This document shows positions 1 through 64,000 of a DNA stretch of 64,000 nucleotides, in pieces. The position numbers and the translations under genes are program-made. How positions within the stretch are numbered: position 1 is the stretch's first letter; the number at the start of each line of letters is the position of its first letter. Origin of the DNA: Anaerolineales bacterium (lineage in GTDB: Bacteria; Chloroflexota; Anaerolineae; Anaerolineales; Villigracilaceae); contig JACMLM010000035.1 of NCBI GenBank assembly GCA_014379595.1, positions 186,001 through 250,000 on the forward strand, in the 5' to 3' direction. Below the pieces are notes generated by a model that worked only from the letters and a program-made list of their open reading frames with translations, had not been told where the DNA came from and made no database searches.

Positions 1-1123
1 GGTTTGCTTCCAACACTCTGCCTTCCCAATCTGTAATGAGAATGGTATCCACGCTATCTTCGAACAATTCACGATAACGGCTGTGCGCCTTTTGTAAACG
101 TCCTAAGAATTTTGCATTTTGGATCGTTGTTCCTGCAAGGCTACCCAAGCCTGCCATTACGACCATAGCATCCGGGTCAAAAGCTCCAGAGATCGGATTA
201 ACCGCCTCAAGCACGCCGATCACTTTTCCCTGCGATTGGATCGGAGCAATGGCTACAGCCCGCATATCAATTCCGCCGAGCTTGTCCACTTCACTATAAC
301 GAGGGTCCTGTTTGACAGCTGATATCACGAGTCCGTGACCTTCACTCACTACTACACCAGCTAAGCCCTGTTCGCCAGCGATTCTTTTGCCGGGAATATT
401 GCCAGAATTATGTCCCGCCGCTGCATGAAAAACAAGGTCAGTACCGGGGTTATCAACTAAAGCCAGAGCAACAGTTTCAACTTGTAAAGCTTGCATGGTC
501 TGATTAAGAATGCGCCGCCAGACATCTTCCATTTCCAGCGATGTGTTAATCGCAGCTGCCCCCTCCGCAAGTGCAGACATGACCCGTGCAGTCCGCTGGC
601 TTTCAGTATACAAACGCGCATTCAAAACAGCCACACTTGCCTGATCGGCAATGGCTTGCATTAATTCCAAGTGTTCTTGATTGAATGCACCGGGGACAGA
701 GTGCACCAGTGTAAGCACTCCAACCAACCGTTCGCGCGCCATCAACGGAACACAGACCGCTGATTTCGCTCCGCTCTTATCTATAGAATCATCTGCACGG
801 CGCAGCCAGCGATCATCTTTACTAGTATCCGGTACCAGCGTAGCCTGACGATTCTGCACTACCCATCCAGCCAGACCGCGTTCCACAGTATCGCGTAACT
901 GTTGAGTTGTATGTTCGTGGAGTTGTTTTCCGTACACAATGGTTGCATCTACAGGCTTGCCAAGATCATCCATCACTACAATACTGCCGCGTTCACCGCC
1001 AACATGTTGAATAGCAGCGAAAAGGAGACGCTGTAAAACCGTGCGAAGATCCAACGCAGTGGCTACTTCACGGCTAACATTCATTAATAATTCGAGCAGG
1101 GAGCGGGTACGGTCTTCAGCCAT
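1..1123 (-). CDS. GAF-GAF-PAS multidomain sensor protein, 3' end cut by the window edge
   Basis: The minus frame is open from an ATG at 1123 to the window edge, giving the first 374 residues. There is an in-frame stop just upstream of the ATG. Two GAF domains are visible, at about residues 20-170 (with GERGSIVV and SAVCVPLMARERLVGVLTLV) and 190-340 (with AVAIAPIQSQGKVIGVLEAV). A PAS domain begins near residue 350 (ELFEDSVDTILITDWEGRV). GAF and PAS domains bind small ligands or cofactors in cytoplasmic sensors. The missing C-terminus probably holds the output, which could be a histidine kinase, a GGDEF domain or a phosphatase, and cannot be named from this window. It is divergent from the HAD gene at 1202. 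Confidence 0.85.
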   Translation of the reverse strand, partial: MAEDRTRSLLELLMNVSREVATALDLRTVLQRLLFAAIQHVGGERGSIVVMDDLGKPVDATIVYGKQLHEHTTQQLRDTVERGLAGWVVQNRQATLVPDTSKDDRWLRRADDSIDKSGAKSAVCVPLMARERLVGVLTLVHSVPGAFNQEHLELMQAIADQASVAVLNARLYTESQRTARVMSALAEGAAAINTSLEMEDVWRRILNQTMQALQVETVALALVDNPGTDLVFHAAAGHNSGNIPGKRIAGEQGLAGVVVSEGHGLVISAVKQDPRYSEVDKLGGIDMRAVAIAPIQSQGKVIGVLEAVNPISGAFDPDAMVVMAGLGSLAGTTIQNAKFLGRLQKAHSRYRELFEDSVDTILITDWEGRVLEAN

Positions 1124-1133
1124 AACTTATAAA

Positions 1134-1161
1134 ATCATACTACAAAATATATTCAATTCAA
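1134..1161 (-). promoter_or_regulatory. Putative promoter of the GAF/PAS gene
   Basis: On the minus strand TTGAAT (1161-1156) and TATGAT (1139-1134) are separated by 16 bp. The -10 box ends 10 nt before the ATG at 1123, so the leader would be only a few nucleotides long. Confidence 0.5.
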
Positions 1162-1186
1162 GCTTAAAGATGAAGTATAGTCCTTT

Positions 1187-1195
1187 TGGTACAAT
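1187..1195 (+). promoter_or_regulatory. Extended -10 promoter of the HAD gene, leaderless
   Basis: TGGTACAAT is an extended -10 element (TGn plus TACAAT at 1190-1195). Six nucleotides separate it from the ATG at 1202, so transcription would start at or next to the initiation codon. No good -35 is visible. Confidence 0.5.
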
Positions 1196-1201
1196 TGCGC
1201 C

Positions 1202-1867
1202 ATGTCCCTTGACTTAACCCGCATAAAAGCCCTTTGTTTTGACGTAGATGGAACACTTAGTGATACCGATGACCTCTACGCACAAAAAGTCTCTGGATTT
1301 TTTCCAAGTTTCCTGTTCAAAGACCGCGATCTTACGGCACGCCGCTTTGTGATGTGGGCCGAAGCGCCCGGCAACGCTTTACTTGGTTTTGCTGATAGAT
1401 TTGGCATTGATGATGAAATGATCGCAATTATTCACTGGTTGTCCCGCTATCTTAGACGATCATCAAAGAAATTTATGCTTATCCCCGGCGTAGATGATAT
1501 GCTCAAGCAGCTGCATGGGCGTTATCCGATGGCGGTGGTCAGTGCACGTGATGAACGCACCACATTGGATTTCCTTGAACAATTCGACCTTGTTAAATAT
1601 TTTGACGTGATCGTTACAGGTTTATCAGCAGCCTATACCAAGCCCTATCCTGACCCTGTCCTGCTCGCTGCAAAATTGATGAAGGTCTCCCCCGAGAACT
1701 GTTTAATGATCGGAGACACTACTGTAGATATACGCGCAGGCAAGTCAGCTGGCACTCAAACGGTGGGAGTGTTGTGTGGTTTTGGTGAAGAAGCTGAGTT
1801 AAATCAAATGGGTGCGAATATGATCTTGAAAGATACCCCAAAGTTACTTGAAATTTTAATACTATAG
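1202..1867 (+). CDS. HAD family hydrolase (phosphatase-like)
   Basis: A 221-residue haloacid dehalogenase superfamily protein. Motif I is FDVDGTLSD (residues 14-22, nucleophile Asp and acid/base Asp), motif II is VVSARD, and the C-terminal motifs are KPYPDP and MIGDTTVDIRAG. The layout matches the phosphoglycolate phosphatase/beta-phosphoglucomutase-like branch, with a helical cap after motif I. The family hydrolyses small phosphorylated metabolites, and the substrate cannot be read from the sequence. The stop codon lies inside the palindrome at 1862-1894 that separates this gene from the convergent ABC transporter. Confidence 0.85.
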   Translation: MSLDLTRIKALCFDVDGTLSDTDDLYAQKVSGFFPSFLFKDRDLTARRFVMWAEAPGNALLGFADRFGIDDEMIAIIHWLSRYLRRSSKKFMLIPGVDDMLKQLHGRYPMAVVSARDERTTLDFLEQFDLVKYFDVIVTGLSAAYTKPYPDPVLLAAKLMKVSPENCLMIGDTTVDIRAGKSAGTQTVGVLCGFGEEAELNQMGANMILKDTPKLLEILIL

Positions 1868-1894
1868 GGACACAGCGACGCTGTGTCCCTATAG
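1862..1894. terminator. Perfect 15-bp inverted repeat between convergent genes
   Basis: Arms 1862-1876 and 1880-1894 are exact reverse complements with a 3-nt loop (gac). The left arm contains the HAD stop codon, and the ABC gene ends 4 nt beyond. There is no long T-run, so it could be a bidirectional terminator or a REP-like palindrome. Confidence 0.6.
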
Positions 1895-1897
1895 AAA

Positions 1898-3907
1898 TTA
1901 CAAAACTGCTTCCACTTCTTCCTGCTTTTTGAATTGACTCATATATAAATCGTAATAGAAACCTTTTTTCGCAAGTAGTTCCTCATGCTTGCCGCGCTCG
2001 ATGATCTGACCATCTTTCAAAACGAGGATTTGATCTGCATTTCGAATGGTGGATAAGCGATGTGCGATCACAAAAGACGTACGGCTTTGAAGCAATGCAT
2101 CAAATGCTTTTTGGATGAGACGCTCCGTTCGAGTATCTACACTGGAAGTTGCTTCATCTAAAATGAGCACACGCGGATCAGCCAGTGCAGCGCGCGCAAT
2201 CGAAAGCAATTGACGCTGTCCCTGACTCAAGCCCGAGCCGCGTTCACCCAAAACTGTTTCATATTTTTCTGGCAGGCGCGCGATAAATGAATCAGCATTG
2301 GCAAGTTTAGCTGCCGCAAAAACTTCTTCATCGGTTGCATCTGGTTTGCCAAAGCGGATATTTTCCATCACGGACGTGCTAAATAAGAATGTATCCTGCA
2401 AGACAATACCAATTTGTTTGCGAAGCGATTCAACAGTCACATCACGTACATCCACGCCATCAATTTTGACAGAGCCATGCGTCACATCATAGAAACGCGG
2501 CAACAAGTTAATGATCGTGGTCTTGCCTGCACCAGTTGGGCCGACAATGGCAACTGTCTGCCCAGGTTCAGCGGCGAAGGAGACTTTATTCAATACAGGC
2601 ACACCATCTTCATAGTGATGTGAGACTTCTGTAAATTCAACCCTGCCTTTGATCTCTGTCATTTCTTTCGCTTGAGGCTTATCGACCACAGCAGGAGTTT
2701 CATCAAGAATAGTAAAGATGCGTTCTGCACCTGCAATCGCGTTTTGGATATTCGTCCATAAAACGGCGATCTGTTGGATTGGTTGATTGAAGCGTTGAAC
2801 ATAAGCAAGGAAGGTGATGACCAAGCCGAGCGTGACAGTTGCGCCAAAAAGCGCATCACCCGTCAACAAGTACCAGCCGCCTACGCCAGTGACAATCGCA
2901 AGCCCAAGGTAGGAAAAGGCTTCCAATGTTGGAGCTAAGGCAGAGGTGTAAGCGACTGCGCGAATGTTCGCGTCACGATTGGCAGCGTTGACTTCCTTGA
3001 ACTGCTCAATGTTTTCATCCGCGCGGTTGAAGGCTTGCACTTCGCGGACAGATGAAATGGTCTCTTGCAATTCAGTATTGACGTTACCAATCTCCTCGCG
3101 GCTTGTGCGGAAGGCTTTGCGTGCCTGCTCTGAAAACCAGACTGTGGCAATAAACATTAGAGGTGCAACAGCGAGTGAAAGCAGTGCGAAAGGCAAACTG
3201 GAGGTCAGCATGTTATAAGCCACCCAAACGAGAGTGAGCGCTCCGCCAAAAACCTGCACCAATGCAAATGAAAACGCCTGTTCAATTGCAGAGGAATCAT
3301 TGGTGATGCGGCTCATCAGATCGCCTGCCTTGTGGTCGGCATAATAACTTAATGAAAGCGCATGTAATTTCTCAAACACTTCCAAACGCAATTCACGCAG
3401 AACGTGCTGGCCTGTCCACGCCATGGCGAAGAAGGTTGCACCCGTTAAGACCGCACCCAGCACATACATGGAGATCATGATGATGATCAAACGGAATAAG
3501 GCTTCGACGCGCTGTTCAGTTGTCGCAATCGCAATGTCTGGAACTTCGTATCCGCCAGCATGGAAGGCGGTATAAATGATCTGACGCGAATATGACAGCG
3601 TGGACGGGTCTTCGGTTGTACCAAGCCAACAGGAAGAAACTGTTTGTTGGTTAGAATCAGTTTGAGGGAAGAAGGAAGCGAATGCACTTCCTCCAGTAGG
3701 GACGAGGAAACAATCAGTGGTTTGTCCTGCTAATTCAGGAGAGGTCACTTGAGTCCAAGTGGAGATGATAATGAAGGTCACTGCCAGTGCGATCATGTAC
3801 CAAAAGCGGCCAAAATATTTGCCAAGGCGGCCGAGCGTTTCGCTCAGATTACGCGGCTTGACGGTTTCACGGTTGAGGATATCGCCGAAGCGACCAGGGC
3901 CCATCAT
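1898..3907 (-). CDS. ABC exporter half-transporter, subunit with consensus catalytic site
   Basis: A 669-residue type IV ABC exporter with a six-helix membrane domain followed by a nucleotide-binding domain. Walker A is GPTGAGKTT, the signature is LSQGQRQL, Walker B is LILDEATSS with the catalytic Glu, and the H-loop is VIAHRLST. Its partner at 3911-5845 has a degenerate site, so the pair should be a heterodimeric exporter of the BmrCD/TM287-288 kind, often multidrug or lipid exporters. Between TM1 and TM2 there is an outward-facing insertion of about 85 residues with two Cys (DCFLVP and SSCWLG) that could form a disulfide. The SD for its ATG lies at the end of the preceding gene, 3 nt upstream. 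It is the last gene of the marR operon. Confidence 0.9.
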   Translation of the reverse strand: MMGPGRFGDILNRETVKPRNLSETLGRLGKYFGRFWYMIALAVTFIIISTWTQVTSPELAGQTTDCFLVPTGGSAFASFFPQTDSNQQTVSSCWLGTTEDPSTLSYSRQIIYTAFHAGGYEVPDIAIATTEQRVEALFRLIIIMISMYVLGAVLTGATFFAMAWTGQHVLRELRLEVFEKLHALSLSYYADHKAGDLMSRITNDSSAIEQAFSFALVQVFGGALTLVWVAYNMLTSSLPFALLSLAVAPLMFIATVWFSEQARKAFRTSREEIGNVNTELQETISSVREVQAFNRADENIEQFKEVNAANRDANIRAVAYTSALAPTLEAFSYLGLAIVTGVGGWYLLTGDALFGATVTLGLVITFLAYVQRFNQPIQQIAVLWTNIQNAIAGAERIFTILDETPAVVDKPQAKEMTEIKGRVEFTEVSHHYEDGVPVLNKVSFAAEPGQTVAIVGPTGAGKTTIINLLPRFYDVTHGSVKIDGVDVRDVTVESLRKQIGIVLQDTFLFSTSVMENIRFGKPDATDEEVFAAAKLANADSFIARLPEKYETVLGERGSGLSQGQRQLLSIARAALADPRVLILDEATSSVDTRTERLIQKAFDALLQSRTSFVIAHRLSTIRNADQILVLKDGQIIERGKHEELLAKKGFYYDLYMSQFKKQEEVEAVL

Positions 3908-3910
3908 AGG

Positions 3911-5845
3911 TTAATTCTCCTCATGTAAAAGTTGCGAGTTATAGATTTCAGCATAGATCGGTTCTTCTTCCATTAATTCGGCGTGCCTGCCTTGTGCGAC
4001 AATTTCGCCCTTTTCAAGCACGAGGATTTTGTCTGCGTTCATCACGGTGCTGATGCGCTGTGCGATGACAAAGGATGTACGGCCCTTCATCAATGTTTCT
4101 AGCGCTTCCTGAATATGCGACTCGGTGGCAACATCCACACTGGAGGTTGAGTCATCGAGAATGAGAATACGCGGGTTGAGCAGAAGCGCGCGCGCAATCG
4201 CCACGCGTTGTTTTTGTCCGCCGCTTAATGTGGTGCCGCGTTCGCCAACGTGAGTGTCATACCCATCAGGAAATGACATAATAAAATCATGCGCTGCAGC
4301 AGACTTTGCTGCCGATTGAATTTCTTCAAGCGTGGCTTCGGGTTTACCAAAAGCAATATTGTCGCGAATGGTTCCGCTGAACAATGTTGTTTCCTGCAAC
4401 ACAATACCAATTTGCGAACGCAGTGAATCAAGAGTTACATCGCGCAAGTCATGACCATCAATCGTGATACTTCCTTCGCTTGGATCATAAAAGCGTGGCA
4501 ATAAATTGATGATGCTGGTCTTGCCTGAGCCTGTCGCGCCGAGTAAAGCAATTGTTTCACCTGGCTTTGCTTCAAATGAAACATTCTTAAGCACAGGGTC
4601 ACCGCCGCCGAAATATCTAAATGTGACGTTATCAAATTTCACATCACCTTTGACGGCAGGAAGCTTCCTGGCATCGGGCTTATCTACAATGTCACTTTTT
4701 GCATCAAGAATTTCAAAGATGCGGTCAGCAGACGTGGAGGCTTGTCCCAGTTGCGTAATGATGAATCCAAGTTGTGCAATGGGAAAAAATAAATACATTA
4801 AGTACAGCGAAAATTCCTGCCATGCGCCGATGCTCAACATGCCTGCAATAATCTGCTTGCCACCTACATATAAGATTGCAGCTTGTCCAAGATTGGCGAT
4901 CAAAAACACAAAAGGAAACAGGAACGTAAACAAACGCGCCACGACGATGCCTTGATTCATGGTGTCATCTGCGGCGGTGCGGAATTTTTTCTGCTGTTGT
5001 TTTTCGCGCGTGAAAGCTTTAATAACTTTGATGCCCGCAAGGTTTTCCTGCAAAACTGTATTCAACGCCGCAAGTTTTTGCTGCACCTTTGCAAACAACG
5101 GCTGGCTGATAATACCGAAGGTCATGAACAACACCAATGCAACAGGCAGGATCGGCATAGCCGTCCATGCAAGCGAAACATTGGATGTGAATAAAATAAT
5201 AATTGTCCCAGTCAACAAAATGATCGCACCCACAAGCTGCAGCAAGGCCTGCCCAATGAACACGCGAACTTTTTCAACATCATCCGTAGCACGGATCATT
5301 AATTGTCCCGTTTGATTCTTATCGTGATATGAAAATGACAATTGTTGTATCTTCGCATACAGATCATTTCGCAGATCATACGCAACGGCTTGTGAATTCT
5401 TCTCTGCCCAAAACGCTTGCAGGAAGGAGAAGACTCCCCGCAGGATTGCGAAGATGATAATTAAAACGAGGGCAGTTATCAGGGCGCGGGGAGCGTTGGC
5501 CAAATCCGATTCAAGCGTAACTTTGAGTTGGTCCAGCGTTAAGGAATTTGGTTTCCCTGTTGCTTCCAGAATCTTCGGCAAGACCGTATCAACCAATTGC
5601 GCAGGGATTTTATCCATTGCCTGCAAAACCTGGTCTGCGAGATATCCGCTCGTCACTGCATCGATCACATTGCGGATCATGCGCGGCACAGCCAACTGTG
5701 AAAGTGTAGCGATAATAAGAAAGATATACGGCCAAACTGCCTGACTGCCATATTTTGTCAGATAGCGGATCGCGCGGCCAATGCCTTTGAAAGAGGGACG
5801 AGCGCGGCGGGCGCGAATTTTGGGTTGAGTTATTGTTGCTTGCAA
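3911..5845 (-). CDS. ABC exporter half-transporter, subunit with degenerate catalytic site
   Basis: A 644-residue type IV ABC exporter half-molecule. Walker A is GATGSGKTS and the signature is LSGGQKQR. Walker B is LILDDSTSS, with Asp where the catalytic Glu belongs, and the switch reads VIAQRIST, with Gln for His. Loss of both residues in only one partner is typical of heterodimeric exporters with one dead ATP site. There is an extra loop of about 60 residues after TM1. I chose the TTG at 5845 as start because AAAGGAG sits 7 nt upstream and no ATG is equally well placed. It lies downstream of marR and 3 bp from the partner gene. Confidence 0.9.
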   Translation of the reverse strand: MQATITQPKIRARRARPSFKGIGRAIRYLTKYGSQAVWPYIFLIIATLSQLAVPRMIRNVIDAVTSGYLADQVLQAMDKIPAQLVDTVLPKILEATGKPNSLTLDQLKVTLESDLANAPRALITALVLIIIFAILRGVFSFLQAFWAEKNSQAVAYDLRNDLYAKIQQLSFSYHDKNQTGQLMIRATDDVEKVRVFIGQALLQLVGAIILLTGTIIILFTSNVSLAWTAMPILPVALVLFMTFGIISQPLFAKVQQKLAALNTVLQENLAGIKVIKAFTREKQQQKKFRTAADDTMNQGIVVARLFTFLFPFVFLIANLGQAAILYVGGKQIIAGMLSIGAWQEFSLYLMYLFFPIAQLGFIITQLGQASTSADRIFEILDAKSDIVDKPDARKLPAVKGDVKFDNVTFRYFGGGDPVLKNVSFEAKPGETIALLGATGSGKTSIINLLPRFYDPSEGSITIDGHDLRDVTLDSLRSQIGIVLQETTLFSGTIRDNIAFGKPEATLEEIQSAAKSAAAHDFIMSFPDGYDTHVGERGTTLSGGQKQRVAIARALLLNPRILILDDSTSSVDVATESHIQEALETLMKGRTSFVIAQRISTVMNADKILVLEKGEIVAQGRHAELMEEEPIYAEIYNSQLLHEEN

Positions 5846-5932
5846 GTGAATACTCCTTTATAAAAAGATCAGTATGAAAATAACAAATAAATGTGGAGAA
5901 ATTATGTTTAAATGCGAGAGGCTTTGCAGAGG

Positions 5933-6382
5933 TTATTTTTTCTCTTCAAGTTGTAGAACTGCTCGGTTCAAAATTTCAAGAGCTTCGGTTACTTTGGAAC
6001 GTTCCTCAGCAGTTATTTTCGTTGCGAGTTCATCCATCCAGCGATGACGTTCTTCAGCGCCCCGTTTGATCAGTTCCTGACCTTTTATGTTTAGGGTTAA
6101 TATCTTGGCGCGGCGGTCATTTGGGTCTTCAGCGCGCGCAAGATAATCAGCCTGTACAAGTTTATCGACAAGCTGACTGGCCGCCGCAGCAGAGATATCA
6201 AAACGTTCGCTGATGTCTGAGATACCGCATGTCCCTTTGTGATGCAGCTGCATCAGGATGCTCATCTGCGGCATGGATAGCCCTGTACTTTTGGCAAAGT
6301 GACCCCAGCCACGCATGGATCGATGCATAAACACATCCATCCAGGCACGTAGAGTTTGGGTAAATTGAGTGGGTTTGGTCAT
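5933..6382 (-). CDS. MarR family transcriptional regulator
   Basis: A 149-residue winged-helix regulator. The central region HHKGTCGISDISERFDISAA is followed by SQLVDKLVQADYLARAEDPN and DRRAKILTL, the recognition helix and wing (with the DxR motif) of MarR proteins. It is the first gene of a minus-strand unit with the two ABC exporter genes. MarR proteins usually repress their own operon and are released by small lipophilic ligands, so this one probably controls the exporter. An inverted repeat touching the start codon (6383-6417) is the likely operator. Confidence 0.9.
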   Translation of the reverse strand: MTKPTQFTQTLRAWMDVFMHRSMRGWGHFAKSTGLSMPQMSILMQLHHKGTCGISDISERFDISAAAASQLVDKLVQADYLARAEDPNDRRAKILTLNIKGQELIKRGAEERHRWMDELATKITAEERSKVTEALEILNRAVLQLEEKK

Positions 6383-6417
6383 AGTTAAGCCTACTTTTTA
6401 GTTAAGTGGGCTTAACT
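6383..6417 (-). promoter_or_regulatory. Probable MarR operator
   Basis: Arms 6383-6394 and 6406-6417 are 12-bp inverted repeats with one mismatch. Nested inside is GTTAAG-N4-CTTAAC (6401-6416). The element starts 1 bp upstream of the marR ATG. A TTGACC box and TATAAA-like sequence lie just upstream on the minus strand, so the operator would cover the transcription start. Confidence 0.65.
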
Positions 6418-6646
6418 TTATACTTATATTGAGTTTTGGTCAAGGGAGGAGATGTAAGAGGAGTATAAGAAATTAAGGTTTGAAGAGAAGCGGGATGTAT
6501 GGATCTCACAAGTATCCTCAAACAAATGTTTCCTGAATCTGTTTAGAGATGGTATTATGCTGTTGTTTATCCAATCTCAATGCTTCATTACTTTACTTTG
6601 CAAAACGATGATGGAACATAATTGAGATTTTGAACGTTGGGAGAAT

Positions 6647-7747
6647 ATGCAGAACATCTTCATGAGCTATTCACGCAAGGATGCCAATTTCGCCCGCAAG
6701 CTTGCAGCGGATCTGGAAAAGGCAGGCTACGATGTCTGGTGGGATATCACCGACCTGCGCGGCGGCGATGATTGGGTGCGCATGATCCCTGACGCCATCA
6801 AGTCGAGCCAGTACGTTATCGTTGTGCTTTCGCCGAACTCCGTTGAATCTGAATGGGTAAAAAAGGAATATACCCAGGCGTTGAGCCTGCATAAAAAGAT
6901 CATCCCGATCATGCTGGTTCCAACCAGCGTGCCTTTCGCCCTGAACACGATCAATTTCGCAGATTTTTCCACTGGTGAGTACGAGGACAATTTCAAAAAA
7001 CTTCTGGTTCCGCTGGGATATACCGGAGAGCCACCCGTTGTTGCTCCCTATAAAAAGGCGCTACTCTCCCTGCCTCCCACGTTTGTCAAGTATGGGATTC
7101 CCGTCCTTATTGGACTTATCATTCTATTAGCATTTGTTTTGATTCCCCGACTGAATCCGTCAGAGACGCCAACAGTCACGCCTTCACTTGCATCGTCAGC
7201 GACATTGACCAACACCCCCGAATCTCCAACCATCACATCCTCACCTACCAACCCGGTAACACCCTCCATCACAGCCACCAAACCGACCTCGACTGCGTCC
7301 GCCACAAAACAGACGTTTGAAACCGTGAGGTTATGTATCAACGTATTGATTGATGTGCGCACCATCAATGTGCGTTCGGGTCCCGGCACCACATACGCTG
7401 TGTTAGGTGAACCGCTTGACCTGGATTCGTGCCTTACGTTTCGCGCTCTCAACGAGGATGAGACATGGTTGCTGATCGCGCCTGACCAAAGCGACCCGAA
7501 CTTGAGACAATACGAAGGCGGCTGGGTCCGTCATGACCTGCTCGGTCTTGGACAGATCGGTTCCGTTAATCTGCCTGTTGTCACATTGACTCCAACTCCT
7601 ACAATTACGCCTTCTGCAACAGCATCCTCAACGCCAACGATAACGCCTACATCAACGGCGACCAACACGCCGACTCCAACCTTCACCAGCACATCCACGC
7701 CCACGGCGACTGAAACCGAAACGCCGACAGATACACCCACTCCCTGA
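6647..7747 (+). CDS. Membrane-anchored TIR domain protein with extracytoplasmic SH3b domain
   Basis: A 366-residue protein with an unusual layout. The TIR domain (residues 2-120) begins IFMSYSRKD and carries W70-x3-E74, where the glutamate is at the position of the NADase catalytic residue in active TIR domains. A transmembrane helix spans about 149-167. A Thr/Ser/Pro linker runs to about 222, an SH3b domain (NVRSGPGTTY at 241-250) to about 300, and a Thr/Pro tail to the end. The N-terminus should be cytoplasmic and the SH3b domain outside. In the known families TIR domains signal or cleave NAD+ and SH3b domains bind wall polymers or peptides. A wall-sensing TIR effector is possible but is inference. 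GGGAG precedes the ATG. Confidence 0.8.
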   Translation: MQNIFMSYSRKDANFARKLAADLEKAGYDVWWDITDLRGGDDWVRMIPDAIKSSQYVIVVLSPNSVESEWVKKEYTQALSLHKKIIPIMLVPTSVPFALNTINFADFSTGEYEDNFKKLLVPLGYTGEPPVVAPYKKALLSLPPTFVKYGIPVLIGLIILLAFVLIPRLNPSETPTVTPSLASSATLTNTPESPTITSSPTNPVTPSITATKPTSTASATKQTFETVRLCINVLIDVRTINVRSGPGTTYAVLGEPLDLDSCLTFRALNEDETWLLIAPDQSDPNLRQYEGGWVRHDLLGLGQIGSVNLPVVTLTPTPTITPSATASSTPTITPTSTATNTPTPTFTSTSTPTATETETPTDTPTP

Positions 7748-7853
7748 ACAGACTGCCCGCTCTAGCGTGGAATCAAGTTACGACCACACTATCCGAGCAA
7801 GAGTATTGACGCAAATATAAAGAGTGCAGATTTTTTTACTTGCGTCATTATAT

Positions 7854-8822
7854 CTATTTCGCTGCGGGCAACTTGTCAGAAGAAGTTCTTGCCTTCCACA
7901 ATGAAGCGACAATTGAAATCGTGAGAACACTGGCTACGATGCCTAGTGAAACTCCAACGGGAATATGGTACAGGTCCGCAATGACCATCTTTACACCGAT
8001 AAATGTCAGCACAACGGATAACCCTAGCTTGAGATATTGGAATTTATCCATTACATTTGCAAGCAAGAAGTAAAGCGCACGCAAGCCTAAAATCGCACAA
8101 ACGTTTGATGTGTATACAATGAACGGGTCACGGGTGACTGCGAAGATCGCTGGGATCGAATCAACAGCGAAGACTAAATCTGTGCTCTCGACGATCAGCA
8201 AGATCAAAAAGAGAGGCGTCGCCATTAATACTCCAGCGCGGCGAACAAAAAATTTGTCGCCTTCAAAATTTTCGGTGACGGGCATAAACCTTCTGAAGAA
8301 TTTTACGATAGGGTTCTTATCAGGCTGTACTTCCTCATCCTGATGCCGCGCCATACGAATACCCGTGTAAATTAGAAATGCGCCAAAGACATAGATGATC
8401 CAGTGGAATTGTTCAAGTAATGCTGCGCCCACGGCAATGAGAATACCGCGCATGACCAAAGCCCCGAGAATTCCCCAGAAAAGCACGCGGTGCTGATAAG
8501 CTGCTGGCACTGCGAAGAATGAGAAGATCAATATAAATACAAATATGTTGTCAACACTCAATGATTTTTCGATCAGGTATCCAGTGAGAAAAGCTAATGC
8601 TGCTTCGCTGTTTGTATATTGACTGTTCGGCACCATTTGATCCCAAAAAAAGTAGATGATGGCATTGAAGATCAGCGACAGCGATATCCAAACTACGCTC
8701 CAGGTGATCGCTTCTTTCGTTGAAACCGTATGCGATTGTCGATGAAAAACGCCCAGATCAAGCGCGAGCATCAATAAAACGAACAGATTAAATCCCACCC
8801 ACAGCCAAATTGATTCTTCCAT
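7854..8822 (-). CDS. TerC family integral membrane protein (probable metal ion exporter)
   Basis: A 322-residue polytopic membrane protein with the TerC hallmarks: FLTGYLIEKSLSVDNIFVF near the N-terminus and LIVESTDLVFAVDSIPAIFA in the middle. These hold the acidic residues of the two repeated halves. Family members such as YkoY and Alx act in manganese export or homeostasis. The leader carries a yybP-ykoY type element and an intrinsic terminator, which supports Mn2+-controlled expression. No other gene appears to share the transcript. Confidence 0.9.
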   Translation of the reverse strand: MEESIWLWVGFNLFVLLMLALDLGVFHRQSHTVSTKEAITWSVVWISLSLIFNAIIYFFWDQMVPNSQYTNSEAALAFLTGYLIEKSLSVDNIFVFILIFSFFAVPAAYQHRVLFWGILGALVMRGILIAVGAALLEQFHWIIYVFGAFLIYTGIRMARHQDEEVQPDKNPIVKFFRRFMPVTENFEGDKFFVRRAGVLMATPLFLILLIVESTDLVFAVDSIPAIFAVTRDPFIVYTSNVCAILGLRALYFLLANVMDKFQYLKLGLSVVLTFIGVKMVIADLYHIPVGVSLGIVASVLTISIVASLWKARTSSDKLPAAK

Positions 8823-8865
8823 AATGAACTCTCCTAAATACTATTGATATATAAATATAAAAAAA

Positions 8866-8903
8866 GGCGAGACTACCACGCATTTACACGTGGTAGTCTC
8901 GCC
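8866..8903 (-). terminator. Intrinsic terminator in the TerC leader (expression platform)
   Basis: Perfect 15-bp stem, arms 8866-8880 and 8889-8903, 8-nt loop. It is followed on the minus strand by a run of T residues. It sits 44 nt upstream of the TerC start codon and overlaps the 3' side of the aptamer, as expected for a transcriptional riboswitch. Confidence 0.85.
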
Positions 8904-9000
8904 AGTAGTGCTGTTACACATACAATTGGCCGAGAGCATTTGCTCTGTCTTGACGACCAACTGGCCCATGGGAATGGGTGGCTACTCCCTACTTAAGTTC
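8888..9000 (-). ncRNA. yybP-ykoY (Mn2+-sensing) riboswitch aptamer
   Basis: Read on the minus strand, the leader contains GGGAGTAGC (8989-8981), a middle region with TCGTCAAGACA, and CACTACTGGCGAGAC at the 3' side, where AGTAG can pair with CTACT. This arrangement and the downstream TerC family gene match the yybP-ykoY class, which binds Mn2+. The downstream terminator overlaps the closing strand, so Mn2+ binding probably permits read-through. The exact 5' limit is approximate. Confidence 0.75.
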
Positions 9001-9055
9001 GCAAATAATAGTCGGTCATGCGGTTTTTGTCAAATAACGATTTTGTTAACTGATA

Positions 9056-10573
9056 TTACTCCAACCCCATCTGTGGAATAGGCGGTATCTTTTCATTAAA
9101 TAACCAGTCATCAAAAAACTCGTTCAATTCTTTTCCACTTGCTTCCTCGGCAACAGCAATAAAATCATCTGTTGTGGCGTTGCTATATTTATAACTCTCC
9201 GCATATGTTCTCAAAATATCAAAGAAAACCTCATCGCTAACTTCAAGGCGCAATGCATGGAGGGTCAAACCACCTCGAAGGTATACACCGCCATTGAACA
9301 GGTTATCTGCGGCAGGATTCCCGGGTGGAGGAAAATATTCTGGAAAATCGGTCACCGTTGTATATTCAGATTTTACCCATTCATCCAGGGCACCTCTTCC
9401 GTCTGTGTGCTCGATCCACAAGCCTTCGGAATAAGTAGCAAAACCTTCGTTGAGCCAGATGTCGCTCCAATCTGCAACACTGACACTATCCCCAAACCAC
9501 TGATGTGCAAGTTCATGCGCGACAGTCAATTCTGTGCCTTCTACATCGTCAAGATCGATCATATCCATACCAAAAATGGACATGGTTTGATTCTCCAACG
9601 CTGCACCGAATTCAGTATCCATCACGAAGGCGCCATATATTTCAAATGGATATGGACCAAATAACTCGCTGAAATAAATGAGCATTTCGCCTTGCCTTGC
9701 AAATGGTTTACGAACATCCGCAGGCAATCCAGTTGAATAATAATTTCTGATCGGAATTCCATTGGCAGGTTCCATGGTTTCAAGATCAAGCTCATCAATA
9801 TTAATGGTAGCGAGATAACTCGCCATCACGTCACGCGCTTCAAAGATGAATGTATTTGTATCACCGTTATCAACTGTCTCGGTGAGAACGCCATTCGCTG
9901 CGACATCAAAGGGTTTAGGAACAGTCACACGGAAAGTGTAAGAAGCCTTATCCAACGGGTGGTCATTGACAGGATAATAACTTGCAGAACCATCTGGTTC
10001 ACTTAGCACAAAACTACCGCCTTCAATTGTCACCCAGCCTGTTTGAAATGGCAGCGCAACAGACTGCATCCCACCGGGTGAGCCATGATATTGAACTACA
10101 ACTGTGAATGTTTCATCCTCTATCAACGGAGTTGAAGGAGTAACGGTTAATTCCTGGTCTGCACGCTCGAAAATCGCAGGCTGGCCATTTACTGTAATAC
10201 TCGTGATGTCAAAAGCAACAAAATCCAAATTGAAACTGTTTAAAGCCTGAGTCGCTTTTGCCTCGACAGTTGTGATGGCTGTTAAGTCGCTGGTAGCGAC
10301 ATTATTAACTGTTATATCCAGCGTGTAATGTAATACGTTATATCCACCGTTGCCGAATTCAGGGTAGAGCGAATCTCCCATTCCTGAAGCTCCAGCATTT
10401 GGGTCTGCTGGTTCTGTAGTAACAACTTCAGTGACAGGTATTAAAGTTGCGGTCTCAGTTGCAGATTGTTGTGTGGGAGTAACTGAGGCTCCAGTCAATT
10501 GGTTACAGGCCAGAGACACAGATACGAGTAAAAGAAAAGGCAGAAATAACTTAGTAGATCGTTTAGTTTTCAT
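9056..10573 (-). CDS. M1 family metallopeptidase, lipoprotein
   Basis: A 505-residue exported zinc aminopeptidase-like protein. The lipobox (VSLAC, Cys23) follows a short signal peptide, and a Thr-rich stalk leads to the M1 fold. The zinc site is HELAHQW with the third ligand in WLNEGFATYSE 18 residues on. ALENQTMSIFG resembles the substrate-binding GxMEN region, but with ENQ. Family members trim peptides from the N-terminus, and here this would happen on the outer face of the membrane. It ends a tight minus-strand run of exported proteins (gap of 22 nt to the gene upstream). Two further M1 lipoproteins occur at 48242-51330. Confidence 0.9.
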   Translation of the reverse strand: MKTKRSTKLFLPFLLLVSVSLACNQLTGASVTPTQQSATETATLIPVTEVVTTEPADPNAGASGMGDSLYPEFGNGGYNVLHYTLDITVNNVATSDLTAITTVEAKATQALNSFNLDFVAFDITSITVNGQPAIFERADQELTVTPSTPLIEDETFTVVVQYHGSPGGMQSVALPFQTGWVTIEGGSFVLSEPDGSASYYPVNDHPLDKASYTFRVTVPKPFDVAANGVLTETVDNGDTNTFIFEARDVMASYLATINIDELDLETMEPANGIPIRNYYSTGLPADVRKPFARQGEMLIYFSELFGPYPFEIYGAFVMDTEFGAALENQTMSIFGMDMIDLDDVEGTELTVAHELAHQWFGDSVSVADWSDIWLNEGFATYSEGLWIEHTDGRGALDEWVKSEYTTVTDFPEYFPPPGNPAADNLFNGGVYLRGGLTLHALRLEVSDEVFFDILRTYAESYKYSNATTDDFIAVAEEASGKELNEFFDDWLFNEKIPPIPQMGLE

Positions 10574-10595
10574 TTTTCCTCATCACTTCAGACTA

Positions 10596-11018
10596 TCACA
10601 CCCAGGAACCGCTAATGGACATATATGCGACCAGAAAAAAAGGAAGTGTGAAATACATCTGCAATACTGCCAATGTGGCAACAAGCAGCCGAATACCTTT
10701 GAAATAAACAATACATCCAAGGCTTATCGCGAGTTGAACATATAAAATTATTGATATGGTTTTTAATTGCCAGGCTGGCACATCTGCAGTGATCGAGTTT
10801 GTATGCTCAAAAAGTGTTCCCCAGACCAACATGAGAAGAGGAAATAAAAACGGAATCAAAGAGAGTAAGTATATTTTTTGATAGGGCACTTTATCCACTT
10901 TGAAAGTTTTATAAAGCATTAGGGCGAACAAGAAACAAAAGAAGAATGTGAGATACCACATTTTGCCAGTGATAAAACCCTTATTAAAGAGAAACAAGAA
11001 ATAATCCCAGTGATTCAT
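10596..11018 (-). CDS. Small hypothetical membrane protein, about four TM helices
   Basis: A 140-residue protein made almost entirely of hydrophobic segments (MWYLTFFFCFLFALML, LLSLIPFLFPLLMLVW, IILYVQLAISLGCIVYF, AVLQMYFTLPFFLVAYM). I do not recognise the family. The open frame extends upstream into the phosphodiesterase gene, but I placed the start at the ATG at 11018, 7 nt after that gene's stop, to avoid the overlap. It is probably co-transcribed with the phosphodiesterase genes and the M1 peptidase. Confidence 0.6.
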   Translation of the reverse strand: MNHWDYFLFLFNKGFITGKMWYLTFFFCFLFALMLYKTFKVDKVPYQKIYLLSLIPFLFPLLMLVWGTLFEHTNSITADVPAWQLKTISIILYVQLAISLGCIVYFKGIRLLVATLAVLQMYFTLPFFLVAYMSISGSWV

Positions 11019-11025
11019 TGATCTG

Positions 11026-12039
11026 CTAACAACCTTCTGACAACTCTGTAATGGGTGCTCCAAATGCTTCAAACACCGGGGCGCCGTCCCATTCGGATGG
11101 AATCGGCAAGCCAAGTACGTAAGCGATTGTTGCGGCTGTATCCATTGTATAAACTTGTGTAGTAAGTTGACCGGCTTGAACACGCGGCCCGCTGATGATC
11201 CATGGAATGGTCATATCTTCAGGCAACTCCGTGCCGTGCGTAGTATCATGACCGCCATGATCCGCTGTAATGATAATGATAGTGCTTTCATATAAACCTT
11301 GTTTTTTTAATGCTTCAAGGATCAAGCCAAACGACTTATCATCTTTGGCATATGTCTTCAATTGCTTGCGTGACATCCAGCCTTCCTCATGCCCTGCAAG
11401 GTCACCATTTGGAAAATGCACGAACATCAAATTAAACCCATTTTGCACCTGTTGGATTGCAAGCTTCTCCACAGTGGAAAAATCATCGATCTTATCTGTT
11501 TCATCAATAAAGGCAAAGTAATCCGTGCTGACTGGTTCCGTGACCTGGCGAAGTTTTTCCTTGCCAACCACCATTGCAGTTCGGAAACCTGCCGCATGTG
11601 CAAGGTCAAATATATCAGTCCCCATCGCAAAACCGTTTTCAGGCACATATTCATTCCAACGCACAATATGTTTTGCAGGGCAGGTTCCTACAAGCATTGA
11701 AGAATGTGATGGAAGCGTTGTACTTGGCATGATGGTCTGTGCGTTGAGTGTGTAAGCACCACTTTGCATTAACTCCATCACATTTACCATGTTTGCTTCT
11801 TCTATTGCATCGGGACGTAGCCCGTCAAAGCTTACGATTAAGACACGCTCGATGCTGGGTGCCGGTGTAAATGTGACAGTAGGGATGAGCGCCTCGGTAG
11901 CGGCGGATGGCGGCGTACTGCTTGGGGTGAGAGTCGCTGTTGGGATAGAGGCAATTGTCGGCGGCAGAGGAGAAGCGGTTGATGCACATGCTTGCAGAAA
12001 AAAAGCAAGAAGAGTCAAAAGTTGAATTTTTCGAGTCAT
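11026..12039 (-). CDS. Alkaline phosphatase superfamily phosphodiesterase/pyrophosphatase-like lipoprotein
   Basis: A 337-residue exported protein. The lipobox is FFLQAC (Cys18), followed by a Ser/Thr/Pro stalk. The catalytic domain has SFDGLRPD (first metal Asp), TTLPSHSSM (Thr nucleophile followed by PSH), and ADHGGHDTTHG (metal-binding Asp and His). This is the type I phosphodiesterase/nucleotide pyrophosphatase (NPP) branch, which hydrolyses nucleotide or phospholipid diesters and requires two zinc ions. It is paralogous to the next gene upstream, with a 9-bp gap, so a tandem duplication is likely. Confidence 0.85.
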   Translation of the reverse strand: MTRKIQLLTLLAFFLQACASTASPLPPTIASIPTATLTPSSTPPSAATEALIPTVTFTPAPSIERVLIVSFDGLRPDAIEEANMVNVMELMQSGAYTLNAQTIMPSTTLPSHSSMLVGTCPAKHIVRWNEYVPENGFAMGTDIFDLAHAAGFRTAMVVGKEKLRQVTEPVSTDYFAFIDETDKIDDFSTVEKLAIQQVQNGFNLMFVHFPNGDLAGHEEGWMSRKQLKTYAKDDKSFGLILEALKKQGLYESTIIIITADHGGHDTTHGTELPEDMTIPWIISGPRVQAGQLTTQVYTMDTAATIAYVLGLPIPSEWDGAPVFEAFGAPITELSEGC

Positions 12040-12048
12040 ATTTTAAAA

Positions 12049-13104
12049 TTAGGTTTTACAAGGATAGCCATCATGTACTTTGAGTTGCGGCTCACCGAAG
12101 ATTTCATAAATGGGAATGCCTGCCCAATCTGGTTGAAGTGGAAGTTTCAAAGCATACGCAGCGGTAGCGGCAGTATCCATGGTGTAAATCGGCAAAGTGA
12201 GTTCTTTATGGATCACACCTGGCCCGGAAGCGATCCATGGGATGCGATAATCTTCAATGACAAGGCCAATATGATTCGAACCTTTTCCGCCATGATCGGC
12301 AGTGATAATAATAAGCGTGTCTTCGCGCAAATCATTTTCATCTAAAGCCGCAAGTATTTGGCCCAATGCCACATCGCCTTCACGCAAAACTTTCATATAT
12401 TCACCAGACATCCAGTCATATTTATGCCCGCGATTGTCCGGGCCCGCAAAATGCACGAACATCAAATCAAACCCCAATTGAATTTGTGCTACTACCTCTC
12501 TGGCAACTGCAGGTTCACCATAACGAACCTCAAAGACATCAGTTGTTTCGGGTTCAGCCATCTGCCGCATTTTATCCTTGCTAACGATCATTACAGTTTT
12601 TAACCCTGCTGCGTGAGCGAGATCAAATATATCAACGCCTTTAGAATAGCCCATGTACTTAAAGTATTTGTTATAGATCACACCATGGTCTTCCATACAT
12701 AATCCTGAAAGCATAGATGCGTGACTCGGCGACGTGGCAGGATAATCAATAGTGAGTGCACTTGTCGGCGCGGATGCACCAGCTTCGATCAATGCAAGCA
12801 AATTGGGCATGGGTGCGGCGGCAATCGCATCGGGACGCATCCCATCGTAACTGATAATAAGAACTCGTTCGATACGCGCTAAAGGCGATAAAGCAGTTGG
12901 AGTCAATGTAATGGCTGGAATGAGTGTCTGTGTAACGGTTGCAGTAATTGTCGCTGTTGGCGATGCAGTTGTAGTAGCTGTTTGAGTTGGTGTTGAAGTA
13001 GAAGTTGGAATAAAAATCGGCAAAGCCGCATCTCCCCAAAGATTAGGAGTCGATATACAACCTGTCAAAAGAAAGCACAAAAATAAAATAGTATATTTTT
13101 TCAT
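12049..13104 (-). CDS. Alkaline phosphatase superfamily phosphodiesterase-like lipoprotein, paralogue
   Basis: A 351-residue exported protein with lipobox FLLTGC (Cys16) and a Thr/Pro-rich stalk of about 50 residues. The catalytic motifs are SYDGMRPDAI, YPATSPSHASML (Thr/Ser nucleophile region) and ADHGGKGSNHIG. The same NPP-type fold is present in the adjacent gene at 11026. Sharing of DLAHAAG, RQ-EPV/EP-TD and PSEWDGAP-like segments shows descent from one duplication. It starts the run of exported proteins that ends with the M1 peptidase, about 95 bp after urocanase. Confidence 0.85.
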   Translation of the reverse strand: MKKYTILFLCFLLTGCISTPNLWGDAALPIFIPTSTSTPTQTATTTASPTATITATVTQTLIPAITLTPTALSPLARIERVLIISYDGMRPDAIAAAPMPNLLALIEAGASAPTSALTIDYPATSPSHASMLSGLCMEDHGVIYNKYFKYMGYSKGVDIFDLAHAAGLKTVMIVSKDKMRQMAEPETTDVFEVRYGEPAVAREVVAQIQLGFDLMFVHFAGPDNRGHKYDWMSGEYMKVLREGDVALGQILAALDENDLREDTLIIITADHGGKGSNHIGLVIEDYRIPWIASGPGVIHKELTLPIYTMDTAATAAYALKLPLQPDWAGIPIYEIFGEPQLKVHDGYPCKT

Positions 13105-13198
13105 ACGGGATTATTTCATCGCTTGTCTCACGCATAACATGCGTACTAAACTTTTCGGCAAAAATGACGAGCGTACATTACAATTTTGGTTTAGCAAA

Positions 13199-14872
13199 TT
13201 ATGCGATACTCCGCAACATCGGCATTTTCAACCCGTGACGTTTTGCAGCGTCAATGGCAATTTCATAACCCGCATCGGCGTGTCGCGCCACGCCCATACC
13301 TGGATCTGTTGTAAGGACTCTTTCCAATCTGCGAGCTGCTTCTGGCGTTCCATCGGCAACAATGACCTGTCCCGCATGTTGACTATAGCCCATGCCCACT
13401 CCACCGCCGTGATGAAATGAAACCCATGTTGCGCCACCCACTGCATTGATCAACGCATTCAAAATCGCCCAATCTGAAATAGCATCTGAACCATCTTTCA
13501 TGGATTCAGTTTCGCGATTCGGTGAAGCGACAGAACCAGAATCCAAATGATCGCGGCCGATCACGATAGGCGCTTTTACTCTTCCACTGGCGACCAATTC
13601 ATTGAACATCAAACCAGCTTTAGCACGCTCGCCATATCCAAGCCAGCAAATGCGTGAAGGCAATCCTTGAAAGGGAATCTTCTCGCGCGCCATTTTCAAC
13701 CAGCGATGTAAATGCGCATCTTCAGGAAATAATTCCATAATGGCTTTATCGGTTGTATAAATATCTTCTTTATCACCAGAGAGCGCCACCCAACGAAATG
13801 GCCCTTTGCCTTCACAAAATAACGGACGAATATAGGCGGGCACGAATCCAGGAAAATCAAAAGCATCACTAACACCATTGTTAAATGCTTGCTGTCTTAA
13901 GTTATTACCATAATCAAAAACTTCCGCGCCCGCACGTTGAAAAGAAAGCATAGCCTGCACATGTTTGGACATGGAATCCATTGCCATTTTTTTATACTTC
14001 TCAGGGTCAGAATCTCGCAATTGATCTGCGGCTGTGATACTTAATCCAGCAGGCACATAAAATAAAGCCTCATGTGCAGATGTTTGATCTGTCACTACAT
14101 CAGGAATAATTCCACGCTGAAACAGTTCTGTATATATATCTGCGGCATTCCCAATTAACCCAATTGATCTTGGAATCTGTTTTTCCTTGGCTTCTTCAAC
14201 CAGAGTCATTGCTTCTTCAAGAGTATCTACAACCATGTCCACATACCCAATTGCGCGGCGGCGTTCTGCTCGCTCCGGATCTACTTCAACTATCAATCCA
14301 ACTCCTTCATTCATGGTAATTGACAAAGGCTGTGCACCGCCCATTCCACCGAGGCCTGCAGTTAAAACAAATTTGCCTTTCAATGAACCCCAGCCTTTTA
14401 GTTTTGCAAGCGCTCCAAAAGTTTCATATGTGCCTTGCAAAATTCCCTGCGTGCCAATATAGATCCATGAGCCAGCAGTCATTTGGCCATACATGATGAG
14501 GCCTTTTTTATCCAACTCATCAAATTTTTCCCACGTAGCCCAGTGCGGTACAAGATTTGAATTTGCAATTAAAACTTTTGGCGCATCTTTATGACTCTTA
14601 AAAACAATTACCGGCTTGCCTGATTGCACAAGCAAAGTCTCATCTTCTTCAAGATTCTTAAGTGACTCAAGAATCGCTTCAAATGATTCCCAATTTCGCG
14701 CGGCTTTCCCACGTCCGCCGTAGACAACGAGGTCTTCGGGTTTCTCCGCCACTTCAGGGTCAAGATTATTTTGGATCATACGATACGCAGCTTCGCTGAG
14801 CCAGTTCTTACAGGTCAGTTGTGTGCCGCGCGGTGCACGGACGATACGAGGTGTAGACATGAGGGAATCCAT
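13199..14872 (-). CDS. hutU: Urocanate hydratase (urocanase)
   Basis: Converts urocanate to imidazolonepropionate in histidine degradation, using a tightly bound NAD+. From the ATG at 14872 the protein has 557 residues, the usual family length. [15 protein letters not shown] near the N-terminus, [13 protein letters not shown] (NAD-binding Gly-rich loop) and [18 protein letters not shown] near the C-terminus are diagnostic. A longer frame begins at 14941, but that overlaps the upstream lipoprotein gene, which stops at 14883. The ATG at 14860 is an alternative. No other hut gene lies in the window, so the pathway is split or incomplete here. Confidence 0.95.
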
Positions 14873-14882
14873 TATGAAATCA

Positions 14883-15731
14883 TTACTCTGGGGCGATCTT
14901 AATCGTCTCAAGAATTGCGTCAAATGCAGAAAATGCTGCATCCTTTGCCTCTTCCAGTGTAGATACTGTAACCGTCATTGCACCTGTCCTAGTGTTAAAG
15001 ATAATGTGTCTTTGAAAGACAGCTACATCCTCGTTGGAAGAATTCTTCATTATATAGCTCGACTCGATAACGCCAACAGGAATACCATCTGAGATAGTAG
15101 AAATCTCGGATGACAGGATTTTTAACCCGGATGTTATTTCAGCTAAATGAACTGCACTGCCATTTAAATCTTCGTTATTCTCAAACGATATGGTACTCTG
15201 TTCCTCCCAAATAAAATTAATATTTGTATAAAATTCATCCAGAACATGTTCATTCTGCGTATCAATGGCAAATAAGCGAAAAATATTAGGGTCATTGTTC
15301 TGAATACTTAATAAAGATTTCTGAATATCAGCTGACAATGTAAGAGCATCCTGATATTCCTGTTCGTTGATACGTACTGCAAGCCAACTAGGGGGAACAG
15401 TAATCTCATATCCTGCACGTTCATCTATAAACAGAGTAGAGCCATCTTCCTGCACAGTAAGCGTGCTTCCAACTGGAACTATCTCAGCTGTCGGAGTCAA
15501 TGTCGGTTCAGAGGTGGGCGTGGAAGTAGGAACAAGGGTCGGGGTTGGGACAGCTTGTTCGGTCAATACTATCGCGGCGGAAACTGTCTCAGCCACCATT
15601 GTTGACAGGATACCCGTATCAACTGTCGGTGCGAGAGCAGGAGCCGAGGGAGTTGGAAGTCCCGGTATGACGCATGCCAGGATAGTCGTCAAAGAGATCA
15701 GTGAAATAAAAAGTGTTCGTTTGGTATTCAT
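14883..15731 (-). CDS. Hypothetical lipoprotein with Thr/Pro stalk
   Basis: A 282-residue protein with signal peptide and lipobox LTTILAC (Cys20), then a Pro/Thr-rich stretch (about residues 60-85) and a globular domain to the end. The globular part ([21 protein letters not shown], and the C-terminal [20 protein letters not shown]) resembles the PsbP/MOG1-type fold of small exported proteins, but this is a weak impression. No catalytic motif is visible. It ends 10 nt before the urocanase start and may be co-transcribed with it. Its own transcription is insulated upstream by the terminator at 15761. Confidence 0.65.
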
Positions 15732-15760
15732 AGCTTTCTTCCTTTATCCATGAAATGAAA

Positions 15761-15791
15761 AAGCCTCTCAGCTATTATAGCCGAGAGGCTT
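15761..15791 (-). terminator. Intrinsic terminator after the LiaF-like lipoprotein gene
   Basis: Arms 15761-15773 and 15779-15791 pair with one mismatch around a 5-nt loop. On the minus strand the hairpin is followed by a T-rich tract. It ends the transcript of 15813-16661. Confidence 0.75.
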
Positions 15792-15812
15792 GATTGAAAT
15801 ATATCGTTGTTA

Positions 15813-16661
15813 TTATTTTGTCAGAGTGACGTTGCCAGCGCCAATATCGATCACAAATGTAAGCGTTGGACCTTCACCTTCTTGTTTATACACATTCCCA
15901 TTCTGACTCCAGCTTGAACCTGCACTGATATTCGATGCGCCGCTATCTACTGTAACAATTGCGTTCACGCCTTCAGGGACGATGATCATGATATTACTGA
16001 GGCCACTCTGAATTTTGATGGATGCATCGCGTTGTAATTCGCCTGAGAAATCAAGAGTGTAATCGCCCGCGCCAGATGAAAAATCCATCAGGTTGAAATT
16101 GGCATTAGCAAGACCTGTCATCTTTACATCAGAAGCACCTGTTTCATAATGAAAAACAGACATATCCGTTAAATTCGGTTCAGAAAAATTGAGTTGAACA
16201 TCGGCCGCGCCATCTTTAATAGTCAGATTAGTAAGGGCAAGTCCGCCAAATTCAAAGACTCCTTTATAAGCGCCTGATTCAATGTTCAGGTCCATGGGAG
16301 TTTCACCTAACTTTAAATCCCATATATTTTTTATATCCTTGAATGGAGGAAATGAATTAAATTCACTATCACCCATTTGAATATCTATATCACTGCCATC
16401 AATATTGACCTTAGGTTTAAATTCTTCGTAATTATAAGTGGCAGTGCCCTCCACAAGTTGACTCGCGCCGGGCGCTAATGTCATTTCACCTGCTCCAAAC
16501 GAAAGGCTTAAACTTACATCGTCAGTCTTTGGAGTTGGTACTTTGATCTCATTAGTAACATCAGGTCCAGGCTCGGGAGCATTGGGCAAGTCAATATTGA
16601 AACCGCAAGCCATTGTGGCTAATGCGAGAATTGCAACGAATAATATTAATTTTCTAAACAT
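15813..16661 (-). CDS. Lipoprotein with toast_rack/LiaF-like beta-repeat domain
   Basis: A 282-residue exported protein with lipobox LALATMAC (Cys19). The rest is rich in short repeated strands. Examples are MDLNIESGAYKGVFEFGGLA, LTNLTIKDGAADVQLNF and FNLMDFSSGAGDYTLDFSG, with a C-terminal part like LiaF (MIIVPEGVNAIVTVDSGAS). This matches the toast_rack/DUF2154-type beta-helix. In related systems such domains lie outside the membrane and modulate envelope-stress regulators. No kinase or regulator is adjacent, so the role here is unknown. Its SD (GGAGG) lies inside a hairpin. Confidence 0.75.
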   Translation of the reverse strand: MFRKLILFVAILALATMACGFNIDLPNAPEPGPDVTNEIKVPTPKTDDVSLSLSFGAGEMTLAPGASQLVEGTATYNYEEFKPKVNIDGSDIDIQMGDSEFNSFPPFKDIKNIWDLKLGETPMDLNIESGAYKGVFEFGGLALTNLTIKDGAADVQLNFSEPNLTDMSVFHYETGASDVKMTGLANANFNLMDFSSGAGDYTLDFSGELQRDASIKIQSGLSNIMIIVPEGVNAIVTVDSGASNISAGSSWSQNGNVYKQEGEGPTLTFVIDIGAGNVTLTK

Positions 16662-16668
16662 AGAAAAA

Positions 16669-16697
16669 ACCTCCTCAGGTGATCTATCTGAGAAGGT
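16669..16697 (-). promoter_or_regulatory. Hairpin with T-run that contains the RBS of the LiaF-like gene
   Basis: On the minus strand arms 16697-16688 and 16678-16669 form a 10-bp stem (one G-U pair) with a 9-nt loop, followed directly by TTTTTT and, 2 nt later, the ATG at 16661. The distal arm contains the GAGGAGG ribosome binding site. It may act as radA terminator, translation attenuator, or both. Confidence 0.55.
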
Positions 16698-16727
16698 ATA
16701 CGGATAATTTTTTATTCAGTTGCAAAG

Positions 16728-18152
16728 TTAATCAGATTTTCGTGATTTTGAAGCGGAACCGTCCTTCATTAATGCTGCATTCAAAGCCTGATCTAAAGAA
16801 CGGACTTCGATGATCTCAATTCCCTTAGGATAGGCTTCACCCTGACGAATGGCTTTTGGAACAATCGCAGTTTTAAACCCCAACTTTTGTGCCTCACGCA
16901 AACGCGCCACCATTTGACCTGGCATCCGCAACTCGCCAGCCAAACCAATTTCGCCGATCAATACAGCTTCAGCACGGACAGGTACATCCTTCCATGAAGA
17001 GGCAATCGCAGCAGCAATTGCCAAATCTGCAGCGGGTTCATCAATTTGAATACCACCTACCACGTTGACAAAGACATCCTGCTCTGAAAGTTTTAATCCC
17101 ACACGGCGAGTTAGTACCGCCGAGATCAATAATAAACGATTGAAATCAATACCATTGGGTGTGCGGCGCGCATTGCCAAATTGAGTTGGAGAAGTTAATC
17201 CCTGAATTTCAACTAATATGGGCCGCGTCCCTTCCATTGTTACCGCAATAGTTGACCCAGCCGCATTAACCAATCTTTCTGCGAGAAATGCTTCTGATGG
17301 ATTGGTCACTTCAATCAATCCGCCTTCACGCATTTCGAAGACACCTACCTCAGCAGTTGCACCGAAACGATTCTTGACGGAACGCAATAAACGATAGGCT
17401 TGAAACCTATCGCCTTCCAAATACAAAACTGTATCTACAATATGTTCCAACACACGTGGGCCCGCTATCGCACCTTCCTTGGTCACATGCCCGATTAAGA
17501 AAACGGATACACCAGTGGATTTCGCCAGCTCACGCAAATGCGACGCACACTCACGTACCTGTGAAACCGATCCCGCCGACGAATCTAATTCAGATAAATA
17601 AACTGTTTGGATCGAGTCAACAATGAGCAGGTCAGGTTTTGAATCGCTGACGTGATTCAGAATCACTTCGAGATTCGTTTCCGTCACCAATAAAAGATTC
17701 TTCGGCAAATCCTTCTTCCCGCTCAACAAACGCACCGCGCGCATTTTTATCTGCCGTTCAGACTCTTCACCCGAAACATACAACACGCGCTGCGTCTTCG
17801 CCATCTCCATCGCCATTTGTAGCATCAACGTGGATTTGCCAATGCCAGGGTCACCGCCAATGAGTACGATGGAACCGAGCACAATGCCGCCACCGAGGAC
17901 ACGCGCAAACTCACCGATCGGCAAGTGGACTCGATCTTCCGCTTCACCCCCAACCTCATCAATGGGCCGCGGCTGCGAACGGCCACTCAGCCCTCGAACA
18001 TTTGCAGGTCCCTTGCTGACAGGTTCATCATGGATGACTTCTTCAACCATGCTATTAAACGATGAACACTGCGGACATTTGCCCATATAAGAGGCGGCCA
18101 CGCGTCCACACTGCTGACAGACATAACGGGTATGTGTTTTAGTTTTTGCCAT
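16728..18152 (-). CDS. radA: DNA repair protein RadA
   Basis: A RecA-like ATPase and helicase that processes recombination intermediates. The 474-residue length is normal. The N-terminal zinc finger reads CQQCGRVAA and GKCPQCSSF. Walker A is GGDPGIGKST, followed by LYVSGEES. The RadA-specific KNRFG motif is in RSVKNRFGATAEVG. The C-terminal Lon-like domain follows from about residue 290 (NVVGGIQIDEPAADLAIAAA). It reads into the LiaF-like gene across the hairpin at 16669. A palindromic repeat lies just upstream at 18168. Confidence 0.97.
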   Translation of the reverse strand: MAKTKTHTRYVCQQCGRVAASYMGKCPQCSSFNSMVEEVIHDEPVSKGPANVRGLSGRSQPRPIDEVGGEAEDRVHLPIGEFARVLGGGIVLGSIVLIGGDPGIGKSTLMLQMAMEMAKTQRVLYVSGEESERQIKMRAVRLLSGKKDLPKNLLLVTETNLEVILNHVSDSKPDLLIVDSIQTVYLSELDSSAGSVSQVRECASHLRELAKSTGVSVFLIGHVTKEGAIAGPRVLEHIVDTVLYLEGDRFQAYRLLRSVKNRFGATAEVGVFEMREGGLIEVTNPSEAFLAERLVNAAGSTIAVTMEGTRPILVEIQGLTSPTQFGNARRTPNGIDFNRLLLISAVLTRRVGLKLSEQDVFVNVVGGIQIDEPAADLAIAAAIASSWKDVPVRAEAVLIGEIGLAGELRMPGQMVARLREAQKLGFKTAIVPKAIRQGEAYPKGIEIIEVRSLDQALNAALMKDGSASKSRKSD

Positions 18153-18167
18153 AATTCACCTTTATGA

Positions 18168-18252
18168 TGTCACCCTGAACAAAGTGAAGGGTCTCTGAGA
18201 TAATTGTAGAGATTCTTCGCCGCAAAGAACAAGAGCGCGGCTCAGAATGACA
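18168..18252. repeat. REP/MITE-like palindromic element
   Basis: The 85-bp element opens with TGTCACCCTGAA and closes with CTCAGAATGACA, terminal inverted repeats with imperfect internal complementarity (AAGGGTCTC, GAGATTCTTCGCC). It sits between radA and the hom terminator and has no coding capacity. The wording resembles a palindromic repeat family common in many bacterial genomes. Confidence 0.6.
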
Positions 18253-18286
18253 TAAGCGAGTATAACAGAATTTATGTTCTATATAA

Positions 18287-18323
18287 AAAGACCTCCGAGA
18301 TTTTTAAAATCTCGGAGGTCTTT
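18287..18323 (-). terminator. Intrinsic terminator of the homoserine dehydrogenase gene
   Basis: Perfect 18-bp stem, arms 18287-18304 and 18306-18323, including A- and T-runs on both sides. It begins 5 bp after the hom stop. The core (GACCTCCGAGA) recurs in the hairpin at 43312-43370. Confidence 0.85.
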
Positions 18324-18327
18324 CTCA

Positions 18328-19362
18328 CTATTTCACGACATTCACAAAATCTGAAAACAGACCATAAGCCGTTTCAACAGGTCCGCCCTTCATGCCTTCA
18401 CGCTCAGAGACTGTAATTGAATAATCGGGCAAAACATCTGTGCGAAAGGTTAAACCAGTAGATGAACCCATCATTCCATATAATGGAGAGGATGGCTCAA
18501 CTAGCTCCGGAGCAACGCGTGCTTTTATAACTTTCCCCGCCCATTCTGCAGAAGCCACCAATTTATATCGCTTGTCATCTGCTTTTGCTTTTGCGATCAT
18601 TTCGGATGTAATTTCACGAATGCCTGTCCGTTCCACTTGTTGAGGTTTGAGCGGCGTATCCATTAACACAGTAGCAAGCGCAGCAACCTTAATGGACGCA
18701 TCCCAGCCATCCACATCACCCGATGGATCTGTTTCGGCAATTCCCATCCCCTGACAATACTTCACTGCATCGTCAAACGATTCGCCCTCTTCCATGCGCG
18801 AGAGGATAAGATTGGTGGTGGCATTGATAATACCTTTGAATGAAATCAATTCAGCTAGAGGCATGGCTTCTCGAAACGTTGAGAATACAGGTGTGCCCCC
18901 TAAAACCGTAGACTCGAACATGAAGCGTTTATTTTTTGATTTGGCCAGTTCGGTCAACTCTTGATATGCGTGAACAACTGTTCCTTTGTTTGCGGTGCTG
19001 ACATGCATTCCCGCATTCAATGCCGCGCGGACGTGATCAATAGCAGGCTGTCCCGTTTCATAATCAACTGGGGAGTTTTCAAACATGAAATCAGCCTGGG
19101 AATGTTGAATGACGGCCAATGAGTCTTGAACTTGGAAAGTAGAAAGTGAAGAAATATCTTTTCCATTTTCCGCGAGTTCAAGAGCCTGTTCAATATCAAG
19201 TCCATTAGGATTAACAGCAAATCCATGACTGCCTGTGGAAATGCCAGTAAATGAAAAGGTGATGTCATATTTTGATTTTAGTAATTCCTGTTTGCGGATT
19301 AATAATCGTGCAAGTGAGCGAGCGACGTTACCAAATCCAATGAGGGCAAGTTTGTAATGCAT
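18328..19362 (-). CDS. hom: Homoserine dehydrogenase
   Basis: Reduces aspartate semialdehyde to homoserine with NAD(P)H, the branch point to threonine, methionine and isoleucine. At 344 residues it has the Rossmann domain (LIGFGNVARSLA at residues 7-18) and the substrate domain (KGIINATTNLILSRMEEG, ETDPSGDVDGWDASIK). There is no C-terminal ACT domain, so threonine feedback through that domain is not expected. I chose the ATG at 19362 because AAAGGAG lies 6 nt upstream. The longer frame to 19425 runs into a palindromic repeat. The leader contains the repeat at 19375-19423. Confidence 0.93.
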   Translation of the reverse strand: MHYKLALIGFGNVARSLARLLIRKQELLKSKYDITFSFTGISTGSHGFAVNPNGLDIEQALELAENGKDISSLSTFQVQDSLAVIQHSQADFMFENSPVDYETGQPAIDHVRAALNAGMHVSTANKGTVVHAYQELTELAKSKNKRFMFESTVLGGTPVFSTFREAMPLAELISFKGIINATTNLILSRMEEGESFDDAVKYCQGMGIAETDPSGDVDGWDASIKVAALATVLMDTPLKPQQVERTGIREITSEMIAKAKADDKRYKLVASAEWAGKVIKARVAPELVEPSSPLYGMMGSSTGLTFRTDVLPDYSITVSEREGMKGGPVETAYGLFSDFVNVVK

Positions 19363-19374
19363 AAGTTCTCCTTT

Positions 19375-19423
19375 GGAGTGCAGGAGCTTGCTCCTGCTAT
19401 CAAACAGCAAGCTGTTTGACTCC
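19375..19423. repeat. Double-hairpin palindromic element in the hom leader
   Basis: GGAGT (19375-19379) pairs with ACTCC (19419-19423). Inside lie two perfect 8-bp hairpins with 2-nt loops: 19380-19397 (GCAGGAGC/GCTCCTGC) and 19401-19418 (CAAACAGC/GCTGTTTG). The whole can fold as a three-way junction in RNA or single-stranded DNA. Confidence 0.7.
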
Positions 19424-19430
19424 ATATTTT

Positions 19431-20138
19431 TTATATCGGCGGATATGGAAATGCGCGCCTGTCACGCGGTGTGCGTGGAAATGTACGAGAGTTCAACAAT
19501 CTTTGGGCACGGCGTTGAAGGGCGGTAATTTCGCTCGGGCTGAGATAAAGCTCAAAGATGTCGGGCCAACTATCAGTTTGGGAAAGAGGCGCAAGCAATT
19601 CATCTGGAATCGCCTGCGCGGCGAAATCCCATATCACAGTGCGAAGTTTATTTTCTTCATGAAAACAAATGCCATGATCGATTGCATATAGTTTGTGCGT
19701 TTCATCTTCAAAGAAAACATGGCTTCCTTTGCGGTCTGCGTTGTTGGCAAGGATGTCAAATAACATGACTGGCTTTAACAATTCCTTGTCTTCCTCTGTA
19801 AAATTAAAATAATGATATTCGACATCATATTGAATATATTGTTGAAGCGAACCAGAGCCATGAGGTCCGTCTTCCCGCAGCGTGGTGAAAGGAACAAAAT
19901 GAAAACCTAGTTGTTCACTTAATAAATATGCAGCCACTTCACGCTGTGCCAGTGTGTTATCAGGAAAATCCCACAGTGGCTGCTCACCGCGAGTAGGCTT
20001 ATATACTGCCTGATAAGTTTCACCTTCATGATGAAGATCCACAAGAAAAGTGTAATTGCTGCCAAGCATGAACTGACCTTTGAGTTCGTAGTCACCGCAT
20101 TGAAAGGCAGTTTGAATTTTAATATTTTCGTTATTCAT
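19431..20138 (-). CDS. SCO1664 family protein (PI3/4-kinase-like fold)
   Basis: A 235-residue protein. The region YKPTRGEQPLWDFP, the stretch LAQREVAAYLLSEQLGF, and the segments LFDILANNADRKGSHVF and AIDHGICFHEE are characteristic of SCO1664 family proteins, which have a reduced phosphatidylinositol 3/4-kinase-type fold. The ND/HGI residues resemble the kinase catalytic loop (NADRK) and metal-binding motif (DHG). The biochemical role is not established. In Actinobacteria this gene is commonly neighboured by a DUF3090 gene. Here the DUF3090 gene is directly upstream with a 15-bp gap, so the two are probably an operon. Confidence 0.85.
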   Translation of the reverse strand: MNNENIKIQTAFQCGDYELKGQFMLGSNYTFLVDLHHEGETYQAVYKPTRGEQPLWDFPDNTLAQREVAAYLLSEQLGFHFVPFTTLREDGPHGSGSLQQYIQYDVEYHYFNFTEEDKELLKPVMLFDILANNADRKGSHVFFEDETHKLYAIDHGICFHEENKLRTVIWDFAAQAIPDELLAPLSQTDSWPDIFELYLSPSEITALQRRAQRLLNSRTFPRTPRDRRAFPYPPI

Positions 20139-20153
20139 GGGAAACGCTAATGA

Positions 20154-20681
20154 TTAATGCAAATGCCCATTCTTCTTTGGGCAGAAATGACCTTCCGCTT
20201 CCATTGGCTGACCACACTGTGGGCACATAGGTCTGCCGTGAGTCACAACATCGGCACCCCGACGCGCAAGTTTTCGCATCTGGCTTCTGGTTGCCCAAAA
20301 GCGGATCTGCGCTGCGGAGTCAGGTTCTTCTTCCTCAGTTAATAATTCTTTTGTGAATACTACAACACGGTCACGTTCTTTATCGTACCCCAAGCCGATC
20401 TCACCTGCGCGAAAGAGCGGGTCTACCGGCGGATTAATACGCATTTGGTCTTCATAATATTCAGGAGATGCTTCTTCGAGATCAGGGTTTTGCTGATTGA
20501 TCTGTGAAAGGAATTGTTCAACACCGATCGCGAGCGACTGCAATTGTGCTTTTTCAATAAGCACTGTAATGGTACGTTGATCTTGATAAGCTTGAAGATA
20601 AAAGACACGCTGGCCGGGGCTGCCGATCGCATCTGCAGTAATATGGTCACAAGGGTCTACGTCAATTTCAAAGCGGGGCAT
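20154..20681 (-). CDS. DUF3090 family protein
   Basis: A 175-residue protein. The N-terminal signature is IGSPGQRVFYLQA, and IEKAQLQSLAIGVEQFL follows. The C-terminus has two zinc-binding-like pairs: MCPQCGQPM and GHFCPKKNGH. DUF3090 proteins have no established function and are usually paired with SCO1664 family genes, as here. The pair is probably transcribed from upstream of 20681, next to a divergent repeat-rich region and the methylmalonyl-CoA mutase gene. Confidence 0.9.
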   Translation of the reverse strand: MPRFEIDVDPCDHITADAIGSPGQRVFYLQAYQDQRTITVLIEKAQLQSLAIGVEQFLSQINQQNPDLEEASPEYYEDQMRINPPVDPLFRAGEIGLGYDKERDRVVVFTKELLTEEEEPDSAAQIRFWATRSQMRKLARRGADVVTHGRPMCPQCGQPMEAEGHFCPKKNGHLH

Positions 20682-20712
20682 AAGTTACCTTTTATTAAAT
20701 CGAGTATACCAG

Positions 20713-20826
20713 AATGACCCCCACCCTGCCCTCCCCCAAATCCACATTGATAGCTGAAATAATTATTTATTTTTTCTTGTGGATTTGGGGGAGGTGTCCT
20801 GCTTTGCAGGACGGAGGGGGTTGAGG
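20713..20826. repeat. Inverted repeat with nested hairpin upstream of methylmalonyl-CoA mutase
   Basis: The 16-bp arms 20731-20746 and 20778-20793 are exact reverse complements (CTCCCCCAAATCCACA). A nested hairpin GTCCTGC/GCAGGAC lies at 20796-20812, and C-rich and G-rich flanks (ACCCCCA, GGAGGGGG) extend the palindrome. It is non-coding and probably a mobile palindromic repeat. It also abuts the TATAAT at 20829-20834. Confidence 0.6.
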
Positions 20827-20861
20827 GTTATAATCTCTTTATCTTCAACAAAGGAGTTGCC

Positions 20862-22541
20862 ATGTACGATAAAAACAAACTAGATGAATTAAAAAAATCG
20901 CTTTCAAAATGGGAAGAGACTTCTTTAAAGAAAGCGTTGTCACAACTGCCTGAACGCAGCGAAGAATTTATTACTACATCCTCAGAACCGATCAACAGAC
21001 TTTACACGCCGCAAGATATAGCGGAACTGGATTATGAATCTGATCTCGGGCTTCCAGGTGAATATCCTTATACACGCGGAGTCCACCCGACGCTTCATCG
21101 CAGCAAACTGTGGACGATGAGAATGTTCGCAGGCTTCGGCACTGCGGAGGAAACAAACAAGCGCTTCAAATACTTACTGGATCAGGGTCAAACAGGATTG
21201 AGCATTGCCTTTGATTTAGCCACTTTGATGGGCTACGATACTGACCAACCTGAGGCACTTGGTGAGTTTGGTAAATGCGGTGTTGCAATCTCTTCATTGA
21301 AAGATATGGAAATTTTGTTGGATGGAATTCCGCTTGACAAAGTTTCATCCAGTATGACCATTAACTCGCCTGCTGCAATTATTTGGGCCATGTATCTTGC
21401 TGCCGCAGAAAAGCAAGGCATACGATTAGATCAATTACGCGGCACCACCCAGAATGATATTCTTAAAGAGTTCATTGCACAAAAAGAATTCATCTTCCCG
21501 CCCGAACCTTCCATGAGATTGGTTGTAGACACCATGGAATTCGGCGCACAGAAAGTTCCTCAATGGAATACGATTTCCATTTCAGGCTATCACATCCGCG
21601 AAGCTGGTTCCACTGCTGCACAGGAATTAGCATTCACATTAGCAGATGGCCTTGAATATGTAAGATGGGGAATCGCACGCGGAATGGATGTAGATGAATT
21701 CGCACCACGTCTATCCTTCTTCTTTAACGCACACAATGATTTCTTCGAAGAGATCGCCAAGTATCGAGCAGCGCGCCGCATTTGGGCTCGTGAAATGCGC
21801 GAAACTTTTAAGGCAAAAAATCCGCGTTCGTGGTTGTTACGTTTCCATACACAAACAGCAGGTGTTTCATTAACAGCACAACAACCTGAGAATAATGTAG
21901 TAAGGGTTGCTTTACAGGCTCTTGCCGCTGTCCTCGGTGGCACACAAAGTTTGCACACTAATTCCATGGATGAAGCACTGGCTTTACCTTCCGAGCATTC
22001 GGTCACGATTGCTTTGCGTACACAGCAAATCATTGCCGAAGAATCAGGTGTTACAAATACAGTTGATCCATTAGGAGGCAGTTTCTTCGTCGAAGCGCAG
22101 ACAGATAGAATGGAAAAGCAAGCCTATGATTACTTCCGCAGAGTCGAAGAACTAGGTGGTGTGATCCCTGCCATTGAAAAAGGATTCTTCCAGGGTGAGA
22201 TTGCAGACGCAGCTTATCGTTATCAACGCGAGATCGATCTGGGTGTACGCAAGATCGTCGGCGTGAATGCTTATGCGGAAGATAAACCATTTACTATCCC
22301 AATTCTCAGAATGGACCCGAACGGATACACTCGTCAAGTGAACCGCCTGCATGAAGTCCGCAAGACGCGTGATAGCGGACGCGTGGGTCAAACATTAGAC
22401 AGATTGCGAATTGCATGTCAGGGTACAGAAAATACGATGCCCTATATCATGGAATGTGTTCATGCTTATGTTACGTTGGGCGAGATCATAGGCGTTATGA
22501 AAGAAACTTTTGGCGTGTATGAAGAATTGACAATGATATAG
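20862..22541 (+). CDS. Methylmalonyl-CoA mutase, catalytic (alpha/N-terminal) subunit
   Basis: Interconverts methylmalonyl-CoA and succinyl-CoA through an adenosylcobalamin radical. At 559 residues it has only the TIM-barrel substrate domain: [57 protein letters not shown] and [14 protein letters not shown] are classic. The B12-binding domain (DxHxxG) is absent and must come from a separate small subunit, which is not in the window. This split form is usual in archaea and many Gram-positive-type bacteria. AAAGGAG precedes the ATG by 7 nt. The gene stands alone and ends at a strong terminator. Confidence 0.95.
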
Positions 22542-22561
22542 AAGAATATTTAATAAGACAT

Positions 22562-22596
22562 AAAAAATGGACAGCCTAACGGCTGTCCATTTTTTA
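22562..22596. terminator. Bidirectional terminator
   Basis: Stem ATGGACAGCC/GGCTGTCCAT with a 4-nt loop (taac), flanked by A6 and T6 runs. It ends the mutase gene on + and overlaps the last codons of the MFS gene on -. Confidence 0.9.
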
Positions 22597-24024
22597 TTGC
22601 AATTCTTTTGCTTCTCTTCGCTTCTTCAATAATTTTTGAATACGCATGTATTTTTCTCGCGAGAGCGGATACGACCATGCAAGCACAATCGTGCCCGCTA
22701 AAATAATCACACCCAGAGGCGAAACCATTAATCGAATTGCCATCAATGCTGAATCTGGCTGAGTGAATTGTGTAGCACCATCAGGCGGAACTTGATACCC
22801 AGACCAGCCAAGCATTTGCAGAGTAATAAAAATGATCAATGCACCTGTCAATTTACGAATGAGGGTACGGATGCCATAATACACACCCTCCTGTCTGCGG
22901 CGGGTGCGAAGTTCATCCCATTCAATCACATCAGGCAGAATGGAATCAGGCAGAATATATGCTGCAGAAACACCGATCCCCGCTAATGCGGCAAGCAGCA
23001 ATAAATAGTTCGTATCACCGGGTTGAATGGTGAAGATCAATGCCTGTATGACGATCCAAAATGTCATGCCAAGAATATATGCTTCGCGTTTATTACGGGT
23101 CCGTGCCAGCCATAACCAGAAGGGCACACATAAAATACAGACAAACATCAAGATGCCAAAAAATGCAGATTCAAGAGCAAGGTCTATACCCAGGATATTG
23201 ATCTTGGCAAGTAAGTTGCCCTTTGCCACCCAATACAGCAGGAAATATGGAAAGGTGATCGCGATCATATCCACTGCTGACCAGTTGAACATATAAATTC
23301 CTGCAGCATAACGGAAAGGGATATTTTCCCAGGAGACACGCAAGGTTTCACGGAATGGTAAAGCTTCCTGTTGTTCAGGTGCATATTTTTCACGCACGAA
23401 CCAGCCGATAAGGAAAAGTGGAAGCGCGCCAATTCCGCCAAAAATAGCACCTGCGAGCATAAATCCTTGTTGTTGTGTGCCGCCTCTGCTAATCACTTCA
23501 TCCACGATCATTGGGGCGGCGATCACAACTGTCATTGCGGCGAGTAATTGGAACACTGTGCGAAAACTGGAAAGGGTAGTACGTTCATCATAGTCGCGGG
23601 TCAATTCCGGGGTTAAAGAAAGATACGGCACCGCCACAAGAGTCGTCAATGTATCAGAGATCATAAAGGCAAGAGTCACATAGATCATTAATCCGATCTG
23701 GCTTTCCCAGTTCGGAGCAGACCACAGAATGACAAAACTTAATCCAAATGGGAATGCGAACCACAATAAAAATGGACGACGCCTTCCCCAACGCGTTTGC
23801 AATCGATCACTGAGTATTCCGATAATAGGATCGTTGATCGCATCCCACACAATGCCGGCAAGCGCACCAATGGATGCAAGCCGCGGTTCGATACCGACCA
23901 CATCTGTAAGATAGAGAGCATAAAAAATCGAACGCATCATGCCAATGCTGGATAAACCCCAATCACCAGAACCATATAAAAATTTTAACCAAAAGGGAAG
24001 TTTTTTCGCCAATGCTTGCATAGC
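22594..24024 (-). CDS. GPH-family MFS sugar:cation symporter
   Basis: A 476-residue, 12-helix carrier of the glycoside-pentoside-hexuronide:cation symporter family. YGSGDWGLSSIGMM, WDAINDPIIGILSDR and TRWGRRRPFLLW near the N-terminus are typical of the family. The usual substrates are oligosaccharides or glycosides taken up with Na+ or H+. I chose the ATG at 24024. The frame extends to 24105, but that start lies inside the perfect palindrome terminating the next gene upstream and would add a non-homologous N-terminus. The GH1 glycosidase at 62886 is too far away to be a clear partner. Confidence 0.85.
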   Translation of the reverse strand, partial: AMQALAKKLPFWLKFLYGSGDWGLSSIGMMRSIFYALYLTDVVGIEPRLASIGALAGIVWDAINDPIIGILSDRLQTRWGRRRPFLLWFAFPFGLSFVILWSAPNWESQIGLMIYVTLAFMISDTLTTLVAVPYLSLTPELTRDYDERTTLSSFRTVFQLLAAMTVVIAAPMIVDEVISRGGTQQQGFMLAGAIFGGIGALPLFLIGWFVREKYAPEQQEALPFRETLRVSWENIPFRYAAGIYMFNWSAVDMIAITFPYFLLYWVAKGNLLAKINILGIDLALESAFFGILMFVCILCVPFWLWLARTRNKREAYILGMTFWIVIQALIFTIQPGDTNYLLLLAALAGIGVSAAYILPDSILPDVIEWDELRTRRRQEGVYYGIRTLIRKLTGALIIFITLQMLGWSGYQVPPDGATQFTQPDSALMAIRLMVSPLGVIILAGTIVLAWSYPLSREKYMRIQKLLKKRREAKELQ

Positions 24025-24083
24025 CTGCCAATAAACAACTATTAGTTTTTTGAGATATGTTTGGAAGGACAGTGTAGCATGAA

Positions 24084-24127
24084 AAGAAAAACTGGGTGAT
24101 GTCAATTGACATCACCCAGTTTTTCTT
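24084..24127 (-). terminator. Perfect 44-bp palindromic terminator of the 2699-residue gene
   Basis: The sequence equals its own reverse complement from 24084 to 24127 with no loop nucleotides at the centre (GTCAATTGAC), and has T-rich and A-rich ends. It starts 19 bp after the stop of the large gene. Confidence 0.85.
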
Positions 24128-24145
24128 ATTGATCTTGATCGCGCT

Positions 24146-27100
24146 TTATGGTGCAGGAACCACGCTGATCAGAACCGCGCGTACCATGCGGCGATTGTGG
24201 TACTCCTCTATCTTGGCATTGTAATCTTCACAAGTAACCAGCGTAATCCAGGAATATTCCTGATGTTTAAAGGCTGTGGAGATATCATTCGGTGAGATCT
24301 TCATATTCTCCTGTACTTCATAGATATAGATATTCCCGTAAGCATGGATATAGATCCTGTCGCCCAACTGCATTCCCTTGATGTCTGAGAACGGACCGGC
24401 ATTCTTATTCGCATCTTTCACGTGTGCGGTGAGCACGGTGTTGCCATTAAAGGTCGGGTACGCAGAACTTTCAAGATAACCAACGCTGTCTTTCAGCCAG
24501 GTGAGATTCCAATTGTTTTTGTTCAATGCAACACCAACGATGGGGTAGTTGATGCCAAGTGTCGGAATCTCAATTCGTATATCATCCATAGCTCTATAGG
24601 TTTTATCTGCGGGTTGAATAGGCAGAAGAGTGACCCGGTTCGGATCAAAGCCCGTAACTGGAATCAGTGCCCCAGTAGCAGCGGTCGCAACGACAGGGCC
24701 AGAACCTGCACCACCACCTCCGCCGCCACCGCCTCCGCCACCACCAGTGACGCTGACTGTGAAGCTGCCTCGGAAATCTGTAGCGGGCAGCCCGGCGCTG
24801 CCCACGAGGGCAAGCGCATTATTCAACGGATCCACAATAGATGTAGTACCGCAGACAAACAGGTGATAATCTCCATTGGAGAGTGGTAGGCCGCCATTGA
24901 GTGTGAATGTGGCGATTTGGGTTTGATTGTCGTAGGTTACCGTGCCGATCGCGATACTTGTGTCAGCAGGTATAACAGCACCAGCAATACAGCTTACGGT
25001 TTGGACGCCCGGCGTATCACCCAGGTCACGGATGAGTATGTAGTTGTTGGGGTTGGTCACATCATCCGGGTCGCTATCGCCAGCGGGGTTGTGGACGTCC
25101 TGATTGAATTTCACCTTCAAATGCGTGATATTAAAGCTGACCACTTCAGCATTGCTAAGCACCTGGTCAGTCGTTGCAGGATTGGTATTGATCACCTGAA
25201 CATTGGGGCCGATGCCGTCAAAATAGGTAACGTTGTTGTCGGTGCTTGTACTGGCAATGTTGCCATTGCCGGCACTATCTTGCGCAGCAGCGGCAGGAAT
25301 GGATACTGTCACTGTGCCGTCGGTGGTCATGCCACTAACAGCCACATTATATGTTCCGCCAGCGCCAGTGACCGCTACAGTAGTTGCACCAGCGTTACCG
25401 CCCAGTGTGACATCTGCATTGGTGAAGCCAGTCACTGCTTCGCTGAATACAACTGTGAAGTTAATCGGCGTGGCATTGGTTGGATCAACCTGAACAGCTT
25501 CCTGATTGATGGTCACCGTGGGAGAGTTGTTGTCAATGACGGTGCTCTCGATCACCTGCGGGGCAGATGCGAAGTTGGCATTGCCGGCCTGGTTGTAGCG
25601 AATATCGCATGTTCCATTCGTGGAAACAATAGTGATGGTCGCCGTTCCGGGACCTGTGCTAGCAGCAGTACAAACGCCTGAAACCGTGATCGAAACGGGC
25701 AAACCGGAACTTGCGGTGGCTGCGACATCAAAGCTGCTGCCTGGTGATGAGAAAGCGGGTGCGGAAAGGGTGACCGTGATGGTCTGACCATTAGCAAGGG
25801 CAGCAACATTTTCCGTCAATTCTGGTGCGGCACCGAAGTTAGCATTCCCGGGCTGGTTGTAATGAACGATACAGTTGCCGTTCGGGAGATTTATGGTAAA
25901 CGTCGCGCCAACATTTGTGCAGGATCCAGTTGCGCTGTATACAACAGGCAAGCCTGAAGATGCTGTAGCCGCCACTGTGAAACTGCTGCCATTGGCTGCA
26001 TTATTCGGAGCCGGCGTGGTGATCGTGATCGTTTGAACAGTATTCGAAACTGTCAACGTGGCTCCGCCGATGGTGACATTGTAGTTGGCCAACACGCCAG
26101 CCGGGGCGTTGGCTACTGCTGTGATGGGATAAGGTGACCCAGCCACTGTAGCCGCCGCCGGGGCACCAGGGCTGTCATATGTGGCTGTGATCGCGTCGCC
26201 ATTCTGAATGCCCACGATACTTCCCGTAAAGGCAGTGAATATCGTGCCAAACGCCTTGGTCTTATCGGCTGGCTGAATGATCAGATCACGCTGCGTTACA
26301 GTGAGCGTACTGGCATTGTTCGTAACATTGTAGTTTGCCAAAACACCGGCCGGGGCATTCAAGACAGCAGTAATGGGATAGGGTGACCCAGCCACTGTTG
26401 CTGTTGCAGGTGAACCTGTGCTCGTATAAGTGGCCGTGATGGCATCACCGTTCTGGATGCCTACGATCGTGCCTGTGAAAGCGTTGAACACACTGCCATA
26501 TATCTTACTGGCGGGGTTAGGAGTGACCGCTAATGGGCGTTGGGTTACCGTGAGGTTGCCTGTGTTCAAAGTTACGGTGTAGTTACCCAATCTGTTGCCC
26601 GGATCATTCAATGTGGCAGTGATGGGATACGGTGACCCGGCTACCGTGGCTGCAGCAGGTGCGCCAGCGCTGGCATATGTTGCTGTGATGTTATCGCCGC
26701 CTTGAATGCCTGCGAGGGTTCCTGTGAATGCCACGAATGTGTCACCGTAGATCTTGGTCTGGTTATTCGGTGTTACCGTCAGAACGCGCGGGTTCACGGT
26801 CAGGATCCCGGGAGTATATGAGAAGGCATAGTTGTTGTCTACGCCGCCCGCACAAGTGATCGGGAAGTTGCCCACATTGTTATGTGGAACAGAGACCTGG
26901 CATGTGGGTTGGGTATCAACATCTGCAGCCGTATCAGGAGCCACGAAGCCGGTATAGGTAAAGGTGAAGACTGGGTCTGGATCACCATACGTGATGATCT
27001 TATTTTCAGCGGTCACATTCAAGACTGACAAAGCTACATTCAATGTGCCTGCATTCAAAGTTACTGCATAGTTGGGCAGTCTGTTACCGGGGTCGTTCAA

Positions 27101-30100
27101 TGTGGCAGTGATGGGATACGGGCCCACCGCGGCTGCGGCAGGCGCACCAGGACTCGTGTAGGTTGCTGTAATATTGTCGCCGGCTTGTAAACCAGCGATC
27201 ACACCGGTAAAGGCATTGAAGACCGTGCCAAATAGTTTCGCCTTGTTGTCGGGCGTTACCGACAGGGTACGTTGAGTTACAGCGAGATTACCCGTATTAA
27301 CTGTGATCGTGTAGTTTGCCAGAACACCGGCCGGAGCATTTAAGATGGCAGTAATGGGATAAGGTGACCCGGCCACTGTGGCTGTTGCAACTGAGCCAGT
27401 GCTGGAATAGATGGCAGTGATCGCATCGCCGTTCTGAATACCGGTGATCGTACCGGTGAAGAGAGAGAAGATATCGCCGTACACTTTAGTCTTATCTGCT
27501 GGCGTCACGGTGAGAGCGCGTTGTATTACCGATAATTGGCCCGTATTCAAGGTCACAGTGTAGTTCGATAGTACGTTCCCTGGGTCATTCAATGTAGCTG
27601 TGATGGGATAAGGTGACCCAGCCACTGTGGCTGTTGCAGGCGCACCCGTACTGGCGTATGTGGCTGTAATATTGTCTGTACCCTGAATACCGGTGATGGT
27701 ACCCGTGAAGGCTGTAAAGAGATCACCATATACTTTAGTATTGTTTGTTGGGGTAACTACCAATGGGCGTGGATTTACCGTGAGAGTGCCCGCGATATAA
27801 GTGAAACTATAGGCATTATCCACACCACCGGAGCAGACGATCGGGTAGGTGTTTACCGCAGTATGAGCACCAGCCACGGTACAGGTCGGCTGCGTATCAA
27901 TGACCGCAGGAGTATCGCCGGCTGCAAACCCGAAATAGGTGAATGTGAAGGCCGGGTCCGGATCGCCATAAAGGATGGTCTTATTGTCAGCTGTTACAGT
28001 CAGCGCTGAGGAGCCCACTGTCAGCGTACCAATGTTAATGGTGACGTTATAGTTGCCCAGCTTACCGGTGGGGTCATTCAATGTCGTTGTGATCTGATGT
28101 GGACCCACAGCTGCCGCAGGGAACGAACCTGTGCTGGCATAATTGGCGGTGATATTGTCGCCGTTTTGAATACCCGTAATCGTGCCGGTAAATGCCAGGA
28201 AGAAGTCACCATAATTCTTGGATTTATCATCCGGTGTGACAACCAGGTCACGCAGTGTTACGGTAAGGGTGCCGGGGGTTGCCGCATAGTTATAGTTGCC
28301 TATCCTATTCAGAGGATCATTCATTGTGATTGCGATGGAATAGGGCCCGACTGGAGCTGTGAGTGCAGTACCGGGACTGCTGTATGTAAAGGTGATGTTG
28401 TCACCAGGCTGAACACCGGTAACTATTCCAGTCAACGCAACCGCATCACCATACACCTTGGTCTTGTCCTCTGCAACGACTGTCAGGTCACGTCTTGTTA
28501 CGGAAAGCGTGCCTACATTTTGGATTACATTGTAGTTGATCAGCTTGCCATCCGGATCATTCAATGTGATCGTGATGGGATAGGGACCAAAAGCTGCAGC
28601 AGCTGGTGCACCAGCACTGGCATAAGTGGCTGTGATGTTATCGCCATTCTGAATACCAACAATACTGCCGGTGAAGGCTGTGAAGACATCACCGTAGACT
28701 TTGCTTTGACCATCTGATGTCACAATAAGGTCGGGCCTCGTCACGGTCATCGTACCGTCAAAATAGCCAATAGTATAGTTACTAAGACCTGTACCTAAAG
28801 CAGCACCCGCCACGATCGGATATGTACCTGCTGGTGCCGCGGCTGGTTCGCCGGCACTGGCTAGCGTTACGCTTGTTACTGTATCGCCGTTCGTTAATCC
28901 AGCGGTTGTAAACTCTGTACCTGCAAAAGTGAATACACTTCCATAAACTTTGGTCTGGTTACTGGCTGTGACGGTGAGAGCTTTCGGAGTTACATTCAAT
29001 ATTGCAGTCGGAGCCGGATCCACTGTAAAGTTATAGTTGCCCAACTTATTGCCGGGGTCATCAAATGTAACTGTGATCGGATATGTGCCCACAACAGCTG
29101 TTGTGACTGCTCCTGGGCTGTCATAAATGGGTGTGATAACATCACCAGCCCGCAAACCTGTGAACGTGCCTGTGTAGGCAGAGAATAAACTGCCGTAGGT
29201 TTTGGTCTGGTCATTGGGGTCAAATGTGAGGTTACGTGCATTCACATCCATCTGCCCGTTGTTATAAACAATGGTGTAGTTACTCAAATTTGTACCCGGG
29301 CCGCCCACTGCGGCGCTTGGCACAATGAGATGCGTACCCACGGCCGCCGGCGATGCCGAGCCAGCGCTGGTGAATGTCACACTCGCGATCGTATCGCCGC
29401 CCTGCAGACCCGTGACAGTGAACTCGGTTCCTGCAAAGGTGAATACATCACCGTATATCTTGGTCTGGTTGTTCGCCGAGATGGTTAATGCATTTGCGGC
29501 GACCGTCATCGTACCGTTGACATAGTTGATCGTATAGTTGCCCAAGCCGGTACCAACAGCATTGCTCGGAATAATGGGATATGTACCCTGTGGAGCTGCG
29601 GCGGGTGCGCCTGTGCTGGTGAGAGTCACGCTGGTAACGACATCGGCATTTATCAAGCCGGTGACGGTGAATTCCGTTCCGTTGAATGTGAACAGATTTC
29701 CGAAAATCTTTCCTTGATTATCAGCTGTGATAGTCAATGCTTTTTGAGTAACCGTGATGTTGCCATTTATATAATTGAAATCGTAATTATTATCCAGCCC
29801 ACCTGAACACACGATAATGCCAGGATAAGGCCCAGCATTGACATGCGGAATTGGAGCATCACAGGTTGGAGGGGTATCAATTACAGCAGCTGTTTGTCCC
29901 AACACAAATCCGTTGTAAGTGAATGTGAAGGTCGGGTCAGCATCGCCATACGTGATTGTTTGATTATCTGCTGTTACATCCAATATAGCTTTATCCACAT
30001 TTTGAACCAGTATTGGCGAAGTACTGGTCGCATGAGTCCCACTTCCGGCATAGACAGCAGTGATGTTATGAGCACCAACGTTTAATGTACTAGTATTAAA

Positions 30101-32245
30101 AGTGGTAACGCCACCCGCATTCAGTGTGCCAGAGCCTAATAATGTAGCACCATCAAAGAAGTTCACCGTGCCAGCGGGAGTTCCAAAAGCCGAGGTGACT
30201 GTGGCAGTGAAAGTTACTGCTTCACCATACACAGATGGATCATTATTTGAAGTTAAGGCCGTTGCAGAGGCACGCCTGACCTGTTGAATTAATATCGCAG
30301 AGTTACTGGTTGCAAAGTTATCAGTGGTATTTGTGTAACGCGCTGTGATATTGTGCGAACCAAACGCGAGCGTGTTAATGTTAAAGGTAGCTACTCCACT
30401 ACCATTCAATGTAATCGGACCGCTAATCGCTGTAGCGCCATTATAGAAAATAACTGTTCCAACAGGGGTGCCAGAACCTGGCGGTGTAGTTGTGACAGTG
30501 GCAGTAAAAGTCACTGACTGACCCTGTGCAGAAGGATTAATATTGGAAGTTACAACAGTTTGTGTAGGAGCTGGGTATATAACATGTTGAACGTTCTCAG
30601 TATCGGGGTTGAAATTGGTATCGCCGTTATATCTAAAGTCAAGACTATGCGGAACAATGATAACAAAAGCATTCATATTCAACGTACTTACGATAATGTC
30701 GGCCTGACCTGAAGCATCCAGTGTGACTGTTTGGTTTTGTGCGGGAGTACCACCAGTGAGTGTCACAGTACCAGTAGGAGTGCCTGAAGCCGATGTGACT
30801 GTTATGGAAAAGATCATCGGGTGACTGTAAAAAGATTGACTGGGATTAAAGAAATCATGAGGGGTAGGTGACACAGATACTGTTGTGTTCGCCCGCTGTG
30901 CTGTTACTGTATCAACCACATTAGCCGCAGCGCCGTAATCTATGTTCCCAGCCTGTGAAGCTGTCAACACACAATTGACCGTGCTGCTGGTCATGGTGAC
31001 ATTGAAACCTACGATCGTGCATCCTCCCGAAGCAGCAACAGTGACAGTTAACCCAGAAGATGCGGTGGGGCTGATAGTAAAAGTTTGGCCATACTGAGCT
31101 GAACCTTGTGCATTAAAGGTAATTGTATTAGTTCTCTTTTGCACTCTCAGGGTGAAATTCTGCGTGGCGTCCGGATTGATACCATTAGTAGCCGTGATAA
31201 CAAATGGATAATCAACAAAAGGTGTACCAGCGGGGCCAGATGTACCTGAGGCAGGTGTGCCCGCCAAAACACCAGCTGGGCTTAAAGTAATACCGCCTGG
31301 TAAGGGTCCAGCCGTTGAGAAAGTTGGCGCTGGGTTGCCGCTGGCAAGCACCGTGAAACTATCAGCGGTAAGCACAGTAAAAGTATCGGTGGCAGCGCTG
31401 ATAATTGCAGGGGGCGCGTTCACAGTCTGCACAAGTACTGCGGATGTGCTGATAGCATGAAGGATATCGCCACCATAGACGGCAGTAATATTATGCGTTC
31501 CGGCCGTAAGTGCGCTAGTGCTGAAAGTGGCCACACCAGCGGTAACTGTGCCACTGCCGATAGGGGTTACGCCATCGCGGAAAGTAACTGTACCTGTAGC
31601 AGCAGCTGGTGCCACCGTAGCTGTGAAGGTTACTGTTTGGCCAGAAATGGAAGGGTTTATATCGGATACAAGCGTTGTCGTCGTGGCCACGCCGTAATAG
31701 ACTCGCACCCGCACTTGATCTATTTGTAAATTATTATTGGCAAGAAGCACGTCCAGCCTTACTCTGAAATTTGCATTGGTAAAGTCGCCGGGCGCCCATG
31801 TTCTATTCCAGGTATCTGTGGATGTACCAAAGGTACGAAGAGCCTCAGTAGTAACAGGCATATTTGTGGTCTTAACACCAGTACCGGCACCTGTGGTAAA
31901 AGTAGCGCCGCCATTCCATGAAAGGGAGACATCGGCCTGTCTAGGAGTGCCGCCTGTATCATTAAATCCCTCAATTAATACCTCAATTCCGGTAATGACA
32001 TTGCCAGGCGGAATTACCGGAATATTGAAATTAAAATATAAAATATCATCACCCCCACTATCAGCTACGGCACGGTTATTGTCAGATGCATAACCATTTG
32101 TAGGATTAACCCATCCGGTGTTGGTATTTGCGCTGGGCTGCAAGTTGCCGGTATCGGCTGCGTGTACCGGCGTTACAGTCAACGCCAGCATGATGATCAT
32201 AAGTGCAGTCGAGATCTTGTAAACGAAAGAAGTTAAAGATTTCAT
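24146..32245 (-). CDS. Giant secreted MBG/Ig-like repeat protein with C-terminal fused sortase domain
   Basis: A 2699-residue secreted protein. It has a signal peptide (1-29, ending VHA), an N-terminal beta domain (about 30-185) also present in the 1301-residue paralogue, Ig-like group 3 repeats (GTVTFRDG-type), and a putative Ig (He_PIG) domain. Sixteen MBG-type repeats of about 80-86 residues (K-YGD-F-AFTG, NYNVT---GTLTV) follow, then more Ig-like domains and a poly-Gly linker. IPVTG (2528-2532) precedes a full sortase domain with His2608, Cys2672 in TLVTC and Arg2686/2689. Large repeat proteins of this type are usually adhesins, and a sortase is normally a separate enzyme. No C-terminal membrane helix is seen. 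It is transcribed from a TTGACT/TATAAT promoter. Confidence 0.9.
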   Translation of the reverse strand: MKSLTSFVYKISTALMIIMLALTVTPVHAADTGNLQPSANTNTGWVNPTNGYASDNNRAVADSGGDDILYFNFNIPVIPPGNVITGIEVLIEGFNDTGGTPRQADVSLSWNGGATFTTGAGTGVKTTNMPVTTEALRTFGTSTDTWNRTWAPGDFTNANFRVRLDVLLANNNLQIDQVRVRVYYGVATTTTLVSDINPSISGQTVTFTATVAPAAATGTVTFRDGVTPIGSGTVTAGVATFSTSALTAGTHNITAVYGGDILHAISTSAVLVQTVNAPPAIISAATDTFTVLTADSFTVLASGNPAPTFSTAGPLPGGITLSPAGVLAGTPASGTSGPAGTPFVDYPFVITATNGINPDATQNFTLRVQKRTNTITFNAQGSAQYGQTFTISPTASSGLTVTVAASGGCTIVGFNVTMTSSTVNCVLTASQAGNIDYGAAANVVDTVTAQRANTTVSVSPTPHDFFNPSQSFYSHPMIFSITVTSASGTPTGTVTLTGGTPAQNQTVTLDASGQADIIVSTLNMNAFVIIVPHSLDFRYNGDTNFNPDTENVQHVIYPAPTQTVVTSNINPSAQGQSVTFTATVTTTPPGSGTPVGTVIFYNGATAISGPITLNGSGVATFNINTLAFGSHNITARYTNTTDNFATSNSAILIQQVRRASATALTSNNDPSVYGEAVTFTATVTSAFGTPAGTVNFFDGATLLGSGTLNAGGVTTFNTSTLNVGAHNITAVYAGSGTHATSTSPILVQNVDKAILDVTADNQTITYGDADPTFTFTYNGFVLGQTAAVIDTPPTCDAPIPHVNAGPYPGIIVCSGGLDNNYDFNYINGNITVTQKALTITADNQGKIFGNLFTFNGTEFTVTGLINADVVTSVTLTSTGAPAAAPQGTYPIIPSNAVGTGLGNYTINYVNGTMTVAANALTISANNQTKIYGDVFTFAGTEFTVTGLQGGDTIASVTFTSAGSASPAAVGTHLIVPSAAVGGPGTNLSNYTIVYNNGQMDVNARNLTFDPNDQTKTYGSLFSAYTGTFTGLRAGDVITPIYDSPGAVTTAVVGTYPITVTFDDPGNKLGNYNFTVDPAPTAILNVTPKALTVTASNQTKVYGSVFTFAGTEFTTAGLTNGDTVTSVTLASAGEPAAAPAGTYPIVAGAALGTGLSNYTIGYFDGTMTVTRPDLIVTSDGQSKVYGDVFTAFTGSIVGIQNGDNITATYASAGAPAAAAFGPYPITITLNDPDGKLINYNVIQNVGTLSVTRRDLTVVAEDKTKVYGDAVALTGIVTGVQPGDNITFTYSSPGTALTAPVGPYSIAITMNDPLNRIGNYNYAATPGTLTVTLRDLVVTPDDKSKNYGDFFLAFTGTITGIQNGDNITANYASTGSFPAAAVGPHQITTTLNDPTGKLGNYNVTINIGTLTVGSSALTVTADNKTILYGDPDPAFTFTYFGFAAGDTPAVIDTQPTCTVAGAHTAVNTYPIVCSGGVDNAYSFTYIAGTLTVNPRPLVVTPTNNTKVYGDLFTAFTGTITGIQGTDNITATYASTGAPATATVAGSPYPITATLNDPGNVLSNYTVTLNTGQLSVIQRALTVTPADKTKVYGDIFSLFTGTITGIQNGDAITAIYSSTGSVATATVAGSPYPITAILNAPAGVLANYTITVNTGNLAVTQRTLSVTPDNKAKLFGTVFNAFTGVIAGLQAGDNITATYTSPGAPAAAAVGPYPITATLNDPGNRLPNYAVTLNAGTLNVALSVLNVTAENKIITYGDPDPVFTFTYTGFVAPDTAADVDTQPTCQVSVPHNNVGNFPITCAGGVDNNYAFSYTPGILTVNPRVLTVTPNNQTKIYGDTFVAFTGTLAGIQGGDNITATYASAGAPAAATVAGSPYPITATLNDPGNRLGNYTVTLNTGNLTVTQRPLAVTPNPASKIYGSVFNAFTGTIVGIQNGDAITATYTSTGSPATATVAGSPYPITAVLNAPAGVLANYNVTNNASTLTVTQRDLIIQPADKTKAFGTIFTAFTGSIVGIQNGDAITATYDSPGAPAAATVAGSPYPITAVANAPAGVLANYNVTIGGATLTVSNTVQTITITTPAPNNAANGSSFTVAATASSGLPVVYSATGSCTNVGATFTINLPNGNCIVHYNQPGNANFGAAPELTENVAALANGQTITVTLSAPAFSSPGSSFDVAATASSGLPVSITVSGVCTAASTGPGTATITIVSTNGTCDIRYNQAGNANFASAPQVIESTVIDNNSPTVTINQEAVQVDPTNATPINFTVVFSEAVTGFTNADVTLGGNAGATTVAVTGAGGTYNVAVSGMTTDGTVTVSIPAAAAQDSAGNGNIASTSTDNNVTYFDGIGPNVQVINTNPATTDQVLSNAEVVSFNITHLKVKFNQDVHNPAGDSDPDDVTNPNNYILIRDLGDTPGVQTVSCIAGAVIPADTSIAIGTVTYDNQTQIATFTLNGGLPLSNGDYHLFVCGTTSIVDPLNNALALVGSAGLPATDFRGSFTVSVTGGGGGGGGGGGGAGSGPVVATAATGALIPVTGFDPNRVTLLPIQPADKTYRAMDDIRIEIPTLGINYPIVGVALNKNNWNLTWLKDSVGYLESSAYPTFNGNTVLTAHVKDANKNAGPFSDIKGMQLGDRIYIHAYGNIYIYEVQENMKISPNDISTAFKHQEYSWITLVTCEDYNAKIEEYHNRRMVRAVLISVVPAP
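26045..29990 (-). repeat. Array of 16 MBG-domain coding repeats (about 240-255 bp each)
   Basis: Repeats encode about 80-86 residues. Near-identical DNA blocks recur inside them, for example GGATAAGGTGACCC or GGATACGGTGACCC with GC(C/T)AC near 26130, 26370, 26620, 27360 and 27610. Three or four units with a YGDPDP motif and two Cys are interspersed with the commoner Cys-free units. Such arrays change length by recombination. Confidence 0.85.
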
Positions 32246-32398
32246 TTTGCCTCACTATTATGAAAAGATAAAATGGCGGCAATGAAAATTCGATGAGGGC
32301 ATTCGTGACGCCTGCAAATGCCTTTTATTTAGAAAAAATTTAGATTGATTAATAAATTACCCGGCCTGACCTTCACTAAATCAACCTTAAGTACTAGG

Positions 32399-32430
32399 TC
32401 CTTACAGCACCATTACAAAACCCTTACAAT
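32399..32430 (-). promoter_or_regulatory. Three TGTAA repeats with 11-bp spacing downstream of the giant gene promoter
   Basis: TTACA occurs on the plus strand at 32402-32406, 32413-32417 and 32424-32428, exactly 11 bp apart (TGTAA on the transcribed strand). They lie just after the predicted transcription start at about 32433. A related TGTAAGGGTTT element follows the promoter at 38369-38396. Confidence 0.5.
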
Positions 32431-32439
32431 TTTGCAAGC

Positions 32440-32468
32440 ATTATAAGGAAATTCTAATGAAAAGTCAA
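32440..32468 (-). promoter_or_regulatory. Sigma-A type promoter of the 2699-residue gene
   Basis: TTGACT (32468-32463), a 17-bp spacer and a perfect TATAAT (32445-32440) on the minus strand. The predicted start is near 32433, giving a leader of about 190 nt with a GGCATT/AATGCC hairpin before the SD-less ATG at 32245. Confidence 0.8.
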
Positions 32469-32784
32469 TGAATTTTGGGATAGGTTTATAAAGATAATCA
32501 TAAAGAAGGTTGAAAAAATACTTGGAAAAGAAGTCTAAAATGACTGTCTAAATGGATTTAAAATACCCCAATCTGCCGGTCAAAGCCTGCTTATTAGTTA
32601 CAGAAATCGACCCACCCTTTCAATTTTCCATTCCCTAACCCTTTGTAAACACTATATTGAAAAAAAATATACAGTCAGAGTTTTAGTTTTCAAAAATGTT
32701 TGTTCATTACATTTATATTGTAAAAAAACTTGCAAGAATACAAAGTGAAATATCGGAAATGAAAAGTGAAAAGGCTTAACACTA
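32469..32784. other. AT-rich intergenic region, nothing coding
   Basis: This divergent region has no open frame or RNA that I recognise. It contains a CTTGCAAG palindrome near 32728-32735, related to the TTGCAA sequence next to the promoters at 32440 and 38369, which may be a shared regulatory site. Confidence 0.5.
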
Positions 32785-32793
32785 TGCTACACT
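32785..32793 (+). promoter_or_regulatory. Extended -10 promoter of the riboswitch-controlled sortase
   Basis: TGCTACACT is a TGn plus TACACT element (-10 at 32788-32793). The predicted start near 32800 precedes the first aptamer. A -35 is not evident. Confidence 0.5.
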
Positions 32794-32813
32794 AGCTTTA
32801 GTTAAATATCCGA

Positions 32814-32900
32814 TAAAGGCAAATCCGACCGAAAGGCGGAGACGCAAAACCATGGGTCTACAGTTGTGGAAACACAACCATGATCGCCAGGCCGCCGAAG
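32814..32900 (+). ncRNA. c-di-GMP-I (GEMM) riboswitch, first copy
   Basis: The run AAAGGCAAATCCG, a GAAA tetraloop, and GGAGACGCAAAACC followed by a GGGTCTA segment, a variable hairpin and GATCGCCAGGCCGCC match the c-di-GMP-I aptamer (GGCAAACC-GAAA-GGGACGCAAAGCC). Its 3' strand 32886-32893 can alternatively pair over 8 bp with 32927-32934 in the following terminator, so ligand binding should decide termination. Whether it senses c-di-GMP or cGAMP cannot be settled by eye. Confidence 0.9.
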
Positions 32901-32926
32901 ATCACATTTATATGTTTTCGTCTGCG

Positions 32927-32960
32927 GGCCTGGTAACCAACCAGGCTCGTTTTATTTTTT
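32927..32960 (+). terminator. Intrinsic terminator after the first aptamer
   Basis: GCCTGGT (32928-32934) and ACCAGGC (32940-32946) form the stem with a 5-nt loop, followed by GTTTTATTTTTT. It lies between the two aptamers. Confidence 0.8.
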
Positions 32961-32987
32961 GAACTTTATTAAGTGAATCGTACCGAC

Positions 32988-33074
32988 AAGAGCAAATCCG
33001 ACCGAAAGGCGGAGACGCAAAACCATGGGTCTACAGCTGCAATGCAGCCATGATCGCCAGGCTACCGAATACGA
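32988..33074 (+). ncRNA. c-di-GMP-I (GEMM) riboswitch, second copy
   Basis: A near-exact repeat of the first aptamer core from GCAAATCCG to ATGATCGCCAGGC. Only the variable hairpin differs (CTGCAATGCAG instead of the longer GTTGTGGAAACACAAC). It lies 50 nt upstream of the sortase start codon and precedes a hairpin that covers the ribosome binding site. The pair resembles tandem riboswitches that sharpen or gate a response. Confidence 0.9.
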
Positions 33075-33092
33075 GCAATACACGATCGCAAA

Positions 33093-33139
33093 GATCTGGA
33101 TGCTCATATTTCAAGGAATTATTATGGCATCCAAAGATC
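33093..33139 (+). promoter_or_regulatory. Hairpin enclosing SD and start codon of the sortase gene
   Basis: GATCTGGATGC (33093-33103) can pair with GCATCC (33127-33132) and AGATC (33135-33139), 11 bp with a 2-nt bulge. The SD AAGGA (33113-33117) and ATG (33124-33126) lie in the loop. A competing pair GAGCA/TGCTC reaches from the 3' end of the aptamer. This looks like a translational expression platform. Confidence 0.6.
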
Positions 33140-33804
33140 AGTTCACACAAATTAAAAATCGATTATTTGCAAGCGCGTTATTATGCATCGTATTGTGCGT
33201 GTTCGCATTTCCTACACAAGCCTACGCCAAAGATAATGCATTCCCCACTCTAACCGAATTCGTTGAAACAGTAAAAGACGGACATGCCAATACATTGCGC
33301 GGCATATACATCTCCAATGTAATAGCATTGCCCATCATGCAGCAACCTTATGGAAATCCCGGCTTCGTTTCCAATACAGACTCAGTACTTACTCAATTCA
33401 GCATGGCATCAGAAGTTGGGAATTTAGGTTTACTGGCACACAATCATCTCGCGGGTAAATCGTTCTCAGATATTAAACCAAATGATCAAATTGTTCTCAT
33501 CTATGGTGATGGTCATACCGAAAGTTTTTTAGTGGATAATACTATGCAATATCAAGCTCTCAGCCCACTCAGCCCATACAGCCAGTTCAAAGACCTAGAA
33601 ACAGAATCAATACTCTCGGCCGAAGATCTTTTTAGAGAAGTTTATCGCGGCGAATATCACCTCACTTTGCAAACTTGTATTGATAATGAAGGCAATGCAA
33701 GTTGGGGCAGATTATTTATCATTGCAAAACCAGTTGGCAGCAAAAGCTTTAATGGATTGGAAGAAAAAACACTTGGCTCAGTAAGCTCAGTCATAAGCCA
33801 ATAA
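33124..33804 (+). CDS. Secreted stand-alone sortase-like protein under tandem c-di-GMP riboswitch control
   Basis: A 226-residue protein with a signal peptide (1-35, cleavage after QAYA) and a sortase-like domain. The catalytic set is His106/His108 in LLAHNHLAG, Cys185 in LTLQTC and Arg196 in WGRLFII, with the usual spacing. Sortases are transpeptidases that cleave LPxTG-like motifs and attach proteins to the cell wall. No C-terminal helix is present, so it is either released or held by an uncleaved signal sequence. I chose the ATG at 33124 (AAGGA 6 nt upstream). A longer frame from 33025 begins inside the second aptamer and is not credible. Confidence 0.85.
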   Translation: MASKDQFTQIKNRLFASALLCIVLCVFAFPTQAYAKDNAFPTLTEFVETVKDGHANTLRGIYISNVIALPIMQQPYGNPGFVSNTDSVLTQFSMASEVGNLGLLAHNHLAGKSFSDIKPNDQIVLIYGDGHTESFLVDNTMQYQALSPLSPYSQFKDLETESILSAEDLFREVYRGEYHLTLQTCIDNEGNASWGRLFIIAKPVGSKSFNGLEEKTLGSVSSVISQ

Positions 33805-33819
33805 AATAACAGCAAACTT

Positions 33820-33865
33820 TAAACGAAACAGGGCGAGGCCAATTGGCCTCGCCCTGTTTCGTTTA
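33820..33865. terminator. Perfect 46-bp palindromic bidirectional terminator
   Basis: The sequence is identical to its reverse complement from 33820 to 33865, centred on GGCCAATTGGCC with A-rich and T-rich ends. It separates the convergent sortase gene and the 1301-residue gene, 15 and 13 bp from their stops. Confidence 0.9.
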
Positions 33866-33878
33866 TTAATAATTTGGA

Positions 33879-36800
33879 TTATTTTTCAGAAATCACACTG
33901 ACTAAGACTGCACGCACCATGCGTCGGTATTTATACAATCCAGTCTTCGCATTGTAGTCTTCACACGTCACCAATGTGATCCAACTATTCTCTTCATGCT
34001 CAAATGCCGCTGAAATGTTGGAAGGTGCGATCTTCCTATTCTCCTGCACTTGATAGACATAGATCTGTCCATTAGCATGAATGTAAATCTTCTGCCCTGA
34101 TTGCATGCCCTTGATGTCTGAGAATGGTCCAAGGTTGTTGTTCGAATCGATCACATGTGCTGTCAATACTGTGTTGCCAGCAAGGGTCGGATATGCTGAC
34201 CCTTCAAGGTAGGCCACGCTGTCTTTCAACCAAGTCAGATCCCAGCTGTTCGTATCGAACATGGCACCCACGATCGGGTAGTTCACACCAAGGGTTGGGA
34301 TCTCAATTCGAATCCCACCCATAGACTTATAGGCTTTGTTCGCTGGTTGAACAGGTACATTGGTAATCCGATCGGGAGCAAATCCAGTGACGGGGATCAA
34401 TGCTTTCGCTGCGGCAACAGCTGTTGTTGCAACAGTGTTATTTCCACCGCCAGCTCCACCACCGCCACCCACTACGGCGACTGCCTGAATACGGAAATTG
34501 AGGATAAAGTCTGTGCCAGGATTTACTCCATCACCAGCCAGTTCAAGAGCGGGATTTGCAGCATCTACAATGGATGTAGTTCCACAAACATATAACCGAT
34601 AGAAACCAACTACATTCAGTGGATTGCCGCCATTGACGCCCAAGGTTGCAACAAAGGGACCCGCACCGCCACTGTTGTTATATGAAACGCTGTCAACTGA
34701 AATGGATACATCAGGTGCAACAACACCTCCAAAACAACTGACGGTCTGGAATACACCAGTGGAACTGCCCATCACGAGCATGTAGTTGGCAGGATTGATA
34801 ACGCTGTCCCCATAATTAAGATTTCCAACTGGGACATTGAGAACATCCTGATCAAACTTAACTATAAGTGTGTCTACACCAAGGGTATCGACAATACTCT
34901 CGTTGTTGCTGATACTGCCATTGCCGGTATCTGGGTCCGAGTTGATGCCATTAGCACCTACCATAGGCCCGTTTTTTACATTCAATGTGAAAGTTTGTGT
35001 AGCATTTGGCAAGATACCGTTAGTTGCTGTAAAGGTTAGGCTTGAGCTGCCAACTGCGGCTGGTGTTCCAGATAGGGTGCCTGTTCCATTACCATTATCT
35101 ACAAAGATCACACCAGCAGGCGGGGTACCAGTCATGGAAATAGCTGCCGCAGGGTTACCCACTGTTGTCACTGTGAAAGTGCCAGATATGCCAAGACTAA
35201 ATGTAGTAGTTGCTGCACTCGTAAACGATGGCCCTTCCGTCACTGTCAAAGTGAAGGCTTGTGAAGGATTCCCTGCAACATTGGTAGCTGTAAATGTAAG
35301 AGCATAGATGCCACCTGTACCCGCTGCAGGTGTACCAGAGAGGATGCCAGTAGCAGGAGTAAACGTCACACCAGCAGGTAAGCTACCAACCATGGAAAGA
35401 ATTGGTGTCGGAGAACCTGTCGCTGTCACCGTGAAGCTGCCTAGCGAGCCAAGAGTAAAGCTGGCATTGTTCGCACTGGTAATCACTGGTGCAGAGTTAA
35501 TCGTAATGCTAAAGGCCTGATCTGAATTCGGCAGTGTCCCATTGGAAGCTCTGACCGTACCAGTGTAAGTACCCACAGTTGTAGGTGTACCAGAGAGAAC
35601 TCCGCCTGCACTGAGGGTAAGACCAGGAGGAAGGGTTCCACCAGCGAGTAACGAGTAAGTGATCGGAGCAGTACCAGTAGCCGTATATGTATGATTGTAT
35701 GCAATACCCACTGTTCCACTGACCGTTGGTACTGCGCTAGTAATCACCGGGGCTACAGCTGCAAGCGTGTAAGTAACTTTAACTTGAAGCTGGTCAATAT
35801 TCACAGGCCCACCAGCCCCACCCGTATTCGTGACTCTCACTATAAAATTGCCATTCGTAAATTCAGTGTTTGTCCATGACCTGCCCCAAGTATCGGCAAC
35901 ACCACCTAAGATAACAGTAGACTCTGTTACCAATAAATTTGAGTTTTTGAATGCAGTAAAGTTGGCACCGTTATTCCAGGAAAGGAAAACCTGTGCATTT
36001 CTGGCAGGGGCCGGGCTGTAATAACCTTCAATGGCTACTTCAATACCATTGATTGTTGCTCCAGCAGGAATAGCAGGAATACCAAAGGTAGTGTAACTAA
36101 CCACGTCTGAGAGACTATCAAACACGGCATTAGTATTGTTTGATGATAGGGCATTGTTTTGGTTTATTCCCGTGCCTCCTGTAACAACAGCTGCTGTGGG
36201 AGCTGACCAGCCACCATTAAAACTTGAAGCAATGGTGCGATTGGCGGCTACAGCATTAAAAGTGTAACTATTAGCTCTACCGACTGAGGCACCATCTACT
36301 AATACGTCAGAGAGAATAAAAGTAGCATTGGGGGCACTGCTGAAAGCTTGGTTTGCACCACCAGCAACTGCTACTGCACCAGTAGGAGTAATTGTTCCAC
36401 CTGCGCCAGCGCTGGCAGTAATGATAAAGGAGGCTGTCACTGTATGAGCACTACCAGCGGATACACTACCATTAAAGTTGGCATCACCTGCGTATGTTGC
36501 TGTCAATGTGCGGGCACCAACTGTCGCTAATGCGAGAGTACAAGTTCCAGCAGCAGCAGTGCCAACACAGTTATTCACCCCATCACTAACCGTGACATTT
36601 CCCGTGCGTGCAATTGCATTTCCTGCCGATGCAACTGTGTAGTTGACAACTACGTTTTGCCCAGCCAGTGATGGATCCGGTGTATCACTATTAATAGTGG
36701 TTGTAGTATTGGCCTTCTGCACAGTAAGAGTGAAATTCTGGGTGGCATTTGGCAGGGTGCCATTGCTAGCAGTGATCGTTATAGGAAAAGCGCCAACTGT

Positions 36801-37784
36801 CCCTGCAGCAGGAGTACCGCTTAAAACACCTGCTGTACTAAGCGTTATACCACCTGGCAATGTACCGGTAGTTACTGCGAATGTAGGAGCTGGTGTACCA
36901 GTTGCCGTAGCAGTGAAATTTCCTGCAACACCTGCTGTGAAAGTTGTTGCATTTGCGCTGGTGATGGCAGGCGCAACCGGAACGGCAGGCACAGGATTTA
37001 ATGAAATAGCAGTAACTATGTATCTTTGTGCTCCATTCTGCACAATATTAGGGTTTTCATTTCCATTTGCAACAATGGCCTTAGAACCAGCGGTGCCGCG
37101 AAAATTGTTGGTAGCATAATTGGCATCAAAGTTCTCTGTGTATCCAGCTGGCGCGGTATAAGTTACATCCTGGTTGGTCGCCTCGAAATAAATCGCCCTG
37201 CCACCGTTGATCACGGCCAGGTTTCCTCCAAAGTTATGTGTAGCGGAACCCGGATTTTCATTTCCACCATTGACAAAAGCATTGATCGGCGTAGTCTGGT
37301 CAATGCCATTGAACCAGGCTGCCTTAACGACCCAGCCATTAGGATTGACTGAGTTAGCAAAGTTCAAGTTCAAAGTTGTACTAGCGGCTGCTGCAATACC
37401 AGCCTCTTTCAAATATCCGACCCATACCCTGTTTCGAGGAACTCCAGAACCATTCAGGGTGAGCGATGTAAGAGCTTGACCGCCATAGGACCCAGATGTA
37501 AAAGTTGATGTCTGATTGGCTCCCTGTGATTCATAAAGTACAGCCACTACCAGGAGCCGGTTAGCTCCTGCTCCCACTGTGTAAGTGCCGGTTATAGCAG
37601 TCATAGCGCCAGTTCCCTGAGCTACATTTGCTGCCCCAAAATCGGCACCAACACCAACTGCTCTCAAAGGCGCAGCCTGAACAAGGCTTGCCGGCATAGC
37701 AGCCAATAACATCATTACAATCATAAAGATTGCAGCTACTCGATACAACAACGATTTATTACCAGTTTTTGTGTTCATATTCAT
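33879..37784 (-). CDS. Secreted Ig-like repeat protein with C-terminal fused sortase domain
   Basis: A 1301-residue secreted protein. The signal peptide is about 1-37 (LVQA). An N-terminal beta-rich domain (about 45-265) is followed by repeated putative Ig (He_PIG) domains (TLPGGITLSTAGVLSGTPAA and similar). A domain homologous to the N-terminus of the 2699-residue protein and a shared VCGTTSIVD domain come next. IPVTG lies at 1130-1134 and the sortase domain has His1210, Cys1274 (TLVTC) and an Arg in RRMVR. It is thus a shorter paralogue without MBG repeats. It lies 66 bp downstream of a 74-residue HTH gene and probably shares its promoter. Confidence 0.9.
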   Translation of the reverse strand: MNMNTKTGNKSLLYRVAAIFMIVMMLLAAMPASLVQAAPLRAVGVGADFGAANVAQGTGAMTAITGTYTVGAGANRLLVVAVLYESQGANQTSTFTSGSYGGQALTSLTLNGSGVPRNRVWVGYLKEAGIAAAASTTLNLNFANSVNPNGWVVKAAWFNGIDQTTPINAFVNGGNENPGSATHNFGGNLAVINGGRAIYFEATNQDVTYTAPAGYTENFDANYATNNFRGTAGSKAIVANGNENPNIVQNGAQRYIVTAISLNPVPAVPVAPAITSANATTFTAGVAGNFTATATGTPAPTFAVTTGTLPGGITLSTAGVLSGTPAAGTVGAFPITITASNGTLPNATQNFTLTVQKANTTTTINSDTPDPSLAGQNVVVNYTVASAGNAIARTGNVTVSDGVNNCVGTAAAGTCTLALATVGARTLTATYAGDANFNGSVSAGSAHTVTASFIITASAGAGGTITPTGAVAVAGGANQAFSSAPNATFILSDVLVDGASVGRANSYTFNAVAANRTIASSFNGGWSAPTAAVVTGGTGINQNNALSSNNTNAVFDSLSDVVSYTTFGIPAIPAGATINGIEVAIEGYYSPAPARNAQVFLSWNNGANFTAFKNSNLLVTESTVILGGVADTWGRSWTNTEFTNGNFIVRVTNTGGAGGPVNIDQLQVKVTYTLAAVAPVITSAVPTVSGTVGIAYNHTYTATGTAPITYSLLAGGTLPPGLTLSAGGVLSGTPTTVGTYTGTVRASNGTLPNSDQAFSITINSAPVITSANNASFTLGSLGSFTVTATGSPTPILSMVGSLPAGVTFTPATGILSGTPAAGTGGIYALTFTATNVAGNPSQAFTLTVTEGPSFTSAATTTFSLGISGTFTVTTVGNPAAAISMTGTPPAGVIFVDNGNGTGTLSGTPAAVGSSSLTFTATNGILPNATQTFTLNVKNGPMVGANGINSDPDTGNGSISNNESIVDTLGVDTLIVKFDQDVLNVPVGNLNYGDSVINPANYMLVMGSSTGVFQTVSCFGGVVAPDVSISVDSVSYNNSGGAGPFVATLGVNGGNPLNVVGFYRLYVCGTTSIVDAANPALELAGDGVNPGTDFILNFRIQAVAVVGGGGGAGGGNNTVATTAVAAAKALIPVTGFAPDRITNVPVQPANKAYKSMGGIRIEIPTLGVNYPIVGAMFDTNSWDLTWLKDSVAYLEGSAYPTLAGNTVLTAHVIDSNNNLGPFSDIKGMQSGQKIYIHANGQIYVYQVQENRKIAPSNISAAFEHEENSWITLVTCEDYNAKTGLYKYRRMVRAVLVSVISEK

Positions 37785-37850
37785 TCTCCTTGAAATGTTT
37801 TTGAAATAAAAATAAAATTAAATAGCCTGTAAGTGAATGGTATTGATACG

Positions 37851-38075
37851 TTATCCTGGGAGAAGTATTCCAGTGGTAACTCTCAACACAAAAGATGCCT
37901 TGCGGAGGTTACTTAAATTCATGTCGTTATCCTGAAAATCCTCATACGTTTCATAATCTCCGCGCCAGATTTTTAACGCAGTGGGTTCGCTGCATCCCCG
38001 CTTACGCATCTCGCCGATAAATTCATCGCAAGACATGTTGATACTTTCTGCTAATTCTTGAACTCTGCTTTTCAT
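37851..38075 (-). CDS. Small HTH-like protein, copy 1
   Basis: A 74-residue protein with helical repeats resembling a compact Cro/C1-type HTH. It has an N-terminal helix (VQELAESIN), a turn and recognition-like helix (SEPTALKIWRGDY), and a C-terminal helix (LRKASFVLRVTTG). A paralogue with about 75% identical residues is at 38511-38735. I recognise no named family, and the DNA-binding role is an inference. It is the first gene of the transcript that continues into the 1301-residue sortase fusion. A strong AAGGAG lies before the ATG. Confidence 0.7.
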   Translation of the reverse strand: MKSRVQELAESINMSCDEFIGEMRKRGCSEPTALKIWRGDYETYEDFQDNDMNLSNLRKASFVLRVTTGILLPG

Positions 38076-38368
38076 TTATGCTTCTCCTTCTTTAATAAAT
38101 TTTGAATGTTATGCAAAACAATGACTTGCTTTCTACTTAATTCAATCTTTTGGTTTTTATTTCAATTTTCAAACTAAAGTATTTTTGTATTTATAAATTG
38201 AAATATATTTTTGATTAAAAAAATAATACTATTTTCTATACTTATATATAAAATTTTTTTAAATTACAATCCTAACAAATATGTAGGTTTTTAAATCTAT
38301 TTTTGTTTCAGGGCAAAAAAATGCTTACATCTTTGTAAACCCTTACAAATCTGCAAGTTATTAATGAA
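38076..38368 (-). other. Long AT-rich leader of the HTH/1301-residue operon
   Basis: About 290 nt between the predicted start (near 38362) and the first ATG, very AT-rich. It opens with TTGCAGATTTGTAAGGGTTT, shared with the 2699-residue gene leader. I see no known riboswitch or open frame in it. Confidence 0.5.
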
Positions 38369-38396
38369 ATTATAATGATATTTATCTGGATGTCAA
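38369..38396 (-). promoter_or_regulatory. Sigma-A type promoter of the HTH copy 1/1301-residue operon
   Basis: TTGACA (38396-38391), a 16-bp spacer and TATAAT (38374-38369) on the minus strand. Downstream sequence aligns with that of the promoter at 32440-32468 (TT-TAATTTC-TTA-TAA--CTTGCA--TTGTAAGGG). Confidence 0.8.
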
Positions 38397-38467
38397 TAGC
38401 TGAAAATGAGCAGTTTAGCATTTTTGCCCCCATTTTTGGCAAAATCTGCTCAATTTTAATAAAAAAA

Positions 38468-38498
38468 AGCCCACAAGCTGTATTTTCGCTCGTGGGCT
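38468..38498 (-). terminator. Intrinsic terminator of HTH copy 2
   Basis: On the minus strand arms 38498-38488 and 38478-38468 form an 11-bp stem (one G-U pair) followed by T8. It lies 13 bp after the stop of 38511-38735, so that gene is monocistronic. Confidence 0.85.
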
Positions 38499-38510
38499 GG
38501 GTTCGAATGT

Positions 38511-38735
38511 TTATTTTGGAAGCAAGGTGCCTGTAACAACTCTTAGCACAAAAGCAGCCTTACGCAGATTGCTCAAGTACATATCGTTATCATTAAAATC
38601 GTCAAATTTCTCGTAATCACCACGCCAGATTTTTATGGCAGTGGGTTCACTACAACCGCGCTTGCGCATCTCACCGATGAACTCATCATAGGTCATGTTA
38701 ATTTTTTCGGCTAATTCCTGGATCCTGCTTGTCAT
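38511..38735 (-). CDS. Small HTH-like protein, copy 2
   Basis: A 74-residue paralogue of the protein at 37851-38075, with the same core (EFIGEMRKRGCSEPTA, IKIWRGDY) and most changes at the ends. It has its own promoter (TTGACT-16-TATAAT at 38930-38903), SD (AAGGAGA) and terminator, so it is expressed separately. Small Cro/C1-like proteins near surface-protein genes are often regulators. Whether this one controls the sortase-fusion genes is untested. The duplication implies either a heteromer or divergent targets. Confidence 0.7.
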   Translation of the reverse strand: MTSRIQELAEKINMTYDEFIGEMRKRGCSEPTAIKIWRGDYEKFDDFNDNDMYLSNLRKAAFVLRVVTGTLLPK

Positions 38736-38902
38736 TGTCTATCTCCTTGTTTAATAAATGATGTAGTTGTTCAAAACTCATTCATTAAATTGAATTTCAA
38801 TTTAAAAACCAAACTGATGCATCAACTTCTAAACCTATGTATATTTAAGGTTAAAAAAATATAAAATCTTTTAATCTTTGCAATTTAGTAAGTATTAATG
38901 TC

Positions 38903-38930
38903 ATTATAATGTGGTTTATTCAAAAGTCAA
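38903..38930 (-). promoter_or_regulatory. Sigma-A type promoter of HTH copy 2
   Basis: TTGACT (38930-38925), a 16-bp spacer and TATAAT (38908-38903) on the minus strand. The predicted leader is about 160 nt and AT-rich. Confidence 0.8.
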
Positions 38931-39008
38931 TACTTACTGCTTCATATTTTTATGTTTTTCTAATATGATCTGGAAAAAAGCGTATTTTTAGAAAACGAAA
39001 ATTAGCGA

Positions 39009-39014
39009 TAAAAT
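39009..39014 (+). promoter_or_regulatory. -10 box of a leaderless transcript
   Basis: TAAAAT lies exactly 6 nt before the ATG at 39021, and no SD sequence is present between them. Confidence 0.45.
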
Positions 39015-39020
39015 AACTTT

Positions 39021-40241
39021 ATGCCCTCGCTTGCGGATAAACTAAAATCTCTTGGCGTTAAAATCGGGACTTCGCATCTCTCCCCGCCTCAACCTGCCCG
39101 CCATACAATTGACTCTGTGGTGGCTGGAACATTTCGCTCCACGCTGCTAGGTGATGCATTTGTGGCAGAGCAAACTTTCGGGGAGGAATATGTACACGGG
39201 AAGATTTCCCACCTTTCAGACTTCCCTCTTTCATTAATATCTCAATGGGCAAATGATCCTCGTATAGCGGAATTTCCGATCTCAAAGTTCGCTTTTCTCG
39301 ATACTGAAACATCTGGTATGGCAGGCGGCACAGGGACCTATGCCTTTCTGGTAGGTGTAGCTCGTTTTATAGACGGCAAATTCACTCTACAGCAATTTTT
39401 TCTGCGCGACCCTTCTGAAGAGCCAGCCATGCTCGAAGCGCTGATTCAATTTCTCGCGCCATGTGAGGCGTTGGTCACGTTTAATGGAAAATCATTCGAT
39501 GCGCCTCTGCTTGCCACTCGTTATTCATTACATAGAATCCCAGTACCGTTCAAAAATTATGCTCATCTAGACCTGCTTCCTCTTGCGCGGCGTTTATGGC
39601 GGGATAGGCTTCCCTCGCGTGCCTTGAAATATCTCGAAGAGCATGTGCTAGGTTTTACACGCACTTCTGATGAAGTGCCCGGGTATGAGATTCCCTGGTT
39701 ATATTTTGATTATCTGCGCACAGGAGATGCTCGCCCCTTAGCAGGAGTGTTCTACCATAATGCAATGGACGTAGTGGCCATGGCAGCATTGTTGGCTCAT
39801 GTCAGTGAATTGCTTGCCAACCCGTACAATGGCCGCGTGGAGCATGGACTGGATTTCATTGCGCTCGGTAAATTATTCGAGGATCTCAATCATTGGGATG
39901 AAGCCGCCCGTCTGTTTGAGCGTGGACTCGAGATCGGGCTGGAAGAAGCAGATTTCGGCGTAGCGGTGAAGCGCTTATCCATCTTGCAAAAAAAACGCGG
40001 GGATGTTGATGAAGCTCTTAGGTTGTGGGAACAAGCTGCGGAGAAAGGTCATATTTATGCTCATATCGAGCTGGCAAAGCATTATGAACATAAACGCCGT
40101 GATGTAGAGGCTTCGATGAAGTGGGCAAGGTCGGCACGAAAAGAAGTTGAGCTGTCAGACCTGCCAATATATATACGCAGGCATTGGCTGGATGAAATAG
40201 ATCACAGGCTGGCGCGATTAGAACGCAAAGCGGGTTTATAA
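39021..40241 (+). CDS. YprB-like ribonuclease H-fold exonuclease with C-terminal TPR-like repeats
   Basis: A 406-residue protein. Its N-terminal half carries a DEDD-type 3'-5' exonuclease core: FLDTETSG (motif I, Asp and Glu), VTFNGKSFDAPLL (motif II) and YHNAMDVVAMAAL (motif III). This matches the RNase_H_2/YprB family of predicted nucleases. From about residue 270 the protein has TPR-like helical pairs (LGKLFEDLNHWDEAARLFERG, ALRLWEQAAEKGHIYAHIEL). It is leaderless and monocistronic. The natural substrate is not known. Confidence 0.85.
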   Translation: MPSLADKLKSLGVKIGTSHLSPPQPARHTIDSVVAGTFRSTLLGDAFVAEQTFGEEYVHGKISHLSDFPLSLISQWANDPRIAEFPISKFAFLDTETSGMAGGTGTYAFLVGVARFIDGKFTLQQFFLRDPSEEPAMLEALIQFLAPCEALVTFNGKSFDAPLLATRYSLHRIPVPFKNYAHLDLLPLARRLWRDRLPSRALKYLEEHVLGFTRTSDEVPGYEIPWLYFDYLRTGDARPLAGVFYHNAMDVVAMAALLAHVSELLANPYNGRVEHGLDFIALGKLFEDLNHWDEAARLFERGLEIGLEEADFGVAVKRLSILQKKRGDVDEALRLWEQAAEKGHIYAHIELAKHYEHKRRDVEASMKWARSARKEVELSDLPIYIRRHWLDEIDHRLARLERKAGL

Positions 40242-40333
40242 TTGACTTTCACTCATCCACAGAGTGCCAAATAAGAATTAGAGTCAACTAGTAATTCTTC
40301 CAGAAAATTTATAAGCGGCATAGGAGCAATATT

Positions 40334-40738
40334 ATGGAAATTACTGTTTCGCAAGAGCAGGCTGTTACCATCTTACAACTTTCGGGTCAGTTGGACGGAC
40401 AAACTTATGAAACTTTGATCTCAAAGGCACGTGAAGCTATGGAGGGCGGAGCGCGAAATGTATTGCTGGATCTGAGTGAACTGACCTATATCTCCAGCGC
40501 AGGTTTGGTTTCCCTACATACAATCGCCTTAATGACTCGCGGTGAGACTCCACCAGATTCTGAGCAGGGATGGTCTGCCCTTAAGTCTATGGATAAAAAT
40601 CGTGATGGCGGTGTGCAGAAAAATATCAAGCTGCTTAATCCGCGCCCCGAGGTCAGCAGCGTTTTGGATATGGTTGGCTTTTCCGCGTTTTTTGAAGTGT
40701 TTACAGATAAACAAAAAGCTATTGAATCTTTTAGTTAA
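40334..40738 (+). CDS. STAS domain protein (anti-sigma factor antagonist type), first copy
   Basis: A 134-residue STAS-domain protein. The conserved phosphoacceptor region reads LTYISSAGLVSLHTI, and the C-terminal helix is VLDMVGFSAFFEVFTDKQKA. Compared with SpoIIAA there is an extra loop of about 30 residues (about 76-105) after the switch helix. STAS proteins relay Ser phosphorylation in partner-switching pathways. No kinase or phosphatase partner is nearby. It starts an operon with a ferric-reductase-like protein and a second STAS protein, an unusual combination. Confidence 0.85.
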   Translation: MEITVSQEQAVTILQLSGQLDGQTYETLISKAREAMEGGARNVLLDLSELTYISSAGLVSLHTIALMTRGETPPDSEQGWSALKSMDKNRDGGVQKNIKLLNPRPEVSSVLDMVGFSAFFEVFTDKQKAIESFS

Positions 40739-40743
40739 AGTTT

Positions 40744-40772
40744 ACAGCGATGCAGTGATACTGCATCGCTGT
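40744..40772 (+). terminator. Intra-operon hairpin between STAS and ferric reductase genes
   Basis: Perfect 12-bp stem, arms 40744-40755 and 40761-40772, with a 5-nt loop. There is no T-run after it, so it is more likely a partial terminator or an mRNA-stabilising element than a full stop. Confidence 0.5.
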
Positions 40773-40818
40773 TGATTCATATATACAGAACTTAATCCGA
40801 AATGACTGGAGAGGTAAA

Positions 40819-42096
40819 ATGAAAAAAAATCTTGGTAACATTGTTATTATTGCTCTTGTCGTTATCAACGTCATTGTTTGGATCGTCTTCCCTCCTGAAC
40901 CAGAACCAACTCATAATTTTGCCCGTGCCTATGCTGGAGAAGTACTCGGCTCCACCATGATCATGTTGATGTCCTTCTCATTGTTCATCTCCACTCGCCC
41001 AAAGTGGGCTGAGCAGTTCTTCGGCGGTCTGGACAAGATGTATATGACTCATCGACGGACATCTACAAGCGCATTTCTGTTAATGTTCGTACATGTGTTA
41101 ACGGTCCCAATTACGATTATGAATCTACGCATTGGGAACTATCTAGGGATCATCGCCTTTTTGGGAATTATCGCGATCGTTTTGCCAACCCTTGCACCGC
41201 GTATTCCATTTCTAAACAAGCTGACAGGGCCAGACTATGAAGACTGGAAGAAATTGCATCGCTATATTGGCATCTTTTTCTTTCTTGGATATCTACATTC
41301 GATTTCAGTAAACGCCCCGATTGCCCATGTTGCCATCAACTGGACACAGATCTTTGTTATCCTCGGCATAGGTTCTTATCTCTACACTGAGGTCTTTGGA
41401 CGTTTCTTCAAGAAATATCTGCCTTACACTGTCGAAGCTGTAAACCATCCAAATAACTCAACCACTGAGGTGGTCATGCGTGCAAAGAAAAGCGCTGTCA
41501 AAGGACAACGCGCGGGACAATTCTTGTTCGTACGATTTCCAAAGGAAAAGACACTTAACGAATCTCATCCTTTCACTATATCCAGTGCACCCAAGGAAGA
41601 TGTATTACGCCTGACGATCAAAGCCAGCGGTAACTTCACACGTGATCTTTTTAGTCATCTTAAAGTTGGCACAGAGGCACTCATTGAAGGTTCTTATGGC
41701 ATGTTTGATTACAAAACGGGCGGGCAGAAACAGATCTGGGTGGCAGGGGGAATCGGTGTCACACCTTTCCTATCTTTCATCCGAGATATGAAAGATGATC
41801 TTGCTCACGATGTGGATTTTTATTACACTGTGCGCCATGCCGAAGAAGCTGTATTCGTGGACGAGATCAAGTCCATTGCAGAAAAGAATCCCCGCTTGAA
41901 GGCATATATCCGTTTCTCATCCATTGACGGCTCGTTGACGATTGAAGACATTGTTAAAAATGCGGGAGGGAATGTTCGCGAGCACGATGTATATATGTGT
42001 GGACCACTGCCAATGGTGCAAGCCTTTGAAAAGAAATTCCTTGAAGCAGGTGTACCCGCAGGTAGTATTCATTATGAAGAATTCAACTTTAGGTAA
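40819..42096 (+). CDS. Ferric-reductase-like transmembrane flavocytochrome oxidoreductase
   Basis: A 425-residue membrane oxidoreductase. Six helices carry the heme-ligand-type His pairs (MTHRRTS, MFVHVLT, LHRYIG, YLHSIS). A ferredoxin-NADP reductase module follows, with flavin-binding ESHPFTISSAP and the NAD(P) motif VAGGIGVTPFLSF. It ends with YMCGPLPMVQAF. Electrons should pass from NAD(P)H to heme and then across the membrane to ferric iron or another acceptor. AGAGG precedes the ATG. STAS proteins flank it on both sides, suggesting phosphorelay-type control or a protein-protein role for them. Confidence 0.9.
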   Translation: MKKNLGNIVIIALVVINVIVWIVFPPEPEPTHNFARAYAGEVLGSTMIMLMSFSLFISTRPKWAEQFFGGLDKMYMTHRRTSTSAFLLMFVHVLTVPITIMNLRIGNYLGIIAFLGIIAIVLPTLAPRIPFLNKLTGPDYEDWKKLHRYIGIFFFLGYLHSISVNAPIAHVAINWTQIFVILGIGSYLYTEVFGRFFKKYLPYTVEAVNHPNNSTTEVVMRAKKSAVKGQRAGQFLFVRFPKEKTLNESHPFTISSAPKEDVLRLTIKASGNFTRDLFSHLKVGTEALIEGSYGMFDYKTGGQKQIWVAGGIGVTPFLSFIRDMKDDLAHDVDFYYTVRHAEEAVFVDEIKSIAEKNPRLKAYIRFSSIDGSLTIEDIVKNAGGNVREHDVYMCGPLPMVQAFEKKFLEAGVPAGSIHYEEFNFR

Positions 42097-42129
42097 AATG
42101 TATTTATCTTTTATGCCGAGGAGAAGCTA

Positions 42130-42540
42130 ATGCAAATCTCTGTTTCCAAACAGGAAGGCCGCGTTCCTGTCACCATCATACAATTGACGGGTGAACTGGA
42201 TGCATCCAACTACACAGATGTTATCAACAAGGCTCAAGAATCATATGATGAGGGAGTACGAGATCTATTGATAGATCTCACTAAAGTTCCATATGTGAGC
42301 AGCGCAGGATTAATGTCTTTACATACAATTGTATTAATATTTGCAGGTCAATCGATGCAATCCAAGGAAACGGGCCGTCCTTCATTTCGTGCCATTAATC
42401 CGCAGCTTGATAGTGCTGGACTCCAACATGTGAAGTTAATGGGTCTACAGCCAGCTGTTGAACAGGTATTGGATGTGGTAGGGTTAAAACAGTTCCTTGA
42501 TATTCACACTGATCTTCAAAAAGCAATTCAATCTTTCTAA
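42130..42540 (+). CDS. STAS domain protein, second copy
   Basis: A 136-residue paralogue of the STAS protein at 40334. The switch region is VPYVSSAGLMSLHTIVL, and the C-terminus VEQVLDVVGLKQFLDIHTD aligns with that of copy one. The loop insertion after the switch helix is conserved in both copies, so the pair is a lineage-specific subfamily. It has a GAGGAG SD. The gene lies 33 bp after the oxidoreductase gene and 9 bp before a rhodanese-like gene, in the same operon. Confidence 0.85.
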   Translation: MQISVSKQEGRVPVTIIQLTGELDASNYTDVINKAQESYDEGVRDLLIDLTKVPYVSSAGLMSLHTIVLIFAGQSMQSKETGRPSFRAINPQLDSAGLQHVKLMGLQPAVEQVLDVVGLKQFLDIHTDLQKAIQSF

Positions 42541-42549
42541 GGCTAGGGC

Positions 42550-43017
42550 ATGAGATACCGCAGCAGAACATTTAAAACCAAAAACAACACACGCAAGCCG
42601 CTATTTCCATTTTTGAGAAAGCCTGCGGGTCAATTGGCTGTTGTTCTGCTCGTTATTTTCATTGTTTATTTGATTGCATCCGCTGGAGGAAGAGGTGGCT
42701 CCGCTCGTGAAATCAGCGTGGATGAAACGTATTTAAAATATCAGGCTGGCACTTTTATTTTAGATGTGAGCTGGCCTGCGGAATGGGATGAGTATCATAT
42801 ACCCAACACAACACTGATCCCGCTTGATCAATTATATAATCGTATTAATGAAGTCCCCAACGACAGGGAAATTCTGGTGGTGAGTCGTTCTGCTGCCAGC
42901 AGCCAACAGGCGCGCGACCTTTTAATTTCAGCAGGGATGGATGCCATCAGCATGGCAGGTGACTTAAGTTCATGGTATGTAAAAGGCTATCCTATCGAAG
43001 GTGCGCCGCCGCAATAA
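42550..43017 (+). CDS. Membrane-anchored rhodanese-like protein lacking the catalytic Cys
   Basis: A 155-residue protein with an N-terminal transmembrane helix (AVVLLVIFIVYLIASA at about 29-45) and a single rhodanese domain outside the membrane (TFILDVSWPAEWDEYHIPNT). In rhodaneses the active loop begins VYCRSG with a catalytic Cys. Here it is VVSRSAASS, so Ser replaces Cys and sulfur transfer is not expected. It may be a binding or regulatory module. The gene lies directly after the second STAS gene. Confidence 0.8.
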   Translation: MRYRSRTFKTKNNTRKPLFPFLRKPAGQLAVVLLVIFIVYLIASAGGRGGSAREISVDETYLKYQAGTFILDVSWPAEWDEYHIPNTTLIPLDQLYNRINEVPNDREILVVSRSAASSQQARDLLISAGMDAISMAGDLSSWYVKGYPIEGAPPQ

Positions 43018-43065
43018 TGATATAACCTTCTATTTGCAACTGCTTACAATCTCAAGGAGTTTATT

Positions 43066-43245
43066 ATGTGTATAATATGTGCAAGCATCCCGATGGCTGC
43101 AGCTATGGGTGCAAAAATTAATGCAAATCAATTAATACAGCCCATGGAAAAACGAAAACCAATTGGCAAGTTTACAAGTATGATCATTGGCCTGCTTGTA
43201 ATTACATCGGTTGTATATCACACACTGCGTTGGCAGGATCAGTGA
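43066..43245 (+). CDS. 59-residue CxxC single-pass membrane peptide
   Basis: A short gene with a good SD (AAGGAG, 8 nt before ATG). The peptide begins MCIICASIPMAAAMGA, with a CxxC pair at residues 2-5, and has one transmembrane helix (MIIGLLVITSVVYHTL at about 39-54). It is downstream of the rhodanese-like gene by 48 bp, in the same direction, and probably belongs to the same redox operon. A metal or disulfide role for the CxxC is inference. No family is recognised. Translation was checked codon by codon to the TGA at 43243-43245. Confidence 0.7.
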   Translation: MCIICASIPMAAAMGAKINANQLIQPMEKRKPIGKFTSMIIGLLVITSVVYHTLRWQDQ

Positions 43246-43311
43246 ACGAAAAGTGTTAGTTTTCAAATTATATCTGTTGGGAATATTACGAATTGGATTT
43301 GGTAATAATTA

Positions 43312-43370
43312 TAGAAGACCTCCGAGTTCTTGCGAAGTACCCTGTGGGTAAAGAACTCGGAGGTCTTCTA
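43312..43370 (+). terminator. Terminator-like 20-bp perfect hairpin
   Basis: Arms 43312-43331 and 43351-43370 are exact reverse complements (20 bp) with a 19-nt loop. The GACCTCCGAG core also occurs in the hom terminator. It ends the redox operon before the regulator promoter. Confidence 0.75.
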
Positions 43371-43375
43371 CTATC

Positions 43376-43404
43376 TTGACTCTCCGCTTTTTCTCCTTTA
43401 CACT
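43376..43404 (+). promoter_or_regulatory. Promoter of the Fur-family regulator gene
   Basis: TTGACT (43376-43381), a 17-bp spacer and TACACT (43399-43404). The predicted start near 43411 lies within the Fur-box-like palindrome. Confidence 0.7.
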
Positions 43405-43408
43405 TATT

Positions 43409-43427
43409 GACAATGATTTTCATTATC
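43409..43427 (+). promoter_or_regulatory. Fur-box-like operator
   Basis: A 19-bp sequence with arms GACAATGA and TCATTATC around a TTT centre matches the classical Fur box at 16 of 19 positions. It covers the predicted transcription start of the regulator and metal importer genes. Confidence 0.75.
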
Positions 43428-43440
43428 AAAGAGAGCGTTT

Positions 43441-43863
43441 ATGTCTGCTAAACTCTGGCTCACCCAACTACAGGAAAATGGCTATCGCCTTACCAAAGCT
43501 CGCAGTGCGGTGGTTGAGATCGTGCAAAAATCACTGCGCGCGCTTACACCTGTCGAGGTCTATGATATGGCACGTAAGAAATATCGCGCCCTTGGCTTGG
43601 TCACGGTTTATCGCACATTGGAAAAGCTTGAAGAACTTCACCTCATTCAACGTGTGCACCAACCGATGGGATGCCAGGCTTTCATTTCAGCTGGGGAAGG
43701 TCATCAGCATTTATTACTGTGCCAAAACTGCGGACAGGTGGCTTTCTTCGAGGGTGATGATCTGGATATTCTCACGAAATCTATTGCCAAAAAAACAGGC
43801 TACAAGATCCAGGAACACTGGCTGCAACTCTTTGGCCTGTGCGCGAACTGTCGCGTAAATTAA
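43441..43863 (+). CDS. Fur/Zur family metalloregulator
   Basis: A 140-residue Fur superfamily repressor. The winged-helix region is LTKARSAVVEIVQKS with VTVYRTLEKLEELHLIQRV. The C-terminal domain has GHQHLLLCQNCG and a second CANC pair, which together hold the structural zinc. HQH and the downstream EEL/Glu residues are the regulatory metal site. Fur boxes at the promoter and an adjacent metal importer argue that it autoregulates and represses uptake when metal is sufficient. Sequence alone does not separate Fur from Zur. Confidence 0.9.
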   Translation: MSAKLWLTQLQENGYRLTKARSAVVEIVQKSLRALTPVEVYDMARKKYRALGLVTVYRTLEKLEELHLIQRVHQPMGCQAFISAGEGHQHLLLCQNCGQVAFFEGDDLDILTKSIAKKTGYKIQEHWLQLFGLCANCRVN

Positions 43864-43914
43864 TATAATCAAAACTCCTCGCTAAATTGAGAGAGAGAAA
43901 AAAAGAAATCATAA

Positions 43915-44820
43915 ATGAAACAGATTATCAATTCCATTATTGCGAGTTTAACTCTTGCGACTCTTTTCTTAACTTCATGTGGTTCAGTCTCAACAAGCAA
44001 TGACAGCGGCTTGAACATTCTCGCCTCAACCACCTTCCTCGCAGATATTGCTCAGAATATCGCAGGTGACCGCCTGGTAGTGACATCACTTCTGCCTGCT
44101 GGCTCAGACCCTCATGCCTATCAAGCCGCACCTTCTGACGTAGCTAGGATCACTGAAAGTGATTTATTGATCCTCAATGGTCTTGAATATGAACATTTCA
44201 TTGAGTCTTTACTGGAAAACAGTGGAGGGGAGCGACTGATCATCGAGGCCACGACAGGCCTAAGTCCAAATGAAGATGCGGAGAGTGAACATGGAGTCGA
44301 TCCACATATGTGGCTGGATCCCAATCTCGTCGTTACATACGTCGAAAATATCCGCATTGGACTCACTGAAATTGATCCTGATGGCGCGGATATATATAAG
44401 ATGAATGCAGAGGAATATATTGTTCAATTAAAGAATCTTGATTCGTGGATCGTGGAACAGATAAATACGATTCCTGTTAAACGCCGTTTGTTGGTGACTA
44501 ATCATGAAGCATTCGGATATTTTGCGAAGCGATATGGTTTTAAAATAATAGGCTCTGTGATCCCGAGTTTTAGTAGTAATGCAGCCCCTTCTGCGAAGGA
44601 AATGGCAAGCCTGATAGATGAAATCAAAAGACTCAATGTGCCCACTATATTTTTGGACACAGCCGAGAACGATACGATTGCCAAACAGGTAGCTGATGAA
44701 ACAAACGTTATGATTATAGATGATCTGCATTTGGAATCATTAACTGAAGGCGCACCCGCCGCGACTTATATTGACATGATGAAACATAACGTTTCAAGAA
44801 TTGTAGAGGCTTTGAAATAA
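43915..44820 (+). CDS. Metal ABC transporter substrate-binding lipoprotein (cluster A-I, zinc/manganese)
   Basis: A 301-residue TroA/ZnuA-like binding protein with lipobox LFLTSC (Cys20). The likely metal ligands are His in GSDPHAYQ, His in GVDPHMWLDP, His in TNHEAFGYF, and the acidic residue in FLDTAEN. The long His-rich loop of ZnuA is lacking, with only a short EDAESEHGVD segment. The three-His set is compatible with Zn2+ or Mn2+. The permease and ATPase follow in the same operon. Confidence 0.92.
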   Translation: MKQIINSIIASLTLATLFLTSCGSVSTSNDSGLNILASTTFLADIAQNIAGDRLVVTSLLPAGSDPHAYQAAPSDVARITESDLLILNGLEYEHFIESLLENSGGERLIIEATTGLSPNEDAESEHGVDPHMWLDPNLVVTYVENIRIGLTEIDPDGADIYKMNAEEYIVQLKNLDSWIVEQINTIPVKRRLLVTNHEAFGYFAKRYGFKIIGSVIPSFSSNAAPSAKEMASLIDEIKRLNVPTIFLDTAENDTIAKQVADETNVMIIDDLHLESLTEGAPAATYIDMMKHNVSRIVEALK

Positions 44821-44821
44821 T

Positions 44822-45637
44822 ATGTATCCTCATATAAACCATCAAACAGACAAACCGATTCTCGATGTGCGAGAGGTATCCGTTCGCTACAACGGACGTG
44901 TTGCACTTGAAGATATAAAATTTCATTTGCATATTGGCGAACGTATTGCCGTTGTAGGTCCAAACGGAGCAGGGAAAAGCACGTTGTTCAAAGTCGTCTC
45001 TGGTGTTTTGCAGCCTAATGTCGGCGAAGTTACCATTTCTGGTTCCCAGCCTACAGTTCATAGCTGTATTGCATATATTCCACAACGCAGCCAGGTGGAT
45101 TGGAATTTTCCTGTCAGCGTAGCCGATGTGGTGATGATGGGTCGCTCCGCAAAGTTGGGACTATTGAACTGGCCTAAAAAACGAGATTGGGATTTTGTGA
45201 ACCACGCGCTTGAAACCGTTGAGATCGGTAATTTGTCAAAACGACAGATCAGTCAATTATCAGGCGGGCAGCAGCAGCGCATGTTCATTGCGCGTGCATT
45301 GGCCCAGGAAGCGGAATTGATGTTGATGGATGAACCGTTAACAGGTCTCGACACACCTGCTCAAGAAGGCCTGCTTAATTTACTAGATACTTTGCGTGAA
45401 CAAAAAGTTACTGTAATGGTCGCAACACATGACCTTGAACAAGCCGCCAAGCATTTTGATCGGATCATGTTATTAAATAAAAAGATCGTTGCCTTTGGAA
45501 ACGCAGCAGAAGTTTTGCACTCTGACAATTTACTGCACGCCTATGGGGGACGTTTCCGCACAGTGGAAGGAAAAGATGGTTTAGTAACAGTTGATGACTC
45601 TTGCTGTGACGAGGGGGAGCACGATCATGTTCATTAA
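44822..45637 (+). CDS. Metal ABC transporter ATP-binding protein
   Basis: A 271-residue ATPase energising the metal importer. Walker A is GPNGAGKST, the signature is LSGGQQQRM, Walker B is LMLMDEPLTGLD and the H-loop His is in ATHDLEQ. The last residues (VDDSCCDEGEHDHVH) carry two Cys and several His, a possible metal-binding tail that is not part of the usual family fold. It starts 1 bp after the substrate-binding gene and overlaps the permease gene by 11 bp, suggesting translational coupling. Confidence 0.93.
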   Translation: MYPHINHQTDKPILDVREVSVRYNGRVALEDIKFHLHIGERIAVVGPNGAGKSTLFKVVSGVLQPNVGEVTISGSQPTVHSCIAYIPQRSQVDWNFPVSVADVVMMGRSAKLGLLNWPKKRDWDFVNHALETVEIGNLSKRQISQLSGGQQQRMFIARALAQEAELMLMDEPLTGLDTPAQEGLLNLLDTLREQKVTVMVATHDLEQAAKHFDRIMLLNKKIVAFGNAAEVLHSDNLLHAYGGRFRTVEGKDGLVTVDDSCCDEGEHDHVH

Positions 45638-46460
45638 CTGGTTGATGGAACCGCTTCAATATGAATTCATGCAGCGTGGAATGATCGCAGCTGTGTTGGT
45701 TGGAATTGTTTGTGCCGTTATTGGCACATATGTTGTCTTACGCGGCATGGCATTCTTCGGTGATGCGCTTGCACACACCATATTACCTGGCATTGCAATC
45801 GGCTATCTCATTACAGGTGGCGCGCGTGACACTTTATTTTGGTGGGCACTAGGAACCGCCGTCATCGCATCCTTGGGTATTGGCGCGATCAGCAAACAGG
45901 CGGAGATCAAGGAAGATACAGCCATTGGCATTATCTTCGCGGGGATGTTCGCGCTTGGCATTGCACTCATTTCAACTGTTCGCAGTTATGCGGTGGATTT
46001 GAGCCACTTTTTATTTGGCGATGTTTTGGGCGTATCCACACAAAGCTTATGGCTGATCATCGTCTTTGGAGCGATCGTTCTGTTGACAATAGCTGCTTTC
46101 TACAAGGAATTCCTTACACTTTCATTTGACCCCATTCTCGCCGCAACGCTTCGTATGCCCGTGAATTTGCTCAATAACCTTTTGCTATCTCTGATCGCTG
46201 TGACAGTTGCCGTTTCCCTTCAAACAGTCGGTGTGGCATTGATGGTTGCAATGCTCGTCACTCCCGCCGCAACAGCATCTTTACTCACTCAACGCCTGCC
46301 AAAGATGATGATGCTTTCTGCTTTCTTTGCCGCGCTATCAGGCGTAATCGGTTTATATCTTTCGTATTATTTAAGCATCGCCTCAGGCGCTGCAATAGTA
46401 CTAACGGCTACAGTTTTTTTCCTATTTGCATTCTTGTGGAAACGAATGAAGTCTGTATAA
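45627..46460 (+). CDS. Metal ABC transporter permease
   Basis: A 277-residue ZnuB/MntB-type permease with eight or more helices, the typical central segment (VLRGMAFFGDALAHTILPGIA) and the C-terminal VGVALMVAMLVTPAATASLL. The ATG at 45627 was chosen because a GAGGGGG SD lies just before it. A longer frame from 45591 overlaps more of the ATPase gene and lacks an SD. It completes the regulator-binder-ATPase-permease operon. Confidence 0.93.
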   Translation: MFINWLMEPLQYEFMQRGMIAAVLVGIVCAVIGTYVVLRGMAFFGDALAHTILPGIAIGYLITGGARDTLFWWALGTAVIASLGIGAISKQAEIKEDTAIGIIFAGMFALGIALISTVRSYAVDLSHFLFGDVLGVSTQSLWLIIVFGAIVLLTIAAFYKEFLTLSFDPILAATLRMPVNLLNNLLLSLIAVTVAVSLQTVGVALMVAMLVTPAATASLLTQRLPKMMMLSAFFAALSGVIGLYLSYYLSIASGAAIVLTATVFFLFAFLWKRMKSV

Positions 46461-46505
46461 TGGATTTATTGTTATCCACAAATCATTCATACAGGAGAAT
46501 TTCAT

Positions 46506-46949
46506 ATGACTATTGTTGAAACATCCATAAAAGTCAGCCAGCCAGTTGAAAAAGTTTTTGAGTTTCTCACCAACCTTGATCAGATGAAAAAAATGAGCCA
46601 ATACATTACAGCCGTGGAAGCGGATGGACCACTTAAACTCGGCTCAAAATACACGATCAAGACCTCGTCCAATGGTCATAATATTGAAACCAAGAATGAA
46701 GTCGTAGCCTTTGAGAAGAATAAGATATTTGGCTCAAAGGCATTTGCCGCGCCTCCCGCTTCTGATGTGATCAGCACCTATATCCTGGAGCCAGACGGAT
46801 CAGGCACAAACTTGATCCTGCAAACAGACGCGGTGCTTTTGCCCGCTGGCATGCCCAGTATGCCCGGCATGGAAGATATGATCAAAAATCAAATGATCAC
46901 CGGCTTCAATACCGTGCTGGCTTCCATGAAAAAGGCAATCGAAGGCTAA
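46506..46949 (+). CDS. SRPBCC (START-like) family protein
   Basis: A 147-residue protein of the polyketide cyclase/dehydrase-like START fold. It starts with ETSIKVSQPVEKVFEFLTNL, and the middle and C-terminal strands (ISTYILEPDGSGTNLIL) and long helix (ITGFNTVLASMKKAIEG) fit. The fold binds hydrophobic ligands in a cavity, and the substrate is unknown. It is a separate gene, 45 bp after the permease, with an SD (AGGAGA), and ends in a strong terminator. Confidence 0.85.
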   Translation: MTIVETSIKVSQPVEKVFEFLTNLDQMKKMSQYITAVEADGPLKLGSKYTIKTSSNGHNIETKNEVVAFEKNKIFGSKAFAAPPASDVISTYILEPDGSGTNLILQTDAVLLPAGMPSMPGMEDMIKNQMITGFNTVLASMKKAIEG

Positions 46950-46968
46950 TTTATTTTTCATCTAAATC

Positions 46969-47001
46969 AACTTTCCCGCAGATTCTTTCTGCGGGAAAGT
47001 T
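46969..47001 (+). terminator. Intrinsic terminator
   Basis: Arms 46969-46981 and 46989-47001 form a 13-bp stem (AACTTTCCCGCAG), followed by TTATTTT. Confidence 0.85.
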
Positions 47002-47083
47002 TTATTTTGGCTCACTTGCTAACCTCTTGAATACAGAATAAAATCCCACTCTTGTTAAGAATTTCATGTTTTTAGAACTAACT

Positions 47084-48184
47084 ATGATCAAGATAAATTT
47101 ACTATCACTCTTGCTTGTTTTTATTTTAATAATATCGAGTTGTTCACCGCAAATCGTTGAACCAACAGCAAGATTTCCGTCTCAAATTAACCCGACCTCA
47201 TCCAATACACCAAATACAACTGTCAAATGGGGCAATCTTATTTTGACAGGAAAGCTGATCTACCTTGATAGTACTGTGGAAAATAAAAAACTTTTAATGA
47301 GCATTCAGTCGCTTGATTTAGCTACTGGCGAAACTTTTACAATATTCGATGCCCCAGTAAATTCCCATCTTTTTTATGTAGCTGTGTCTCCAGATAACAA
47401 ACAACTGGTCATATCTTATTCCCCTCCTCCAGTGGACAATATCACTGTATATCAAGGTATCTACACAATGCCCATGGATGGTTCTGCTCCTCCAGAATTG
47501 TTGTTTATGCCACCTGCGAAAGAAGACCAATATATTCAAGCTGAATGGTCAGCAGACGGGAACTATATTTACTATACACACGTCAATTATTCAACTCCAC
47601 TGGCTGAAGGTCAGCAGGAGCCGATTCACAGCATCTCTCGAATGACTTATCCAAACGGTAAATCAGAACTGATTATAGATAAGGCTTATTGGCCAAGGCT
47701 CTCAACCGATGGAACTCAACTTGTTTACGTCGCAATTGATCCTGTGAGCGGAAAAGACACGCTCTTCATATCAAACTCCGACGGGACAAATGCCCACGCC
47801 GTGCCAATTGATCCATCTATGAACTACGAAGTTATTGATGCGCCCATGTTCTCAGCGAATGGTCAAACTATTTTCTTCAGCGCCCCTGCTCCGCGTCAAA
47901 CCTACGAACGAAACTGGTTCGAAAAACTAACAGGAGTTACTATCGCTTCAGCCCATGGCGATACTCCCTCTGACTTATGGTCAGTTCCAACCACAGGCGG
48001 AACTCCAATGCAAATCACACACATGGAAACTTCAGATTTATTTGCCAGTTTCTCACCAGATAATGAACATATTGCACTCTTCAGTGAACAAGGTTTATTT
48101 GTTATGAATGCAGATGGTTCAGAGTTGACACTGTTAGCCCCCAACCCACAAACTATCTCTGGCACAGTCAGGTGGATACCCTAG
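47084..48184 (+). CDS. TolB-like beta-propeller lipoprotein
   Basis: A 366-residue exported protein with lipobox ILIISSC (Cys20 from the chosen ATG at 47084). The rest shows repeated propeller-blade motifs with SPD/STDGT/SANGQ turns (VAVSPDNKQLVISY, EWSADGNYIYYTH, PRLSTDGTQLVYV, MFSANGQTIFFSA and FSPDNEHIALFS). These are PD40/WD40-like repeats similar to TolB or dipeptidyl peptidase propellers without the peptidase domain. An ATG at 47066 would lengthen it by six residues. The function is not known. Confidence 0.8.
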   Translation: MIKINLLSLLLVFILIISSCSPQIVEPTARFPSQINPTSSNTPNTTVKWGNLILTGKLIYLDSTVENKKLLMSIQSLDLATGETFTIFDAPVNSHLFYVAVSPDNKQLVISYSPPPVDNITVYQGIYTMPMDGSAPPELLFMPPAKEDQYIQAEWSADGNYIYYTHVNYSTPLAEGQQEPIHSISRMTYPNGKSELIIDKAYWPRLSTDGTQLVYVAIDPVSGKDTLFISNSDGTNAHAVPIDPSMNYEVIDAPMFSANGQTIFFSAPAPRQTYERNWFEKLTGVTIASAHGDTPSDLWSVPTTGGTPMQITHMETSDLFASFSPDNEHIALFSEQGLFVMNADGSELTLLAPNPQTISGTVRWIP

Positions 48185-48228
48185 CATATTCTCTCTTGGC
48201 ATCAAATCAGGTGCCAAATCATTTCGGT

Positions 48229-48234
48229 TAGAAT
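48229..48234 (+). promoter_or_regulatory. -10 box 7 nt before the M1 peptidase start
   Basis: TAGAAT precedes the ATG at 48242 by 7 nt. No SD lies between, which suggests a leaderless transcript. Confidence 0.4.
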
Positions 48235-48241
48235 ACAGCCC

Positions 48242-49729
48242 ATGCGAAACAAAATCACTCGACCTATTTCTGTTCTCTTCTTGTTTGTATTTATCATCTC
48301 AGCCTGCACATCCGCTGCGCCTGTAGAAACGGTCACACCTACTGCATTACTGGAAATACCCACGGCAACAATTACATCTTTGCCTACTGCTACTCTCACC
48401 TCGGTACCTACGCCTGCCCCAGCTCTTGAACGTGCCAGATACACACTGAACACCGCCATTGACTATGATGCCCATACTGTCACAGTCGACCAGACGATTC
48501 TATATCCCAATCACACGGGCAACCAACTCAACACTCTTGTACTCGCCATGGTCCCCAATCTCTGGCAGGATAGCTTCACCCTCAACAGCATCGCCATTGA
48601 CGGAACTCCAACCACAACATATTCCTTCCAGGGTCAAAGGTTGGATGTTGCATTATCCTCCTTTATTAAACCCGAAGGCGTGATAACCATTAATCTTCAA
48701 TACACCCTTGCACTTCCTTTTGCAGAACAAGAAGACCCAAATATTTCACGCCCGCGTATTTATGGATACACAACTCGTCAGATGAATCTCACCAACTGGT
48801 ATCCATTTGTTGTTCCGTTCAGCAATGGTGATTGGGTGTTACATGACCCCTGGTATTACGGCGAACATCTCGTTTATGACGCTGCAGATTATGAAGTAAA
48901 TGTCACATTTGCAGACCCAGCCACAGCACCGATCGTTGCCGCGAGTGGATTCCCTGAACAGCAGGAAAATTTCACGCGTTATACGATCACATCTGCACGC
49001 GCGTTTGCTTTATCGGCAAGCCGCGAATTCAAAGTCTCTAGCCTGCAAGTTGACGATATAACTGTTTCAAGCTATTACTTCGCCTTCAATGAACCTGGCG
49101 GACAGGCTGCATTACAAACCACTGCCGAAGCTTTGCAAGTATTTAGTCAACGCTATGGACCTTATACACATAAAACGCTTTCGCTTGTGATGGGTGATTT
49201 TAATGACGGCATGGAATTCTCAGCTCTCTTTTATCTCAGCCGTGATTTTTATAATTTATATGATGGTACGCCTGCCAACTATCTCACGTTCGTAGCCGTA
49301 CATGAAACGTCACATCAGTGGTGGTTTGAGCAGGTGGCAAGCGATCAGGCTTTGCAGCCCTGGATAGATGAAGCTCTGGCTGCATACTCCGAACGAGTCT
49401 ATTACGAGAACATGCATCCCGATCTTGTCAGCTGGTGGTGGGCATATAGAATTGATTTTTATCAGCCGCAGGGGTTTGTAGATATTCCAATTTATGATGG
49501 TCAGGGTTTTCGCCCCTACACCAACGCAGCATATTTTCGAGGCGCACACTTTCTTGAAGACATACGCGCACGCATTGGTGATGAAGCCTTCTTTGCTTTC
49601 ATTCAAGATTATCTTGCACAGAGCCGCGGCAAGATCGTTACTGCCACCGATTTCTTTCGCATCCTAAGTGAACACACCAGCACAGATTATTCTGATATTG
49701 TGCGCCAGTATTTTCAAAACTCCTATTGA
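48242..49729 (+). CDS. M1 family metallopeptidase-like lipoprotein, tandem copy 1
   Basis: A 495-residue exported protein with lipobox FIISAC (Cys22) and a Thr/Pro stalk (about 27-60). The peptidase domain has the zinc site HETSHQWWF, with the third ligand in WIDEALAAYSE 18 residues on. The N-terminal beta domain is present. The sequence DGMEFSALFYLS occupies the GxMEN position in changed form, so substrate choice may differ from classical aminopeptidases. The following gene is a close paralogue, and the two are translationally coupled (TGATG overlap). Confidence 0.88.
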   Translation: MRNKITRPISVLFLFVFIISACTSAAPVETVTPTALLEIPTATITSLPTATLTSVPTPAPALERARYTLNTAIDYDAHTVTVDQTILYPNHTGNQLNTLVLAMVPNLWQDSFTLNSIAIDGTPTTTYSFQGQRLDVALSSFIKPEGVITINLQYTLALPFAEQEDPNISRPRIYGYTTRQMNLTNWYPFVVPFSNGDWVLHDPWYYGEHLVYDAADYEVNVTFADPATAPIVAASGFPEQQENFTRYTITSARAFALSASREFKVSSLQVDDITVSSYYFAFNEPGGQAALQTTAEALQVFSQRYGPYTHKTLSLVMGDFNDGMEFSALFYLSRDFYNLYDGTPANYLTFVAVHETSHQWWFEQVASDQALQPWIDEALAAYSERVYYENMHPDLVSWWWAYRIDFYQPQGFVDIPIYDGQGFRPYTNAAYFRGAHFLEDIRARIGDEAFFAFIQDYLAQSRGKIVTATDFFRILSEHTSTDYSDIVRQYFQNSY

Positions 49730-51330
49730 TGAAGCATAAAAAATCATTTAAACATTTTTCTGGATGGAATCCGTTAAAGGCAGTTACCTTTATTTTGCTT
49801 TTAACTTTTCTGTCGTCATGCGCCTCGCCTACACAAACCCCGCCTCAATTCTCAACCTTTATGCTGGTGACTCAAGACCCCAATGCTTCACCCACGCCCA
49901 CGCCTTTTCAACCAGCTAGTCAAGTAGATACACCGATCCCTTCATTCACACCCGTTCCAATTGCATCATCCACATTAGAACCTACACAGACCTTTACTGC
50001 ACTTCCGCCTACATCAATACCTTTACCTGTAAACACCTTATCCCCACAGCCAACGAATTCTTCGCACACAAACTATATCCTGTATGCAACATTAGATTTC
50101 AATGCACGAACCCTTACAGTAGATGAAACCATCCGTTATTACAACAACACGGGCACGGCATTATCAGATATTGTCTTATCCGTTCAACCAAATCGATATG
50201 GCGGTGCTTTCGTCTTGAATTCGATATCGTTGGATAACGCAGCACTGACAACTTATACACTCAACGATCAACGCCTGACGTTGAGCCTGCCTCAGTCTCT
50301 TCAGCCAAATTCAGCTGTAACTCTGTCGCTTAACTTCAAAATTAATATTCCTGCAAAACGGTCAGACGGGTTATTCGGGTATGACTTCAACCAGATCAAC
50401 CTGACAGATTGGTATCCATTTGTTGTGCCTAATATCAACGGCTGGGTTTTACATGATCCGTCTTCTCTGGGCGAATATCTTGTATACGATTCTTCTGACA
50501 TTGAATTGAATCTAAAAACAGATTCAAATATCATCATTGCTGCTAGTGCGCCTGCCGAACAAAACGGCGAATGGACACGTTATCGTTTATATGGCGCGCG
50601 TATGTTCACCTTATCAGCGAGTGACGAGTTCCTCGTGGCAGAATCAGCTGTCGGGGCGGTTGTGATCCGCTCCTATTATTTCGCTGGCTACCAAACCGCA
50701 GCCGAAGCCATCTTAGCCACAGCAGCAGATGCTGTCAGCACATTTGAGTCTAACTATGCACCGTATCCATATCAAACACTTTCCATAGTGCAAGCGGATA
50801 TTAACGATGGACAGGAATCTGATGCACTGATATTTCTTGCCACAGATTTTTATGCTCAATACAGCGGCGGTGCGAGAAATAATCTCACTACCATCGGAGT
50901 GCATGAGATCGCGCATCAATGGTGGTTCGGGTTGGTGGGGAGCGACCAGGCGCTCAACCCCTGGCTGGATGAGGCGCTTGCACTATATAGTGAACGTATC
51001 TTTTATGAAAACAATTATCCAGCGAATATCTCCTGGTGGTGGCAATATCGTGTGGATTATTTCAAACCAAGTGGCTTTGTAGACATGCCAGTTTACAGTG
51101 CAGGTTCACATCGCGAATATGTAAATGCGGTCTACTTGAATGGAGCGCATTTTATGGATGATGTGCGCGAACGAATGGGGTACGGAAATTTTGCCAAGTT
51201 CTTAAAGACTTATGCAGAGCGTTATTCACGCGGACATGCAACGCCTGCAGATTTCTTCGCAGTTTTGAGGGAAACCATCAATATCGATATCAGTGACTTG
51301 GTATCAAAATATTTTTCGCAGTCTTATTAA
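49729..51330 (+). CDS. M1 family metallopeptidase-like lipoprotein, tandem copy 2
   Basis: A 533-residue paralogue of the preceding gene, with lipobox LTFLSSC (about Cys26), a longer Thr/Pro/Ser stalk (about 30-110), and the M1 fold with HEIAHQWWF and WLDEALALYSE. The ATG at 49729 overlaps the previous stop, and TTG at 49726 is a less likely start. Both copies carry SWWW or SWWWQYRVD segments and a C-terminal helix ending in YFSQSY or YFQNSY. A terminator follows. Confidence 0.88.
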   Translation: MKHKKSFKHFSGWNPLKAVTFILLLTFLSSCASPTQTPPQFSTFMLVTQDPNASPTPTPFQPASQVDTPIPSFTPVPIASSTLEPTQTFTALPPTSIPLPVNTLSPQPTNSSHTNYILYATLDFNARTLTVDETIRYYNNTGTALSDIVLSVQPNRYGGAFVLNSISLDNAALTTYTLNDQRLTLSLPQSLQPNSAVTLSLNFKINIPAKRSDGLFGYDFNQINLTDWYPFVVPNINGWVLHDPSSLGEYLVYDSSDIELNLKTDSNIIIAASAPAEQNGEWTRYRLYGARMFTLSASDEFLVAESAVGAVVIRSYYFAGYQTAAEAILATAADAVSTFESNYAPYPYQTLSIVQADINDGQESDALIFLATDFYAQYSGGARNNLTTIGVHEIAHQWWFGLVGSDQALNPWLDEALALYSERIFYENNYPANISWWWQYRVDYFKPSGFVDMPVYSAGSHREYVNAVYLNGAHFMDDVRERMGYGNFAKFLKTYAERYSRGHATPADFFAVLRETINIDISDLVSKYFSQSY

Positions 51331-51351
51331 ATAGTTATCACACTTTGACTA

Positions 51352-51385
51352 CAAAGAGCACAGAGAAAATTCTCTGTGCTCTTTG
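51352..51385 (+). terminator. Hairpin after the M1 peptidase genes
   Basis: Arms 51352-51367 and 51370-51385 are exact 16-bp reverse complements with a 2-nt loop (CAAAGAGCACAGAGAA). The tail is only weakly T-rich. The sequence resembles the palindromic repeats seen elsewhere in the window. Confidence 0.6.
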
Positions 51386-51433
51386 GTTGCATAAATCAGT
51401 TATTAATCTTTCATAAGAAATTTCCCGTGATTA

Positions 51434-51467
51434 TTGACTTATCTCTATTTGTAACTATAATTGTTAC
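51434..51467 (+). promoter_or_regulatory. Promoter and inverted-repeat operator of the Rrf2 gene
   Basis: TTGACT (51434-51439), a 16-bp spacer and TATAAT (51456-51461). The inverted repeat GTAAC-N7-GTTAC (51451-51455 and 51463-51467) overlaps the -10 box, as expected for autorepression. The ATG at 51472 is 10 nt from the -10 box. Confidence 0.7.
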
Positions 51468-51471
51468 GAAT

Positions 51472-51903
51472 ATGAATACCAATCAACGTTTTGCCATTTC
51501 GGTCCATGCGCTTACACTGCTGGCTTCAAGTGAGAAACCACTCACCTCTGAGGCAATCGCCAGCAGTGTGGATACAAACCCCGTCGTGATTCGTCGTACG
51601 ATGGCGAGTTTACGCGAACACGGACTGGTAAAATCAAAATCGGGTGCACTTGGTGGATGGCATCTTTTGCGAACGCCAAAGCAGATCGCACTGTGCGATG
51701 TTTATCGCAGTTTGGGCGAAGACAATGTGCTTGCGATCCATGCACACCCAAATAAGTATTGCCCCATCGGAAAAAATATCAAAGGCGCATTACAAAATAT
51801 ATTTCATGAGGCGGAAGCTGAAATGGAGAAAGCGCTTGGCAGGCATACAATTGCCGATGTTTTGAAAGATGTGCGGACTCGCGCACGCACAGGCGCAAAA
51901 TAA
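51472..51903 (+). CDS. Rrf2 family transcriptional regulator
   Basis: A 143-residue winged-helix regulator. The N-terminal part is RFAISVHALTLLASSEKPLT, the recognition region is NPVVIRRTMASLREHGLV, and GGWHLLRTPKQIALCDVY follows. Unlike IscR and NsrR it has only one nearby Cys in the C-terminal loop (KYCPIGKNI) besides Cys in ALCD, so a three-Cys Fe-S cluster is unlikely. Such YwnA-like members respond to thiol or redox signals. The start at 51472 is set by the promoter. It is 3 bp from the riboflavin reductase gene. Confidence 0.88.
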   Translation: MNTNQRFAISVHALTLLASSEKPLTSEAIASSVDTNPVVIRRTMASLREHGLVKSKSGALGGWHLLRTPKQIALCDVYRSLGEDNVLAIHAHPNKYCPIGKNIKGALQNIFHEAEAEMEKALGRHTIADVLKDVRTRARTGAK

Positions 51904-51906
51904 ACT

Positions 51907-52605
51907 ATGAATCGCCCTTATGTTTTCATTAATATTGCGATGACTGCGGATGGAAAGATAGATACTTTTGAACGCAAAGGTTCTGTAATCTCATCGAAAC
52001 ACGACAAGGATCGTGTGGATGAACTGCGTGCAGGTGCGGATGCAATACTGGTCGGGGGAAAAACTCTTCTGGGCGAATTGCCCAAACTGACAGTTAAGAG
52101 CGAAGCGCTGCGTGAAGCGAGAGTCAAGCGCGGGCTGACTCCAAATCCTATTAAAGTAGGAGTCGCTACGAGCATAGCAAATGCAGATATTCTGCTTGAG
52201 TCAGATTTTATTAAAGCAGGGCATGCGAGGGTCGTAATATTTACAACATCTCACACATCTATACCCCAACTTAAAAGCCTGCGTGCACATGGTGTGGAAG
52301 TTTTCGTGCATGATACTCCTCGGGTAGACTTGACGATGATGATGCAAACGCTGAAGGAAATTGGGGTAGGCCGCTTAATGGTGGAAGGCGGTGGTACGAT
52401 GAATTTTGAACTGATACGTTTGGGCCTTGTGGATGAAATTACAGCTTATCTCGCGCCCATAATCTTTGGCGGCGCGACTGCTCCCACAATGGCAGATGGA
52501 TTCGGTATCACTCATGACTCAGCGATCAAGCTTGAACTGATCGATTTTGAAAAATGGGAAGAAGGCGGGATCTTCTTAAGATATAAATTAGCAGGTCTTG
52601 CGTAG
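51907..52605 (+). CDS. RibD C-terminal-like pyrimidine reductase (riboflavin biosynthesis)
   Basis: A 232-residue stand-alone reductase of the RibD C-terminal/Rib7 family, using NADPH to reduce the ribosylaminopyrimidine phosphate. MTADGKID, GADAILVGGKTLLGE, GRLMVEGGGTMNFEL and DEITAYLAPIIFGG are typical. The deaminase domain of bifunctional RibD is absent, so it resembles the archaeal/fungal-type enzyme. It is followed 21 bp later by GTP cyclohydrolase II, the first enzyme of the same pathway. Confidence 0.85.
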   Translation: MNRPYVFINIAMTADGKIDTFERKGSVISSKHDKDRVDELRAGADAILVGGKTLLGELPKLTVKSEALREARVKRGLTPNPIKVGVATSIANADILLESDFIKAGHARVVIFTTSHTSIPQLKSLRAHGVEVFVHDTPRVDLTMMMQTLKEIGVGRLMVEGGGTMNFELIRLGLVDEITAYLAPIIFGGATAPTMADGFGITHDSAIKLELIDFEKWEEGGIFLRYKLAGLA

Positions 52606-52626
52606 CATGATCGGCGGAGGAAAACA

Positions 52627-53313
52627 ATGACTACATTTACACATGAACAGATCCAACTTTTATTGGAAGAAAACAATCAGCACGAGTGTGAAGGCATTGG
52701 CAAGGATAATATTTGCGTCAAGATCGAAGCCATTGCAGAGTTACCCACACGCTTTGGAGATTTTCATATTGTTGCATTTTCAAATAAATTCGACGACAAG
52801 GAACATGTTGCCATCCTTAAAGGCGAGGTGTTTGAAGCTGATGATATACAGGTACGCTTACATTCCGAATGTTTAACGGGCGATGTAATGGGTTCACTGC
52901 GCTGCGATTGCCGCGACCAACTGGAAGCCGCATTAAAAACAATTGGTCAACTGGATAAAGGCATTGTATTATATCTTCGCCAGGAAGGCCGCGGGATCGG
53001 GCTAACTAATAAGATCCGCGCATATAGTTTGCAGGATCAGGGACTCGATACGGTTGAAGCAAATCTCGCGCTCGGCTTCCGTGATGATGAACGTGATTAC
53101 GCCATTGCCGCGCATATGCTTCAGTCTCTCAAGGTTCAGTCCATTCGTTTGATGACCAACAACCCAAAGAAACTTGATCAGCTCACGCAATATGGCGTGA
53201 AGATCAACGGACGTGTACCTCATTTTTTGCCAAGCAACGAACACAATCGTTCTTATCTTGAAACCAAAGTTGCCAAGTCTGGTCATATGATCGATTTTCG
53301 CAGCCATGAATAA
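52627..53313 (+). CDS. ribA: GTP cyclohydrolase II
   Basis: Opens GTP to form the first riboflavin intermediate, releasing formate and pyrophosphate. At 228 residues it has the zinc site SLRCDCRDQL with the preceding CLTGD, the catalytic segment LRQEGRGIGLTNKIRAY, and the C-terminal TNNPKKLDQLTQYGVKI. It lacks the DHBP synthase domain found in fused RibBA. The N-terminal extension of about 40 residues is longer than usual. The gene overlaps the SDR gene by 8 bp. Confidence 0.93.
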   Translation: MTTFTHEQIQLLLEENNQHECEGIGKDNICVKIEAIAELPTRFGDFHIVAFSNKFDDKEHVAILKGEVFEADDIQVRLHSECLTGDVMGSLRCDCRDQLEAALKTIGQLDKGIVLYLRQEGRGIGLTNKIRAYSLQDQGLDTVEANLALGFRDDERDYAIAAHMLQSLKVQSIRLMTNNPKKLDQLTQYGVKINGRVPHFLPSNEHNRSYLETKVAKSGHMIDFRSHE

Positions 53314-54022
53314 CCCTTCGACTTCCGCTCACATCGTCCCGATGCCTTTTCGGGAGGGCAGGTCAATCGTAATCACGGGAGCAACAGGTGCGTTGGGAAA
53401 ACTAACTGCAAAAACTTTCGCAGAGCTTGGGCACAACATTGCATTGCTTGATCGAAATCAAGATAAATTGGATTCTCTTGTAAAAGATTTAAATTTACCC
53501 GCAAACAGACTCTATACTCAAACCATTGACCTGCTCGATGCGCACGCGGTTCAAGCCTCAGCCGAAGCTGTTCTTTCCAAATTTGGCAGTGTTCACGCTT
53601 TGTTCCATCTCGTCGGGGGGTGGACGGGCGGCAAGACCTTTACAGATACTCCCCATGAAGATCTAAAATCGATGTTGAAACAGCACGTTCACACTACATT
53701 CCATTTGTTTAAAGCGTTTGAAGAACCACTTTCCAAAAACGGGTGGGGACGTGTCATCATTGTTTCCCCCTCTACTGTTTCGAATCCGCCAGCCAAACGC
53801 GGAGTGTATACCGCCGCCAAAGCAGCACAGGAAACTATGATGTTAGCTTTGGCCGCTGAACTCAAAGAAGCAAAAGTTACAGCGAATATTATTCAAGTCC
53901 ATTCCATTGATATCGAAAACAAGGGGACAGGGACAACTCTCACAGAAATTGTCTCTGCAATGACTTATTTATTTTCTGATGAAGCAGACAAAATAAACGG
54001 AGCAAGAATTCCGTTATACTAA
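53306..54022 (+). CDS. Short-chain dehydrogenase/reductase
   Basis: A 238-residue SDR. The NAD(P)-binding motif is GATGALGKLTAKTF, and the catalytic region is VSPSTVSNPPAKRGVYTAAKAAQ, where Ser, Tyr and Lys of the triad appear. The PPAKRGVYTAAKAA spacing is normal. Its start overlaps the ribA stop by 8 bp, so the two are coupled. The substrate is unknown and the redox link to the Rrf2 regulator is inference. Confidence 0.9.
   Translation: MNNPSTSAHIVPMPFREGRSIVITGATGALGKLTAKTFAELGHNIALLDRNQDKLDSLVKDLNLPANRLYTQTIDLLDAHAVQASAEAVLSKFGSVHALFHLVGGWTGGKTFTDTPHEDLKSMLKQHVHTTFHLFKAFEEPLSKNGWGRVIIVSPSTVSNPPAKRGVYTAAKAAQETMMLALAAELKEAKVTANIIQVHSIDIENKGTGTTLTEIVSAMTYLFSDEADKINGARIPLY
54015..54020 (+). 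promoter_or_regulatory. -10 box 6 nt before the GTG start of the alpha/beta hydrolase
   Basis: TATACT ends 6 nt before the GTG at 54027. It overlaps the end of the SDR gene and suggests an internal leaderless transcript. Confidence 0.4.
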
Positions 54023-54026
54023 GCGG

Positions 54027-54893
54027 GTGCAAAGCCAATACATCACTACAAATAATATAAAGCTTCATGTAATGACCGACGGCCCTGAAAATGGAACGGC
54101 GGTCATTTTATTGCATGGGTTTCCTGAATTTCATTATGGTTGGAGAAAACAGATTCCAGCGTTGGCGGAAGCTGGCTTTCGAGTCATCGTCCCAGACCAG
54201 CGAGGATATAACTTATCGGATAAGCCAAAAGGAATATCTGCGTATGATGTGGATATTCTCGCAAAAGATATCATTGGTTTATTTGACTACTTTGGGATAC
54301 AAAAAGCTAAATTAGTCGGGCATGATTGGGGTGCAGTCGTCGCATGGAAAATTGCCATTAATCATCCTGAACGACTGGAAAAACTTGTCATCTTAAATGT
54401 ACCCCACCCTAATGTGATGGCAGATTTTTTGCTGCATAATATTAATCAGTTAAGAAAATCCTGGTATGTATTCTTCTTTCAAATCCCCTTCTTTGTAGAA
54501 TGGATTTTGACAAGAAACGATTTTTATCACCTAACGCGGATGCTAGTGCAATCAGGGCGTAAAAATACTTTTACAGAAGAAAATATAATTGAATATAAAA
54601 AAGCCTGGTCACAGAAAGGTACAATCACTGCAATGTTGAATTGGTATCGTGCCGCTGTTCGGCGTGGATGGAAGGATCTCTTTACTGCGAAAAAGAATCT
54701 CAAGCGCCGTGTGAAGATTCCAGTTCTGATGTTATGGGGCAGACATGACATCGCATTGAGTCACGATATGCTGGAGCCATCCATTCAATTATGTGATGAT
54801 GGAGAAGCAGTGACGTTCAATAAAGCCACTCACTGGGTGCAACATGACGAACCCGATGAAATAAATAAAAGACTAATAGAGTTCTTAAGGTAA
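54027..54893 (+). CDS. Alpha/beta hydrolase (epoxide hydrolase-like)
   Basis: A 288-residue alpha/beta hydrolase with a GTG start. LLHGFPEFHYGWRKQIPALA is the oxyanion loop, VGHDWGAVVAWK contains the nucleophile Asp (HDWG) typical of epoxide hydrolases and dehalogenases, and the C-terminal ATHWVQHDEP carries the His. The lid holds the usual aromatic-rich region. The natural substrate is not known. It follows the SDR gene by 4 bp and overlaps no later gene. Confidence 0.88.
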   Translation: MQSQYITTNNIKLHVMTDGPENGTAVILLHGFPEFHYGWRKQIPALAEAGFRVIVPDQRGYNLSDKPKGISAYDVDILAKDIIGLFDYFGIQKAKLVGHDWGAVVAWKIAINHPERLEKLVILNVPHPNVMADFLLHNINQLRKSWYVFFFQIPFFVEWILTRNDFYHLTRMLVQSGRKNTFTEENIIEYKKAWSQKGTITAMLNWYRAAVRRGWKDLFTAKKNLKRRVKIPVLMLWGRHDIALSHDMLEPSIQLCDDGEAVTFNKATHWVQHDEPDEINKRLIEFLR

Positions 54894-54896
54894 TTG

Positions 54897-55751
54897 ATGC
54901 CAATTCCTGCTCTTGTTTTATTGTTTCTATCAGCATCCATGCATGCCTTATGGAATTTTTTGCTTAAGAGCTCAGATGAAAAGTATATTGCGATGGGCTG
55001 GCAGGTGATACTGAGTGGAGCATTCTCACTGATCTTTGTTTTCTTCACAGGATTGCCGCCACATTCAATGTGGGGTTTTGCAATTATCAGCATGATCCTG
55101 GAAGCGATCTATTTTATTCTTTTATGTATTGCTTATAGTGACCATGACTTTTCGCTTGTCTATCCCATTGCGCGCGGAGCAGCTCCAGCATTACTGGTAC
55201 TGTGGTCTACAATATTTCTGCGTGAACAACTGACTACTGGCGGATACATCGGACTCGCCCTCATCACTGGCGGCATCATGGTCATTGGTGCGACCACACT
55301 TTTGCAGAATAAAAGTGAGAAGCCGCATTTGAGAGGCATACTGACTGCTTTATCAGTTGCGCTGATCATTTCCATTTACACATTTGTCGATGGCACAGCC
55401 GTCAAAAATGGACCAGCCTTGCCGTATGGATTATCCATGTTCATGATGATTCCTTTTGTAACGACACCATACATTGCACGCCGCTATGGATGGTCCTCTT
55501 TTATAGATGTATGGAACAAGAATCGCGGATATTTATTACTGGGCGGTGTGCTCGGGCTTGTGGCTTACATGCTTACATTGTTTGCTTACACATTCGCGCC
55601 ATTAAGTTATTCAGGTGCAATTCGTGAAGTGAGTGCGGTGATCGGCGCACTCCTCGGCTGGAGATTCTTAAAAGAGGAAATGGGCGGAGTTCGCGTGGTT
55701 GGCTCCGCAATTGTATTTATAGGCGTGATGATTATCGCGGTATTTGGATAG
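54897..55751 (+). CDS. EamA/DMT family transporter
   Basis: A 284-residue drug/metabolite transporter superfamily protein with about ten helices and a duplicated EamA domain. HALWNFLLKSS near the start, VYPIARGAAPALLVLWS in the first half and EVSAVIGALLGWRFLKEEMG near the C-terminus are family features. Substrates are usually metabolites such as amino acids or purines and cannot be assigned here. The ATG at 54897 was chosen over TTG at 54894. It starts 3 bp after the hydrolase gene. Confidence 0.87.
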   Translation: MPIPALVLLFLSASMHALWNFLLKSSDEKYIAMGWQVILSGAFSLIFVFFTGLPPHSMWGFAIISMILEAIYFILLCIAYSDHDFSLVYPIARGAAPALLVLWSTIFLREQLTTGGYIGLALITGGIMVIGATTLLQNKSEKPHLRGILTALSVALIISIYTFVDGTAVKNGPALPYGLSMFMMIPFVTTPYIARRYGWSSFIDVWNKNRGYLLLGGVLGLVAYMLTLFAYTFAPLSYSGAIREVSAVIGALLGWRFLKEEMGGVRVVGSAIVFIGVMIIAVFG

Positions 55752-55757
55752 GACAAA

Positions 55758-56177
55758 ATGGCAGATCAATTATTCCCCGAACCAACAGCAGGCGCTTTTA
55801 TTTTTAATCAGGCGGGAGAATTATTATTGTTGAAGAGTCACAAGTGGCCAGGCAAATATGTGATCCCCGGCGGGCATGTGGAATTGGGCGAAACAATCGA
55901 GCAGGCGGTTATCCGCGAGACAAAGGAAGAAACGGGACTCGACGTTTATGATATACAGTTCATCAATTTTCAGGAATTCATCCATGACCCTGCGTTTTGG
56001 AAAAAACGTCACTTTATATTTTTCGATTATGTATGCAAAACGGATTCGCTTGAAGTGCAGCTAAATGACGAAGCGCAGGAGCATGTTTGGGTTAAGTTGG
56101 ATGCGGCTCTTCATCTAGAATTGGATTCTTACACACGGACTTCCATCGAAAAGATCATCGAGAAAAAATTAGTGTAG
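55758..56177 (+). CDS. Nudix hydrolase
   Basis: A 139-residue Nudix protein. The Nudix box runs from GGHVELGETIEQAVIRETKE to ETGLDV, close to the GX5EX7REUXEEXGU consensus. Members hydrolyse nucleoside diphosphate derivatives, and the substrate cannot be fixed. It is the last gene of the run from the Rrf2 regulator, 6 bp after the EamA gene. Confidence 0.9.
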   Translation: MADQLFPEPTAGAFIFNQAGELLLLKSHKWPGKYVIPGGHVELGETIEQAVIRETKEETGLDVYDIQFINFQEFIHDPAFWKKRHFIFFDYVCKTDSLEVQLNDEAQEHVWVKLDAALHLELDSYTRTSIEKIIEKKLV

Positions 56178-56188
56178 GAAACGCTACT

Positions 56189-56908
56189 TTATTTCAACAA
56201 TTCAGATAATTCATTAAACGACTTGATGACCGTGCAATCTGCGTCAGCGAAAAGACTGATCGGGTCGTAGAGAACAGGTACCAGTCCCGCACCGCGCGAG
56301 CCAACAATATCAGCAAAATAATTATCACCGATGTATATCGTCTCTTGTGCAGAGATATTAGCTATTTCCAGAGCACGTTCAAAAATAAGCTTATCTGGCT
56401 TATAAGATTTCACTTCTCCCGCTGCAAGAATAAAATGAAAATAAGAGTCAAGTTTTAGGTTTTTTAATTCTTCGAGAAAAGGTTCATCACGATTAGATAC
56501 CACGCCAAGCACATATCCTGCTTCTTTTAAAAAAGCCAAAAGTGTAAAAGCTTCTTCAGGTACATAAACTTCTGGTTTATAAAATTCGCCCATATAATCT
56601 GAAACTTTAGGCGCAAGGGCAATGGCTTCCATCTCTGGAATTCCTAACGCCACCAAACGGCGTTTTGTAAAATTAACCCAAAAGGCTTTGAGATCATCTT
56701 TAAATGTTTCATTATCTTCCTGAATTTCGGTAGAGCTTGCAAAATAAAGATGTTCCCAATGCTCAGCGCGGATCTTATCTTCGAGCAAAATATTCATGCC
56801 AAGACTTTTAAGATATTCCACAAAAACCTCCCCGCCAGTGGGGAGGTGATGACGAAGTGTACCGTCGAGATCGAACAGGACTGCTTTTATTTTATTGGTT
56901 GAAATCAA
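56189..56908 (-). CDS. HAD family hydrolase
   Basis: A 239-residue HAD superfamily phosphatase. Motif I is VLFDLDGTLRHH, motif II is GVVSNRDEP and the distal motifs are KPDKLIFERAL and IYIGDNYFADIVGS. The cap is of the helical C1 type. AAGGAG lies before the ATG at 56908. It is convergent with the Nudix gene and downstream of moaA on the same strand, separated by a REP-like segment. Confidence 0.88.
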   Translation of the reverse strand: MISTNKIKAVLFDLDGTLRHHLPTGGEVFVEYLKSLGMNILLEDKIRAEHWEHLYFASSTEIQEDNETFKDDLKAFWVNFTKRRLVALGIPEMEAIALAPKVSDYMGEFYKPEVYVPEEAFTLLAFLKEAGYVLGVVSNRDEPFLEELKNLKLDSYFHFILAAGEVKSYKPDKLIFERALEIANISAQETIYIGDNYFADIVGSRGAGLVPVLYDPISLFADADCTVIKSFNELSELLK

Positions 56909-56929
56909 GTAAATCTCCTTGCAGTGCTG

Positions 56930-57000
56930 GGGATTGCTTCGGGCACAGAACGCCCTCGCAACACTTGCACCTGGCGCAAGTGCAGGTGTGACATATCAAA
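56930..57000. repeat. REP-like sequence between moaA and the HAD gene
   Basis: GATTGCTTCGGGCACAGAAC, GCCCTCGCAACACTTGCACC and CACTTGC/GCAAGTG inverted repeats (loop of 7 nt) occur here. The GATTGCTTCG and CGCAAC words match a palindromic repeat family common in bacterial genomes. No gene is present. Confidence 0.45.
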
Positions 57001-57002
57001 CA

Positions 57003-58007
57003 TCAGCCCCCAATGTGAGACATTTCCACTTTGGGTAAAGACATTGTATTTTCAGAGCGAAGTTCAGAATAACGATCTCCTCGTTTGCCCCAGACACGCG
57101 CGATCTCCTGCGAAATTTCATCATCTGTTGCACCGTTACGAATCAACTCACGAAAGTCATGGCCTTTGACCGCGAACAAACAAGTGTATAACTTTCCTTC
57201 AGCCGAGAGACGCGCACGATTACAAGTACTGCAAAACGCCTGCGTGACAGATGCAACCACGCCAATCTCACCGCTGCCATCTTTGTATCGCCAACGTTCG
57301 GCAACTTCGCCTTTATAGTTTGGATCAACTGGTTCCAAAGGCATTTCAGCATTGATCATCTTTACAATTTCAGCGGCAGGCACAACATCGTCCATGCGCC
57401 AGCCATTGGAATGACCCACATCCATATATTCGATGAAGCGCAGGATATAACCCTTCTCACGAAAATAACGGGCCATCGGCAAAACACTGGATTCATTCAG
57501 TCCGCGCTTGACCACCATATTTACTTTAATTGGAAGCAAGCCAACTTCTGCGGCTACATCCATACCTTCCAAGACCTTCTCCACTGGAAAGTCCACATCG
57601 TTCATCGCTTGGAATATTTCATTATCAAGTGAATCCAAACTTACTGTCACTCGCTTTAATCCCGCATCTTTAAGGGCACGCGCCTGTTTTGCAAGCAATG
57701 CTCCGTTGGTGGTTAAAGTGAGATCAAGATCAGGAATTTTAGATAACATGGAGATCAATAGATGCAAGTCACGGCGTACCAACGGCTCGCCGCCCGTGAG
57801 GCGGATTTTGCTAACACCATGTGTAACAAAAATACGCGCCAATCGTTCTATATCTTCGAATGTCAAAATTTCATCACGGCTCAGGAATTGATAATCAGAG
57901 CCGAAAATTTCCTTCGGCATGCAATATACACAGCGGAAATTACACCTATCGGTGACAGAAATTCGCAGATCGCGTAAAGGTCGGTTTAGGGTGTCTAACA
58001 GTTGCAT
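57003..58007 (-). CDS. moaA: GTP 3',8-cyclase, molybdenum cofactor biosynthesis
   Basis: Radical SAM enzyme for the first step of molybdopterin synthesis. At 334 residues it has the first cluster motif CNFRCVYC, the second cluster set ([20 protein letters not shown]), and the required Gly-Gly C-terminus (HIGG). [13 protein letters not shown] is the SAM-binding region. No other mo gene lies next to it. A repeat-rich gap separates it from the HAD gene downstream. Confidence 0.96.
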
Positions 58008-58104
58008 TATTTATTACTCATCATAGTTTCATATACTTATACAGTGCTTATATCAGGATGGATTGGTCATTATAACAATAATATATGAATCCAATCTAAT
58101 ATGA

Positions 58105-58133
58105 TTGACGCAGGGGTTAGCCCGTGCTATTAT
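58105..58133 (+). promoter_or_regulatory. Promoter of the PIN/TRAM gene
   Basis: TTGACG (58105-58110), a 17-bp spacer and TATTAT (58128-58133), the latter with an upstream TG (extended -10). Confidence 0.7.
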
Positions 58134-58173
58134 CAAATATTATCTTTTATTCTTATTTTTTAAGGAGTTATTC

Positions 58174-59253
58174 ATGAGTTTTGAATTTATTCTTCGTATT
58201 ATTGGCATGATCGTTCTCGGAATTGCTGGGGGCTACTGGGGATTTAGCTTCGCGCAAGCTAACCCAACAACCGATCCCTTTATCACCACCATGACTTTTG
58301 CTTTGGTGAGTGCGCTTGCAGGCATTATTCTTACTCCATACTTTACCACCCGCCCAGCACGTTACTTGCGTGCTTTGCTGGGTCGTCTCGCAGCCGAAAG
58401 TTTGTTCGCATCGCTGACAGGTTTGGTCGTTGGTTTATTGATCGCTGCTTTGCTGGGCTTTCCGCTTTCGCTTTTGCCAGAACCGTTCGGACAGATCCTT
58501 CCATTCCTTGGCGTTCTTATTTTCTCTTATCTTGGTGTTTCACTTTTTGTAATGCGCCAGGGTGACATTATGGGATTACTCAGCGCACTAAGCGGACGTA
58601 ATGAAGGTGGTAGTTCATCTGCTTGGACAAATCTCAATCGCAACATCTTACTCGACACAAGCGTGATCATTGATGGACGTGTGGCAGACATTGCCAAAAC
58701 TGGATTTTTACCGGGCACGCTTCTCATTCCGCGCTTTGTGCTGAACGAGCTCCAATATATAGCAGATTCACCTGACGGTATGCGCCGCCAACGCGGACGC
58801 CGCGGCATGGAAGTGCTGGCCGAGTTGCAGAAACTCCCTAACATCCTCGTCCGCATTTCAGATATCAATGTGGATGGCGTGCGCGAAGTAGACGATAAAT
58901 TGATCGTCTTGGGCAAGCAGTTGAAAAGTCCCGTGTTGACGAATGATTACAACTTGAATCGCATTGCTGAATTACAAGGCGTGACCGTGCTCAACATCAA
59001 CGAACTCGCGAATGCAGTCAAATCCGTTGTATTACCGGGCGAGGCTTTACGAATCAACATCATGCAAGAGGGCAAGGAACATAGTCAGGGTGTGGGCTAT
59101 ATGGAAGATGGCACCATGGTGGTTGTGGAAAACGGTAAGGATTACATCGGTGAATATATGGATGTGAACATCACCAAAGTTTTACAAACCGCTGCAGGCC
59201 GCATGATCTTTGGTCGTGTGGATGAAGAAGCTGTTGCGAAGAAAAAGAAATAA
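58174..59253 (+). CDS. PIN/TRAM domain membrane protein (YacL-like)
   Basis: A 359-residue protein with four N-terminal helices, a PIN nuclease domain with LLDTSVIIDGRVADI and the following LNELQYIAD, DDKLIVL and TNDYNLN acidic positions, then a TRAM domain at the C-terminus. This is the YacL layout, seen in many monoderm bacteria. The PIN domain predicts RNA cleavage with Mg2+ or Mn2+, and the TRAM domain binds RNA. The ATG at 58174 has a TAAGGAG SD, while an upstream frame starting at 58105 lies in the promoter. Confidence 0.9.
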   Translation: MSFEFILRIIGMIVLGIAGGYWGFSFAQANPTTDPFITTMTFALVSALAGIILTPYFTTRPARYLRALLGRLAAESLFASLTGLVVGLLIAALLGFPLSLLPEPFGQILPFLGVLIFSYLGVSLFVMRQGDIMGLLSALSGRNEGGSSSAWTNLNRNILLDTSVIIDGRVADIAKTGFLPGTLLIPRFVLNELQYIADSPDGMRRQRGRRGMEVLAELQKLPNILVRISDINVDGVREVDDKLIVLGKQLKSPVLTNDYNLNRIAELQGVTVLNINELANAVKSVVLPGEALRINIMQEGKEHSQGVGYMEDGTMVVVENGKDYIGEYMDVNITKVLQTAAGRMIFGRVDEEAVAKKKK

Positions 59254-59282
59254 ATTCAGTGAATAGGGATTAGTGAATAGAG

Positions 59283-59309
59283 AACAGGGCGCGCGATTTG
59301 CGTCCTGTT
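59283..59309 (+). terminator. Terminator of the PIN/TRAM gene
   Basis: AACAGGGCGC (59283-59292) pairs with GCGTCCTGTT (59300-59309), with one G-U pair, followed by TTTGC. Confidence 0.65.
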
Positions 59310-59424
59310 TTGCTATAAAAATCCCTTTCATCCCAGTTCATCTGTGGGTTAAAATAAGAACATCCTAAATCAGCTCGTGAAACCTTTGTGACCTTCGTGT
59401 CCTTTGTGTTTAAAAAGAGAAATC

Positions 59425-60822
59425 ATGTTAAAAATCTACAACACCCTCACCCGCAAGACAGAAGAATTTCAAACCCTTGAACCGAACCTCGTAAAAATGT
59501 ACATCTGCGGTGTGACGGTTTATAACGATGCCCATGTTGGTCATGCCATGTCTGCGCTTGTGTTTGATATTATCCGCCGCTATTTAGAATATCGCGGATA
59601 CGCTGTCAAGCACGTGATGAACTATACTGATGTGGACGATAAGATCATCAATCGCGCCAAACAACTCAGCGAAGATCCTCTTAAACTTTCACAGCGTTAT
59701 ATCGAAGAGTATGCGAAAGAACTTGCGAATCTTAATATCCTTCCTGCCACATCCAATCCGCAGGTCAGCAAGACCATGCCGCTCATCATTCAATTCATCG
59801 AAGGCTTGATCCAAAAAGAACATGCTTATGCTGCATTCAATGGTGATGTGTATTTCAGTGTGACCAGCGACAAAGATTACGGCAAACTCTCCGCGCGCAA
59901 ACTGGATGATATGCAGGCAGGTGCACGCATTGAAGTTGGTGAAGCCAAAGATCATCCAATGGATTTCGCTTTATGGAAGGCCGCGAAGCCCGGTGAAATT
60001 TCATGGGATAGTCCGTGGGGCAAGGGCCGCCCGGGCTGGCACATCGAATGCTCGGCCATGAACCTCGCTGAACTCGGCGAACAAATTGACATTCACGGCG
60101 GCGGCAATGATTTGATCTTCCCGCATCATGAGAATGAAATTGCACAAACCGAAAGTTATACAGGCAAGGAATTTTCGCGCTATTGGGTTCACAATGGAAT
60201 GCTGCAGCTCGGCGGCGAGAAAATGTCCAAGTCACTGGGCAACATTGTTTCGATCAAGGAATTTTTATCGAAGCGTGAAGCGGATGTGATGCGGATGCTC
60301 GTCTTGAACGGGACCTATCGCGCGCCATTATTATTCAACGATGAAACATTAGACGCTGCAGAAAAAAATGTCGAGCGCCTCAAGTCCGCTCTGCGACCTG
60401 CTTCCTCCTCCGCTAGCGGACTCAGCCCTGAATCAGTGACCTACCTAGCATCCACAGCGGAATCAGCTCAAACAAATTTCACCGAAGCCATGGACAATGA
60501 CTTCAACACCGCCGGTGCAATGGCCGCGTTATTCGAACTCACGAAAGCCATCAACACTTCACGTGACAACGGCGCAACCGATGATCAACTTAAACCTGCA
60601 CAAGCAGCATTTCGCGGCCTGGCAAATATACTTGGACTCAAACTCGAAGAAAAACAAGGCTCTAGCGAGAAAGATGCGCAAGTCAACGCATTGATCGCAG
60701 AACGGAACGAAGCCCGCAAACAAAAACAATGGGCGCGTTCAGATGAGATACGCGACCAACTCAAAGAACTCGGCGTGACGATTGAAGACAGTAAAGACGG
60801 AACAACCTGGAGATGGGGATAG
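59425..60822 (+). CDS. cysS: Cysteinyl-tRNA synthetase
   Basis: Charges tRNA-Cys. At 465 residues it has the normal length. The zinc Cys is in MYICGVTVYND, the HIGH-type motif is HVGHAM, and the KMSKS motif is in EKMSKSLGN. The C-terminal DALR-like domain is present. The ATG at 59425 is preferred over upstream in-frame non-ATG codons. Its final 60 bp are repeated at 61654-61713 after the nucleotidyltransferase module. Confidence 0.97.
   Translation: MLKIYNTLTRKTEEFQTLEPNLVKMYICGVTVYNDAHVGHAMSALVFDIIRRYLEYRGYAVKHVMNYTDVDDKIINRAKQLSEDPLKLSQRYIEEYAKELANLNILPATSNPQVSKTMPLIIQFIEGLIQKEHAYAAFNGDVYFSVTSDKDYGKLSARKLDDMQAGARIEVGEAKDHPMDFALWKAAKPGEISWDSPWGKGRPGWHIECSAMNLAELGEQIDIHGGGNDLIFPHHENEIAQTESYTGKEFSRYWVHNGMLQLGGEKMSKSLGNIVSIKEFLSKREADVMRMLVLNGTYRAPLLFNDETLDAAEKNVERLKSALRPASSSASGLSPESVTYLASTAESAQTNFTEAMDNDFNTAGAMAALFELTKAINTSRDNGATDDQLKPAQAAFRGLANILGLKLEEKQGSSEKDAQVNALIAERNEARKQKQWARSDEIRDQLKELGVTIEDSKDGTTWRWG
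60763..60822 (+). repeat. 60-bp direct repeat, left copy (3' end of cysS)
   Basis: Identical to 61654-61713 except for two substitutions (cagTaaagaC versus cagAaaagaT). It brackets the two-gene nucleotidyltransferase module. Confidence 0.95.
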
Positions 60823-60846
60823 GTTGGTAGTGACCCACTTTTTTAC

Positions 60847-60855
60847 TGCTATAAT
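60847..60855 (+). promoter_or_regulatory. Extended -10 promoter of the nucleotidyltransferase module
   Basis: TGCTATAAT with TGn before TATAAT (60850-60855). The ATG at 60862 is 6 nt after the -10 box, so the transcript should be leaderless. It lies inside the bracketed module. Confidence 0.55.
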
Positions 60856-60861
60856 TAAATC

Positions 60862-61086
60862 ATGAACAAAGAAGAAATCGTATATCACCTACGCGGACGT
60901 TGGAAAGAAGTTGAAGAAATTCAGCGGCAAGAATTACGTGCTATGACCTTGGAAGAACGCTGGCAAAAATTGAATGCCATTGTGCGATTTGCAATTGAAT
61001 CCGGGATGAAAATAAAAAATGATGGAAGCGAGATGGAAGTAATTTTGCGTTGGGCAAAATTAAAGGCAATGTATGAATCTCGATAA
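60862..61086 (+). CDS. Small protein paired with a nucleotidyltransferase
   Basis: A 74-residue, highly charged, mostly helical protein (KEEIVYHLRGRWKEVEEI, TLEERWQKLNAIVRFAIE). It is followed by a nucleotidyltransferase gene that overlaps its 3' end by 14 bp. Such a small-partner plus nucleotidyltransferase pair resembles toxin-antitoxin modules (MNT/HEPN or AbiE type), but the partner here is neither a recognisable HEPN nor an AbiEi protein. The role remains inference. Confidence 0.6.
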   Translation: MNKEEIVYHLRGRWKEVEEIQRQELRAMTLEERWQKLNAIVRFAIESGMKIKNDGSEMEVILRWAKLKAMYESR

Positions 61087-61648
61087 AAGTCTCGAACCTT
61101 TTCGTGCCACAATCGAGTCTCTTAATCACTTACTTGAAAAACATAATTACCAAGGAGTAGTTATCGGCGGTGTGGCTGTGGGTTTTTTAGGCAAACCCCG
61201 TTTTACAGCCGATGTAGACGCAGTACTTCTCCTGTCAATACAAGATGTTTCAAAGTTCCTTGAACTGGCAGAGAGTGAAAATATTGAACCTCGTATTCAA
61301 AATGTAGAAGAGTTTGCAAAGAAGAATCGAGTTCTACTTTTAAAGCATTCCCCTACAAATATTGAAATTGACATTTCACTTGGAGTTATGCCATTTGAAG
61401 AAGAGCTTATTGAAAGAGGAAGCATAAAATCTTTTGCAAATCTTTCTGTGCATTTGCCTACTCCCGAAGACCTGATTATTATGAAAGCGATAGCCCATCG
61501 CCCAAAAGATTTGGAAGATATTCGAACCATTGTTGATAGCAATCCGAATCTCGACATGAAACGCATCGAACAATGGATTACAGACTTTGCCGAAGTTTTA
61601 GAAATGCCAGATTTGTGGAAGCAAATAGAAGAAATCTTGAAAAGATAA
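61073..61648 (+). CDS. Nucleotidyltransferase fold protein, probable TA or defence component
   Basis: A 191-residue protein with a DNA polymerase beta-type nucleotidyltransferase core: VIGGVAVGFLGKPRFTADVD, where GG, R-T and DxD are the classic positions, followed by TNIEIDISLGV with the third acidic residue. It resembles the AbiEii/MNT superfamily and lacks the extra domains of tRNA nucleotidyltransferases. It overlaps the small gene before it. The module has its own promoter and is bracketed by repeats of the cysS end, so it was probably acquired. Confidence 0.75.
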   Translation: MNLDKSLEPFRATIESLNHLLEKHNYQGVVIGGVAVGFLGKPRFTADVDAVLLLSIQDVSKFLELAESENIEPRIQNVEEFAKKNRVLLLKHSPTNIEIDISLGVMPFEEELIERGSIKSFANLSVHLPTPEDLIIMKAIAHRPKDLEDIRTIVDSNPNLDMKRIEQWITDFAEVLEMPDLWKQIEEILKR

Positions 61649-61653
61649 AAATG

Positions 61654-61713
61654 AAAGAACTCGGCGTGACGATTGAAGACAGAAAAGATGGAACAACCTG
61701 GAGATGGGGATAG
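61654..61713 (+). repeat. 60-bp direct repeat, right copy
   Basis: A copy of the cysS 3' end including the TAG. Preceded by ATG at 61651, it forms a 20-codon frame (MKELGVTIEDRKDGTTWRWG) that is likely non-functional, being a relic of the coding end of cysS. Confidence 0.95.
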
Positions 61714-61720
61714 ATTCACA

Positions 61721-61996
61721 ATGAGCAATAACAATTCTGAAGGAAGTGACAATTCCAATAAAGATTTATTAATAAGCCGATGGAATGAATTGTCACCAGA
61801 AGAAGTTTTATCTGATGCATTTCATGAAATCAGAAATCCTATATATCAAATTGTGGGTTTTATAAGCATGCTTAAAGACACAAATCTATCTTCTGATGAA
61901 ATTTCTCGTATTGTTAATAATTTGTTCGATCAGGCCATTCATTCAAAAAACATTGTCGATTCAGTTTATGACTATATAAATACAAAGCAAAAATAG
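61721..61996 (+). CDS. Stand-alone HisKA-like (histidine kinase dimerisation) protein
   Basis: A 91-residue protein. AFHEIRNPIYQIVGFISMLK followed by a second helix (IVNNLFDQAIHSKNIVDSVY) resembles the dimerisation and phosphoacceptor helices of histidine kinases (H-box HExRNP, where His would be residue 40 or so). There is no ATPase domain, so it is either a phosphotransfer/docking module or a truncated kinase. A longer frame from 61673 would overlap the repeat, so the ATG at 61721 was chosen. No response regulator is adjacent. Confidence 0.65.
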   Translation: MSNNNSEGSDNSNKDLLISRWNELSPEEVLSDAFHEIRNPIYQIVGFISMLKDTNLSSDEISRIVNNLFDQAIHSKNIVDSVYDYINTKQK

Positions 61997-62048
61997 AGTA
62001 GGTCATGCTTGAAGCGTGACTTATTTTATTTCAAGTAAAATCAATAAT

Positions 62049-62777
62049 ATGAAAGAGTTTATCTATTCCCGCAATGCTGTCTATGAAGTGCTGCAAGCCA
62101 AGCGCAGACAGATATTTTCGATTGAGATCGGCGAAGGGGTGCAGGAAAAAGGCAAAATAGCTGAGATCCTCAAACTGGCTCAACAGAATAAAATAAAAGT
62201 CAATCGTGTGGGGCGTCCCAAACTGGACAAGGTTCATCAGAACAATCAAGGTATTGTGGCCGAGGTCAGCGGGTATCCATATTCAGACGTAATTGAAATT
62301 CTTGAAAACGCAAAAGGAGAGTTACCTTTTATGTTGATGCTTGATTCCCTGCAAGACCCGCAGAATTTTGGCACGCTCATCCGCACAGCGGAGGCGCTTG
62401 GTGTGCATGGCGTGGTCATTCCAACCGCGCGCACAGTGGATGTGACTCCTGCTGTGGTCAACGCGTCATCTGGCGCGAGTGAGCATATGCTCATTGCGCA
62501 GGCGAATTTGTCTCAGACAATTGATGCGCTCAAAGAGAATGATGTGTGGGTCGTCGGACTGGATCAGGCTGGGGCGGAGATCGAAGCTAGCTCTCGTCAC
62601 CTCAAAGGCGCATTGGGACTCGTCGTCGGTTCGGAAGGCGAAGGCCTGCATGACCTCGTCCGCAAGAAATGTGATGTTGTTTTAAAACTTCCGATGCGTG
62701 GCAAAATCGAATCATTGAACGCGGCAGTGGCAGGGTCTGTTGCGTTATATTTGGCTTATCTTTCGCGCTCGAAATAA
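62049..62777 (+). CDS. rlmB: 23S rRNA 2'-O-methyltransferase RlmB/TrmH-like
   Basis: A 242-residue SpoU-family methyltransferase. The N-terminal substrate-binding domain (YSRNAVYEVLQAKRRQIF) is followed by the trefoil-knot catalytic domain: LDSLQDPQNFGTLIRTAEALG (motif 1), VVGSEGEGLHDLVRKKCDVV (motif 2) and LPMRGKIESLNAAVAGSVAL (motif 3). The length fits RlmB, which methylates a guanosine in 23S rRNA. The start at 62049 gives the proper N-terminus. A palindromic repeat follows at 62779. Confidence 0.9.
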   Translation: MKEFIYSRNAVYEVLQAKRRQIFSIEIGEGVQEKGKIAEILKLAQQNKIKVNRVGRPKLDKVHQNNQGIVAEVSGYPYSDVIEILENAKGELPFMLMLDSLQDPQNFGTLIRTAEALGVHGVVIPTARTVDVTPAVVNASSGASEHMLIAQANLSQTIDALKENDVWVVGLDQAGAEIEASSRHLKGALGLVVGSEGEGLHDLVRKKCDVVLKLPMRGKIESLNAAVAGSVALYLAYLSRSK

Positions 62778-62778
62778 A

Positions 62779-62850
62779 TTAACCGCGAAGAGCGCGAAGG
62801 TCGCTAAGAAAAAAATTTTAACTTTGCGCTCTTCGCGTGCTTCGCGGTAA
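62779..62850. repeat. Palindromic CCGCGAAG-type repeat
   Basis: TTAACCGCGAAGAGCGCGAAG pairs imperfectly with CTTTGCGCTCTTCGCG and GCTTCGCGGTAA, separated by an A/T-rich centre. It lies between rlmB and the glycosidase gene. Similar shorter words occur near 59374-59412. Confidence 0.55.
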
Positions 62851-62885
62851 AAGAACTACTCGACTACCTAACTAGGAAACTAACT

Positions 62886-64000
62886 ATGCCTCAAGCAACA
62901 TTTCATTTTCCAAAAGGATTTTTGTGGGGAACGGCAACAGCTTCGCATCAAGTGGAAGGTAACAACACGAATAACAATTGGTATGCCTGGGAGGAAGCGG
63001 GGCATACTATCCAGAAATCAGGTTTGGCGGCTGATTGGTGGGGCGGACGTTGGCGCGAAGACTTTGACCGTGCTGCCGAAACTGGACAGAACGCGCATCG
63101 CTTCTCTGTGGAGTGGAGTCGCATTCAACCTACACCTGATTCATGGGATGAAGATGCAATCGAAAAATATCGCAACATGCTGCGCGGATTGAGGGAACGC
63201 AACATCACAGCTTTGGTTACGCTGCATCATTTCACCGACCCATTATGGGTCACCGAAAAAGGGGGATGGGAAAACGATGAGATCGTAAAATTATTCGAAA
63301 AGTTCACGCGCAAAGTTGTAGACGCTTTGAAGGAATACAACACACTCTGGTGCACGATCAACGAGCCGAACATATATGCTTTAAGCGGATATGTGCAAGG
63401 TGCGTTTCCACCTGGAAAGCACGATCTAAAATTATCCATGCGCGTCATAGGCAATATGGTACGTGCTCATGCCGCGGCCTATCGTGCAATTCATGAACTA
63501 CAACCAGAAGCAAGAGTTGGTTACGCTTTACATTATCGCCCGATGGTTCCGCGAGTGAAATGGTCCCCATTGGACAGGCTCATGCGTAACATTCGTTACA
63601 GCGGAGTCAACATGGGATTCCCATCCGCAATCTCCACGGGCATAATGAAGTCACCTGTTGGCAATCAGAATATTCCTGAAGCTAAAGGCACACAGGATTA
63701 TCTCGGCTTGAATTATTATTCTGTTGATACAGTTTGGTTTGATATTACAAAACCTGGTGAATTGTTTTCAAACAGCGGTTATCCTAAAAATGCTGATATG
63801 AGTGATAACAATTTTCTCGCAAATATTCCCCATGGAATTTTTAATTCCATCAAATGGATTCAGAACACATATCCCAACCTGCCGATTATCATCACCGAAA
63901 ACGGCGTAGAAGATTCTGACGATCATATGCGTCCACGCTATTTGGCACAGCATCTTCATCAAGTATGGCGTGCGGTCAACTTCAACTGGCCCGTGAAGGG
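62886..64000 (+). CDS. Glycoside hydrolase family 1 (beta-glucosidase type), 3' end cut by the window edge
   Basis: The first 371 complete codons of a GH1 enzyme. FPKGFLWGTATASHQVEGNN is the N-terminal signature. The acid/base Glu lies in TINEPN and the nucleophile Glu in IITENG. HRFSVEWSRIQP and LHHFTDPLWV are also classic. The family hydrolyses beta-linked glucosides, galactosides or related oligosaccharides, with no signal peptide visible. About 60-80 residues of the C-terminus should be missing. Confidence 0.95.
   Translation, partial: MPQATFHFPKGFLWGTATASHQVEGNNTNNNWYAWEEAGHTIQKSGLAADWWGGRWREDFDRAAETGQNAHRFSVEWSRIQPTPDSWDEDAIEKYRNMLRGLRERNITALVTLHHFTDPLWVTEKGGWENDEIVKLFEKFTRKVVDALKEYNTLWCTINEPNIYALSGYVQGAFPPGKHDLKLSMRVIGNMVRAHAAAYRAIHELQPEARVGYALHYRPMVPRVKWSPLDRLMRNIRYSGVNMGFPSAISTGIMKSPVGNQNIPEAKGTQDYLGLNYYSVDTVWFDITKPGELFSNSGYPKNADMSDNNFLANIPHGIFNSIKWIQNTYPNLPIIITENGVEDSDDHMRPRYLAQHLHQVWRAVNFNWPVK

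Follow-up and report, generated by a model that had tools for sequence, protein, structure and literature searches.

In a bacterium of the order Anaerolineales, the gene for a putative NADPH oxidase-like (NOX) enzyme lies between two paralogous STAS genes, and this STAS-NOX-STAS order is conserved in many relatives. The window analyzed, a stretch of 64,000 nucleotides, comprises positions 186,001 to 250,000 of the forward strand of contig JACMLM010000035.1 in assembly GCA_014379595.1 (GTDB lineage Bacteria; Chloroflexota; Anaerolineae; Anaerolineales; Villigracilaceae). We tentatively read the locus as a lineage-specific operon in which a SpNOX-type enzyme has joined an exo-STAS-rhodanese cluster, with the STAS pair either tuning NOX or tying it to stress, and we assign this reading a probability of about 40%. 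The gene arrangement itself is confirmed: five closely spaced ORFs occupy the plus strand from 40334 to 43245, and the features of the region are as follows.

39021..40241, plus strand: exo (exonuclease), an RNase H-like (RNase_H_2) protein with a TPR region (Pfam RNase_H_2, 1.5e-38)
40334..40738, plus strand: STAS1, long-loop, STAS domain only, RsbV-like, 134 aa (Pfam STAS, 2.4e-12)
40819..42096, plus strand: NOX, predicted SpNOX-type NAD(P)H/FAD/di-heme transmembrane oxidoreductase, 425 aa (Pfam Ferric_reduct, FAD_binding_8 and NAD_binding_1)
42130..42540, plus strand: STAS2, paralogue of STAS1, 136 aa (Pfam STAS)
42550..43017, plus strand: rhodanese-like protein, membrane-anchored, 155 aa (Pfam Rhodanese, 1e-7)
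43066..43245, plus strand: CxxC micro-protein of 59 aa with a single hydrophobic segment (no Pfam match)
43312..43370, no strand: perfect inverted repeat (20-bp arms, 19-nt loop), flanked by the CxxC gene and a Fur-type gene
43409..43427, plus strand: palindrome resembling a Fur/Zur box, ahead of the gene for the Fur-type regulator (1 mismatch to GATAATGATTTTCATTATC)

The gap between exo and STAS1 is 92 bp, and those from STAS1 through NOX, STAS2 and the rhodanese gene to the CxxC gene are 80, 33, 9 and 48 bp. Promoter and terminator scans of 38700-44000 stayed near background (14 promoter predictions versus 11.7 in shuffles; 6 terminator predictions versus 4.1).

The NOX protein has the features of the SpNOX family and is a putative NAD(P)H/FAD/two-heme enzyme related to the NOX electron-transfer enzymes of animals. 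Its best match by both sequence and fold is the Streptococcus pneumoniae NADPH oxidase SpNOX (PDB 8qt6, 8qq7): phmmer matched 8qt6 at 4.5e-42, and the same entry was the best Foldseek match of the NOX model (2.3e-26, TM 0.78 by query length, with a moderate model pLDDT of 75.7). The two proteins have the same domain order, similar length, a C-terminal aromatic region, four heme His and both cofactor motifs. In the SpNOX family these motifs are HPF[TS] for FAD and GGxGxTP for NADPH, and the window protein carries HPFT at 250-253 and AGGIGVTPFL at 309-318. The transmembrane heme/flavin reductase that the original prediction placed between the STAS genes is therefore borne out by Pfam, SpNOX homology and the heme His, which stand at 78, 92, 147 and 160. 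Their spacing, H78-X13-H92 and H147-X12-H160, fits the prokaryotic-NOX filter given in the accessible part of PMC5676040, which asks for two membrane-domain pairs of the form His-X12-14-His. The accessible parts of the SpNOX literature describe that enzyme as constitutively active, treat oxygen as an uncertain physiological acceptor of its bacterial homologues, and contain no STAS, rhodanese or Rsb context. Unlike SpNOX, many relatives of the window enzyme hold Lys at one heme-ligand position: this replacement of His occurs in 21 of the 48 distinct NOX proteins (a set that includes the window protein, which has all four His) and is absent from 21 distant homologues. Homologues with H147K and others with H92K are both represented. 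The His-to-Lys series offers ready material for studying how heme ligation tunes electron flow.

STAS1 and STAS2 look like partner-switching antagonists. They are 41% identical and both match Pfam STAS, as expected of the paralogous pair originally proposed, and the best fold matches are SpoIIAA and RsbV-like chains (the structure-model alignments used 24 NOX and 32 STAS rows picked from the window and loci L031-L060). In the alignment to chain 1th8_B, Ser55 of STAS1 aligns with the SpoIIAA phospho-Ser, identified as Ser58 in the accessible part of PMC8256260. Of 97 long-loop STAS proteins, 96 keep Ser in this column and one has Thr; Ser is present in all 38 STAS proteins encoded upstream of NOX, window included. 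Because both proteins score below the curated cut-off of NCBIfam TIGR00377 (49.1 and 47.2 bits versus 53.45), we label them RsbV-like rather than full members. They share with the RsbV/SpoIIAA antagonists the STAS fold, the phospho-Ser and, in some relatives, an adjoining RsbW-type kinase. They differ in having about 20 more residues after the phospho-Ser helix (39 versus 17 in the genome's own RsbV), in flanking an oxidoreductase as two paralogues and in their sub-threshold TIGR00377 scores, and their operon encodes no kinase. The long loop after SSAGL is common to both proteins, as had been noticed, and the distance from SSAGL to the next conserved strand is 39 residues in 73 of the 97. It is not peculiar to the operon, however: the genome has five long-loop STAS genes, the operon pair and three elsewhere, which rules out the loop as a hallmark of this operon.

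Conservation was assessed in 47 relatives with distinct NOX proteins, identical ones being counted once (48 with the window). NOX fragments in G321 and G322 were excluded from the 48, and the near-identical pairs L004/L040 and L059/L191 were all counted. STAS genes stand on both sides of NOX in 30 of the 47. A same-strand STAS gene lies at most 1.2 kb upstream in 37 of the 45 relatives assessable on that side (all except L009 and L044), and a STAS gene lies at most 1 kb downstream in 32 of the 46 assessable there (all except L060); these frequencies speak against a purely chance neighborhood. The neighborhood check suggested with the original prediction thus came out in its favor, since adjacency is kept in relatives and the case of no related genome having the genes adjacent did not arise. 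The usual first gene of the cluster is exo, which precedes NOX by no more than 2.5 kb in 36 of the 47 relatives and also occurs in clusters without NOX. We found no relevant report of bacterial STAS proteins combined with a ferric reductase or an NADPH oxidase, or of Lys heme ligands in NOX, in the accessible text of the open-licence PMC literature. A NOX enzyme conserved between phosphorylation-switch proteins would lend itself naturally to studying if prokaryotic NOX activity is controlled and by what means.

In our tentative reading, an exo-STAS-rhodanese cluster would have predated the insertion of NOX, and its genes would be co-expressed. The enzyme would oxidize NAD(P)H in the cytosol and send the electrons, by way of FAD and two hemes, across the membrane to an external acceptor. 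Pfam matches reveal no kinase or phosphatase among the products of the window operon, and thus no cognate RsbW-type kinase alongside STAS1 and STAS2. The own genome encodes a short RsbW-RsbV pair elsewhere (G000:C15), with a SpoIIE-type phosphatase domain about 2.7 kb from it, and this module may phosphorylate the STAS proteins in trans. According to its phosphorylation state the STAS pair would bind and tune the dehydrogenase domain on the cytosolic side of NOX or, alternatively, couple NOX to the stress state of the cell. An RsbW-type kinase does adjoin a long-loop STAS gene in seven other loci: two within the window's family (L179, L197) and five of the eight examined outside it, which are all five loci of family f79; none is present in the other three, L213, L214 and L216. 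The partner switching of the original prediction is therefore supported as far as the antagonist-like character of the STAS proteins goes. Its action on electron transfer is plausible but not supported: the operon lacks a kinase and phosphatase, NOX and STAS are separable, and the coupling tests described below were not clearly positive. Overall, the earlier reading of the operon is partly supported. A farther-reaching proposal strikes us as rather unlikely: that NOX is gated by subunits of its own, two dedicated STAS switches and a small basic single-TM partner (the conserved anchor of the pseudo-rhodanese), a design that would have arisen independently of the animal NOX2 cytosolic factors and p22phox, and that one heme in these NOX proteins has shifted, at two positions, to His/Lys ligation.

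A possible, if somewhat doubtful, alternative is that NOX was inserted into an old block of exo, STAS, rhodanese, Fur-type and Znu genes, perhaps sharing a transcript, with no action between STAS and NOX. Several observations are consistent with this. Of the 45 upstream-assessable relatives, 7 have NOX but no STAS beside it, and one further relative lacks STAS1 only. The exo-STAS pair is kept without adjoining NOX in family loci L165, L166, L171-L175, L177 and L180, and STAS1-STAS2-rhodanese is kept without NOX in G355 and G705; G298 has NOX elsewhere. Rate and co-divergence tests, for which exo served as control, covered 25 loci, 22 of them with NOX (G705, locus L209, was not among them). The exo distances correlate with STAS1 and STAS2 distances at 0.82 and 0.79, better than NOX distances do (0.63 and 0.71). 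When exo is controlled for, the partial co-divergence with NOX is 0.06 (STAS1) and 0.30 (STAS2); that of exo with NOX, when STAS1 is controlled for, is 0.50. After NOX loss in L165 and L166, z-scores are 6.6 and 11.0 for exo, 6.4 and 8.2 for STAS1, and 4.0 and 14.3 for STAS2; only STAS2 of L166, one of four comparisons, exceeds exo, and STAS acceleration in these two loci is not clearly above the control. Neither kind of test thus yields a STAS-NOX coupling clearly exceeding that of exo. Against a mere neighborhood, the arrangement with STAS on both sides persists at about 65% NOX identity (L054, L058) although the outer genes vary. Furthermore, STAS1 and STAS2 form separate clades, and 31 of the 33 rows of the STAS2 clade are encoded downstream of NOX (L008 was placed as downstream by position; G705 was outside the tree).

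It is also conceivable, but we consider it quite unlikely, that information flows in the reverse direction, the redox state of NOX being the input that STAS1 and STAS2 relay to an anti-sigma kinase, in which case the operon would sense redox state and not encode an oxidase under regulation. The RsbV-like character of the STAS proteins would suit such a relay, and Mycobacterium smegmatis has a partner switch that tracks the respiratory chain, according to the accessible part of PMC10950880. That SigF-RsbW-RsfB system resembles the proposed one in tying partner switching to electron-transport state; in M. smegmatis a two-component phosphatase makes the connection by acting on a sigma-factor switch, whereas in the window an oxidoreductase gene stands between the two STAS genes. 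The absence of a second domain from the STAS proteins and of a kinase from the operon, together with the survival of STAS pairs without NOX, argues against the reverse direction.

The rhodanese-like protein resembles GlpE/PspE-type rhodanese domains in its Pfam Rhodanese match and its weak NCBIfam matches, and differs from these domains in its N-terminal membrane anchor and in lacking the catalytic Cys. The predicted Ser is indeed in its place: the motif is SRSAASS, compared with CRSGNRS in 30 of a set of 37 rows that includes the window. The Cys-to-Ser forms make up a clade of four members, window included (SH-aLRT 99), with pN far below pS, indicating purifying selection; a chance mutation or pseudogene is thereby ruled out. 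The genome, 95% complete, has three other rhodanese matches, 37% identical, and no close Cys copy of the anchored protein was found in it. A basic N-tail and a single hydrophobic segment (29-47) place the rhodanese domain outside the membrane, as predicted from charges. A rhodanese lies within 3 kb downstream of NOX in 26 of the 47 relatives, and in 25 of these it is the Cys form. That NOX reduces a persulfide on this anchored extracytoplasmic domain, as MsrQ feeds MsrP, would agree with this proximity and with the accessible part of PMC11564096, where the outer heme of SpNOX is exposed as in MsrQ and acceptors other than oxygen are left possible, but is highly improbable given the Ser of the window protein, six NOX-bearing loci in which the anchor is retained without the domain, and rhodanese genes in loci without NOX. 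In the operon reading that we prefer, the pseudo-rhodanese would be a membrane accessory in which the anchor matters most and catalysis does not.

The CxxC peptide, which begins MCIIC, appears to belong to the zinc-uptake neighborhood that adjoins the STAS-NOX operon here. The original prediction was right that this short ORF is a gene, since pN (0.18) is far below pS (0.74) in the window/L144 pair; its assignment to the operon did not hold. The gene occurs in 22 of the 80 genomes of the family, the one studied here being counted, and a Fur-type gene lies within 1.5 kb of it in 14 of the 22, and ZnuA without a Fur-type gene in 2 more. Copies thus track Fur-type/ZnuABC genes (16 of 22, the window's included) and are near NOX in 5 of 22, which rules out operon membership. 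The boundary of the operon is corrected accordingly, and the micro-protein becomes a conserved unknown of the zinc-uptake neighborhood, where it may serve zinc uptake. No relevant report of such a zinc micro-protein, or of a rhodanese of the type above, was found in the open-licence PMC literature as far as its text was accessible.

The Fur/Zur-box-like palindrome at 43409..43427 likewise lies in the neighboring unit, outside the STAS-NOX operon. With up to 4 mismatches allowed in the 200 bases upstream, such a box precedes 23 of 29 Fur-type genes, compared with 29 of 3000 random stretches; none precedes exo (0/47), STAS1 (0/42), NOX (0/52), CxxC (0/14) or ZnuA (0/29) genes. The inverted repeat at 43312..43370 was not called on the plus strand by the terminator scan. 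Exact copies of its arm, AGACCTCCGAG, number 35 in the genome, both window arms included, and 0 for the reversed control; the repeat is possibly a transcription end or a dispersed hairpin element.

The five open reading frames that the original prediction placed here are present at the positions claimed, on one strand and with gaps of 80, 33, 9 and 48 bp, and the gene for an RNase H-like protein (exo, 39021-40241) ends 92 bp before the first of them.

40334-40738, + strand: first STAS-domain protein (STAS1)
40819-42096, + strand: heme/flavin oxidoreductase (NOX)
42130-42540, + strand: second STAS-domain protein (STAS2)
42550-43017, + strand: rhodanese-like protein
43066-43245, + strand: CxxC peptide

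In gene order, Pfam assigns the first four to STAS; Ferric_reduct/FAD_binding_8/NAD_binding_1; STAS; and Rhodanese, and the 59-residue CxxC peptide has no match in Pfam or NCBIfam. The best supported reading of the group is that an SpNOX-type enzyme is encoded together with an RsbV-like STAS pair. Upstream, on the minus strand, lie two similar 74-residue open reading frames about 440 bp apart (37851-38075 and 38511-38735), and a Pfam scan of the second gave a weak IF2_N-like match (E 0.015) below its cut-off.

In sequence, the NOX comes closest among solved structures to the Streptococcus pneumoniae NADPH oxidase SpNOX (8qt6, E 4.5e-42), which is also the top fold match to the AlphaFold model of the window protein (Foldseek E 2.3e-26, TM 0.78), a model of moderate confidence (pLDDT 75.7). 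The motifs HPFT, GGIGVTPF, CGP and a C-terminal EEFNF are found in the window NOX. Its histidines 78/92 and 147/160 are spaced like SpNOX 69/83 and 129/142, of which, in the excerpted text of PMC11564096, 69 and 129 bind the inner heme and 83 and 142 the outer heme; the histidines called for by Hajjar et al., as worded in an extract of PMC5676040, are present as well. Judged from its sequence, the window oxidoreductase is best classed as an SpNOX-type enzyme; for SpNOX itself the authors of PMC11564096 leave room for acceptors besides oxygen.

The window NOX retains all four heme histidines. Among 48 NOX proteins, the window's included, lysine replaces His147 (inner-heme position) in 17 and His92 (outer-heme position) in 4, two of which (L004 and L040) are near-identical; the two changes never occur together, exactly one heme-ligand position being changed in 21 of the 48. 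The His147 change falls in a single clade of 18 rows (SH-aLRT 93), where one protein (L054) alone retains histidine. No such replacement was seen in 21 distant homologues (L010-L030), all with four histidines.

Of 298 genomes of the class, 111 gave some match, mainly to the dehydrogenase part, and 9, the window genome included, gave one of at least 41% identity. Among 400 genomes drawn from the phylum, 12 (again with the window genome) hold an orthologue at E <=1e-60, all from the window's family, and in 80 genomes of that family a near-full-length match at >=43% occurs in 23, own included, with fragments in two more. A pattern scan over 84,980 species, each represented by a single genome, returned 30 loci, from close relatives only, labelled Chloroflexi, Anaerolineales, Anaerolineae or Anaerolineaceae, with Brevefilum and Herpetosiphon once each. 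Counting identical NOX proteins once gave 47 relatives besides the window. Upstream of NOX, 37 of 45 assessable relatives have a STAS gene in the same orientation at no more than 1.2 kb (in L170 with an extra gene between); downstream, 32 of 46 have one at no more than 1 kb. STAS flanks NOX on both sides in 30 of the 47.

NOX and STAS are separable. Seven relatives have NOX without STAS (L052, L055, L056, L059, L182, L191 and L193) and one (L189) lacks only STAS1. Two genomes, G355 (L165) and G705 (L209), carry STAS1-STAS2-rhodanese without NOX; a third, G298, has that trio at L166 and NOX alone elsewhere (L167); and several family genomes retain exo-STAS without an adjoining NOX (L171-L175, L177 and L180). 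A tree of STAS proteins, built on 97 rows and 136 columns and with many unresolved forks, sets apart a STAS2 clade of 33 rows (SH-aLRT 96), 31 of them downstream of NOX, the exceptions being L165 and L166. At these two loci the STAS genes are not clearly faster-evolving than the exo control (rate z-scores 6.6 and 11.0 for exo, 6.4 and 8.2 for STAS1, 4.0 and 14.3 for STAS2). Co-divergence with NOX given exo is 0.06 for STAS1 and 0.30 for STAS2. This leaves the conserved side-by-side placement of the genes as the chief positive evidence that they are functionally linked.

We term STAS1 and STAS2 RsbV-like because both score under the TIGR00377 cut-off. The STAS1 model is good (pLDDT 87.7), with its weak part in the loop at about residues 71-90, and the fold search places it nearest to antagonists such as SpoIIAA and RsbV. 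The residue aligned to the SpoIIAA phosphoserine, given as Ser58 in PMC8256260, is serine in 96 of 97 long-loop STAS proteins and threonine in one. Such proteins occur in 28 of 400 phylum genomes searched. Outside the family, eight loci were inspected with 1.5-kb flanks: in five of another class (family f79; L215 and L217-L220) a kinase homologue lies immediately upstream of STAS, 34-41% identical to the kinases of L179 or L197, and at L213, L214 and L216 no RsbW-type kinase was found within the flanks. Within the family, a HATPase_c_2 protein immediately precedes STAS at L179 and L197. The long-loop proteins therefore probably descend from the RsbV of RsbV-RsbW pairs. The window genome has 11 STAS and 16 HATPase_c_2 matches, and the sole one of the latter in a short frame (139 residues, C15:46496) adjoins an RsbV of its own, with one of the genome's five SpoIIE-type domains nearby at C15:43209. 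A kinase acting in trans probably governs the window's STAS pair.

Gating of the NOX by the STAS pair, a signal fed by the NOX, and mere neighbourhood are three readings that the data do not separate. The general idea of redox-linked partner switching is not new, since in M. smegmatis partner switching is already known to follow the electron-transport state, according to the abstract of PMC10950880. Search listings of the open-licence PMC literature showed no description of a STAS-NOX operon.

The active-site position of the rhodanese is Cys in 32 of 37 rows, Asp in one divergent row and Ser in four (the window, L195, L165 and the first copy of L039, where a Ser copy and a Cys copy stand in tandem), which form one clade (SH-aLRT 99). 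Between the Ser forms pN is 0.18-0.26 and pS 0.72-0.85, with synonymous sites near saturation, and G355 retains its Ser form in the absence of NOX. In six loci (L007, L008, L050, L051, L053 and L058) the rhodanese domain is absent and the gene after STAS2 encodes a basic tail and one transmembrane helix. By the positive-inside rule of membrane topology, the rhodanese domain should face outward. Genes for an ArsP_1 permease, a DUF1980 protein and an Ig-like/PD40 protein follow the rhodanese gene at 7 to 9 of the loci L031-L060, which number 30 (as at L032, 5944-9195); they are absent from the corresponding place in the window.

Of 80 family genomes, 22 encode a homologue of the CxxC peptide, the window genome among them. 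Within 1.5 kb lies a Fur-type gene in 14 of the 22 and ZnuA without one in two more; NOX is in reach in five, and in four (L149, L150, L163 and L164) neither Fur-type, Znu nor NOX genes are. At L145 and L146 NOX and rhodanese are near and the Fur-type gene is out of reach, and at L151-L155 the CxxC gene has the Fur-type gene on one side and ZnuC on the other. With up to four mismatches allowed, 23 of 29 Fur-type genes have a Fur/Zur-like box upstream, compared with 29 of 3000 random stretches, and none of 42 STAS1, 47 exo, 52 NOX, 14 CxxC and 29 ZnuA genes has one. Going by its neighbour genes, the Fur-type regulator could be a Zur. In the window the CxxC gene follows the rhodanese gene by 48 bp, and co-transcription of the two is therefore possible. 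The MCxxC single-helix membrane micro-protein (window 43066-43245; L143-L164) is conserved and mostly adjoins Fur-type/ZnuABC genes, a candidate zinc-uptake accessory.

Inverted repeats with GACCTCCGAG arms lie at 43312-43370 and 18290-18320. Exact matches to AGACCTCCGAG number 35 across the genome, and 32 of these form facing pairs spaced by less than 60 bp; its reversed control has 0. These inverted repeats may form a genome-wide hairpin or terminator family.
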